The notes under the pieces: generated by a model
Databases searched by the model: none
Told to the model about the DNA's origin: nothing
Seen by the model: the letters and a program-made list of their open reading frames with translations, nothing else
Made by a program: the position numbers and the translations under genes
In this document: positions 1 through 35,594 of the stretch, in pieces
How the letters are laid out: each line of letters opens with the position of its first letter
How positions within the stretch are numbered: the stretch's first letter is position 1
Source: a virus
Virus record (IMG/VR): IMGVR_UViG_3300024262_000117
Span: 1-35,594 of that record
DNA length: 35,594 nt
Reading direction: 5' to 3' (one strand)

Positions 1-7
1 TTACGAT

Positions 8-208
8 ATGAGTAAGTATGAAAACGTTGAATTTACTGAGATTGGAGTAGAAGCTAGGACAGATCTTGAGTTAGAGCTTTTAGCTAGGCTTGAGTATGTC
101 TATGAGGCTGCAATGAGAATCAATAAGCTGGAAGAAATGGCTAATAGTGATGATTGGTGGAATCTAAGATATGCTCTTAAATACGCAAATGGAGATTGTA
201 GGGACTAA
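8..208 (+). CDS. hypothetical protein, 66 aa
   Basis: I do not recognise this small acidic protein. It is rich in Glu and Leu in its first half (ELELLARLEYVYEAAMRI), which suggests a helical segment, and it ends in a Trp-Trp-containing stretch. Only seven bases precede the ATG, no stop lies upstream in frame, and no ribosome-binding site can be seen, so the real start could lie before the window. It precedes the GroES gene by about 70 bases on the same strand. Confidence 0.55.
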   Translation: MSKYENVEFTEIGVEARTDLELELLARLEYVYEAAMRINKLEEMANSDDWWNLRYALKYANGDCRD

Positions 209-280
209 AGAAGAGACAATTGACTACTTGATTGTGAGGAAAAATAAGGAAACTATTTATATTAGAAATAAGGAGAAACA

Positions 281-571
281 ATGGAATACCAACCTCTTAA
301 TGAAAATGTAATTGCAAGACTAATGGAACCAGAAGAAAAGAGTAAGGGCGGAATCGTACTATCTTCTTATACCAAAACTGGCAAACCTAAGGCCACCATT
401 CTATCTGTTGGTCCAGGTAGGATTCTAAACAATGGGACTTGTATCCCTGTTACTCTTAAACCTGGAGATGTTGTTGTTATAAATGAAAACTCTTTTCAAG
501 TAATTGAAGATGACATTGTTACGTTTACAGAAAATGATATTTTAGCTCTAATTCAAGATAGTTTTAGTTAG
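281..571 (+). CDS. groES: GroES-like co-chaperonin
   Basis: This 96-residue protein matches the GroES/Cpn10 family over its full usual length. The mobile loop that docks on GroEL is recognisable as EEKSKGGIVLS near residues 17-27. It is followed by the barrel motif ATILSVGPGRILNNG, then KPGDVVV, and the family ending TENDILALI. A strong AAGGAG site lies just before the ATG. GroES proteins cap the GroEL chamber in the cytoplasm. Phage versions (T4 gp31 is the functional precedent) usually adapt the host chaperonin for folding a virion protein. No GroEL is in the window, so use of the host GroEL is inferred. The stop is nine bases before the leader copy of the TilS-like gene. Confidence 0.9.
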   Translation: MEYQPLNENVIARLMEPEEKSKGGIVLSSYTKTGKPKATILSVGPGRILNNGTCIPVTLKPGDVVVINENSFQVIEDDIVTFTENDILALIQDSFS

Positions 572-578
572 GAATAAT

Positions 579-643
579 AGATGTTTAAGTTGCTTTGTAA
601 AATTCCAGATAAGTTTTATGTGGCATGTTCAGGGGGCCGAGAT
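579..643 (+). repeat. direct repeat, upstream copy (65 bp) of the tilS 5' end
   Basis: This segment is identical to 1398-1462. It carries the first 63 bases (21 codons, ending in the Asp codon of SGGRD) of the TilS-like gene plus two bases before the ATG. Identity stops exactly where the inserted HNH gene begins. The native ribosome-binding site (AGGA at 571-574 region) remains only with this upstream copy. Confidence 0.95.
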
Positions 644-649
644 AAATGA
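581..649 (+). pseudogene. truncated tilS 5' fragment, now a 22-codon leader ORF
   Basis: The reading frame gives MFKLLCKIPDKFYVACSGGR, then Asp-Lys and a stop. The first 21 residues equal the N-terminus of the TilS-like protein at 1400. The frame breaks directly after the PP-loop Asp because the HNH gene is inserted there. Its TGA (647-649) overlaps the ATG of the HNH gene (646-648) as ATGA, the arrangement that permits translational coupling. I infer that ribosomes loading at the original tilS ribosome-binding site now drive endonuclease translation. It cannot encode an active enzyme. Confidence 0.85.
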
Positions 650-1407
650 ATTATAAATTAAAAATGTTATATGGTAATAATATAACCAGTCATCCTGGAT
701 ACAAAGTTTGGCAAAAAATAAAATACAAATGCCACAATCCTAATCATAATATGTTTCACAATTATGGAGCAAAAGGAGTAACGCTCTCTAAAATTTGGCA
801 CAACTCTAAAGAATTTTTAAAGTGGTATGAAGAAAATTACTTAAAAGATGGAATAATTATAAGAATAGATGAGTCTAAGGGTTATAGTCCAGATAACTGT
901 AAATTTATAATTAAGTCGAATAGAGCAATAAGGCATAGAGGATTAAAATTTAAACTAATAAAAGAATTCGAACCATTGACTAGTCACCCGTGTTATTCTG
1001 TTTTACAAAGCATGAAGGCAAGGTGTTACAATAAATCTAAGAGCGACTACTATAGATATGGCGAAAGAGGTATCTATATTTGTAAAGAATGGCTTAAAGA
1101 TTCTGCTAAATTCCTGCTTTGGTGTGAGAATAATGGTTTTAAAAAAGGACTAACAATAGACAGAATTAATAATGATGGCCCATATTGTCCAGATAATTGT
1201 AGATTTACAGACCGAAAAACACAGGCGAACAATAGAAGAGGAGCTATTTTTAAAAATGCCAAGGGAGTCTATTTTGATAAAAATAGAGAAAAATGGTCAG
1301 CAGAATTGAAAGTGAATGGCAAAAGATATCGGTTAGGTAGATTTGATACTAAAAAAGACGCAATTAAAGCAAGAAAAAAAGCAGAAAGTAAGTATAGAGA
1401 TGTTTAA
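646..1407 (+). CDS. HNH homing endonuclease with duplicated HNH-like unit and AP2-like domain
   Basis: This 253-residue protein has two similar units. Unit one (about 14-100) contains TSHPGYKVWQKIKYKC and GYSPDNCKF. Unit two (about 112-198) contains TSHPCYSVLQSMKARC and LTIDRINNDG followed by CPDNCRF and QANNRR. The second matches the phage HNH endonuclease pattern best (IDRINNDG..sPdNCRf). The first is altered at that core (IRIDESKG) and may only bind DNA. The C-terminus (about 205-250, GVYFDKNREKWSAEL and LGRFDTKKDAIKA) is an AP2-like DNA-binding domain common in such nucleases. The gene lies between two 65-bp copies of the tilS 5' end, its start overlaps the leader stop, and its stop overlaps the rebuilt tilS start. 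No group I intron core was recognised. Role as a freestanding homing nuclease is inferred from family and position. Confidence 0.85.
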   Translation: MNYKLKMLYGNNITSHPGYKVWQKIKYKCHNPNHNMFHNYGAKGVTLSKIWHNSKEFLKWYEENYLKDGIIIRIDESKGYSPDNCKFIIKSNRAIRHRGLKFKLIKEFEPLTSHPCYSVLQSMKARCYNKSKSDYYRYGERGIYICKEWLKDSAKFLLWCENNGFKKGLTIDRINNDGPYCPDNCRFTDRKTQANNRRGAIFKNAKGVYFDKNREKWSAELKVNGKRYRLGRFDTKKDAIKARKKAESKYRDV

Positions 1408-1462
1408 GTTGCTTTGTAAAATTCCAGATAAGTTTTATGTGGCATGTTCAGGGGGCCGAGAT
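1398..1462 (+). repeat. direct repeat, downstream copy (65 bp) that rebuilds tilS
   Basis: This copy is identical to 579-643. It supplies codons 1-21 to the intact TilS-like reading frame. The last bases of the HNH gene (GATGTTTAA) are read from its beginning, so HNH stop and tilS start overlap. Recombination between the two copies would remove the HNH gene precisely. Confidence 0.95.
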
Positions 1463-2002
1463 TCTTGTGTTGTCCTAAATTTCCTTTCTAGTCATAAAGG
1501 TTTTAGTGGGATTATCCATTGCCACCACGGAACTAAGCATTCTGATGATGCATTGAATTTTGTTAAAAGTATTGGTGTAAAAAACAATTGGGGAACTATT
1601 AGTAAATTCGAATTTCTTAAAGAAGGAAAGCCAGAAGACCAGAGTCAAGAAGAACATTGGTCGAATTGGCGAAGAGAAGTATTTAACTCGCTACCCCATC
1701 CAGTTATTACAGGGCATAAAATTCAGGATGCAAAAGAATGGTGGATTATGTCTTCTTTGCATGGAGAAGGAAAGCTTATTCCGGTGGAATCTGGCAACGT
1801 TCTAAGGCCATTCCTAGCGACTAGTAACAAAGAAATTGAAGACTGGGCTGAGCGCAAGATGGTAAAATGGATTGAAGATCCTAGTAACCAGTCACGAAAA
1901 TATGCTAGAAATATTGTTAGATATGATATTATGGAACATGCAGAGAAAATTAATCCTGGGCTAAGTAAGACAATTAGAAAAAAATATCTAAATGCTCAGT
2001 AA
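1400..2002 (+). CDS. tilS: TilS-like tRNA(Ile)-lysidine synthase (PP-loop ATPase)
   Basis: This 200-residue protein has the N-type PP-loop SGGRDS (residues 17-22), an HHG motif near 42-44, an EEHWSNWRREVF helix equivalent to the TilS EAxARxxRY region, a HxxxDxxE motif (GHKIQDAKEWW), RPFL, WIEDPSNQ and RNIVR. In that order these are characteristic of TilS, which attaches lysine to C34 of tRNA-Ile(CAU) so that it reads AUA. It has only the catalytic domain, as do short TilS forms. The ATG at 1400 is chosen because the 5' repeat at 581 begins at the same codon after a proper ribosome-binding site. Upstream of 1400 the site is weak, so coupling to the overlapping HNH gene is likely. It could modify a phage-encoded tRNA outside the window. 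Confidence 0.8.
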   Translation: MFKLLCKIPDKFYVACSGGRDSCVVLNFLSSHKGFSGIIHCHHGTKHSDDALNFVKSIGVKNNWGTISKFEFLKEGKPEDQSQEEHWSNWRREVFNSLPHPVITGHKIQDAKEWWIMSSLHGEGKLIPVESGNVLRPFLATSNKEIEDWAERKMVKWIEDPSNQSRKYARNIVRYDIMEHAEKINPGLSKTIRKKYLNAQ

Positions 2003-2180
2003 TACAACAAAAGCTTGGTATGTCATTGTATGGACTGATCATACTTGGTCTCGGCATTCTGTTGAAATTAAAGAAAGTGACATTAAGACACTGGGGATTG
2101 AAAGCGTTGTCCGTTTGATAGTTCCTAAGTCTGATAATGTTTATTCGTATTTTGTAGATTCTAAGCAAAGAACAAATTAA
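1992..2180 (+). CDS. hypothetical protein, 62 aa
   Basis: This small protein is not recognised. It contains an aromatic N-terminal strand (KAWYVIVWTDHTWSRHSV) and reads as a compact alpha/beta fold without Cys pairs, signal or membrane segment. Its ATG overlaps the last 11 bases of the TilS-like gene in another frame, which supports translation as part of the same transcript. No strong ribosome-binding site is visible. Confidence 0.5.
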   Translation: MLSNTTKAWYVIVWTDHTWSRHSVEIKESDIKTLGIESVVRLIVPKSDNVYSYFVDSKQRTN

Positions 2181-2236
2181 TAGTGCTATTATCTATGTAA
2201 GCATTTTGTTCGGTATAACAATAGAAAGGGTGGTTT

Positions 2237-2707
2237 ATGAATTCACCTATTGTAAGATGGTGGTCGGTATTTTCTGTTACGCTTTTGACTTCACTCTTTT
2301 TAATGATAAACGGTGGAGCTAAATTCATACTAGACAGTGATGTCACTTATATTTCTTGGTTAATTATAGCATCCTTTGTAGCTGGATCTATTAAGGTTGG
2401 ATTAGTAGCTAAAACTGGCCCGCCAGACGGCTTTCAGGGAAGAAAAGATTCTCATATGGTTAAATTCTTTTTAAATACATGTGCCTCTCTTGGGTTACTT
2501 GGAACCATTATTGGGATCATGATAGCTATGAAGGGAAACCTATCTGAATTAGATCCTTCCAATGCTAATGCAATCAAGGCAACTCTTTCAACTGTATATT
2601 CTGGAGTAGGGGCAGCTCTAGTAACTACAATGTTAGGAGTGTTAGCTGGCCTAAGTCTTAGAATGCAGTGGGCGATGATCGCTATGGGAGAAGAGGATAT
2701 CTCTTGA
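2237..2707 (+). CDS. MotA/TolQ/ExbB-like inner-membrane protein
   Basis: The 156-residue protein has hydrophobic segments near 7-25, 40-58, 82-98 and 118-140. The third carries GLLGTIIGIMIAMKG, the signature of the ExbB/TolQ/MotA proton-channel family, and the fourth (TVYSGVGAALVTTMLGVLAGL) matches the last helix of that family. These proteins form a pentameric channel in the inner membrane that works with a single-pass partner of the ExbD/TolR/MotB type. The next two genes overlap it and include such a single-pass partner. It is shorter than chromosomal ExbB because the long cytoplasmic loop is reduced. A GGGTGG ribosome-binding site precedes the ATG. Function in the phage cycle is unknown. 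Confidence 0.75.
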   Translation: MNSPIVRWWSVFSVTLLTSLFLMINGGAKFILDSDVTYISWLIIASFVAGSIKVGLVAKTGPPDGFQGRKDSHMVKFFLNTCASLGLLGTIIGIMIAMKGNLSELDPSNANAIKATLSTVYSGVGAALVTTMLGVLAGLSLRMQWAMIAMGEEDIS

Positions 2708-3291
2708 ACGAAACCAATTCAAAAGACCTTCTTTACAATCTAATGATGTCCTTTCTTGTGCTATTTGTACTTGCGCTGATGTTGATAAACATTCCAGTAG
2801 AAGAACAGACTGGAGACATTGATAGTAATAACCAAATAATGGTAACACTTAGATGGGAGCAAAACTGTGATGTAGATATTCACATGATGCTACCAGATGG
2901 TCGAAAGGTGTTTTACAACGAACGAAATCAGCCTCCAGCCTTTCTTGACATCGATGTTACAAACTGGAACACCTACATTAATCCAAATGGTGGATTTCAT
3001 ATTATCAAGAATAACGAAGAAATAATCTCTCTTAGAGATGTAGTTTATGGAGAATATGTAATTAATACACATCTATTCAACATGTATGAAGAATCATCTG
3101 TTAAAATAGAAGTAATCGTTTACGACATAGAACATAAGAGTATAATTTATGCCACAGAAAGAGTGATGGGGCGGGAAAACTCTCAAGAGCATATTGTTAG
3201 ATTTAAGCTTGTAGAGGGGAATTTGCCGTCTCTATTCTCAGTTTTAGAAGTTAGAGACGATGAACCGATTTACTTTATTGGAGGACGATGA
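2704..3291 (+). CDS. TolR/ExbD-position membrane protein with periplasmic beta-sandwich-like domain
   Basis: I place the start at the TTG at 2704, which overlaps the upstream stop as TTGA and has GGAGAAGAGGA just before it. A longer ATG start at 2668 is possible but lacks a good site. The 195-residue product has one transmembrane helix (LMMSFLVLFVLALMLINI, about 12-29) preceded by an Asp, as in ExbD/TolR partners. The outside part has LRWEQNCDVDIHMMLPDG, resembling the DUF2135/YfaP-type W..DxDLH..PdG motif of extracytoplasmic beta-sandwich domains. Coupled to the ExbB-like gene, it is inferred to be the force-transmitting partner, though a standard ExbD fold is not evident. Confidence 0.6.
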   Translation: MNETNSKDLLYNLMMSFLVLFVLALMLINIPVEEQTGDIDSNNQIMVTLRWEQNCDVDIHMMLPDGRKVFYNERNQPPAFLDIDVTNWNTYINPNGGFHIIKNNEEIISLRDVVYGEYVINTHLFNMYEESSVKIEVIVYDIEHKSIIYATERVMGRENSQEHIVRFKLVEGNLPSLFSVLEVRDDEPIYFIGGR

Positions 3292-3749
3292 GTAATATAG
3301 TAATAGGCTTGTTAGGACTAGGAATAACTTGTCTAGTATCTTTCGTAATTGCATTTAGAAACACTAAATGGACGCTTGTTCTGTTGATTCCTATTATAAC
3401 ATGTTTTGCTTACCTAACTACTTTTTCTTATCAAGACTTTTTAGGATACCCAGTTTCTAAAACTTGGGAAGAAATGCCGAATGAGTTGAGGGTTGTTTTC
3501 TTTAAGGTAAATGGAAAAAAATCAATTGATATTTGGACACAAGAAGGAAGTAAAACTAGGTTGATCCAACTACCGGCCTCTAAAGAAGCCGAGAGTCTTC
3601 TTAATAAGTTTAAAGGTGCAATGAAAAAAGGCGGAATAGTTACTTTAGAAAAAGTTGATCCTAAAGACATAGAAGGGCCGAGTGGATCATTCCCTTATAA
3701 ATTCAAATCAATTGGAGATGTGATTCCTGGGTCATTGCCACCTAAATAG
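3288..3749 (+). CDS. two-TM membrane protein, unknown function
   Basis: The 153-residue protein starts with two hydrophobic helices (about 3-22 and 28-45) followed by a soluble basic domain (about 55-153) ending in Pro-rich GSLPPK. Its ATG overlaps the stop of the preceding gene (ATGA), so the three membrane genes form one translational unit. No family was recognised. I infer an accessory subunit of the ExbB/TolR-like complex from gene order only. The TnpB remnant begins immediately after its stop, so its C-terminus might have been altered by that insertion. Confidence 0.65.
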   Translation: MSNIVIGLLGLGITCLVSFVIAFRNTKWTLVLLIPIITCFAYLTTFSYQDFLGYPVSKTWEEMPNELRVVFFKVNGKKSIDIWTQEGSKTRLIQLPASKEAESLLNKFKGAMKKGGIVTLEKVDPKDIEGPSGSFPYKFKSIGDVIPGSLPPK

Positions 3750-3750
3750 A

Positions 3751-3954
3751 AACAAAAAACAATTTAAATGTCTCCAATGTGGACATAGCGAGGATGCTGA
3801 CATTAATGCATCTAAAAACATTGTAACCTCAGGACTTGAGGGGATTGCTGAATGCTTATCTTTAACACCTAATCAGGTAAAAGATTTGCTATCTTCAGAA
3901 CTTGAAACAACACTCCAGAGTTTAAACCTACTCCAGAGAAACCCCTGCCTTTAG
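3751..3954 (+). pseudogene. tnpB: TnpB (IS200/IS605 OrfB) C-terminal remnant
   Basis: No start codon exists. The frame from 3751 reads NKKQFKCLQCGHSEDADINA followed by SKNI. This is the second half of the TnpB zinc finger and the DxNAsxNI motif carrying the last RuvC Asp. It ends with LLQRNPCL and a TAG that lies inside the right-end hairpin at 3942-3962, exactly as in intact IS605-type elements where the tnpB 3' end overlaps the omegaRNA. Everything upstream of the second zinc Cys pair is missing, and the frame joins directly to the end of the membrane protein gene. About 68 of some 400 residues survive. It is a dead transposon relic, though the RNA-coding end may persist. Confidence 0.8.
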
Positions 3955-3962
3955 GTATGGGG
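3942..3962 (+). mobile_element. IS200/IS605-type right-end hairpin, copy 1
   Basis: The sequence CCCCTGCCTTTAGGTATGGG plus one G folds as a CCCC/GGGG stem, a bulged T, a TGCC/GGTA stem and a TTTA loop. Imperfect bulged hairpins of this kind mark the right end of IS200/IS605 elements and the 3' end of the TnpB guide RNA. The tnpB remnant stop codon lies within it. Confidence 0.75.
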
Positions 3963-3987
3963 AGAAGTCATTAAATAAGCAAGTAAG

Positions 3988-4008
3988 CCCCTGCCTTTAG
4001 GTATGGGG
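3988..4008 (+). mobile_element. IS200/IS605-type right-end hairpin, copy 2
   Basis: This is an exact second copy of the hairpin, 46 bases after the first; identity extends into GGGGAG on the 3' side. It is not accompanied by a second tnpB fragment. It could be the trace of a second insertion or of tandem duplication of the right end. Confidence 0.7.
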
Positions 4009-4104
4009 AGGAATTGCTTCCCTACGCCTTACTACTAAAAAAACAAAAAAAGTATATTTTATTATAGAAAATCCATTTATATAATATAAAAGAGGATAAG
4101 AATT
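4009..4104 (+). promoter_or_regulatory. AT-rich leader upstream of the cupin gene
   Basis: The stretch is A/T rich and includes TATAAT at 4080-4085 about 20 bases before the ATG, but no convincing -35 hexamer lies at the correct distance. AGAGGATAAG serves as the ribosome-binding site. A promoter here is possible but weakly supported. Confidence 0.25.
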
Positions 4105-4521
4105 ATGAAAGATAGAAACAATAAAGAAATGAAATCGAATAAACCCAGTGAATACACGATGAATAGCTGGGGTAAATATGTTGACGTTAATAGTACAGAT
4201 AAAACATTAACAAGAGAAGTTCACGTAAAGCCCCGTGGCTGCATGTCTTATAGAAGACATAATAAGAAATCAAAACTATGGATGGTAGCTAAGGGCAAAA
4301 TCAACATAGTTTTAAACGATAACCCGATTATTCTTTCTGAGTTTGATGTGGTTGTTATTCCACAGCATGTTTGGCATACAGCATACTTAGAGGCTGGTTC
4401 AGAGCCAGTTATAATAATTGAAACTTGGTTTAGTAAAACTGGTGAATTATTGGAAGATGATATAGAAAGAAAGAGTCTTCCAGAATTCGTGCCACTTTAT
4501 ATTGGATATAATGGCATCTAG
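4105..4521 (+). CDS. cupin protein, mannose-6-phosphate isomerase type II-like
   Basis: The 138-residue protein is a single cupin. It has WGKYVDVN, then the strand motif REVHVKPRGCMSYRRHNKKS, followed by WMVAKGKINIVLND and VVIPQHVWHTAYLEAGSEPV and IIETWFSK. This resembles the C-terminal isomerase domain of ManC/AlgA-type proteins (WG...L.......V.PG..LSLQ.HHHR.E.W.V..G), with the first metal-site HxH partly altered to RRH-N. Short stand-alone versions are common in phages and polysaccharide clusters. A sugar-phosphate or ligand-binding role is inferred; catalytic activity is uncertain. It is followed by a terminator, so it closes its transcript. Confidence 0.65.
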   Translation: MKDRNNKEMKSNKPSEYTMNSWGKYVDVNSTDKTLTREVHVKPRGCMSYRRHNKKSKLWMVAKGKINIVLNDNPIILSEFDVVVIPQHVWHTAYLEAGSEPVIIIETWFSKTGELLEDDIERKSLPEFVPLYIGYNGI

Positions 4522-4565
4522 TTAAATGCTTTAGAAATATTGGTTTTAAAAACATGATGACTTAA

Positions 4566-4599
4566 GGGGAGATCCGAATCAGGTCTCCCCGACATTTTT
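4566..4599 (+). terminator. rho-independent terminator after the cupin gene
   Basis: GGGGAGA and TCTCCCC (4566-4590) form a strong stem around a short central loop with extra GG/CC pairing, followed by GACATTTTT. It ends the upstream transcript just before the promoter at 4612. Confidence 0.85.
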
Positions 4600-4611
4600 C
4601 GAACTTTTCAC

Positions 4612-4640
4612 TTGACAGATCGTCGATAGTGTGCTATACT
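4612..4640 (+). promoter_or_regulatory. sigma70-type promoter with extended -10
   Basis: TTGACA (4612-4617), a 17-base spacer and TATACT (4635-4640), with TG one base before the -10 hexamer (TGCTATACT). It lies right after a terminator and drives the operon from the deaminase at 4666. Much of its spacer is shared with the promoter at 10556 (CTTGACAGAT and AGTGTGCTATA in both). Confidence 0.85.
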
Positions 4641-4665
4641 CCAGTATGAGAATGGAGTCAACTAC

Positions 4666-5040
4666 ATGACGAATACGGTGAGGAACAGAATCAAGGGGGC
4701 GGCAAAAGCTGCTTTGAATTGTGACGATAGATTTAAAATAGGATGTGTAGTCTATAGGGGTGGTAATTTACTCAGCTCTGGATTTAATCAAATGTCAAAA
4801 ACTAACCCATCTGCCTGTGAGCATTATGAATTTCCTTTTCCTCATGCAGAATACAATGCAGTGAAAAGCGTCTGCTCCAACATTCTTCGAAAGTGTAGTC
4901 TCTATGTAGCTAGAATTGATAGATTTGGAAACTACGCTATGGCAAAGCCTTGTTGTAAGTGTCAGAAAATGCTCAAAGGCTTCGGAATTAAAACTGTATA
5001 CTACACAACGAACAATGGAATTGAAAAGATTAAACTTTAA
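4666..5040 (+). CDS. zinc-dependent deoxycytidylate/cytidine deaminase family protein
   Basis: The 124-residue protein has the deaminase metal site: HAE with His60 and catalytic Glu62, and PCCKC near residues 91-95. The region FKIGCVVYRGG...SSGFNQM is typical of the dCMP/tRNA deaminase superfamily. Members hydrolyse the 4-amino group of a cytosine-containing substrate. The substrate is not clear, since a more typical dCMP deaminase is encoded at 12981. Its start follows TGGAG by eight bases. It is the first gene downstream of the promoter at 4612, so it is probably expressed early. Confidence 0.75.
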   Translation: MTNTVRNRIKGAAKAALNCDDRFKIGCVVYRGGNLLSSGFNQMSKTNPSACEHYEFPFPHAEYNAVKSVCSNILRKCSLYVARIDRFGNYAMAKPCCKCQKMLKGFGIKTVYYTTNNGIEKIKL

Positions 5041-5048
5041 GGAACAAA

Positions 5049-6224
5049 TTGAGTATAGAAGAACAATTTAAAAATATATACAATGATAAACTTACAAACG
5101 CTGTCTCTTCTTTGTTTACCAAGGGGCTTAAGAATGATGAATGTTTTCTGTATGCTAATTTGATTTCAAGACTACAGAAGTTTCCTACTGAGAGAATCCC
5201 AACAATGGCTGTGTCTCTTAATAAGAAAAATAGAAACATTTGTTTAATTTATAATCCTAAGTTTGTTGAAGAGATTAGCTTCGAAGAGCTTCAAGGTGTA
5301 ATTATTCACGAATCTTCTCATATCGTAAATATGCACTTTGATAGAGGAGAGGGGAAAGATCCCTCTAAGTTTAATATTGCTGCTGACATTGCAATTAATC
5401 AGCAAATTATTGAATCTGGATTCTCATTACCGAAAGGTGTTGTTCTTCCTATTGACGATATGGAGCCTTGGAGAGATGCGGAATATTATTATGATTATAT
5501 TTGTAAGAACCCCGAATGTCTAGAACAGTTTGGTGGAACATTAAGAGAAGGAACTTGTGATAATCACGACGATTGGAAAGAGATATCTGATTCAGTTGAA
5601 GCTACTGAAAAGGCTAGAAGTTTAGTTAAGAAAGTTGCTGAAGAAGGATTGCGACACGGAAATAATGCTGGAAACCATTGGCTTGATATTCTAGCAAAGA
5701 GATCTAAAAAGAACTGGAAAGCTGAGCTTAGAGCTTTTTTTCAACCGTCAACATACAACGTAGCATACAAAACAAATAGATTTGACAAACGTAGAACATA
5801 CCACGATGGGTCCGACATGATTCCAGCTAGGCATAAAACCCCGTTTAGACACAAGGTTTTTGTTGCCGTCGATGTATCTGGATCAATTACAGATGAGCAA
5901 ATTAGTTGCTTTATCGGAGAAATTATCAAAATGAAAGAATGTGCTGACATAGTAACACTAATTTTTGATACAGAGATTGTTCAAGAGATTAGAGATGTCA
6001 AGAGTAAAGTAACGGTCAAGGGGAGAGGTGGAACGTGTTTTCAGCCAATATTTGATAGACTAGCAAAAGAAAAGGACGAGAGAAACGTTGTTATCTTAAC
6101 AGATGGATACGCCGACACTCGTTTGAATATTCCTTCTAGGACTAAAGCCTTGTGGGCTGTAATACCTGGAGGAAGAAAAGAAGATTTACCTGGAAAAGTT
6201 ATTTCGCTACCTAACTATCTTTAA
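5049..6224 (+). CDS. metallopeptidase-like plus VWA domain protein (DUF2201 type)
   Basis: A TTG start at 5049 follows AAGGAAC. The 391-residue protein has an HESSH zinc-peptidase motif (His87, Glu88, His91) within a DUF2201-like N-terminal region, including FNIAADIAINQQI. Its C-terminal VWA-like domain carries the metal-ion adhesion motif DVSGS (275-279), GGTCFQP and LTDGYAD. Such proteins occur next to MoxR-type AAA+ ATPases, and here the ATPase gene follows after 12 bases. In that family pairing the ATPase is thought to act as a chaperone or remodeller for the VWA protein. The target in phage infection is unknown. The zinc motif is intact, so protease activity is possible. Confidence 0.8.
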   Translation: MSIEEQFKNIYNDKLTNAVSSLFTKGLKNDECFLYANLISRLQKFPTERIPTMAVSLNKKNRNICLIYNPKFVEEISFEELQGVIIHESSHIVNMHFDRGEGKDPSKFNIAADIAINQQIIESGFSLPKGVVLPIDDMEPWRDAEYYYDYICKNPECLEQFGGTLREGTCDNHDDWKEISDSVEATEKARSLVKKVAEEGLRHGNNAGNHWLDILAKRSKKNWKAELRAFFQPSTYNVAYKTNRFDKRRTYHDGSDMIPARHKTPFRHKVFVAVDVSGSITDEQISCFIGEIIKMKECADIVTLIFDTEIVQEIRDVKSKVTVKGRGGTCFQPIFDRLAKEKDERNVVILTDGYADTRLNIPSRTKALWAVIPGGRKEDLPGKVISLPNYL

Positions 6225-6236
6225 TAAGGAGAAAGA

Positions 6237-7352
6237 TTGAAGCACGATACACTGAAACAGTTTCTTAAGTTCGCATTGAATCAGCGAATCAATGGCAACC
6301 CCGTTGCACCTATTGTTTGGTCATCAACTGGAGTTGGTAAAACCCATACAATTAAAGAGTTTGCTAATGACATTGGAGCAAATCTAGTTGTTCTACATTT
6401 GTCTTCTCAGGAGCCTGGAGATTTAGTTGGTCTTCCTGCCAGAGATGAATTGAATCAATTAACAAAGTGGTTGCGTCCAGAGTGGTTTCCTGATGAAAAC
6501 TCAGAAGAAACCTTCATTATCTTCCTAGACGAATTCAATCGTTGTCACAAAAGTGTTATGGATGTAATGTTACCCTTCTTACTCGAAGGACAAATCCATA
6601 CACATAAAGTGCCCAAGAATACTCTTATTGTTGCGGCTGCTAATCCTGACGACGGGGAAAACTATAGCGTTACTTCTATTGACGATAAAGCTATGCTATC
6701 TCGCCTCTGTCACATCAAGCTGAATTCGGACTATGATTCGTGGAAAAGCTTCTGTGGCGAAAACGTCCACAAGGCTATGATTACTGTTGCTGGGCGTGCT
6801 GGCAAATTCGGAGAGAGCTGTCCTCTTCCTGAAATTCATCCTGACCCCCGCTCCATGCACGTTGCTGGATCTGCTTTGAAAGACATTACAAAAGAAGAGC
6901 TTGATCTTTGGGGTGTTGAATTCCTAAAAGGAATGATCGGAGAGCTAGGGACTGCCGTATTTGAAGAGATTAGGTCCAATGGCTTTAAGAAGTTCAACGT
7001 ATCTGCTCGTGATATTTTCTCTGACTACTCCTCTGTTAAAGATAAAGTCAAAGAAGCGGCAACTGAAAACGTAGCAGCAATTGCAGAACTGACTGTTGAA
7101 ATGCACGATCTAATCCTAGCTGGAGAACTAAAATCTGAAAATGGTAACTTAGGAAAAGAAGAACTCGCTAATGTTGCAGAGTTTATCATGGACCTACCTG
7201 ATGAAACAGTTACGTCCTTTCTGGTTAGAATTATTAAGTCAATTAGTTCTACTGATCAAAATGGTCGTGACAATGCAATTACTTTCTTGCAAAAGGTTGG
7301 AGATCACTCTACTGCTGTTCTCAATAAGGTTACTGAAATCTCATCAAGATGA
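6237..7352 (+). CDS. MoxR-family AAA+ ATPase
   Basis: The TTG start at 6237 follows AAGGAGAAAGA. The 371-residue product shows Walker A TGVGKT (31-36), the MoxR-type LSSQEPGDLVGLP segment, Walker B IIFLDEFNR with Asp98/Glu99, and a sensor-1 AAANPDDG. The remaining C-terminal half is helical and more divergent. It fits the AAA_5/MoxR group, which remodels partner proteins and is often encoded beside a VWA protein, as here. Its stop overlaps the next start as ATGA, tying it to the 7349 gene. It probably works as a hexamer in the cytoplasm with the 5049 product. Confidence 0.8.
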   Translation: MKHDTLKQFLKFALNQRINGNPVAPIVWSSTGVGKTHTIKEFANDIGANLVVLHLSSQEPGDLVGLPARDELNQLTKWLRPEWFPDENSEETFIIFLDEFNRCHKSVMDVMLPFLLEGQIHTHKVPKNTLIVAAANPDDGENYSVTSIDDKAMLSRLCHIKLNSDYDSWKSFCGENVHKAMITVAGRAGKFGESCPLPEIHPDPRSMHVAGSALKDITKEELDLWGVEFLKGMIGELGTAVFEEIRSNGFKKFNVSARDIFSDYSSVKDKVKEAATENVAAIAELTVEMHDLILAGELKSENGNLGKEELANVAEFIMDLPDETVTSFLVRIIKSISSTDQNGRDNAITFLQKVGDHSTAVLNKVTEISSR

Positions 7353-8104
7353 TAGCAGAGACTTATAGGATTAGAGATCTAGTTGTAACAAAATATAATT
7401 CTGAGATAAATAAGAACGACTCTAGGTGTGTTATTTTTAGAAAAGGGACCAACCTTGTAACTGTTCATAACAATATCTCAAAAAGAGTTTACAGTATTGA
7501 AAGTGACGTAGTAGAATGCTTAGATATTATTTGCGAGATCACTGGAGGAGACACAAGAGAAGATCGTAATAATATGTGTGAATCTATTGTTGAAACTAAT
7601 AACAACCAAACACTTGTTAAGACTTTAAATGGCGAACACATTTCTTTTATTAAACATAGTGATTGTCTTACCTTCTTTAAAAAGGGAAATATCATAGGGT
7701 TATTCGCTGGTGGAAGCCACTTAGTTAAACATGGTAATAAATTTATTTTTCAATATGATAGAGGTAGTAGTAATCGGTGCAAAGCTATCATTGATGAGTC
7801 TGGATATATACAAGAAATGTCAGTAAATGCAAGGTGTAGTGTTGCTGGTCTTGTTATTTGGATAAAAACCATAGATAGCTACAGATTTTTAAATGAGAAC
7901 ATATGCGATGCATTTGGATCACTCTTTCTACCAATAGAAACATCTGCTCATAAATTTATACTTAAAAACATATACAATCTATCATATGTGATAACATTAC
8001 AAGAGTGGCTAAATGAATTCTTATCAAATAAAGAGAGAATGGAAGAACTAGAGTCTCTTGAAGTAAGAGGGTTTATGAAAATTAGAGAGGTTTTCAATGA
8101 CTAA
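7349..8104 (+). CDS. hypothetical protein, 251 aa
   Basis: No family is recognised. The protein has no signal peptide or membrane segment and is predicted from composition to be a mixed alpha/beta cytoplasmic protein. The N-terminal 150 residues are strand-rich (VIFRKGTNLVTVHNNISKRV, DCLTFFKKGNIIGLFAGG), the C-terminal part helical. Its start overlaps the MoxR-type gene and its end overlaps the nucleotidyltransferase gene, so it lies inside the same translationally coupled set and may be a partner or substrate of the MoxR/VWA pair. Confidence 0.7.
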   Translation: MIAETYRIRDLVVTKYNSEINKNDSRCVIFRKGTNLVTVHNNISKRVYSIESDVVECLDIICEITGGDTREDRNNMCESIVETNNNQTLVKTLNGEHISFIKHSDCLTFFKKGNIIGLFAGGSHLVKHGNKFIFQYDRGSSNRCKAIIDESGYIQEMSVNARCSVAGLVIWIKTIDSYRFLNENICDAFGSLFLPIETSAHKFILKNIYNLSYVITLQEWLNEFLSNKERMEELESLEVRGFMKIREVFND

Positions 8105-8882
8105 TAATGTTGACTTCAATTTTCGGTCAACTACTGGACTTAATTTTGTTACAAAATTCATTGAAGAAGAAGTTATTCCATATATGAAGTTGGTAATAGG
8201 AGAAGAGCTATGGCCATACATAGAAGAGTATGGAGTTATTGCCGGAGGTTGTATAAGAGACCACATGCTGTTTACTGTTCAACAGATTAAAGACATTGAT
8301 CTTTTCTTTAAAAGAGACAGCCACAACTTCATTAAATCTATATATAAAGATGATGTTGAGTGGAACAAAAGGAATGTTTTTGATTTCTCTGATATAACTA
8401 AGGCTGAAGAGACATTCCACACTATAACTCTTAGCAGATCTAAAAAAATATTAAAAGCTTCACTTAAGAGTATTCCAATACAGTTAATACTTAATTTCAC
8501 TGATAAAAATGCTGAAGATATAATTAATAGGTTTGATGTAAATATATGTAAAATGGCGTATGATTTAAAATCTAAAAAACTTCTAATCCCCGCTGAAGTA
8601 ATTAGTGACATCTTTTCTAACGATCATATAAATCTATCTGTAAGGTTGATGCCAATTGAGAAAATGGAAGAAGAAGGCGTTAAAATTGCTCAGTTAAAAC
8701 TCTCTAAGCAAGCTGGACACACTTTAAAGAGGCTCATCTCTATAATGTCAAAGGCTAGTGATAGACCTCTTAAGTTAAAAGAATACAATATCGGATTCCT
8801 GATTAAAGAGATGATAAAATCTGGAGATTCTGATACGATAGATTCAATAATTGAAGGAAGTATCTCCTATGAAGATAAATAA
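8097..8882 (+). CDS. nucleotidyltransferase-fold protein (CCA-adding/poly(A) polymerase-like head)
   Basis: The 261-residue protein carries the pol beta-superfamily signature of the tRNA nucleotidyltransferase class: AGGCIRDHML (about 43-52), then KDIDLFF (about 62-68) with the metal-binding DxD. A third element, INRFDVNICKMAYD (near 146-159), matches the FDFtvn...y region of the same fold. The RNA-binding C-terminal domains of CCA enzymes are absent, so a generic nucleotidyl transfer role is safer than CCA addition. Similar proteins occur in large phages with unknown substrate. It overlaps both neighbours by a few bases. Confidence 0.65.
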   Translation: MTNNVDFNFRSTTGLNFVTKFIEEEVIPYMKLVIGEELWPYIEEYGVIAGGCIRDHMLFTVQQIKDIDLFFKRDSHNFIKSIYKDDVEWNKRNVFDFSDITKAEETFHTITLSRSKKILKASLKSIPIQLILNFTDKNAEDIINRFDVNICKMAYDLKSKKLLIPAEVISDIFSNDHINLSVRLMPIEKMEEEGVKIAQLKLSKQAGHTLKRLISIMSKASDRPLKLKEYNIGFLIKEMIKSGDSDTIDSIIEGSISYEDK

Positions 8883-9234
8883 AGTCATTGAAAATTACGA
8901 AATACTAAAGAAACTAGAAGTTCTTAAGCTAGATGGAGACACTGCTACCATCAGAGAGCAAATAAATTTAGAGACAATCAATATTACTAAAAATTCAGAT
9001 CTTTTTAATGCCATATTGAGTCTTCTTAGAGATTTAGAAGATTCTGAAAGATTACCGGAAGAAGATGTCAAATTTGATGCTATACTATTAGTAGAGGTTA
9101 TAACAAGAGAAGGTGAGATTATACACAAAAAGGTGATAAGTGAGCAAAATTTTATAATTAGAGCGTTTAATGCGGACACCAATGAGGAACTAGGATCTTT
9201 AGAACACTTGTCTACAGGCAATATAGATATTTAA
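8869..9234 (+). CDS. hypothetical protein, 121 aa
   Basis: I choose the ATG at 8869, eight bases after GAAGGAAG, rather than the TTG at 8851 which lies inside that site. The product is acidic and Leu/Ile rich with no Cys, no signal and no membrane helix. It reads as a small alpha/beta protein with an acidic central loop (SERLPEEDVKFD). No family was recognised. It overlaps the end of the nucleotidyltransferase-like gene by 14 bases. Confidence 0.6.
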   Translation: MKINKVIENYEILKKLEVLKLDGDTATIREQINLETINITKNSDLFNAILSLLRDLEDSERLPEEDVKFDAILLVEVITREGEIIHKKVISEQNFIIRAFNADTNEELGSLEHLSTGNIDI

Positions 9235-9235
9235 T

Positions 9236-9466
9236 ATGAACAACAATAAAGAAGATAAAAACTATAAGAACAAGAATTGGGAAGAATTCCATAACTATAA
9301 GTCTTATAGAAGATCTAAACTAGACCAAGAAGAAGACATTGATTTTTTCGAGTGTTGTGCTTGTGGTCAATTTCGAGACTCTTGGGACGAATCGAATCAT
9401 TCTAACATTTGTATTGATTGTGTCAGTACTGATGAAGAAAGAAGTGAAGAAGACGTATGCGATTAA
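9236..9466 (+). CDS. small zinc-ribbon protein, 76 aa
   Basis: The first 40 residues are highly charged and Lys/Asn rich. The C-terminal half has CCACGQ and ICIDC, two Cys pairs spaced as in a zinc ribbon, followed by an acidic tail. It is probably a nucleic-acid or protein-binding adaptor. It starts one base after the preceding stop. No specific function can be assigned. Confidence 0.6.
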   Translation: MNNNKEDKNYKNKNWEEFHNYKSYRRSKLDQEEDIDFFECCACGQFRDSWDESNHSNICIDCVSTDEERSEEDVCD

Positions 9467-9492
9467 CAATCCTATTAAAGAAAAGGAGATAT

Positions 9493-10491
9493 ATGTATAA
9501 AGTCTTTGTGTTTATTATGACGGCTGTTTTAATTGGGGGGTGTAGCAATAATCACACTACCAAGGATATATTTACTTGCACTTCTACTGAAAGTGCTCAC
9601 GCTGAGAAAGTTAGGGAAGCTGGGGCGACTATTCTTGAACCCTCTGAGCTTGAACTAACCGGAGGGGCTTTTCTAACTGATGAAATTTTCCACATGGACC
9701 TCGGACAATCAATTCAAGTTGGAAATATAATTCTCTTTGAAGAGGAAGATAACATTGCTGCTAATCATAGCGGATCTGGAGGAATTGGAGAGCTTCGAAC
9801 CCTAGGAGCAGACGAGCAGTTTACTGTTGAGGTGATTGCCGATCTAACTTCTTTAAGTGGACACAGTGATATTATTGACAATGGCCAAATTGAGCTAGAT
9901 ATTCGCCCTGAAGAAGATGGCGGAGCGCGGATTAAATTCCTTCGCAAAACTGGTCGCAATTGGGACACTCTAATTTCTCAGGTACTACCTCTAAGTAATT
10001 TTATTGGACCCCATACTTTTGCTGGCCGTTACTCTAACGCTCGAATGGAGCTTTTTATTGACGGAGAGTTAGTCGCTGATAAATATAGCCCCGATAGAAC
10101 TAAAGAGTATTCTCATGAACTTGAAGTGGGTATGACTGGAGTTATAGGACGAATTGGTCGAATAACTCTAGGCCCTGCTGACATAGATCTAAATGCCACT
10201 CTTGATGCCCTGCTTTTCGGAGACGAGTTTGTGCGAGGAGATGCAAACCAAGATGGTAGTATTGATAAGTTCGACGTTGTTCATATTCAAAACGCCGTCC
10301 TAAGAGGTGCTGCTGCTTGTGGCTGTGTTGAAGCCTATGACGTAGACGACAATGGAGTTCTTGATTCAAGAGACTTTGTAGCAATCAGCAATGTTGTATA
10401 TAGCTCTTCTCCTATGGCTCCACCATTTCCTTCTTCTGACATGGATTTTGATGGAGACGATCTAGATTGTTTCCAACATAAAATGAAATAA
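9493..10491 (+). CDS. lipoprotein with LamG-like and dockerin type I-like domains
   Basis: I choose the ATG at 9493 because it follows AAAAGGAGATAT and gives a clean lipoprotein signal: MYKVFVFIMTAVLIGGC with lipobox IGGC at 14-17. The mature protein has a region of beta strands (about 45-220, with RMELFIDGELVADKYS) resembling LamG/concanavalin-like folds. Near 249-310 are two EF-hand-like repeats, GDANQDGSIDKFDVVHIQNA and YDVDDNGVLDSRDFVAISNV, the hallmark of type I dockerins, followed by a third Ca-binding-like DMDFDGDD. Dockerins bind cohesins and are rare in phages. Surface display and a role in host-surface modification or exclusion are inference. It ends before a terminator. Confidence 0.75.
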   Translation: MYKVFVFIMTAVLIGGCSNNHTTKDIFTCTSTESAHAEKVREAGATILEPSELELTGGAFLTDEIFHMDLGQSIQVGNIILFEEEDNIAANHSGSGGIGELRTLGADEQFTVEVIADLTSLSGHSDIIDNGQIELDIRPEEDGGARIKFLRKTGRNWDTLISQVLPLSNFIGPHTFAGRYSNARMELFIDGELVADKYSPDRTKEYSHELEVGMTGVIGRIGRITLGPADIDLNATLDALLFGDEFVRGDANQDGSIDKFDVVHIQNAVLRGAAACGCVEAYDVDDNGVLDSRDFVAISNVVYSSSPMAPPFPSSDMDFDGDDLDCFQHKMK

Positions 10492-10506
10492 TGTCTTTTA
10501 ATTGCG

Positions 10507-10543
10507 TCTGGGCTTCCTAAATCACGGGGAGGCCCAGAATTTT
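10507..10543 (+). terminator. rho-independent terminator after the dockerin lipoprotein
   Basis: TCTGGGC (10507-10513) pairs with GCCCAGA (10532-10538), with further TTCC/GGGGA pairing inside, and is followed by ATTTT. The promoter at 10556 starts just beyond it. Confidence 0.8.
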
Positions 10544-10555
10544 CCCCCAACCGAC

Positions 10556-10584
10556 TTGACAGATTCGCCAAAGTGTGCTATAAT
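10556..10584 (+). promoter_or_regulatory. sigma70-type promoter with consensus hexamers and extended -10
   Basis: TTGACA (10556-10561), a 17-base spacer and TATAAT (10579-10584) with TG one base upstream of the -10. It shares CTTGACAGAT, AGTGTGCTATA and the downstream AGTATG with the promoter at 4612. It drives the lipoprotein at 10631 and probably the genes beyond. Confidence 0.88.
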
Positions 10585-10630
10585 TGAGTATGGTTGGACT
10601 CGGTGTATTCAAAAGAAAGAGAATGAATTA

Positions 10631-11218
10631 ATGAATATTTTTAATGTGGCTATTTTACTATCTTTGTCTGTTGTGCTTGTTGGTTGTCCAGATGAACCGC
10701 CGTGCAAAACAGAAGAAATTCAAGAATATACTCTGCAATCTGGAGGAACTGGTGCTGGCTGGAATCCACATGGAAGAAGTCCATATGTTTTGAATGGAAC
10801 AAACTGTTGTAATGATTTCGAAGTCTCAGGGTACTGGGCTCCGACTGGAGGATTATCTGCTGGATTCATGACACCGACCCTATATAACGAGAACGGTGTA
10901 GAGGTAGTCAATGATAGAATTTCAGAACAAGGCCCTCTTTCTACAACTATGACAACTAGACATAGTTGGGAAATTGGAAGTGGACCAAATGCGATTGCTA
11001 GTCAGATTCCCTGTGGATATACACTAGATCTTCAGTTCTCAAGCGGATTCGAAGATCACAACGGAGATTGGGTTCTGACACCAGAGTACCTTATTGTTAT
11101 CTCTTGTACTAAGATTCTTTGTACCCAAGAAGAAGATTCTTCCGGCGGACCTAGTACGGCTACTCTTATCGACTTTAAAACTGGCGAAATCTCTAAAATT
11201 GAATTCAGCCCTAAGTAG
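10631..11218 (+). CDS. predicted lipoprotein, 195 aa
   Basis: The start at 10631 lies downstream of the promoter and yields MNIFNVAILLSLSVVLVGC, a lipoprotein signal with lipobox LVGC; longer frames would begin upstream of the transcription start. The mature part is Gly, Ser and Thr rich with several Cys (GTNCCND, IPCGYT, ISCTKILC) and looks like a beta-rich secreted domain. No family recognised. As an early-type, strongly transcribed lipoprotein it could act in superinfection exclusion, in analogy to known phage lipoproteins, but nothing in the sequence proves this. Confidence 0.65.
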   Translation: MNIFNVAILLSLSVVLVGCPDEPPCKTEEIQEYTLQSGGTGAGWNPHGRSPYVLNGTNCCNDFEVSGYWAPTGGLSAGFMTPTLYNENGVEVVNDRISEQGPLSTTMTTRHSWEIGSGPNAIASQIPCGYTLDLQFSSGFEDHNGDWVLTPEYLIVISCTKILCTQEEDSSGGPSTATLIDFKTGEISKIEFSPK

Positions 11219-11227
11219 AGGAAAACA

Positions 11228-12346
11228 ATGTCTTTTTTCAATGAACTTGCAAAAGTACACTACCAGTTGTCTGTTCCTTCTGCTATCTTAATGTCCATTC
11301 GTGGACGCATTGAGAGAAGAAGTGGACAGTACCAAAGCAGAATCGGCTCAGCCTTTCCTAACGGAGATCAGTCTGTTCTTCTATTCGGCCAAGGTGGAAC
11401 TGGAAAAACAACTTGCATGACTAATATTTTTAAAGGACTAAAAATGGAGTCTAAAGCTAATTTCATCGAATCAGGTGGAATGGCTACTTCAATCGGCCTT
11501 ATGGAAATGATGCAAGACAATTCTAAGTCTGTAACGTTCGTTGACGAAATGGATTGGGATAACAAAGACCACTTGTCTTTGTTTAAGCAGGTTGCTAATG
11601 GCAAGATTCATAGACAGAGGGCCGGAGGTGGAGTTGAGTTTGGGTTTGACGGACTCATGATTGCCTCTACTAACTCTATCACTATTCCTACTGGAAGTAA
11701 AGCTGAGCACCTTCTAGCTACTCTTGACCGCTTTATTGTAGTGAAGACAGAGAAGTGTGACATTGATCATGACACTATTCTTGACACTATCATTGGAGGA
11801 GGAACATACGAAGATTCGATAGAGATCGAATGGGATTTAATTAATGACCGTTTGAATTCTAATTGGGATAAACCGATTACCCTGGGTGAATCGGCTCTTA
11901 TTAAAGAATTATGGAGCTTGAAGTCTAGGGAATGCGTTGACTCTAATCGAGAACAGTTTAGAAACATGCACCGCACAAAAGACTGTCTACTCTTTGTTAA
12001 GAGAATGAGTCAGTGTGATGACATTTGTAAAGATAAAGAATTAGCTCAGATTTTTGTAAATCTAGTTAATGATCTTGTAATTGTCAACAAAGGAAACATT
12101 GTTTGGATGGACCGTGTTCAGCAGCAAGTGTTTGAAATGATTAAAAAATCTAGCGTTCCTCTTTCTCCTAAAGATATTTTAAGTATTTGTGATAAAAGAG
12201 GTTGCTCTATTGAAAGGAGAACTCTACAAAGGAAACTTAGAGTATTGGTTGACGAGGGGTTCGTATTTAAATATGCTCACGGCAAATATGGCATTAGATC
12301 TGGCTTCGTTGAAGAACAAGAAAATGAATGTCTGCTTAATATATAA
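11228..12346 (+). CDS. AAA-type ATPase with C-terminal winged helix
   Basis: The 372-residue protein has Walker A GQGGTGKT (54-61), Walker B VTFVDEMD with Asp106/Glu107, and a sensor-like IASTNS near 143-149. The C-terminal 80 residues (PLSPKDILSICDKRG, RRTLQRKLRVLVDEGFVF) read as a winged-helix DNA-binding domain. This combination suggests a DNA-associated motor or initiator, such as an origin-binding or helicase-loading factor, or a transcription regulator. The exact family is not recognised. AGAGGAAAAC precedes the ATG. It follows the lipoprotein by nine bases on the same transcript. Confidence 0.65.
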   Translation: MSFFNELAKVHYQLSVPSAILMSIRGRIERRSGQYQSRIGSAFPNGDQSVLLFGQGGTGKTTCMTNIFKGLKMESKANFIESGGMATSIGLMEMMQDNSKSVTFVDEMDWDNKDHLSLFKQVANGKIHRQRAGGGVEFGFDGLMIASTNSITIPTGSKAEHLLATLDRFIVVKTEKCDIDHDTILDTIIGGGTYEDSIEIEWDLINDRLNSNWDKPITLGESALIKELWSLKSRECVDSNREQFRNMHRTKDCLLFVKRMSQCDDICKDKELAQIFVNLVNDLVIVNKGNIVWMDRVQQQVFEMIKKSSVPLSPKDILSICDKRGCSIERRTLQRKLRVLVDEGFVFKYAHGKYGIRSGFVEEQENECLLNI

Positions 12347-12372
12347 CATATCGGTTTAGAAAATGAGGACTA

Positions 12373-12984
12373 TTGCTAACCAGAAGACTGTACATAAAAG
12401 ACAGTCCAGAGTTAAGTAGTCTAGGAGGATACAAACTATTTAGTAAAGTAGTTGAAAACTCAAAATTAAGAAGAAAAAAACCAGATAACTTCATACCCGT
12501 CAAGTACTTATATATTGTTACGGATGGGCATGACTTGCTGAGCTTCAAACAAGAGTCGGGTGAAGATTCAATCTTTCTTATGACTAGCCCCGAACACAGA
12601 AGTCTGTTTTCTCCTAATGTTGACTTTGTATTATCTAAGACTAAAGATTCTGGTATTGACAAATTAAAAGATTATTTTGAAATAGAGTCCTACGGAAATG
12701 ATGACTGTTTGCAGGTGGTAGACAATAATCAGGCCACCAAACTGTTAGACGGAGTATTAATAACTAAAACTATTTTTGTAGATCACGAATCTTTGGTAAA
12801 TATGATACCTAAAAAAGAAATGGAAGTATCTAGTATAAATCTTTCTGAAGCACTATACTCTCTAGAATATGTAACAGACGAATTTAATTTTGATGATCTA
12901 AGCAAGCATATTCTCTACAATATCTTCTTAGGTAGAATTAGAGTTCCAGAAAGGATTTCAGAAGGGTTTGAAGAAGAAGAATGA
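12373..12984 (+). CDS. hypothetical protein, 203 aa
   Basis: The best in-frame start is the TTG at 12373, with GAGGA only a few bases upstream, so the start is tentative. The protein has no signal, membrane helix or Cys motif. It contains a strand-rich middle (VKYLYIVTDGHDLLSF) and an acidic end. No family was recognised. Its stop overlaps the start of the dCMP deaminase gene as ATGA, so both are translated together. Confidence 0.6.
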   Translation: MLTRRLYIKDSPELSSLGGYKLFSKVVENSKLRRKKPDNFIPVKYLYIVTDGHDLLSFKQESGEDSIFLMTSPEHRSLFSPNVDFVLSKTKDSGIDKLKDYFEIESYGNDDCLQVVDNNQATKLLDGVLITKTIFVDHESLVNMIPKKEMEVSSINLSEALYSLEYVTDEFNFDDLSKHILYNIFLGRIRVPERISEGFEEEE

Positions 12985-13412
12985 CTACATCATATGATGA
13001 AATGTTTATGAAAATGGCCACCGTAGTTTCAGAGAAATCTAAAGACCCAAGAACTAAGGTTGGTGCTGTACTAGTGTCACATGATCAAAGTACCGTCTCA
13101 ATCGGGTTTAATGGTCTGCCAAGAGGCTTAGAAGAGACTGAGGATAGGTGGGGAGACAAGTATTCCTACGTTATACATGCAGAGCTTAATGCTATTATAA
13201 ACTCTAAAACTAACCTAAACGGTTGGACTCTTTATACTACAATGTTTCCCTGTGAGAATTGTCGCAATAATATTCTACAAACTGGAATTATAAGAGTTGT
13301 GTACTTGGAAGATAATTCAAAGTGTTTGTCTGACACTATAAATAAGACAAAATCAATCTTTATAGAACAAGGAGTATTAATTGAACGATTTTCAGACCTT
13401 AGAGGTTATTGA
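12981..13412 (+). CDS. deoxycytidylate deaminase
   Basis: This 143-residue protein matches the dCMP deaminase family. It starts with the YDEMFMKMATVVSEKSKDPR motif, has KVGAVLV, GFNGLPRG, the zinc/catalytic HAELNAI (His66, Glu68) and PCENC. The reaction converts dCMP to dUMP and feeds dTMP synthesis. Length and motif order are typical of phage and bacterial enzymes. It overlaps the preceding gene by four bases and the following sigma-like gene by 32 bases. Confidence 0.88.
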   Translation: MTTSYDEMFMKMATVVSEKSKDPRTKVGAVLVSHDQSTVSIGFNGLPRGLEETEDRWGDKYSYVIHAELNAIINSKTNLNGWTLYTTMFPCENCRNNILQTGIIRVVYLEDNSKCLSDTINKTKSIFIEQGVLIERFSDLRGY

Positions 13413-13968
13413 TAAATTTGAAAGACTAATTAAAAGACATCAAAATAAAGTCAATAAATATGTAACAATAGAAGACTTTAAATCTGAGCTTTTTTTAAGA
13501 ATTAGGAATAAACTAAAAGATGACCATAGACAGCATTATACATATATAAATATTGTTTCTAATCAAATAGCCTCAGAGCAATTTAAAAGAAGCGCATTCC
13601 CATTTGTATCTAGAAGATCTTTGAGTGTAGAAGATATTATAGAAGAAAATCTAAATTTTGTAAAACATCTATCTAGCAATAAATCTGAGTATGAATTTGA
13701 TTTTAACTATATAAACCTAATAGAAGATTTAGAGACTATTTTCTCAGGAACAAATCTTCATATCGTTAAAATGCTAAGCAAAGGTTTTGGAAAAGATGAA
13801 ATAACTAAAACTTTAAACTTAAGACCCGGTGAAATATACCGTATAATATCTAGCAAGATAAGACCAATACTGAAGTCTTTTTTAGCTGGAAATCTGCCGA
13901 CTGAGACACAAGAGACAGAAGAGACTATTGCTAAGGACAAAAGAGCAGTGGAGGAGGTTGGGGAATGA
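13381..13968 (+). CDS. putative sigma-70-like factor
   Basis: The TTG start at 13381 follows AAGGAGTATTAA with good spacing. The N-terminal half resembles sigma region 2 (DFKSELFLRIRNKL, then YTYINIVSNQIASEQFKR). After an acidic linker a helix-turn-helix like region 4 appears near 125-160 (IVKMLSKGFGKDEITKTLNL, RPGEIYRIISSKI). At 195 residues the size fits small ECF or phage sigma factors. It could direct middle or late phage transcription. Similarity is at the level of pattern only, so another DNA-binding role is possible. It borders the accessory island at 13965. Confidence 0.5.
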   Translation: MNDFQTLEVIDKFERLIKRHQNKVNKYVTIEDFKSELFLRIRNKLKDDHRQHYTYINIVSNQIASEQFKRSAFPFVSRRSLSVEDIIEENLNFVKHLSSNKSEYEFDFNYINLIEDLETIFSGTNLHIVKMLSKGFGKDEITKTLNLRPGEIYRIISSKIRPILKSFLAGNLPTETQETEETIAKDKRAVEEVGE

Positions 13969-14051
13969 AGACGGCAGAGCATAGGTTCTGGAAGAAGGTG
14001 GACCTTGAAAGCCGACCACTCGGGAGACAACAACCCAAACTCCAAGGCTAG
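13965..14051 (+). CDS. short ORF, 28 aa, doubtful
   Basis: The ATG overlaps the stop of the sigma-like gene (ATGA) and GGAGGTTGGGG lies upstream. The product begins MKTAEHRFWKKVD, which resembles the RFWxKVD opening of many phage HNH endonucleases, but no HNH core follows. The codons are GC-richer than the phage average. It may be a remnant of a homing endonuclease or a meaningless overlap. Confidence 0.3.
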   Translation: MKTAEHRFWKKVDLESRPLGRQQPKLQG

Positions 14052-14065
14052 GAGGAGGATAAAAG

Positions 14066-14404
14066 ATGAGTGACGACGCAAGCTGGAACTTCCCAGAACA
14101 CTCCAATTGGTGCGACGAGTGCGATGAAGATACGTTCCACGCCACGTGCCCCGATTGCCGTGATAAGCAAGAGGCAGATGCAGTGGCCAAGCGCACGCGC
14201 GAGATCAGGGACGCGATCGTCAGAGAAAGCGATCGGGTCTTCAAGACGGGAGACACGGTGAAGCAAGACCAAAACAACTTCTACACCGGCGCTCTCTGGG
14301 GGATCCGCCTCTGCCTGGACTACTTCAACGACGGCGCGAAGTTCGAAGTAAAGGAGGTTATAACTGCTTATGAAAATCCAACAAAATCAAAAGAAATCGG
14401 TTAA
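14066..14404 (+). CDS. zinc-ribbon protein in GC-rich segment, C-terminus replaced
   Basis: AGGAGGATAAAAG precedes the ATG. The protein begins MSDDASWNFPEHSNWC and has CDEC and CPDC pairs, a short zinc ribbon, then a helical charged region and NNFYTGALWGIRLCLDYF. GC content is about 60-65% over 14161-14220 and 14281-14340 by direct count, versus 27% in a typical phage stretch such as 7381-7440, indicating foreign origin. The GC-rich sequence ends at 14352, exactly where a 60-bp block repeated at 15395 begins. The last 17 or so residues are therefore encoded by the repeat and probably are not native to this protein. Function unknown. Confidence 0.6.
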   Translation: MSDDASWNFPEHSNWCDECDEDTFHATCPDCRDKQEADAVAKRTREIRDAIVRESDRVFKTGDTVKQDQNNFYTGALWGIRLCLDYFNDGAKFEVKEVITAYENPTKSKEIG

Positions 14405-14412
14405 AATCACTT
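14353..14412 (+). repeat. 60-bp direct repeat heading methyltransferase module A
   Basis: Identical to 15395-15454, starting GGAGGTTATAACTGCTTATG. It contains a strong ribosome-binding site and the start of a short leader ORF. It marks the left edge of module A and a sharp drop in GC content. Confidence 0.92.
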
Positions 14413-14420
14413 ACTTTTAG
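14370..14420 (+). CDS. possible leader peptide, 16 aa (module A)
   Basis: An ATG 11 bases after AAGGAGGT opens MKIQQNQKKSVKITYF. It ends just before the -10 element at 14433. The same start exists at 15412 in module B, where the frame runs 28 residues. Conservation of the ribosome-binding site in both copies hints at real translation, but the overlap with the 14066 gene leaves it uncertain. Confidence 0.3.
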   Translation: MKIQQNQKKSVKITYF

Positions 14421-14438
14421 CCAAAAATGTAGTATAAT
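14411..14438 (+). promoter_or_regulatory. candidate promoter of module A
   Basis: TTACTT (14411-14416), a 16-base spacer and TATAAT (14433-14438). The -35 is a weak match. It sits 14 bases before the small ORF of the methyltransferase module and has a counterpart at 15453. Confidence 0.5.
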
Positions 14439-14451
14439 ATAGGAGTAAAAG

Positions 14452-14610
14452 ATGAAAGTAATCAAAGTTACAACAGAGTATTACGAAACAGAGGACGAGA
14501 AGGTTTACTTCTTCGAGCCTTTGGAGAAAGAAATATCCGTTGAGGATATGCAGAAGATTGTTAATGTAAACGAGAAATTAGTTAAGGAGTTGAAAGATGC
14601 TAAAGATTGA
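14452..14610 (+). CDS. small acidic protein, 52 aa, upstream partner of methyltransferase A
   Basis: TAGGAGTAAAAG precedes the ATG. The product, beginning MKVIKVTTEYYETEDEKVYF, has a beta-type start and a charged helix (EISVEDMQKIVNVNEKLVKE). Its end overlaps the start of methyltransferase A by 14 bases. A second copy before methyltransferase B carries a nonsense codon. No family was recognised. It may regulate or stabilise the methyltransferase, or be a simple translational lead-in. Confidence 0.65.
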   Translation: MKVIKVTTEYYETEDEKVYFFEPLEKEISVEDMQKIVNVNEKLVKELKDAKD

Positions 14611-15316
14611 ACTGATACAGGGCGATTGCTTGGAGAAGATGAGGGATATTCCCGATGGGAGTATAGATATGGTTTTAACAGACCCACCGTATGGAACGAC
14701 TCAATGCAAGTGGGATAGTGTTATTCCGTTTGAGCCGATGTGGGAGCAGTTGAAGCGGGTTATTAAGCCTAATGGGGCTATTGTGTTGACATCGCAATCC
14801 CTTTTTACCGCTAAAGTAATGACAACATCTCCTTACTTCCGCTATTGCTTGATTTGGGAGAAGACTAAGGCAGGCGGGTTTTTGAACGCAAACAGAATGC
14901 CGTTGCAGGCTCATGAGGACATAACCGTTCACTATAAAAAACTCCCAACCTACAACCCGCAAAAAGAAAATGGAAAGCCTTATGTTAAAAAGGCTGTGAC
15001 AAACGGTGATGGCGGGAATTATGGGAAGTTTGATCGGGTGGGCACAACGAACGAAAACAAAGGTGAAAGGTTTCCAAGAAGTGTCATAAAAATATCGAAC
15101 GATAATCACGGAAGCCTTCACAACACCCAAAAACCCGTAGCCCTAATGGAATACCTAATCAAAACATACACAAATGAAGGCGAAACCGTACTAGATTTTA
15201 CAATGGGAAGTGGAACGACTGGAGTCGCCTGCAAAAACCTGAACCGAAACTTCATTGGCATAGAACTTGACTCTGAATATTTCAAAATTGCGGAGAAGCG
15301 AATAAAAGAAATGTAG
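14597..15316 (+). CDS. DNA methyltransferase A, beta-class (N6-adenine or N4-cytosine)
   Basis: The 239-residue enzyme has the catalytic TDPPYGT (Asp29-Tyr32) near the N-terminus and the S-adenosylmethionine site DFTMGSGTTGVA near the C-terminus. This IV-before-I order defines the beta class. The central part (about 65-165) should hold the target-recognition region. Ends are nearly identical to methyltransferase B at 15643, while the centre is unrelated. No restriction nuclease is adjacent, so it probably protects phage DNA or alters its methylation. The ATG overlaps the small acidic protein gene. Confidence 0.88.
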   Translation: MLKIELIQGDCLEKMRDIPDGSIDMVLTDPPYGTTQCKWDSVIPFEPMWEQLKRVIKPNGAIVLTSQSLFTAKVMTTSPYFRYCLIWEKTKAGGFLNANRMPLQAHEDITVHYKKLPTYNPQKENGKPYVKKAVTNGDGGNYGKFDRVGTTNENKGERFPRSVIKISNDNHGSLHNTQKPVALMEYLIKTYTNEGETVLDFTMGSGTTGVACKNLNRNFIGIELDSEYFKIAEKRIKEM

Positions 15317-15333
15317 GATTTGCAACATAATGC

Positions 15334-15362
15334 TTGACTCGGGTCTAACTCTGTGATATAAT
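15334..15362 (+). promoter_or_regulatory. sigma70-type promoter ahead of module B
   Basis: TTGACT (15334-15339), a 17-base spacer and TATAAT (15357-15362). It lies in the 75-base gap between methyltransferase A and the repeated block of module B. No equivalent precedes module A, where the GC-rich segment begins instead. Confidence 0.75.
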
Positions 15363-15394
15363 CCAATTTAGAAAGAACGGTGGGTTTTACTTAC

Positions 15395-15454
15395 GGAGGT
15401 TATAACTGCTTATGAAAATCCAACAAAATCAAAAGAAATCGGTTAAAATCACTT
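15395..15454 (+). repeat. 60-bp direct repeat heading methyltransferase module B
   Basis: Identical to 14353-14412. Similarity continues, with substitutions, through the small ORF and the first third of the methyltransferase gene. Confidence 0.92.
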
Positions 15455-15498
15455 GCTTTTTAACCAGAAATGTAGTATATTTAAGGAGTGAAATATGA
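15412..15498 (+). CDS. possible leader peptide, 28 aa (module B)
   Basis: The frame starts MKIQQNQKKSVKIT as in module A and runs on to a TGA at 15496-15498 that overlaps the ATG of the degenerate small ORF. GGAGGT lies 11 bases upstream. Real translation is unproven. Confidence 0.3.
   Translation: MKIQQNQKKSVKITCFLTRNVVYLRSEI
15453..15481 (+). promoter_or_regulatory. candidate promoter of module B
   Basis: TTGCTT (15453-15458), a 17-base spacer and TATATT (15476-15481), at the position matching the module A promoter. The -10 element is weaker than in module A. Confidence 0.4.
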
Positions 15499-15656
15499 AA
15501 GTCATAAAGGTAACGAAATAGTATTTTCAGACAGAGGACGAGAAGGTTTATTTCTTCGAGCCTTTGGAAAAAGAAATATCCGTTGAGGATATGCAGAAGA
15601 TTGTGGACGCAAACGAAAAATTAGTTAAGGAGATGAAAGACAATGCCAAAGATTGA
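15495..15656 (+). pseudogene. small ORF copy with nonsense codon (module B)
   Basis: This is the second copy of the 52-aa gene. After MKVIKVTK a TAG replaces the GAG of copy A, and the frame then continues intact (YFQTEDEKVYFFEPLEKEIS) to a TGA at 15654-15656. The rest is well conserved, so the mutation seems recent, or the gene survives by restarting. Its loss shows that the small protein of module A is either sufficient or dispensable. Confidence 0.75.
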
Positions 15657-16395
15657 ACTGATACAGGGCGATTGCCTTGAACTAATGAAAGACATATCTG
15701 ATAAAAGTATTGATGCTATTATTACAGACCCACCCTACGGAACTACAGCGTGTAAATGGGATTCAGTAATACCTTTCGAACCTATGTGGGAACAATTAAA
15801 GCGTGTGATTAAACCTAATGGTGCGATTGTTTTATTTGGATCAGAACCATTTAGTAGTGCTTTAAGAATGTCAAATATTAAAAATTATAAATATGATTGG
15901 GTTTGGGAAAAAACAAATCCTGCAAATATAGCAATGGCAAAAAGAATGCCTTTAAAATATCACGAAATAATAAGCGTTTTTTATAATACTCAGCCAACAT
16001 ACAATAGGCAAATGATACCACGAGATGCATTAGGCCAAAAGAGATTAGAGAATAAAAATAATCCAATTAGGTTTAGCGGTTCAGACATACAAGGAAATAA
16101 AACCAAAAAGAAAAATTATGATATAAATAGATATGCCGTAAAGGTTAAAAATCCCAGCAGCGTGTTAAAAATAAAAGTAGAACGAGGCAAACTACACCCA
16201 ACCCAAAAGCCCGTTGCCCTAATGGAATACCTAATCCAGACATACACCAACGAAGGAGAAACGGTGCTTGACTTCACAATGGGAAGCGGAACAACGGGTG
16301 TTGCTTGTAAGAAACTTAACCGCAATTTCATAGGAATAGAATTTGACTCTGAATATTTCAAAATTGCAGAGAAGCGAATAAATGAAAATCTATAA
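15643..16395 (+). CDS. DNA methyltransferase B, beta-class, with different central region
   Basis: The 250-residue enzyme has TDPPYGT (Asp29-Tyr32) and DFTMGSGTTGVA, as in methyltransferase A. The first 60 or so residues and the last 75 are nearly the same as in A. Residues about 68-175 differ strongly (NYKYDWVWEKTNPANIAMAK, RDALGQKRLENK) and should recognise a different DNA target. The reaction is methyl transfer from S-adenosylmethionine to adenine N6 or cytosine N4; I cannot tell which. Its stop codon lies within the upstream copy of a 16-bp repeat that flanks the downstream homing endonuclease. Confidence 0.88.
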   Translation: MPKIELIQGDCLELMKDISDKSIDAIITDPPYGTTACKWDSVIPFEPMWEQLKRVIKPNGAIVLFGSEPFSSALRMSNIKNYKYDWVWEKTNPANIAMAKRMPLKYHEIISVFYNTQPTYNRQMIPRDALGQKRLENKNNPIRFSGSDIQGNKTKKKNYDINRYAVKVKNPSSVLKIKVERGKLHPTQKPVALMEYLIQTYTNEGETVLDFTMGSGTTGVACKKLNRNFIGIEFDSEYFKIAEKRINENL

Positions 16396-16420
16396 AATCA
16401 CAGGTGATTGTAGTGGCTAA
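16382..16420 (+). pseudogene. 5' fragment of the MerR-like gene, now a 12-codon leader
   Basis: The frame reads MKIYKITGDCSG and stops. The portion IYKIT is shared with the MerR-like protein at 16996 (RIYKITEASKYLG). The DNA ATCTATAAAATCACAG occurs here (16388-16403) and again at 17008-17023. Its TAA (16418-16420) overlaps the beginning of the endonuclease gene. I read it as the original start of the MerR-like gene, cut off by insertion of the endonuclease gene. Confidence 0.6.
16388..16403 (+). repeat. 16-bp direct repeat, upstream of homing endonuclease
   Basis: ATCTATAAAATCACAG, identical to 17008-17023. The two copies bracket the NUMOD3 endonuclease gene and correspond to the first codons of the MerR-like gene. 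Confidence 0.85.
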
Positions 16421-17003
16421 AACAATATCAGAAGCACAAAGAAAAAAGATAAGCGAATCTATGAAAGGTCGCAAACTATCAGAAGAACATAAGGCAAAAC
16501 TTCGTGAATCTATGAAGGGTGTGAATACTTGGACAAAAGGTAGTAAAGCAAGTGAAGAAACAAAAGCAAAGTTAAGCAAAATACGCAAGGGCAAAAAACG
16601 TAAGCCATTCTCTGATGAGACAAGAGAAAAAATGAGACAAGCTAAACTTCAAAACCCAACTAACTATTGGAAAGACAAGAAAAGACCACCGCACACAGAG
16701 GAAACAAAAGCAAAAATGAGAGAAGCCGCTTTTGAATATGCAAAGAAGGTGTGTGATATTATTTGTCCAAGAATAGGCAGAAATGAGAAGTCCATTTTAG
16801 ATGCGGTTGAGATTGAAATGGGAGTTGAGATTTTAAGGCAATATAAATGTCTTGGGTATTTTATAGATGGGTATATTCCAGAAATGAAAATTGCAATAGA
16901 AGTTGACGAAAAACCCAAAATATCACAAAAAGATATTGAACGGGAGTCTATTCTTACTGAAAAACTTGGTTGCAGATTTATCAGGATTAAAGACTATGAC
17001 TAA
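16413..17003 (+). CDS. homing endonuclease: NUMOD3 repeats plus Vsr/DUF559-like nuclease domain
   Basis: I prefer the GTG at 16413 (AGGTGATT upstream) over the GTG at 16404. The N-terminal 110 residues carry several NUMOD3-type DNA-binding repeats (SEAQRKKISESMKG, SEEHKAKLRESMKG, SEETKAKLSKIRKG, TEETKAKMREA). The C-terminal domain has RNEKSILDAVE, YKCLGYFIDGYIPEMKIAIE and VDEKPKISQKDIERE, ending LGCRFIRIKD. This resembles the Vsr-related EDxHD homing nucleases, of which I-Bth0305I is the described example. The gene sits between 16-bp repeats in the 5' end of the MerR-like gene. Its last codons overlap the new start of that gene. Freestanding homing function is inferred from family and position. 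Confidence 0.75.
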   Translation: MAKTISEAQRKKISESMKGRKLSEEHKAKLRESMKGVNTWTKGSKASEETKAKLSKIRKGKKRKPFSDETREKMRQAKLQNPTNYWKDKKRPPHTEETKAKMREAAFEYAKKVCDIICPRIGRNEKSILDAVEIEMGVEILRQYKCLGYFIDGYIPEMKIAIEVDEKPKISQKDIERESILTEKLGCRFIRIKDYD

Positions 17004-17208
17004 TCGCATCTATAAAATCACAGAAGCAAGCAAATATCTTGGAGTGTCAATCAACACTCTCAAGACGCTTGCCAATAACGGAAAGATAAAATCTTTCAAG
17101 ACCACTGGTAAACATAGGCGTTTCCGTCAAGATGATTTAGATGCTTACATGGGAGTTGAGAAAGAGAAGCAAGAAAAGTTGACGATTATATATGATATGC
17201 AACAATGA
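16996..17208 (+). CDS. MerR/excisionase-type HTH protein, probable truncated IS607 TnpA
   Basis: The ATG at 16996 overlaps the end of the endonuclease gene. The 70-residue product has a MerR-like helix-turn-helix (ITEASKYLGVSINTLKTLAN, then GKIKSFKTTGKHRRFRQDDL). The following KLTIIYDMQQ and stop match the linker and first strand (tIIYARVS) of IS607-family serine recombinases up to IIY, after which the sequence diverges and ends. I therefore read it as the DNA-binding head of an IS607 TnpA whose catalytic domain was deleted. It might still work as a small regulator. A stand-alone excisionase-family protein is the alternative. Confidence 0.6.
   Translation: MTNRIYKITEASKYLGVSINTLKTLANNGKIKSFKTTGKHRRFRQDDLDAYMGVEKEKQEKLTIIYDMQQ
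17008..17023 (+). repeat. 16-bp direct repeat, inside MerR-like gene
   Basis: ATCTATAAAATCACAG, identical to 16388-16403. Here it encodes IYKIT of the rebuilt MerR-like protein. Confidence 0.85.
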
Positions 17209-17223
17209 AATTTGGAGTTTATA

Positions 17224-17679
17224 ATGCCTAATTATTATATGGAGTGTGAGTGTGGAAATTACATAGTATTAACTCGTTCAATGAAAGATGGTCCGCCCAG
17301 AGGTATGGAGTGCGAATGCTGCGGAGACAAGATGTACCAAGACCTTACAGGGCAGGGGATTGTATTCAAAGGCTGGTGGCCCGGCGAAGAAGTTAGAAAA
17401 GAAAACAGTGGAGACAATGGACGTGCTAGAGAGATGAATGATGAAAATCTTCATAGTATGAAAAGAAAACAAGAAGCTGTTGATGAAACTATGGAGGCTC
17501 GCAGACAGGGTAGAAAGAAGTCTGCTGAATTTAAAAAGAATAATCCTGAAACATGGAAAACTGCTGAAAAAGCTCTAACTCAAGGTATAAAGCCAAAGAA
17601 AGCAGATTATGCTCAAATTAAAAAAGACATGATAAAGAATGCTAAAAAGAAACTTAAATCAAATGACAAAGACGTTTGA
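17224..17679 (+). CDS. FmdB-like zinc-ribbon protein, 151 aa
   Basis: TTTGGAG precedes the ATG at 17224. The N-terminus MPNYYMECECGNYIVLTRSM followed by CECCGDKM forms an FmdB-type zinc ribbon with two Cys pairs. The rest is a long, highly basic helical tail (Lys/Glu rich, likely coiled coil) suited to nucleic-acid binding. The role is unknown. It restarts the AT-rich core genome after the island. Its end overlaps the next gene by 17 bases. Confidence 0.65.
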   Translation: MPNYYMECECGNYIVLTRSMKDGPPRGMECECCGDKMYQDLTGQGIVFKGWWPGEEVRKENSGDNGRAREMNDENLHSMKRKQEAVDETMEARRQGRKKSAEFKKNNPETWKTAEKALTQGIKPKKADYAQIKKDMIKNAKKKLKSNDKDV

Positions 17680-17917
17680 TGAAGAATGCTCCATATGTGG
17701 AGCCAGAACTATGGTTGACTGGGCTGCAATTGGACTAAGAGCAGGAGATGAGCCAACCTCTATGTATCAAGAAGAAAAAAGTATTCTTTGTACAAATTGT
17801 TGTAAAAATAAAAATTTCCATCACGATTCGTGCTATACTTGTAGTGAGTATCAGATATGTTTCAATTCGTTCGATAGTGTATTTAAAGATTTCATTGCTA
17901 AATTGAAAGGCATATAA
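17663..17917 (+). CDS. small Cys-rich zinc-binding protein, 84 aa
   Basis: The ATG at 17663 lies within the end of the preceding gene. The product has CSIC, CTNC, then CYTC with further Cys and His (NFHHDSC), enough ligands for two zinc sites. It has no signal or membrane segment. No family was recognised. The stop overlaps the next ATG. Confidence 0.55.
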   Translation: MTKTFDEECSICGARTMVDWAAIGLRAGDEPTSMYQEEKSILCTNCCKNKNFHHDSCYTCSEYQICFNSFDSVFKDFIAKLKGI

Positions 17918-18120
17918 TGAATAACAAAAAAACATGGGTTCTCTATGGAGTTGGAGAAGGCAAGGTTGAACTATATACCGACCTTAAGGTTGCTGAAAAG
18001 ATCATAGCTGAAAAGCATGGTATAACTAATAAAGTAGAAAAGGGGCCGGGTGTATGGCAGTTTGGGGCTAGTCTAATTCTTAAAAGACAAGAGCTATTTG
18101 GCTCCAACGGACTGGGCTAA
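17917..18120 (+). CDS. hypothetical protein, 67 aa
   Basis: The ATG overlaps the preceding stop and its own stop overlaps the PurA start by one base. The protein is a small alpha/beta type (TWVLYGVGEGKVELYTDLKV, AEKIIAEKHG) without Cys. No family was recognised. Its coupling to purA suggests co-expression only. Confidence 0.55.
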   Translation: MNNKKTWVLYGVGEGKVELYTDLKVAEKIIAEKHGITNKVEKGPGVWQFGASLILKRQELFGSNGLG

Positions 18121-19367
18121 TGAAACAAAAAGTAACTTGCTTAGTCGGCCTACAGTACGGAGATGAAGGTAAAGGCTCCATAAGTCAATATCTAGCAGGT
18201 AGTTATGATGTTTTCGTCAGATATCAAGGCGGCGGAAACGCTGGTCATACTATCTATAAAGACGGTCATAAGATTGTCACTCATTTCCTTCCAGTTGGAA
18301 TCATAGAAGAAGGTGGCACGGTCATTCTAGGCAATGGTATGGTTATAAATCCCTCGGGTCTAATCAATGAGATTAAAGAAGTCGCCGACGCACTAGGGGA
18401 GACGTTCATAAGTGTATCAGAAAGAGTTTTTATATCAAATAAGGCTCACGTCATAACCAAAGAGCTAGTTAAAAAAGATGCCAAGCGCGAGAAGACACAA
18501 AAGATAGGTACAACAAAAACTGGTGTTGGTCCAGCGTATGAATCTAAGTTTAATAGAACCGGCATCACAGTAGACGACATACTGTCTTCTCCTGACTACG
18601 AAGAATTTCAAAGGAAATTAGGTAGCCAAGTTGTAAGTACAGAGATAATGCTAAATCAAGCATATGTCGATGGTAAAAATATATTTTTTGAAGGTGCCCA
18701 AGGTACCATGTTAGACATAGACTTTGGACAATATCCGTTTGTAACTTCCTCAAATTGCCTACCTTCTGCCATTGGACACGGTGCCGGGTTTAGTCCAAGA
18801 AAAATAACCAACAATATAGGAGTTATAAAACCTTACTCTACAAGAGTTGGAGCTGGTCCCTTTCCCACAGAAATGAGAGCGGAGGAGGACGAACTATTTA
18901 GATCTAAAGGAGTGGAGTTTGGTGCTACTACTGGTCGTCCTAGAAAGTGTGGATGGCTAGATATACCCTCTCTTAGATATGCTATTCAAATTGCTGACAT
19001 TGACGAATTAGCCATTTCAAAGCTGGACATAATTGAGGGCATTGGAACTATACCTGTTTGTGTTGGATATAAAATAGACGACTTTGAACTAGATGGGGTG
19101 TCTGACTTCCCAAGTAAACTGGAGTGGTCAAAGGTCAAACCCATTTATGAAAATTGGCCTATTAATAGGTTTGTAGAATTATTACAGGATCACGCTGGAA
19201 TTCCTGTAAAGATAACTAGCTATGGACCAAACATAGAAGACAAGATATTTATGGATAAATATTCTACGCAAACTATTGAAATTCTGAGATCTATGAGAAA
19301 ATTTGGAAAAGCAATGCAAGAGAGTCTAATTAAGCCGAAACAAACTACATCGAAGGGAACAGGGTAA
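18120..19367 (+). CDS. purA: adenylosuccinate synthetase (PurA family)
   Basis: The 415-residue protein covers the full PurA fold. Visible motifs are the P-loop-like GDEGKG with catalytic Asp15, GGNAGHT with His43, KIGTTKTGVGPAYE, FEGAQGTMLDID, PYSTRVGAGPFPTE and ATTGRPRKCGWLD. PurA joins IMP and aspartate with GTP to make adenylosuccinate. In the phage paralogue PurZ, which acts on dGMP for 2-aminoadenine DNA, the catalytic Asp is reported replaced by Ser; here Asp is kept and the length is PurA-like. So a PurA role is favoured. A short polar tail (KPKQTTSKGTG) is extra. A MazG-like gene follows 0.7 kb downstream. Confidence 0.88.
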   Translation: MKQKVTCLVGLQYGDEGKGSISQYLAGSYDVFVRYQGGGNAGHTIYKDGHKIVTHFLPVGIIEEGGTVILGNGMVINPSGLINEIKEVADALGETFISVSERVFISNKAHVITKELVKKDAKREKTQKIGTTKTGVGPAYESKFNRTGITVDDILSSPDYEEFQRKLGSQVVSTEIMLNQAYVDGKNIFFEGAQGTMLDIDFGQYPFVTSSNCLPSAIGHGAGFSPRKITNNIGVIKPYSTRVGAGPFPTEMRAEEDELFRSKGVEFGATTGRPRKCGWLDIPSLRYAIQIADIDELAISKLDIIEGIGTIPVCVGYKIDDFELDGVSDFPSKLEWSKVKPIYENWPINRFVELLQDHAGIPVKITSYGPNIEDKIFMDKYSTQTIEILRSMRKFGKAMQESLIKPKQTTSKGTG

Positions 19368-19666
19368 TGCCTAGAAAACCTAATTTTGGAACAGAACACG
19401 ACGATGAAATCGAAAGACTTTATATCAAAGAAAAACTCTCAATGAGTGCCATAGCTAAGAAGCTTGGTATGCAAACTATGACTGTGAAAAGAAAGCTACT
19501 AAAGAGAGGAGTTGAGATTCGCGGAATAAGCACAGCGATGACACTCCATCATCTTAGAAACAGAAGATATGAAACTCCACGAAACACAATGGGTAAAGTA
19601 ACTGGGGACATTCAGAATGATGATGTGTTCTGTGATAACTCTGAGGACGATGATTGGCTGGACTAA
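19367..19666 (+). CDS. small HTH DNA-binding protein, 99 aa
   Basis: The ATG overlaps the PurA stop by one base. A helix-turn-helix is clear near residues 20-50: YIKEKLSMSAIAKKLGMQTM then TVKRKLLKRGVEIRG, as in sigma region 4 or resolvase-type HTH. The tail is acidic (NSEDDDWLD). It is likely a phage transcription regulator. Family not assigned. Confidence 0.6.
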   Translation: MPRKPNFGTEHDDEIERLYIKEKLSMSAIAKKLGMQTMTVKRKLLKRGVEIRGISTAMTLHHLRNRRYETPRNTMGKVTGDIQNDDVFCDNSEDDDWLD

Positions 19667-19667
19667 T

Positions 19668-20108
19668 ATGGATCATGACGACGTTGAAAAAAAGTACTTC
19701 GGTCAATTCACTAGAGCTTGTAAAAAAGCTGGAGCTAAGAAATCCAAGAAGGACTCCGAGGGTATTCCCACTTTATTCTCTGGTTCAAAGAAAAAGCCTT
19801 GGTATTGTCAACCCTGGGGTCTAAACAAAGCAGCTCTAACTGTGTTTGATGCAAGTTTAGCTAAAGAAGGAGACACTCTACACGGCAAAACTCTCAGTGC
19901 TATAGTAAAGAAGTTTAAAAAGTATATCCCTCAAGAGGGTGTAGATTATATAGTGGGCGATAGTGAAGGTACAATAGTATTTCCTCTTGAAAACTTAAGT
20001 AAGGTTGTACGGCATTTTAGTCTCAAAACTAGAAATGCAAGCCCAGCCCAGCTAGCATGGAGAGAGAAGTTTAGTCAACAAATGAAAGACAAGAGTAAAA
20101 ATGGATAA
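19668..20108 (+). CDS. hypothetical protein, 146 aa
   Basis: I choose the ATG at 19668, directly after the preceding stop. The protein is basic in the first third (KKAGAKKSKKDSEG) and has a compact C-terminal region (TLSAIVKKFKKYIPQEGVDY). There is no signal, Cys motif or known domain. Its end overlaps the MazG-like gene by eight bases. Confidence 0.55.
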   Translation: MDHDDVEKKYFGQFTRACKKAGAKKSKKDSEGIPTLFSGSKKKPWYCQPWGLNKAALTVFDASLAKEGDTLHGKTLSAIVKKFKKYIPQEGVDYIVGDSEGTIVFPLENLSKVVRHFSLKTRNASPAQLAWREKFSQQMKDKSKNG

Positions 20109-20334
20109 TATTTTTGACCAAGTAAAAGAAGAACGTATTCGTCAAGATAAGCTATGGGGAATTCAGTCACACGACATAGAGAAGTGGGCAATAATATTAG
20201 GAGAGGAGTATGGTGAATTTTGCAAAGATATTGTTGATGGGCGGATTGAGCACGCTAGAGAAGAGTTGGTTCAGGTGGCAGCAGTTGCCGTTGCCGCTCT
20301 TCAGTCTATGGATAGAGTTAATCCCTGGATCTAA
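20101..20334 (+). CDS. MazG-like nucleotide pyrophosphohydrolase, short form
   Basis: The 77-residue protein matches the short phage MazG-like type: ERIRQDKLWGIQSHDIEKWA, then LGEEYGEFCKDI with the EExxE metal motif and a second helix REELVQVAAVAVAALQSM. Family members hydrolyse NTPs or dNTPs to monophosphates. MazZ of Z-genome phages is a MazG relative acting on dGTP, but nothing here proves that specificity. It sits in the same run of genes as PurA. Confidence 0.7.
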   Translation: MDNIFDQVKEERIRQDKLWGIQSHDIEKWAIILGEEYGEFCKDIVDGRIEHAREELVQVAAVAVAALQSMDRVNPWI

Positions 20335-20342
20335 GGAGACTA

Positions 20343-20951
20343 ATGGAAGTTTTAAATAGAGTAGCTACACCTATTAACGGAAAAGAGTTCGTTCTAAAGG
20401 AATATTTCAATAAGAACGATTTCGTAGATAAAGGAGATAATGGCGTGTTCATTCGACACGAACCTCTTCTTAGAGTTGCTAAAAAGGTTCTAGGAATAGA
20501 GCAGAGGGCGTCTCAAGTCGTTCAGACAGGAAGTAAGGCAAATGAATGGTCATATACCGTCACTGTAACGTATAAGTTTAAAGAGGGATTGCAATGGGGA
20601 TCTACAGCAGAGGCTAGGTTATCCAACGTTGATAAGAGTATGGATCAGTACACATGCACTCTTGCGGAGACTAGAGCTTCTTCCAGAGCCCTTAGATTCG
20701 CATTAGGGGTTGATGTTTGCTCAGCAGAGGAGCTTGGAAAAGTTAAAAATATTGACAACTCTACCCTAGATGATTCTCCTGTTGAAGAGTCGCAAATTAG
20801 AGTTATAAAAAGATCTATTGACAAATGTGGTATCTCCGTAGATAAGGCTCTTGATATGGCTAAGACTGACACCTTAGAAGAGCTAACCTCTGGCGAGGCT
20901 GCAAAACTAATTAAGGAGCTTATGAAGCTCCAAAACAAAAAGAAGGGATAA
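20343..20951 (+). CDS. putative single-strand DNA annealing protein (Rad52/ERF-like pattern)
   Basis: TAAGGAGACTA precedes the ATG. The 202-residue protein has a beta-rich centre (EWSYTVTVTYKF) followed by LAETRASSRALRFALGVDVC, which resembles the ETRAxxRALR..tG motif seen in Rad52-like and ERF-type annealing proteins. The C-terminal 45 residues (ESQIRVIKRSIDKCGISVDK, LTSGEAAKLIKEL) match the small helical tail often attached to such proteins. A role in recombination would suit the RecA and nucleases downstream. The assignment is by pattern only. Confidence 0.45.
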   Translation: MEVLNRVATPINGKEFVLKEYFNKNDFVDKGDNGVFIRHEPLLRVAKKVLGIEQRASQVVQTGSKANEWSYTVTVTYKFKEGLQWGSTAEARLSNVDKSMDQYTCTLAETRASSRALRFALGVDVCSAEELGKVKNIDNSTLDDSPVEESQIRVIKRSIDKCGISVDKALDMAKTDTLEELTSGEAAKLIKELMKLQNKKKG

Positions 20952-20952
20952 G

Positions 20953-21306
20953 ATGGAAGAACTGAAAACTATTGTGTTGGAGATGCTTCCTTTTGTGGCT
21001 GTTTTAGGTGGAGTGGTTGTAATTGCTCTAGCTAGAAAATGGTTCAAAGGGAAAGATTCAGCAGCACTAGAGAAGATTGTTACAGAACAGGTTCTAACTA
21101 TGCTTATAGATAAAGCTGTCGAATATGCTGAAGCTAAAGCCAAAGAGCGGCGCGAAGACGAGGTGGTTTCTACGGACCAAGAGAAACTTCTCCTGGCTAT
21201 TGATAAAGCAAAGCTACTAATCAAAGAAGCTGGACTGTTGGAGCTTGCTGAAGAAGAAATTGAGGAGCGTATAAACTCCGCACTAGGGAAAGGTGAAGAA
21301 AGTTGA
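20953..21306 (+). CDS. putative holin, LL-H-like
   Basis: The 117-residue protein has one N-terminal membrane helix (about 8-26, EMLPFVAVLGGVVVIALARK) followed by a long charged helical tail (KAVEYAEAKAKERREDEVVS). This plan, including the AVE.AE segment after the helix, is like the LL-H holin superfamily. It precedes a lipoprotein and a secreted protease, in keeping with a lysis or envelope role. No endolysin is in the window. A membrane anchor of another kind is possible. Confidence 0.45.
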   Translation: MEELKTIVLEMLPFVAVLGGVVVIALARKWFKGKDSAALEKIVTEQVLTMLIDKAVEYAEAKAKERREDEVVSTDQEKLLLAIDKAKLLIKEAGLLELAEEEIEERINSALGKGEES

Positions 21307-21731
21307 AAGTAGCTATCACACTACTATGCCTAGGAACACTAATTGTTTCGGGCTGTGCTGTTTTTCAAGAAAGTGAAATCTCTCAAGAAGAAAAAGTCCA
21401 AATTGTATTTGACACTGCTAGAGCTGGAACGTTCGCAGCAATGCAAAGACTAGGTGGTGCAGAAGAAAGAGCTGAAGAGCTAATTGAGCTAATCGATGAA
21501 ACCATTCTTCCACTTCTAGCGTCAGACCAATCAATAGGAAAAGATACATCTGATCTAATTCTTAGCCTACTACCGTCTGATTATGAAATTTATCTTTCAC
21601 CAGCATTCACTACGTTCCATGCATACTATGAGACGCCTGATTTGAATGAAATTCTAAGTGATGATAATATTGAGCTTATTCGTTCTCTCTTTAATGGAAT
21701 TCGTTCAGGGGCAGAGGAGTTTGTAGGATGA
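21303..21731 (+). CDS. predicted lipoprotein, 142 aa
   Basis: The TTG at 21303 overlaps the preceding stop. It gives MKVAITLLCLGTLIVSGC, a clear lipoprotein signal with lipobox VSGC. The mature part is helical and acidic (EERAEELIELIDETILPLLA), without Pro-rich or spanin-like features that I can recognise. Its position between the holin candidate and the protease suggests envelope function, perhaps an outer-membrane spanin-like part, but this is inference. Confidence 0.6.
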   Translation: MKVAITLLCLGTLIVSGCAVFQESEISQEEKVQIVFDTARAGTFAAMQRLGGAEERAEELIELIDETILPLLASDQSIGKDTSDLILSLLPSDYEIYLSPAFTTFHAYYETPDLNEILSDDNIELIRSLFNGIRSGAEEFVG

Positions 21732-22498
21732 GTCGCATAGGCGTGCTCGCCACTGCTTTAGTGTTAGTTTTTAGTACAACCATATGTGCTAATGACTTTC
21801 TAGGCAGTGTCGAGCAGTCTATTTTAGAGAGTACAATAAAAATTGAGCTTTCTTTAGATGGGCACATATTTGGATGTGGCTCAGCAACTTTAATTAAAAA
21901 AGAATACAATGATAAAAAAAAGTTATTCTTTTATACAATTTTAACTGCCGACCATGTTGTAAATAATAGTAATCCTAATATACAATATGACAATATTATA
22001 TTCTCTTCTTATGATAGAGACGACAGGGGGGAAGTTGTAGAGAAAAGAACCTTTACAAAAAACGATGAAAAAATTCATTCATATTTTGCTGCAAAAGACC
22101 CCATATTAGATGTGGCTATAATTAGATTATCTCTAGATTATGACTTTTTCAAAGATGTAAGTCCACTTAAAATCTTAAATGATGAAGAAATTAAAGAAAA
22201 GTGCTCAGTTAATACTGAAGTAATTTATGCAGGCTGCCCACTGTTTCTGGATCCTGTGTCTTTTCATGCTAGAATAATTCATATAAACATGAAAAGAGCT
22301 TTTGGAATGGATAGGACTGACAAGTTTCATACTGTTGACACTACTATGATAGGTGGAACGTCTGGAGGAGGAGTCTTTACCAGTAAAGGTGAGTTAATTG
22401 GATTTGTTTCAGTTAATCTTGCCGGAAAAATGGGCGGATTCATTGGACTCGATCACGTAAGACAAATATTAGATTCAATGATGGAACTGGGAGAATAG
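21728..22498 (+). CDS. secreted trypsin-like serine protease
   Basis: The 256-residue protein has an N-terminal signal (MSRIGVLATALVLVFSTTIC, cleavage near ANA-type site after Ala21) and a trypsin/DegP-like catalytic set: LTADHVV with His75, DPILDVAIIRL with Asp128, and GGTSGGGVF with Ser212. The order and spacing fit chymotrypsin-fold proteases. No PDZ domain is present. It should act in the periplasm or outside. Its start overlaps the lipoprotein gene (ATGA), and a terminator closes the transcript. Confidence 0.8.
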   Translation: MSRIGVLATALVLVFSTTICANDFLGSVEQSILESTIKIELSLDGHIFGCGSATLIKKEYNDKKKLFFYTILTADHVVNNSNPNIQYDNIIFSSYDRDDRGEVVEKRTFTKNDEKIHSYFAAKDPILDVAIIRLSLDYDFFKDVSPLKILNDEEIKEKCSVNTEVIYAGCPLFLDPVSFHARIIHINMKRAFGMDRTDKFHTVDTTMIGGTSGGGVFTSKGELIGFVSVNLAGKMGGFIGLDHVRQILDSMMELGE

Positions 22499-22500
22499 TG

Positions 22501-22526
22501 AAAGACCCCTTCGGGGGTCTTTTATT
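22501..22526 (+). terminator. rho-independent terminator after the protease gene
   Basis: AAAGACCCC, loop TTCG, GGGGTCTTTT and further T residues form a textbook hairpin with a stable tetraloop. It separates the envelope genes from the replication block. Confidence 0.92.
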
Positions 22527-22541
22527 TTAAATAAAAACATT

Positions 22542-22703
22542 ATGATAGATCCACAAATAAAAATATTAATAGATTCTGATGATAATTTAGAAATAATCGT
22601 CGCTGGAGAGGCTATATTCAATGGCCCCCTATCAGACGAGGCAAGTGCTATAATAAATGGCTACATTAGAATGGGGTATGAATTACAAATAAAGGAGAAA
22701 TGA
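22542..22703 (+). CDS. small protein, 53 aa
   Basis: The frame gives MIDPQIKILIDSDDNLEIIV and so on to IKEK. Its stop overlaps the next gene start (ATGA at 22700), and codon use is like that of its neighbours. It has a beta-strand-rich start and one helix (DEASAIINGYIRMGYE). No family was recognised and no strong ribosome-binding site is visible, being right behind the terminator. Confidence 0.5.
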   Translation: MIDPQIKILIDSDDNLEIIVAGEAIFNGPLSDEASAIINGYIRMGYELQIKEK

Positions 22704-23254
22704 TGAAAATAAACCAGTGTCCTAAGCATCCAAGCTATAAGGGGCTGTCTGAAACAAAAAGAGACTGCGAACACTGTAGACTTATATACAAACAATCACT
22801 AGATCTTACTAAAAATAGATACGGCAAATTCCCCTCCTTGACTACTCCAGATCAATTCTACGGCATAAATCATATAATGGCAGAGATATCATGTCTAATG
22901 CTATATGGAAAACAACCTCCATACTTCTGGAGGAAAGACTCTCAGTCTTTAAGTGCTGTTAAAAGTCATTACTCTAAGATATTTATGGGCTGTAAGCAGT
23001 GGAATAAAAAAACCTACGATAAGCCTCTGTATGGAAACCACCCACTAGACACTTTTAAAAAGACTTTATACTACCTAGTATCAAGATATGAAAGAGAAGC
23101 CAACATAAGAAAGAACCATGAAAGAACTATTGTGATAAAAGAAGAAGTTACTAAGGAAAAACCAATAGAAAAAAGCTACTTTGATACAGGTGTTAAGAAG
23201 AAGAACAAGTTTCAGTCTTTGAAGGAATTAGGAGATACAGAAGATGGCGGCTAA
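22700..23254 (+). CDS. hypothetical protein with N-terminal zinc motif, 184 aa
   Basis: AAAGGAG precedes two consecutive ATG codons. The N-terminus CPKHPSYKG with CEHC provides a short zinc-binding site. The middle is aromatic (FWRKDSQSLSAVKSHYSKIF) and the C-terminus highly charged. It overlaps the RecA gene by 11 bases, so a role in replication or recombination is plausible but unproven. Confidence 0.6.
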   Translation: MMKINQCPKHPSYKGLSETKRDCEHCRLIYKQSLDLTKNRYGKFPSLTTPDQFYGINHIMAEISCLMLYGKQPPYFWRKDSQSLSAVKSHYSKIFMGCKQWNKKTYDKPLYGNHPLDTFKKTLYYLVSRYEREANIRKNHERTIVIKEEVTKEKPIEKSYFDTGVKKKNKFQSLKELGDTEDGG

Positions 23255-24242
23255 AAAAAGAAAAGCCCCGGTTAAAGAAAAAGCCGAGGTGTCAGTTAAC
23301 TATTCTAAAGCTCTAGAGGATCTAGGCGTTAGGTTAACTCATGACGTTAAAGAGTTTAAGAGTCCATATTATCTCAGAACTGGATTGTTTGCAGTAGACT
23401 TTATATTGGGAGACGAACCTGGAATTCCTGTTGGGGTTGCTCAGTTCTATGGTGGAGAGAATAGCGGCAAGACAACTGCGGCTCTTCAGGTTCTAGAATC
23501 AGCTCAGAAAAAAGGTCTCAATTGCTTTTACTTTAATCAAGAAAGAGCCATCAATGAGAGTCTTATTAAGTGCTTTCCTAATCTAGATGCAGCCAAGGTG
23601 AACTGGGCAACTCCTCCTCACGGAGAAGCCTGTTTGGATGCCATTAAATACATTCTAAGGAATGTGCCAAACTCATTTATTGTTCTTGACTCAATCCCTG
23701 CTTGTCAACCTCAGAAGGTTTTAGAGTCTGAATCTGGAAGCAATCACATGGCCGCTCTAGCTAGGCTTATAACTCCCTTTGTAGCTGATGTTAAGAACCT
23801 ATGCTATGCAAACAACAGTGTTCTTCTTATGATTAATCAGGTTAGAGCAAACCTTGATATGTATAGCTATGCTGATAACCTACCTGGGGGAAAGGCTTTA
23901 GGGCATAACTGTGATCTAATTGTTAGATTTAAAGTACGTGGCAAGATTGAAAACTCTGCCAAAGACGTAATAGGTCATACCGTGGAAGCTGAGACTATGA
24001 AAAACAGATTTCAGGGCAAGGGCAAGAAGGAAAATGCTACTCTTATATATGGAGAAGGTTTCAGTGAGTATTATGATGTCATCGAGCTTGGTACGAAGCT
24101 TGGAATCATAGAAAGAAACGGCTCTTGGTTCGTCATAGGAGAGCAGAAAGTGCAAGGTATGATGTCTGCTATGGATTTACTTAAGAACGATTCTGAGACG
24201 CTCGAAAACATAAAGGGCCAAATCAACGATATGATGTCTTAA
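23244..24242 (+). CDS. recA: RecA-family recombinase
   Basis: The 332-residue protein has Walker A GGENSGKTT (70-78), YFNQERAIN carrying the catalytic Glu equivalent, Walker B FIVLDSIPA, the loop-region motif NQVRANLDMY, and PGGKALGHN. These match RecA/UvsX-type strand-exchange proteins, though it is more diverged than bacterial RecA and has a basic N-terminal tail (AAKKRKAPVKEK). It should coat single-stranded DNA and drive recombination-dependent replication. The stop overlaps the next start. Confidence 0.9.
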   Translation: MAAKKRKAPVKEKAEVSVNYSKALEDLGVRLTHDVKEFKSPYYLRTGLFAVDFILGDEPGIPVGVAQFYGGENSGKTTAALQVLESAQKKGLNCFYFNQERAINESLIKCFPNLDAAKVNWATPPHGEACLDAIKYILRNVPNSFIVLDSIPACQPQKVLESESGSNHMAALARLITPFVADVKNLCYANNSVLLMINQVRANLDMYSYADNLPGGKALGHNCDLIVRFKVRGKIENSAKDVIGHTVEAETMKNRFQGKGKKENATLIYGEGFSEYYDVIELGTKLGIIERNGSWFVIGEQKVQGMMSAMDLLKNDSETLENIKGQINDMMS

Positions 24243-24649
24243 TGAAGTTTTTAGACTCAGATGGAAACGAACATTCTAAGGATTTGAACTACGCAAAATA
24301 CAAACGTAGCAGATCTTCTAGATCAAAGTTGGCCAATTCTTTATATGATAAAATAGTTGAGATATTTCCAAATTATGACATCCTAGAAGAGTTTCCTTGT
24401 GTCGGACTTAAGCCAATTCTATTTATGGACTTTCTAATACTTGGTGCTGGAATAAGAATGGCCTTTGAAGCTGATGGAACTCAGCATAAGAAATATACTC
24501 CATACTTTCATGGATCTAAAGCTAACTTTATAAAAGCTAAGATGAATGATGTCAGAAAGAATGAGTGGGCTGAGTTTAACAATATAAGAATATTTAGGGT
24601 AGAAAGTGATAAAGATATAGATATGCTGTTGGAGAATATAAATGAATGA
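24242..24649 (+). CDS. Vsr/DUF559-like PD-(D/E)XK endonuclease
   Basis: The 135-residue protein has a conserved phage nuclease pattern: SKLANSLYDKIVEIFPNYDI, then EEFPCVGLKPILFMDFLIL with the metal Asp, MAFEADGTQHKKYTPYFHG with Glu and Gln-His, and KNEWAEFNNIRIFRV. This corresponds to restriction-endonuclease-like (Vsr-related) fold proteins found in phage recombination clusters. It follows RecA directly. DNA end or branch processing is a likely role; specificity is unknown. Confidence 0.65.
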   Translation: MKFLDSDGNEHSKDLNYAKYKRSRSSRSKLANSLYDKIVEIFPNYDILEEFPCVGLKPILFMDFLILGAGIRMAFEADGTQHKKYTPYFHGSKANFIKAKMNDVRKNEWAEFNNIRIFRVESDKDIDMLLENINE

Positions 24650-25100
24650 CATTCAACAAGAAATGGTTAACTTCTGCACAACAATGGGGCTTACTCAGTT
24701 TAAAGGAAAGGTATCTATTGATCTACCTAGTCTTATAAATGATCTGGACGCTGGTCTCAATGGAAGGACTACCGAAGAAATAGAATACTTGATGACAAAG
24801 ATTCATGCCTTTAATTTGGATCTTAAGAATAAAAAGAGCAGCCTTAAAGCTTTCATCACCATAAAAGAGCAGCAGGTTAATAAATATGTATCAGAAAATC
24901 TACATCAGGTAACAGACATGTACACCCCATTTGAGTTCAAGAAAGAATTAATAATATCTAAGAGTGTAACGGTATCACAGGCGTATAAAGATTTATTGAG
25001 GTCTAAGTCTCAGTTAGAAAAAATTGGAGACATACCTTTCAGTATAGATAAAGTAATAGCTTCTATGGAAGCATATATGAGAAGAAGGTATTCCCAGTGA
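24642..25100 (+). CDS. hypothetical protein, 152 aa
   Basis: The protein is mostly helical, rich in Lys and Glu (DLKNKKSSLKAFITIKEQQV), with no Cys motif, signal or membrane helix. It ends basic (YMRRRYSQ). The ATG overlaps the nuclease gene and its stop overlaps the GTG start of the DnaB gene. A helicase-loading or recombination-mediator role can be suspected from position only. Confidence 0.6.
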   Translation: MNDIQQEMVNFCTTMGLTQFKGKVSIDLPSLINDLDAGLNGRTTEEIEYLMTKIHAFNLDLKNKKSSLKAFITIKEQQVNKYVSENLHQVTDMYTPFEFKKELIISKSVTVSQAYKDLLRSKSQLEKIGDIPFSIDKVIASMEAYMRRRYSQ

Positions 25101-27841
25101 GTGAAATTTCAAAAAAGTCAGAGTTTAACCTGCTATCCTATTTAGTTAAGAATCCGAATTATATTTTTGATATAGATGGTGTAAACATTGAAGATTCTGA
25201 TTTTTCAACTAACGTACTAAGAAACATATATAGATGTATAAAACACATTAGTGCGGAAAACTCTTCAATAAAAGAAGACGTACCGATTGATCCAATCATA
25301 GCAGAAGAATATATTGCTAAGACGTGGAAAAACGACTATGAAAGAAACGCCGATAAATATTCAGACACCATAGATAGGCTTATAAAAAACAATTCATTTG
25401 ACTCAAGGTCATTGGGAAAGTATGTAAGTATAATAGTTTCAGAGTCTTATAGAAGTAAGATAAAGAAAGAACTTGGGCAACTAGGAAACTCTCTAGACGA
25501 TATGCACAATGCTCCAGAGATGATCGAAACAGTGGAGAAGAATGTATACGACTTTACATCCAGTCTTTTCGTTGGAAATGATCTAATACACATTGGCTCA
25601 GAGTACGAAGCTTTTATTCAAAATGTAGCAGAGAGAGCTATTCAAGGCGAAATAGACACAGGTATCAGTACGGGGTTTGATGTATTCGACGAAGCTGTTG
25701 GAGGTGGCCTCAGAAGAGGTACGATTAGTGTTATAGCTGCTCGCCCAAAGCGGCATAAATGTGTTAACTCTTATGAAACAATGATTTACACCTCTAAAGG
25801 TATTCTTTATCCATATGAAATGCATGATGTTGTAAATGATCAAAAAGTTGATGAAATAGACTATAAGCTTATCTCCGAGAACGGAACATGGAGAAAGCCA
25901 GCATATTGGTGGAATAATGGAATTGATAAAACTAAAAAAATAACCACTAAATTTGGCTATGAAATAGAGGCCACCCACGAACACCCTATCAGGTGTATAG
26001 ACGAGGGTGGAAACATTGTTTGGAAGAATTGCGGAGATATAAGAGAGACTGATGTTTTAGTAATGATCCGAGGAAATGGAATCTTTAACACTTCTAAGGA
26101 TTTAAACGAAGACGCTTACGTCCTAGGATTACTGTGTGGAGATGGTCATATTAGAGATGAATCAACTAGTCTTACTACTATGGACGAATGCTGCGCTAAA
26201 GCATTTTCTGAGTCCTGCTCATCTAAAGGCTTCATAGTTGGTCAATATACAAAGAAGGACAATAAGGCCAGCTCATATGTAGTATGTGATAAAAAGAGCA
26301 AGGTATTAATAGATAAAGAGGATCTATATGATTCTGATAATAAAAAAATAATGCCGCTATCTATTAGGACTGGAAGCAAGAGGTCTATGTGTATGTTCAT
26401 TAGAGGACTATTTGATGCAGATGGAGGATTTTCTGACAAGGTGCATTGGACTACTAATAGCAGTAGGCTTCATAGAGAAGTTAAAACCATACTTCTAGCA
26501 CTGGGGATTGTTAGCTCTAGTCATATTATGAACGTAGTTCCACCTGGGCATACTGAATCCAGGGAGTATTATCAGCTATCTATTAGATCTGTTAATTCAA
26601 TGATGCTGTTTAAAAATATTATAGGGTTCGGTTTACCAAGGAAAATGAGCTTACTTAATGATCATATAGAGAAAACTACATCTAGTGAAAAAGTAGATGT
26701 CATACTAAACGCTAGTGTTCCCCTTAATGATCTTAAAAACAAAATAATCGAATTAAGAGGGTTCGCGTTCAATGGTCACAAGAATACATTAAGAGATAGT
26801 GTAAATAGGGTTATTAGGCTAGAGAGGGGACTCCAGAGAGAATTTCTTAATAAGGTTCTGGAGGAATGGTCAGAATTCAGTCACTTGAACGAGTACAGAA
26901 GTCTAAAGAACCTAGCGTCTGAAGACATTCTGTACCAAACAATAAAGTCTATAGAAGACGGAGAGTGTTTGACTTGTGATTATTACATTGACTCAGATGA
27001 TCATAGTTTTGTCGCCAATGGATTTATTAATCATAATTCTTTCCTAGCACTTACTATAGCTAACAATGTTTCTACTAATGGAGTCCCTGTTCTTTATCTT
27101 GACACCGAGCTTTCAGAAGAATTACAGATGTCTCGCCTTACTTCAATAGAAACCGGCGTACCTCTTCATTATATTGAAACAGGGAAATTCGTTGGCCATC
27201 AGGGTTACAGCGAAAAGATTAAGAAAATGTCTGAAGACGTAAAAGATAGACCATTTGACTATGTTCAGATAGCGGGTTGGTCTATTGAGAAACAAGTATC
27301 AATCATAAGACGTTGGTTTGCTAAAAGAGTTGGCAAAGACGACTCTGGCCGATGGAACAATGCTCTAGTAATACTAGACTACCTAAAGCTAATGAACGCT
27401 AAAGATAAAAATGGAGACAAAGAATATGAGGCTCTGGGTTTTAGAATATCTCAACTACACGATCTAATGAGAGACTACGACAATCCGATGCTTGCACTGG
27501 CTCAGCAGAATAGATCAGGGGTAGAAGTAGAAGACTCGACAACTATCTCTGGCTCAGACAGAATTATCTGGCTGTGTGATAATTTCAGCATACTATCGAA
27601 GAAGTCTGATGCAGAGCTTAGACAGATCGCAGAGCATCTTAAAGAAACTCCAGAGTACGAAGATCAATTTTCAAATATGAAACTGAATGTAGTTGAGTGT
27701 CGTCATGGTCCAGGTTGCCAAAATGGTGAATTCATAGGTCTTTATTGCGACTTCAAAGATTTCAGGAAGGATTCTAAAGAATGCAATGGAAAACTAAGAG
27801 AAGTGGGGCTGGAAAGGCCAATGTCGGATGAACATCAATAA
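25097..27841 (+). CDS. dnaB: DnaB-type replicative helicase interrupted by an intein
   Basis: The GTG start overlaps the preceding stop. The 914-residue precursor has an N-terminal helical domain (1-160), a RecA-like core starting STGFDVFDEAVGGGLRRGTI, and an intein at residues 222-647. After splicing the helicase would be 488 residues with the P-loop ARPKRHKS, Walker B NALVILDYLKLM, and LALAQQNRSG and TISGSDRIIWL motifs of DnaB. The P-loop lacks both usual glycines (GxxxxGKS becomes AxxxxHKS), which is odd. The helicase unwinds DNA at the fork and pairs with the primase encoded next. The two genes overlap by 14 bases. Confidence 0.9.
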   Translation: MSEISKKSEFNLLSYLVKNPNYIFDIDGVNIEDSDFSTNVLRNIYRCIKHISAENSSIKEDVPIDPIIAEEYIAKTWKNDYERNADKYSDTIDRLIKNNSFDSRSLGKYVSIIVSESYRSKIKKELGQLGNSLDDMHNAPEMIETVEKNVYDFTSSLFVGNDLIHIGSEYEAFIQNVAERAIQGEIDTGISTGFDVFDEAVGGGLRRGTISVIAARPKRHKCVNSYETMIYTSKGILYPYEMHDVVNDQKVDEIDYKLISENGTWRKPAYWWNNGIDKTKKITTKFGYEIEATHEHPIRCIDEGGNIVWKNCGDIRETDVLVMIRGNGIFNTSKDLNEDAYVLGLLCGDGHIRDESTSLTTMDECCAKAFSESCSSKGFIVGQYTKKDNKASSYVVCDKKSKVLIDKEDLYDSDNKKIMPLSIRTGSKRSMCMFIRGLFDADGGFSDKVHWTTNSSRLHREVKTILLALGIVSSSHIMNVVPPGHTESREYYQLSIRSVNSMMLFKNIIGFGLPRKMSLLNDHIEKTTSSEKVDVILNASVPLNDLKNKIIELRGFAFNGHKNTLRDSVNRVIRLERGLQREFLNKVLEEWSEFSHLNEYRSLKNLASEDILYQTIKSIEDGECLTCDYYIDSDDHSFVANGFINHNSFLALTIANNVSTNGVPVLYLDTELSEELQMSRLTSIETGVPLHYIETGKFVGHQGYSEKIKKMSEDVKDRPFDYVQIAGWSIEKQVSIIRRWFAKRVGKDDSGRWNNALVILDYLKLMNAKDKNGDKEYEALGFRISQLHDLMRDYDNPMLALAQQNRSGVEVEDSTTISGSDRIIWLCDNFSILSKKSDAELRQIAEHLKETPEYEDQFSNMKLNVVECRHGPGCQNGEFIGLYCDFKDFRKDSKECNGKLREVGLERPMSDEHQ
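25760..27037 (+). mobile_element. intein with LAGLIDADG endonuclease in DnaB
   Basis: The 426-residue insert begins with Cys (CVNSYETMIYTSKGILYPYE), has block B ATHEHPIRC, and ends FVANGFINHN followed by Ser as the +1 residue. Thus all splicing residues (Cys1, block B His, penultimate His, Asn, +1 Ser) are present. Two LAGLIDADG-type motifs lie inside: YVLGLLCGDGHI (about precursor residue 342) and MFIRGLFDADGGF (about 433). The insertion splits the P-loop between Lys and Ser, a well-known intein site. It is a full-size, apparently active homing intein. Confidence 0.93.
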
Positions 27842-28817
27842 GATAAAGAAGTTAAACTTCAATTTAAGCCTACATGTCGATGAACTTTTACTGGCGTTGG
27901 GGTCTTCTATATGTGAATTTTCAGAACACGGCTCTTCTATAAGAGGTCCGTCAATTTGTCACGGTGGAGATAATCCAACTGGATTCACCCTATATGAAGA
28001 TCCTCCAATTTGGTGCTGCTGGACCAGAGGTTGTCATGAAGATTCGGGGTGTGATTTGGTTGGGCTTGTATCTTCAGTCAAGCAAATTAGTCGCAAAGAA
28101 GCTACAGATTTTGCAATTGCTTTTCTTGACAACAAAGACAGTGTTGAATACATAGAAGCTAAGAAAAAAGTGAATATAGATTATGTATCAGAACATCTAA
28201 AACAGCGGAAGTTTACTAAGAAAATATATGAAAAACTAATAGACGACACATCTTATCTAGAAAGCAGAGGTTATCCAAGGTCAGTTCTAACAAAAATGAA
28301 TTGTGGCCTCTCTGAGTATGGATCTATGAACAATAGAGTTGTATTTCCAATAAAAGACATGAACGGGGAGCCTGTTGGGTTCACAGGTAGAACTATTGTT
28401 GACGACCCCTCTAAGTGGAGTAACACTGTTTTTAGAAAATCTATAAACCTTTTAAACATAGATATTTGCAAAGAATTTATAGAAAGAAAAGGAATAAAGA
28501 AGGTTATATTGACAGAAGGGCCACTAGATGTTGCGCGTCTTTGTCAAGCAGGGTATTGGAATTCTATGGCAGTAATGGGCTCTGCTGTCACAAACGGGCA
28601 AGCTCACATATTAAAAAATATGGGAATAGTCGGAGTAGTTCTCATGATGGACAATGACGAAGGCGGGCAAGATAGCGAATTAAGAAATAATTCTAAGCTA
28701 CAAAGGGCTATGTTAGATGTAGAGGTTATATATCCTGACGAAGAAGAGTCAGACGTAGGGGATATGAGTATAAAAGAAATTAGAAGCAAGCTAAAGGATA
28801 TAAATTGGAAGATTTAA
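27828..28817 (+). CDS. DnaG-type primase
   Basis: The 329-residue protein has an N-terminal zinc-binding region (ICHGGDNPTGF, then WCCWTRGCHEDSGCDLVGLV), a helical linker, an RVVFPIKDMNGEPVGFTGR segment typical of the catalytic core, and a Toprim domain with ILTEGPLDVARL and VVLMMDNDEGG. It lacks the helicase-binding C-terminal domain of bacterial DnaG, as many phage primases do. It makes RNA primers for the DnaE polymerase downstream. It overlaps both the helicase gene and the dNMP kinase gene. Confidence 0.87.
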   Translation: MNINKIKKLNFNLSLHVDELLLALGSSICEFSEHGSSIRGPSICHGGDNPTGFTLYEDPPIWCCWTRGCHEDSGCDLVGLVSSVKQISRKEATDFAIAFLDNKDSVEYIEAKKKVNIDYVSEHLKQRKFTKKIYEKLIDDTSYLESRGYPRSVLTKMNCGLSEYGSMNNRVVFPIKDMNGEPVGFTGRTIVDDPSKWSNTVFRKSINLLNIDICKEFIERKGIKKVILTEGPLDVARLCQAGYWNSMAVMGSAVTNGQAHILKNMGIVGVVLMMDNDEGGQDSELRNNSKLQRAMLDVEVIYPDEEESDVGDMSIKEIRSKLKDINWKI

Positions 28818-29455
28818 TAGTAGGAATATGTGGTAGAGCTGGAACAGGTAAGAACACTTTCTGTGAACTATCTACTGGAATGTTAACCACGGCAGGTGTT
28901 GACTCTGTGCATACATCATTCGCTTCTCCAATTAAAAGACTAATTGTTGATTGCTACGGAATACCTGAAGAGTACGCTTTTGGAGGAGATACCAAGAAGA
29001 AAACTAGCTTCGGGACGTGGGGTGATTTCTTTCCTCTAACTATGCCTAAAAACAAGCTCCCGTCTGACAAGATGTCAGTTAGAGAGATGTTGACACACCT
29101 TGGAACCGACATATTTAGGAATACGGTTGATAAAGAATTTTGGACTAAGACCTTCAAGAGAAGGGTGGAAGCTAAAAGATATGATACTGAGTTTGTACAA
29201 TTTGGTGGGAGAAGGATAGTTTACGTTACAGATGTAAGATTTCAAAATGAAGTAGATATTATAACTGAAATGGGTGGCTATAACATTAAATTAGACAGGC
29301 TTGTTCCGTTTCATTCACACTCAAGTGAAGATTCTGTAGATTTGATTCCAGACGAATGTTTCTGGAGACTCTTAGAAGACGAACAAATAAGAGGTATAAG
29401 AAATCTAAAGATACAGATTTCTTCAATAATTTATGCATTGGAGTTGGCGGCATGA
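28805..29455 (+). CDS. deoxynucleoside monophosphate kinase (T4 gp1-like)
   Basis: The TTG at 28805 lies inside the end of the primase gene. The 216-residue product has P-loop GRAGTGKNT (10-18), FASPIKRLIVDCYGI, the conserved VREMLTHLGTDIFRNTVDK and WTKTFKRRV, and VYVTDVRFQNEVDII. These match the phage dNMP kinase family, which phosphorylates dNMPs (dGMP, dTMP and others) to dNDPs. It supplies precursors for phage DNA synthesis and sits within the replication block. Confidence 0.82.
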   Translation: MEDLIVGICGRAGTGKNTFCELSTGMLTTAGVDSVHTSFASPIKRLIVDCYGIPEEYAFGGDTKKKTSFGTWGDFFPLTMPKNKLPSDKMSVREMLTHLGTDIFRNTVDKEFWTKTFKRRVEAKRYDTEFVQFGGRRIVYVTDVRFQNEVDIITEMGGYNIKLDRLVPFHSHSSEDSVDLIPDECFWRLLEDEQIRGIRNLKIQISSIIYALELAA

Positions 29456-29748
29456 TGGTAAAGATTAGAGTTATATTAGAAGATGCTAAAAAGCTAGAAG
29501 AAATCCAAAGCGGTGTTTCTGCTGTAGTTTCAGCTACTAAAAACAAAGATCTTGTAGAAGGGGTGGTTTTGGGCGAGTACGAAGACGGTAGTCCAAGCGA
29601 ACCACTTTTTCTAAGAGAATTGATTGATCTAGAAGAAGAAGTAGATATAGAAAAAGACTTGTTTTTTCTACTATCTCGTGATATTTGGGATGGTGCAAAA
29701 GAATCTAAAATAATATGGAACAAGTTCATAGATGAGTTGGAAGAGTAA
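29452..29748 (+). CDS. hypothetical protein, 98 aa
   Basis: I choose the ATG at 29452 that overlaps the kinase stop (ATGA); upstream extension would run within the kinase gene. The protein is acidic and alpha/beta (KIRVILEDAKKLEEIQSGVS, LIDLEEEVDIEKD). No family was recognised. Its stop overlaps the next ATG. Confidence 0.6.
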   Translation: MMVKIRVILEDAKKLEEIQSGVSAVVSATKNKDLVEGVVLGEYEDGSPSEPLFLRELIDLEEEVDIEKDLFFLLSRDIWDGAKESKIIWNKFIDELEE

Positions 29749-30758
29749 TGAGAATAGATCGCATGAGTGCGAGCAAAGCCAAAACGTGGGAATCATGTGA
29801 GTTCAAGTATTTTCTTAATTATACATTGTTTGCCCCTCAAAAGGCCCACTTCGCAGCAGAGCTTGGTTCTCTATTACACGTTGTTTTTGAAAGATACGCC
29901 CAAACATATATCAGCCCAGATGGAATCGATGAAGAAGGTAAGGATAAAGCTTGGCTAGATAGCAACTGGAAGAAAATTGTTCTTAAAGAAGGTTTTCAAA
30001 CTCTAACTAGTTGGGAATACAACACTCACATTCTAAAAGAGTCTAAGAATTGCGATAGTTGTAAAGCATTCAAGAATGGAAAGTGTGGAGTAGTCAATAG
30101 AAATATAGATGACTTCGATGGCTGCCCCTGGAATGCCTGGGTTGAAGCGTGTAACATGGTTTCTCGTGTCATAGACGATGAAACAGAGTTTGGGGTCTTT
30201 AGTAATCCAGATAGAATAATCGGATCTGAAGAAGAGTTTAGGTTCGACATAATGGATGGTGAAAACGGATACACAGTAAATGGAATAATTGACTTGGTTC
30301 TAGATATTGATGAAGACACCATTGAGATTGTTGATTATAAAACTGGTAGACACAAATTGTCATATAGTGCGGCAGAAAAAGATATTCAATTAATGCTATA
30401 CTATCTTGCTGCGCGTAAAATGTATCCACACAAGAAGCACCACATGGTTACTATCTTTTATGTTAATGGTGGCAAGAAGCAAATAACTCCAGCATTTAGT
30501 GAGAAAACTGAACAACAAATAACAGATAGAATCATAATGCTGTGGCGTGCTATTAAATCTGAAAAAAGACCTACTAGAATAGCTGATAAATCCAATGGAG
30601 CTGTTCAACCTAATCATATTTGTAAGTACCTATGCAATTGGGACTTATGTCAACAGGTTCATCCAAAGTTTGTAGAATACATTGATGCAGGAGGAAATGT
30701 AGAAGACCTACATTCACTAGAAGACCTCGGATTCGAGGTAGAAGAGAAAAATGACTAA
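29748..30758 (+). CDS. PD-(D/E)XK nuclease, RecB/Cas4-like
   Basis: The 336-residue protein begins with the RecB-family motif SASKAKTWESCEFKYFLNY and AELGSLLHVVFERYA. The catalytic set is GIIDLVLDIDEDTIEIVDYK with TG following, i.e. the Asp and DxK residues of the fold, then the QLMLYYLAAR helix. Cys-rich stretches (CDSCKAFKNGKCG and CKYLCNWDLC) may hold an iron-sulfur cluster or zinc, as in Cas4/AddB-type exonucleases. It probably processes DNA ends in recombination. It overlaps the next gene by eight bases. Confidence 0.82.
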   Translation: MRIDRMSASKAKTWESCEFKYFLNYTLFAPQKAHFAAELGSLLHVVFERYAQTYISPDGIDEEGKDKAWLDSNWKKIVLKEGFQTLTSWEYNTHILKESKNCDSCKAFKNGKCGVVNRNIDDFDGCPWNAWVEACNMVSRVIDDETEFGVFSNPDRIIGSEEEFRFDIMDGENGYTVNGIIDLVLDIDEDTIEIVDYKTGRHKLSYSAAEKDIQLMLYYLAARKMYPHKKHHMVTIFYVNGGKKQITPAFSEKTEQQITDRIIMLWRAIKSEKRPTRIADKSNGAVQPNHICKYLCNWDLCQQVHPKFVEYIDAGGNVEDLHSLEDLGFEVEEKND

Positions 30759-31275
30759 AATTATAAACTTACTAGGAGGACCGGGTTCAGGAAAGTCTAC
30801 TAGTGCTGCTTTGATTTTTGGTAAAATGAAAGAACAAGGGATATCCGTTGAACATGTTCAAGAGTATGTTAAAAGTTGGGCTTGGGAGGGTAGAAAAATA
30901 GAAGAGTTCGATCAACTGTACATTTTTGCTAAACAAGCTCGCAGAGAATACACTATCATGAACAAGGTTGATTTTATTGTTACAGATTCTCCAGCTTTTC
31001 TTAGTGAATTTTATGAACAGAAATACTACTCTAATCACATAGTTAGAAATGCTATGTCTGATTATATGAATTCTATAAGTCTAGCTGGGGGGGAGTATTG
31101 CAACTTCATGCTCAGAAGAAATAAACCATATAATCCTCATGGAAGATATGAGACCGAAGAAGAATCTAGGGTTATTGATCAAGAAATGCGAAACTGGATG
31201 GACAAAAGAGGCTATTCTTATACAGAGGTTGACTCATACAAAGAAATTTTAGAAATAATAGGAGAAACACTATGA
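30751..31275 (+). CDS. P-loop kinase/ATPase (AAA_28-like)
   Basis: The 174-residue protein has P-loop GGPGSGKST (9-17), an EYVKSWAWEGR segment, FIVTDSPAFLSEFY as the Walker B-like region and a LRRNKPYNPHGRYETEEESR motif typical of the phage AAA_28/NadR-kinase-like group. A small-molecule kinase is the probable function, but the substrate is unknown. The start overlaps the RecB-like gene and the end overlaps the next small gene. Confidence 0.65.
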   Translation: MTKIINLLGGPGSGKSTSAALIFGKMKEQGISVEHVQEYVKSWAWEGRKIEEFDQLYIFAKQARREYTIMNKVDFIVTDSPAFLSEFYEQKYYSNHIVRNAMSDYMNSISLAGGEYCNFMLRRNKPYNPHGRYETEEESRVIDQEMRNWMDKRGYSYTEVDSYKEILEIIGETL

Positions 31276-31367
31276 ATTATAAAGCTAAAAGATTCCTAGC
31301 TATTGTGGGATTAAGTTCTATGCTTGCTGTAGTTGTGTCAATCGCCTATGTTGGTATCGCCAACTAG
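31272..31367 (+). CDS. small single-TM protein, 31 aa
   Basis: The ATG overlaps the kinase stop (ATGA) and is followed by a basic start and one hydrophobic helix (FLAIVGLSSMLAVVVSIAYV). Such minute membrane proteins are common in phage operons. AGGAGAAACACT precedes the ATG, a good ribosome-binding site. Function unknown. Confidence 0.55.
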   Translation: MNYKAKRFLAIVGLSSMLAVVVSIAYVGIAN

Positions 31368-31511
31368 ATGATGTGTCCATATTGTGAGAAAGGACCAATG
31401 TTAAAAATTCAAAGAGTATCTGAGGGAGAATGCCCAGCATTCTTTTGTCCGCATTGTAAATACCAAGAAGGCATAGTTAAAGAGGATGAAAGAGGTGAAG
31501 ATGAAGTTTGA
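31368..31511 (+). CDS. small zinc-ribbon protein, 47 aa
   Basis: The ATG follows the preceding TAG without a gap. The product has CPYC and CPHC pairs (MMCPYCEKGPML, then AFFCPHCKYQEG), a minimal zinc ribbon, with an acidic tail. It overlaps the next gene by 11 bases. No specific function is assigned. Confidence 0.6.
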   Translation: MMCPYCEKGPMLKIQRVSEGECPAFFCPHCKYQEGIVKEDERGEDEV

Positions 31512-31803
31512 AGCAGTAGATCCGCCAACTTGGCTAAAATGTTCATTTCAAAAAAGTGGAACGTGGATTATAGTAGATGGATTCTATTACAATAGAGTTG
31601 GAAAAGAAGATGGTAATAACCATGATCCTAACTTTTTTAAACTATGTTGCTTTGGTGGTGGGGCTCAAATAACCAAGGGTCATGATATAAAATCTCATAT
31701 TTACTGTGAATGTACATCTAATTCATTCATATTGACTTTCGGAGACTACCAGGTTTTTGCTGAATGTAAAGACTGTGGACTTAAAGAATGTGTGCATTGT
31801 TAA
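31501..31803 (+). CDS. Cys-rich protein, 100 aa
   Basis: The ATG at 31501 is preferred over 31486 because AGAGGTG lies at the right distance before it. The protein has a beta-rich start (WLKCSFQKSGTWIIVDGFYY) and scattered Cys, with IYCECTSN and ECKDCGLKECVHC, which likely form a zinc site. No family was recognised. Its TAA overlaps a further ATG. Confidence 0.55.
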   Translation: MKFEAVDPPTWLKCSFQKSGTWIIVDGFYYNRVGKEDGNNHDPNFFKLCCFGGGAQITKGHDIKSHIYCECTSNSFILTFGDYQVFAECKDCGLKECVHC

Positions 31804-31806
31804 TGA

Positions 31807-31893
31807 ATGAAAATCGGAATATCACAGACTATGGTTGGATTGATAAAAAGAAAAGAAGTATGGAAAGAAGCACTAAATGAAGCCAATGAGTAG
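31807..31893 (+). CDS. short ORF, 28 aa, doubtful
   Basis: The frame reads MKIGISQTMVGLIKRKEVWK and ends before the DnaE start region. A competing frame of 25 codons starts at 31803. Only one of these, or neither, is translated. They fill the gap before the polymerase gene, and overlap its start. Confidence 0.25.
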   Translation: MKIGISQTMVGLIKRKEVWKEALNEANE

Positions 31894-34800
31894 TAATTAC
31901 GTATCACTCCACTCACATTCTCACTACAGTCTCTTGGATTCTACGACAAAGATCGAGGATGCTGTAGCTAGAAGTAAAGAACTGGGCCACTCAGCCTATT
32001 CTCTTACAGATCATGGTGTAGTTGCTGGGCATATTAGGGCATATCTAGAGTGTCAAAAGCACGGTGTAAAGTTTATACCTGGAATTGAAGCATACTTTAC
32101 AGATGAGCATACGGACAAAGTTCGTAAGTCTAGGCATATAACTATCTTAGCTAAGAACAATAAGGGTCTTGAGAACCTATATAAAATGGTAACTTGGTCC
32201 AATGTTCCAGTTGACAAAGGTGGTGGGTTCTTTTATCGACCCCGTATCTCTTGGAAAGAGCTTGAGAAGTACAAAGAGGGTCTCATTATACTATCAGGAT
32301 GCATGAATTCTCCTTCTAACCACAACTTCGTCCATGAAGGATATGAGCAAGGCAAAGATGTAGTTAAGCGTCTTAAGAGTATCTTTGGATATGATAATCT
32401 ATTCATAGAACTACAAAATGTAAACGAACCTGGCAAGATTTTCATTCCTGAACAAGAGCTTATACTAAACAACTGTAGACAAGTTGCTCAAGAATTAGAT
32501 ATCAGATCTGTTGCAACTAACGATTGTTTTACTCCTGACACTCTAGTTAAGACTACCCGTGGAGAAGTTAGAATAGATAATGTCAAAATTGGGGACAAAG
32601 TATATTCTCACAACGGCAACATTAACAAGGTTGAGCATGTAAATGTAAGAGGTATTGATAGTGAAATATATGAAATAATTCCAAGTTTTGGAAGTAGAAC
32701 TATAAAGTGCTCCAAGAATCACCCCATATTGGTGTGTAGAGGTAATATTAAGGGAGAAACAAATAGAGACTATCTCAACTACGACTTCCAATGGATTAAG
32801 TCTTCAGACCTAAATGATAATGATTTGCTTTGCATTACCAAGCTGAACCCCAATGATGGGCCGAATTGCGGAAAAAGGGTCGTAAACATAAAATCTATAC
32901 TTGAAAGATCTAGATCATATAAGAAAAACCACCACGTATTTAACGATGGCATGATAACCAGTCCTAAAGTTGGAAAATTGGGTAAGAAAATATCCATACC
33001 AGAGAAGCTTGAAATTTGTGATGATTTATTAGCAATATTTGGGCTTTATTTGGCTGAAGGATACATAGATGGAAACAACCTTGGATTTGCATTTCATTCT
33101 AGTGAAGGATATCTGGTTGAAATTATAGACAACTACTTTAGAAAATTCAACTACTCTCCATGCATATCAAAAAAAGGTGAAAATGGCATTTGTATAAGGG
33201 TTACGTCGAGAATATTTACAGAAGTATTCAAGAAGCTATTCGGGAAAGGCGCAGAGAACAAGTGGATAAACGCTTCTGTTGACTCAAAAAATAACAATTG
33301 GTCAAACAATCAGTTGGCAATGATCCTAAAGTACTACTTTATTGGCGACGGCCATGTTGACAAAAAAAGAAACAAGATGTTGGTATCTACAGTGTCGGAG
33401 AGATTGGCGTGGGATGTCTCTAATTCCCTAAATAGGTTGGGAATTTGCTCTATTCCAGAATCTAGAGATGGAGCAAAATGTTCTAAAAATCACAAAAACG
33501 CAAAGTCAGATTGGAAAGACTCTTATCAAATAACCCTCTCTGGAGGCAACTTTGAAAAGGCTATAAAGCTCAATGTAATAGAAGACTTCAAAGAAAGAGA
33601 TAATTCAGTTGGTTCTAGATTCTTTGAAACTGATGAGTTCTTTTTAGTTAGAATTGAAAAAATAGACAAGATTAAATCAAAAGATAGGCTTTGGAACTTA
33701 CAGGTTTCTAGGGATGAGACTTATATAGCCAATGGGTTTGCTGTTCATAATTCCCACTATGTTTACAAAGAGGATTCTTTTCCTCATGAGGTTCTAAAGG
33801 CGATCGAAGCAAGAGCAACCCTAGACACTCCTATCGTGGATCACGCAAAGGGGATAACTAAAGGTAGACTCGTATTTAATGGCTTTGATTACTATGTAAG
33901 ATCAGAAGAAGAGATGCGAACAAAGTTCTCAGAGGACGAAGTTAACAACTCTAAACTTATTGCAGACATGGTTGATGTAACAATCAACATGGACATGAAG
34001 ATGCCCAAGTATAAGGGCATGTCTGATGAAGAGTGTCTTGAAGCTCTAAAAGCGGTTGCTCGAAATGGCTGGAAAGAGTTAAATATATCTGATAAGGAAA
34101 ACAAAGCCGACTATCTTGAAAGAATTCAACACGAAATAGGAGAGATAGAGGAAGCTAACCTACAACACTATTTCATGATTGTCTATGATGTTTGTAAGTT
34201 CTGTGACGACAATGGAATAATCCGTGGATATGGTAGAGGAAGTTGTGCTGGATCGTTGATTCTGTATCTACTAAAAATAACACGATTCGCTGACCCTGTT
34301 CAATATGGTCTTATCTGGGAGAGGTTTTACAACATCGGTCGCAAAGGATCGATGCCGGATATTGATCTCGATATTCAGATTGACCGAAGAGAAGAAGTTG
34401 TTGAATATCTCAAAGAAGAGTTCGGTAAAGATCGAGTTCTACCCATGATGACTATTTCAACTCTAACTGCCAAAGGTGTACTTAAAGATGTTGGCAAGGT
34501 CATGGGCCTTACTCATGAATACATGAATGCCCTAACAAAGCATGTCAAGAATAAGAATAAGGGTCTCCAAGATGCCATTGATTCTTCTGACTACCTAAGC
34601 AAAGTACAGTTTGGTGTTGACGAAGACGTAGAACAGTGGGAAGAAGAGATCTTAGCATCTGACGACGCTGTAGAGAAAAGATTCATTGGAGAGAAAGTCA
34701 ACGATAGAAAACGAAGACTTCTACAAACCTTTAAGGTTGCTCACAGATTAGAAGGTGTAAACCGAAACAGATCAACTCACGCTTGCGCCATACTTATCTC

Positions 34801-35594
34801 AGATGAAAGTGTCTTTGGTAAAATTCCGTGCGCGTGGGACGCCAATAAGAAAAACCTCTTAACGGGAATCGATATGTATGACGTTGAGAGACTAGGTTAT
34901 ATGAAGCTAGATGTGCTTGGTCTTAAAACCCTTTCAGTAGTATCTAGGACTATGCCCAACTTCTTAGATGAAATAACTTCATTCGACGACGAAGATGTAT
35001 TTGGATTAATAGCCAGGGGAGATAACAAGGGTGTGTTCCAGCTAGAGTCTAAACTGGGCCAAGTTTGGTCCAAGAGAGTTCGTCCTGAGAACATTGAAGA
35101 TCTCGCTGCCCTGATCTCAATCATTAGACCGGCGGTTCTAGAAACCGGGCTAGCTGATCAATATATAGAGAATAAAAGGCGCGGTACTTGGGATTGCATT
35201 CATGAGGATCTTGAGCCAATATTTAGAAACACCTTTGGAGTAATGCTCTATCAGGAGCAGATGCTTGAAGTTGTAAGGAAGTTCGGCAACTTCGACATGA
35301 AAGAGGCTGACAGCTTGAGAAAAGCTGTTGGTAAAAAGATACCTGAGCTTATGGCTACGTTTAAAGAGAGATTTATTGAAGGTTGTAACGCGCAGCACAA
35401 TAACCCGGTCCTAGCCGATGAGCTTTGGGGTTGGATTGAAAAAGGTGCCACGTATTCATTCAATAAATCTCACGCTCTAACATATGGAATGATGGCATAC
35501 ACTACGGCTTTCGCTAAGCTTAATCACCCCCTAGAGTTTTACTGTTCAATGCTTCAGCTTTCTGAGAATGAACAGAAGCCACAGGAAGAAATTG
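31877..35594 (+). CDS. dnaE: DNA polymerase III alpha subunit (DnaE type) with intein, 3' end outside window
   Basis: The frame is open from the ATG at 31877 to the window edge (1239 codons); an ATG at 31886 is an alternative. The N-terminal PHP domain shows YVSLHSHSHYSLLDS and LTDHGV. An intein fills residues 217-625. The polymerase core then has IIRGYGRGSCAGSLI, the catalytic MPDIDLDI Asp pair, HACAILIS, KLDVLGLKTLS with the third catalytic Asp, and FNKSHALTYGMMAYTTAFAK. It is the phage replicative polymerase and lies downstream of helicase and primase genes. About 830 extein residues are visible. The C-terminal part, including any beta-clamp-binding motif, is beyond the window. Confidence 0.92.
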   Translation, partial: MKPMSSNYVSLHSHSHYSLLDSTTKIEDAVARSKELGHSAYSLTDHGVVAGHIRAYLECQKHGVKFIPGIEAYFTDEHTDKVRKSRHITILAKNNKGLENLYKMVTWSNVPVDKGGGFFYRPRISWKELEKYKEGLIILSGCMNSPSNHNFVHEGYEQGKDVVKRLKSIFGYDNLFIELQNVNEPGKIFIPEQELILNNCRQVAQELDIRSVATNDCFTPDTLVKTTRGEVRIDNVKIGDKVYSHNGNINKVEHVNVRGIDSEIYEIIPSFGSRTIKCSKNHPILVCRGNIKGETNRDYLNYDFQWIKSSDLNDNDLLCITKLNPNDGPNCGKRVVNIKSILERSRSYKKNHHVFNDGMITSPKVGKLGKKISIPEKLEICDDLLAIFGLYLAEGYIDGNNLGFAFHSSEGYLVEIIDNYFRKFNYSPCISKKGENGICIRVTSRIFTEVFKKLFGKGAENKWINASVDSKNNNWSNNQLAMILKYYFIGDGHVDKKRNKMLVSTVSERLAWDVSNSLNRLGICSIPESRDGAKCSKNHKNAKSDWKDSYQITLSGGNFEKAIKLNVIEDFKERDNSVGSRFFETDEFFLVRIEKIDKIKSKDRLWNLQVSRDETYIANGFAVHNSHYVYKEDSFPHEVLKAIEARATLDTPIVDHAKGITKGRLVFNGFDYYVRSEEEMRTKFSEDEVNNSKLIADMVDVTINMDMKMPKYKGMSDEECLEALKAVARNGWKELNISDKENKADYLERIQHEIGEIEEANLQHYFMIVYDVCKFCDDNGIIRGYGRGSCAGSLILYLLKITRFADPVQYGLIWERFYNIGRKGSMPDIDLDIQIDRREEVVEYLKEEFGKDRVLPMMTISTLTAKGVLKDVGKVMGLTHEYMNALTKHVKNKNKGLQDAIDSSDYLSKVQFGVDEDVEQWEEEILASDDAVEKRFIGEKVNDRKRRLLQTFKVAHRLEGVNRNRSTHACAILISDESVFGKIPCAWDANKKNLLTGIDMYDVERLGYMKLDVLGLKTLSVVSRTMPNFLDEITSFDDEDVFGLIARGDNKGVFQLESKLGQVWSKRVRPENIEDLAALISIIRPAVLETGLADQYIENKRRGTWDCIHEDLEPIFRNTFGVMLYQEQMLEVVRKFGNFDMKEADSLRKAVGKKIPELMATFKERFIEGCNAQHNNPVLADELWGWIEKGATYSFNKSHALTYGMMAYTTAFAKLNHPLEFYCSMLQLSENEQKPQEEI
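32525..33751 (+). mobile_element. intein with LAGLIDADG endonuclease in DnaE
   Basis: The 409-residue insert starts CFTPDTLVKTTRGEVRIDNV, has block B KCSKNHPILVC and ends TYIANGFAVHN followed by Ser. Two LAGLIDADG-like motifs, LAIFGLYLAEGYID and LKYYFIGDGHVD, lie near precursor residues 386 and 485. It splits the PHP motif ATND/SHY. Splicing residues Cys1, His-Asn and +1 Ser are all present, so splicing should work. Confidence 0.93.

Follow-up and report, generated by a model that had tools for sequence, protein, structure and literature searches.

A stub-flanked HNH/AP2 endonuclease gene in front of a complete viral tilS-like gene, a possible scar of asymmetric homing

We analyzed a 35,594-nt stretch of viral DNA, hereafter called the window, in which an endonuclease gene lies between two copies of the beginning of another gene (Table 1). 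The copies form an exact direct repeat of 65 bp, 100% identical and with no further similarity in its flanks, and each consists of AG followed by codons 1-21 of a tilS-like open reading frame (ORF). A chance origin cannot apply to such a repeat. The initial annotation had placed both repeat copies and the HNH/AP2 gene that they bracket correctly, and it was also borne out in two further points: the break falls directly after the Asp codon of SGG-R-D/S, the PP-loop codons of the tilS-like gene, and the upstream copy has become a short leader ORF whose TGA (647-649) overlaps the HNH ATG (646-648) as ATGA. At the other end, the HNH stop codon had been described as overlapping the tilS ATG; the two genes do share 8 nt, beginning with the tilS ATG at 1400, but the TAA (1405-1407), which sits within the second repeat copy, does not itself touch that ATG.

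Table 1 Positions of the features at the two endonuclease loci of the window
Feature	Position	Strand	Remarks
groES-like co-chaperonin gene	281..571	+	Pfam Cpn10 1e-15, PHROG_3188; upstream, without tilS overlap
First repeat copy (tilS stub, codons 1-21)	579..643	+	22-codon leader MFKLLCKIPDKFYVACSGGRDK, ORF 581-649
AGGGGG Shine-Dalgarno-like site for HNH ATG	631..636	+	encoded by the stub's SGG codons; anti-SD duplex -9.4 kcal/mol
HNH/AP2 endonuclease ORF (putative), 253 aa	646..1407	+	degenerate first HNH-like repeat, intact second, C-terminal AP2 domain
Second repeat copy (rebuilt tilS start, codons 1-21)	1398..1462	+	100% identical to 579-643
tilS-like gene for a PP-loop ATPase, complete; 200 aa, limited to the TilS N-domain	1400..2002	+	PF01171, TilS_N and 1ni5 matches
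Stub of IS607-like tnpA start (ATG AAA ATC TAT AAA ATC ACA)	16382..16403	+	shares sequence with the end of the preceding methyltransferase gene
NUMOD3 + MTES_1575-like nuclease ORF	16404..17003	+	Pfam NUMOD3 3e-14; 88% identical to L246 nuclease
Rebuilt, truncated IS607-like tnpA HTH, MTNRIYKITEASKYLGVS...	16996..17208	+	HTH_17 1e-13; start overlapped 8 nt by the nuclease ORF

The gene behind the endonuclease, a tRNA-modification-like one, encodes a full PP-loop protein corresponding to the N-domain of TilS (PF01171, 1e-22; TilS_N domain, 2e-24, slightly under the model cut-off; E. coli TilS 1ni5, 8e-10), in line with the earlier claim that the target protein stays complete. When it was aligned with 83 full-length viral or phage relatives, SGG-x-D-S was invariant and the start Met was the same in all 84 proteins, showing that the rebuilt tilS is complete and that the upstream copy is a fragment. 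The insertion site had been called the most conserved one of the gene; S17, G18, G19, D21 and S22 are indeed invariant, but the octamer SGGRDSCV ranks second, not first, in the 84 aligned proteins. A search for uninterrupted groES-tilS junctions had been suggested. Neither a stub nor a nuclease is present at tilS in any of the 83 relatives (0/83); a close empty-site relative of this virus was not found with tilS alone, the exact 42-nt pattern or the DUF2201 neighbour as queries.

The product of 646-1407 is a putative free-standing HNH/AP2 homing endonuclease. It matches PHROG_374 with an E-value of 2e-66 (PHROG_374/3377 matches range from 1e-55 to 1e-66) and Pfam AP2 with 1e-6, which is under the curated cut-off of that model, and the HNH core D-R-I..Y.PDNCR is present in its second repeat. 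An AF2 model of the protein is confident at residues 110-253, and the nearest solved structures are AP2 DNA-binding domains, with weak E-values. The N-terminal third of the protein (646-955) repeats the HNH region in decayed form, which is unusual among its relatives; single-domain relatives, for example the one at L001, align to residues 15-98 and also to residues 113-221. In another record (L142, G047), a 102-kb virus contig, 9 matches to the HNH family were reported.

The initial annotation supposed that the endonuclease had taken over the native ribosome-binding site of tilS, which did not hold. The native region is kept at the start of the stub (anti-SD energy, -4.2 kcal/mol) and drives the stub, whereas the HNH ATG is preceded by the AGGGGG that comes from the SGG codons, a site equalled in strength by 0.9% of random 19-mers from the window. 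The rebuilt tilS ATG has hardly any anti-SD pairing (-1.8 kcal/mol), so that tilS is probably translated by re-initiation from the HNH gene across the 8-nt overlap. A ribosomal hop from the stub to tilS was set aside, since tilS is there in full and 819 nt would have to be bridged.

The stub layout is not confined to tilS. In the same window, a NUMOD3 nuclease gene is flanked by a 16-bp exact repeat, ATCTATAAAATCACAG, at 16388 and 17008; ATGAAAATCTATAAAATCACAG stands before the nuclease, over the end of the methyltransferase gene, and ATGACTAATCGC-ATCTATAAAATCACAG, with which an IS607-like transposase HTH begins, stands after it. A further locus, L246, has the same layout with an 88% identical nuclease and a different upstream gene, and its tnpA homologue matches the IS607 transposase with 2e-28, under the model cut-off.

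Two virus contigs show the layout at terminase genes that differ from each other. In L109, the stub MFKETTATIKIKGL is followed by an HNH/AP2 gene and then by a complete terminase large subunit (MFRETTATRKIKAL...GGTSASKT); in L344, the stub MLYLKPKQKKVVEL and an HNH/AP2 gene precede the complete terminase MLSLKKKQVRAVEL...GSGKT. The stub and the complete copy have diverged in both, and in L109 they differ at 14 of 42 nt, seven codons being changed synonymously and three not, as expected if two alleles were joined that would each once have been a terminase start. Both stubs overlap the end of a small-terminase-like gene, selection on which could explain their persistence. The tilS stub, unlike these, is a plain remnant, because there is no overlap with groES (571 versus 581). 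In L120, a large terminase gene, whose product shares 59% identity with that of L109, is immediately preceded by an HNH/AP2 gene that overlaps it by 11 nt, and a stub is absent; in Flavobacterium phage Fpv5 the small and large terminase genes adjoin without a nuclease, which is likewise missing in L371. Three states are thus seen at the terminase gene: no nuclease (Fpv5, L371), a nuclease without a stub (L120), and a stub with a nuclease (L109).

In L267-L269, a GIY-YIG/NUMOD3 ORF within a tRNA cluster is preceded by a sequence resembling the 5' half of a tRNA and followed by a complete tRNA-Met (L268 2460-3480); 1 of 2000 shuffles was as good as this half, and we regard the tRNA instance as less secure. 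At the 3' end of a gene, what seems to be the mirror image of the layout occurs in L209 and L288 and, more weakly, in L234.

The loci were gathered by a repeat scan around HNH genes in comparison with control ORFs. Flanking DNA repeats around the HNH loci showed no clear enrichment over the controls, and unanchored protein tests, including a local C-terminal one, did not separate the two; only the start-anchored test did, with a stub score of at least 35 in 3/288 homing endonuclease gene (HEG) ORFs and 0/1719 control ORFs, at a cut-off that was set after the scores had been seen. At a cut-off of 30, three HEG ORFs stood against four controls (p 0.07), and those controls were short or low-complexity matches. 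An anchored 3'-end test gave p 0.006, with several of the matches short or of low complexity, and tandem paralogues also commonly show 3'-end duplications. The stub layout is rare in this nuclease family, and with such modest statistics the argument depends on how each locus is built.

We suggest, with a probability of about 0.5, that the tilS locus is the scar of asymmetric homing by a free-standing HNH/AP2 endonuclease. The donor would have carried the nuclease gene directly before a complete tilS, the 3' end of the nuclease gene overlapping the tilS start, and the nuclease would have cut a nuclease-free tilS allele at the boundary of codons 21 and 22. Repair of the right-hand end would then have used the donor as template and introduced the nuclease gene and the whole of tilS, and the left-hand end, not having been resected to shared sequence, would have been joined to the start of the nuclease gene instead, so that the first 65 bp of the recipient's tilS persisted as the stub. 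Such a course would account for where the stub ends, for the completeness of the rebuilt gene, for the identity of the copies at tilS and their divergence at the terminases, and for the mirror images, and the terminase series fits an L120-type donor with asymmetric repair. The same geometry occurs with unrelated nucleases, namely NUMOD3 at IS607 (window, L246) and GIY-YIG at tRNA-Met (L267-L269). Free-standing HEGs of phages are known to cleave at a distance from where they themselves are inserted and to require resection into the shared flanks (PMC2988022).

The identity of the tilS copies, which may mean that a recent event has been caught, also means that this case alone cannot separate homing from a simple duplication at insertion, and the searches for relatives brought up neither an HNH-tilS donor without a stub nor an empty allele of the same virus lineage. 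The GAT/TCT junction is a candidate homing target, not a proven one. Since the two copies do not differ, the HNH-bearing allele still holds each native stretch of 65 bp or less, and the repeat alone therefore gives no protection against self-cleavage; such protection would have to come from differences to the right of the cut or from an inactive enzyme, or else be absent.

Two rivals to asymmetric homing are live. The element might have carried its own rescue segment, like a mORF-type home-and-rescue unit, the inserted front-end copy completing the native downstream gene at the cut site. The final layout matches that of the mitochondrial mORF hybrids, in which a carried foreign gene end restores the gene (PMC3630166), and the diverged copies of L109 and L344 agree with a foreign rescue segment. 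The L120 nuclease, however, lies before a whole terminase without any stub, so that the donor may simply be a nuclease plus a gene, and we consider a carried rescue segment unlikely. Rather unlikely, too, is a long target-site duplication: on insertion of the HNH gene, two nicks on opposite strands with a spacing of about 65 nt would have been filled in, or the template would have switched between sister genomes. To our knowledge, no paired-nick mechanism with a spacing of ~65 nt is established for HEGs. A duplication of this type would give the 100% identity of the tilS copies over 65 bp, and nicking is described for some HNH homing enzymes, such as I-PfoP3I (PMC3428280), but the copy lengths differ between the loci (65, about 42 and 16 bp) and the terminase copies differ from each other, many of the changes being synonymous.

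The source is a metagenome-derived virus record and the exact repeat is shorter than usual k-mers or reads, as would suit a collapsed or joined assembly graph or a mixture of strains; such an artefact is nevertheless highly improbable, because both junctions (repeat-HNH and HNH-repeat) must occur in real molecules for the assembly path and because similar loci exist whose diverged copies cannot collapse. Introns are a frequent home of HNH genes, but a group I or group II intron, or an intein, removed from the transcript or the protein can be dismissed almost entirely, as it had been at the outset: neither the window nor six similar loci matched Rfam; the HNH ORF spans nearly the whole insert and leaves no space for a ribozyme; the group I U/G end pair cannot be satisfied at any cut within the identical repeat, because the last base of the upstream exon and the last base of the intron are there the same; the HNH frame differs from that of the stub, which carries a stop codon; and Pfam found no Hint/intein domain in the HNH ORF, though it detects them in DnaB and Pol III of the window. 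These latter genes, for a DnaB-like helicase (25097-27841) and a DNA polymerase III alpha (31877-35593), both have inteins bearing LAGLIDADG domains.

No described class with this layout was known to the initial annotation, a statement that has to be qualified in that fungal mitochondrial mORF gene hybrids (PMC3630166) and phage ShiLan (PMC11855218) come near; it stands for the 5'-end stub/rebuilt version in phage genes, which we did not find in the openly licensed literature, with ShiLan as the sole near match, although this is not proof of novelty. The nearest class is that of the mORF hybrids, followed by ShiLan and then by the free-standing HEGs of T4. Like the tilS locus, the mORF hybrids, described in Allomyces atp6 and in Glomus atp6, atp9, cox2 and nad3, have a free endonuclease ORF in a gene and a duplicated gene end that restores the reading frame, with one completing copy, one remnant and no need of an intron; it is the C-terminus that is duplicated in them, mostly with LAGLIDADG or GIY-YIG enzymes and in mitochondria (PMC3630166), whereas at tilS the 5' end is rebuilt behind an HNH/AP2 nuclease in a bacterial virus, with overlapping start and stop codons and with identical copies (diverged in L109 and L344). 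In ShiLan, an out-of-frame HNH gene, for which neither an intron nor an intein was found, lies in a phage DNA methylase gene, and residues 1-11 of the insert are similar to the 11 residues that directly follow the insertion site; unlike at tilS, the host frame is open through the insert, the host protein is predicted to keep the whole insert, and no gene is rebuilt (PMC11855218). The T4 free-standing HEGs are the seg and mob genes, including mobE in Aeh1 nrdA and mobA in gene 60, and share with the tilS locus intronless homing, translational overlaps with neighbours and cleavage off the insertion site, but they are either intergenic without a stub or split a gene in two, and leave no rebuilt copy (PMC2988022).

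The tilS locus illustrates a route by which an endonuclease gene can enter a conserved coding motif with neither intron nor intein and leave the target gene whole, and in a bacterial virus it parallels both the gene hybrids of mitochondria and the home-and-rescue gene drives made by engineering (PMC7968924). Provided that the end of the stub marks the cut site, genomes would show directly where phage homing endonucleases cleave. As a tentative generalization, phage homing endonucleases of several families might repeatedly spread as units that preserve the gene, leaving a stub of the one invaded and supplying its missing end (5', 3' or tRNA half); they would be natural analogues of the engineered drives, and the stub boundary would record the cut site.

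The window also contains a cassette (GGAGGTTATAACTGCTTATGAAAATCC..., a small ORF and an N6/N4 methyltransferase gene) that is tandemly duplicated at 14353-16395 with a spacing of ~1.04 kb. A similar cassette start lies near 1470 in L246, so that the cassette may represent an IS607-like mobile element whose cargo can be exchanged. An adenylosuccinate synthetase-like gene is located at 18120-19367 of the window (PurA models, 1e-115; PurZ, 9e-39; both under cut-off).
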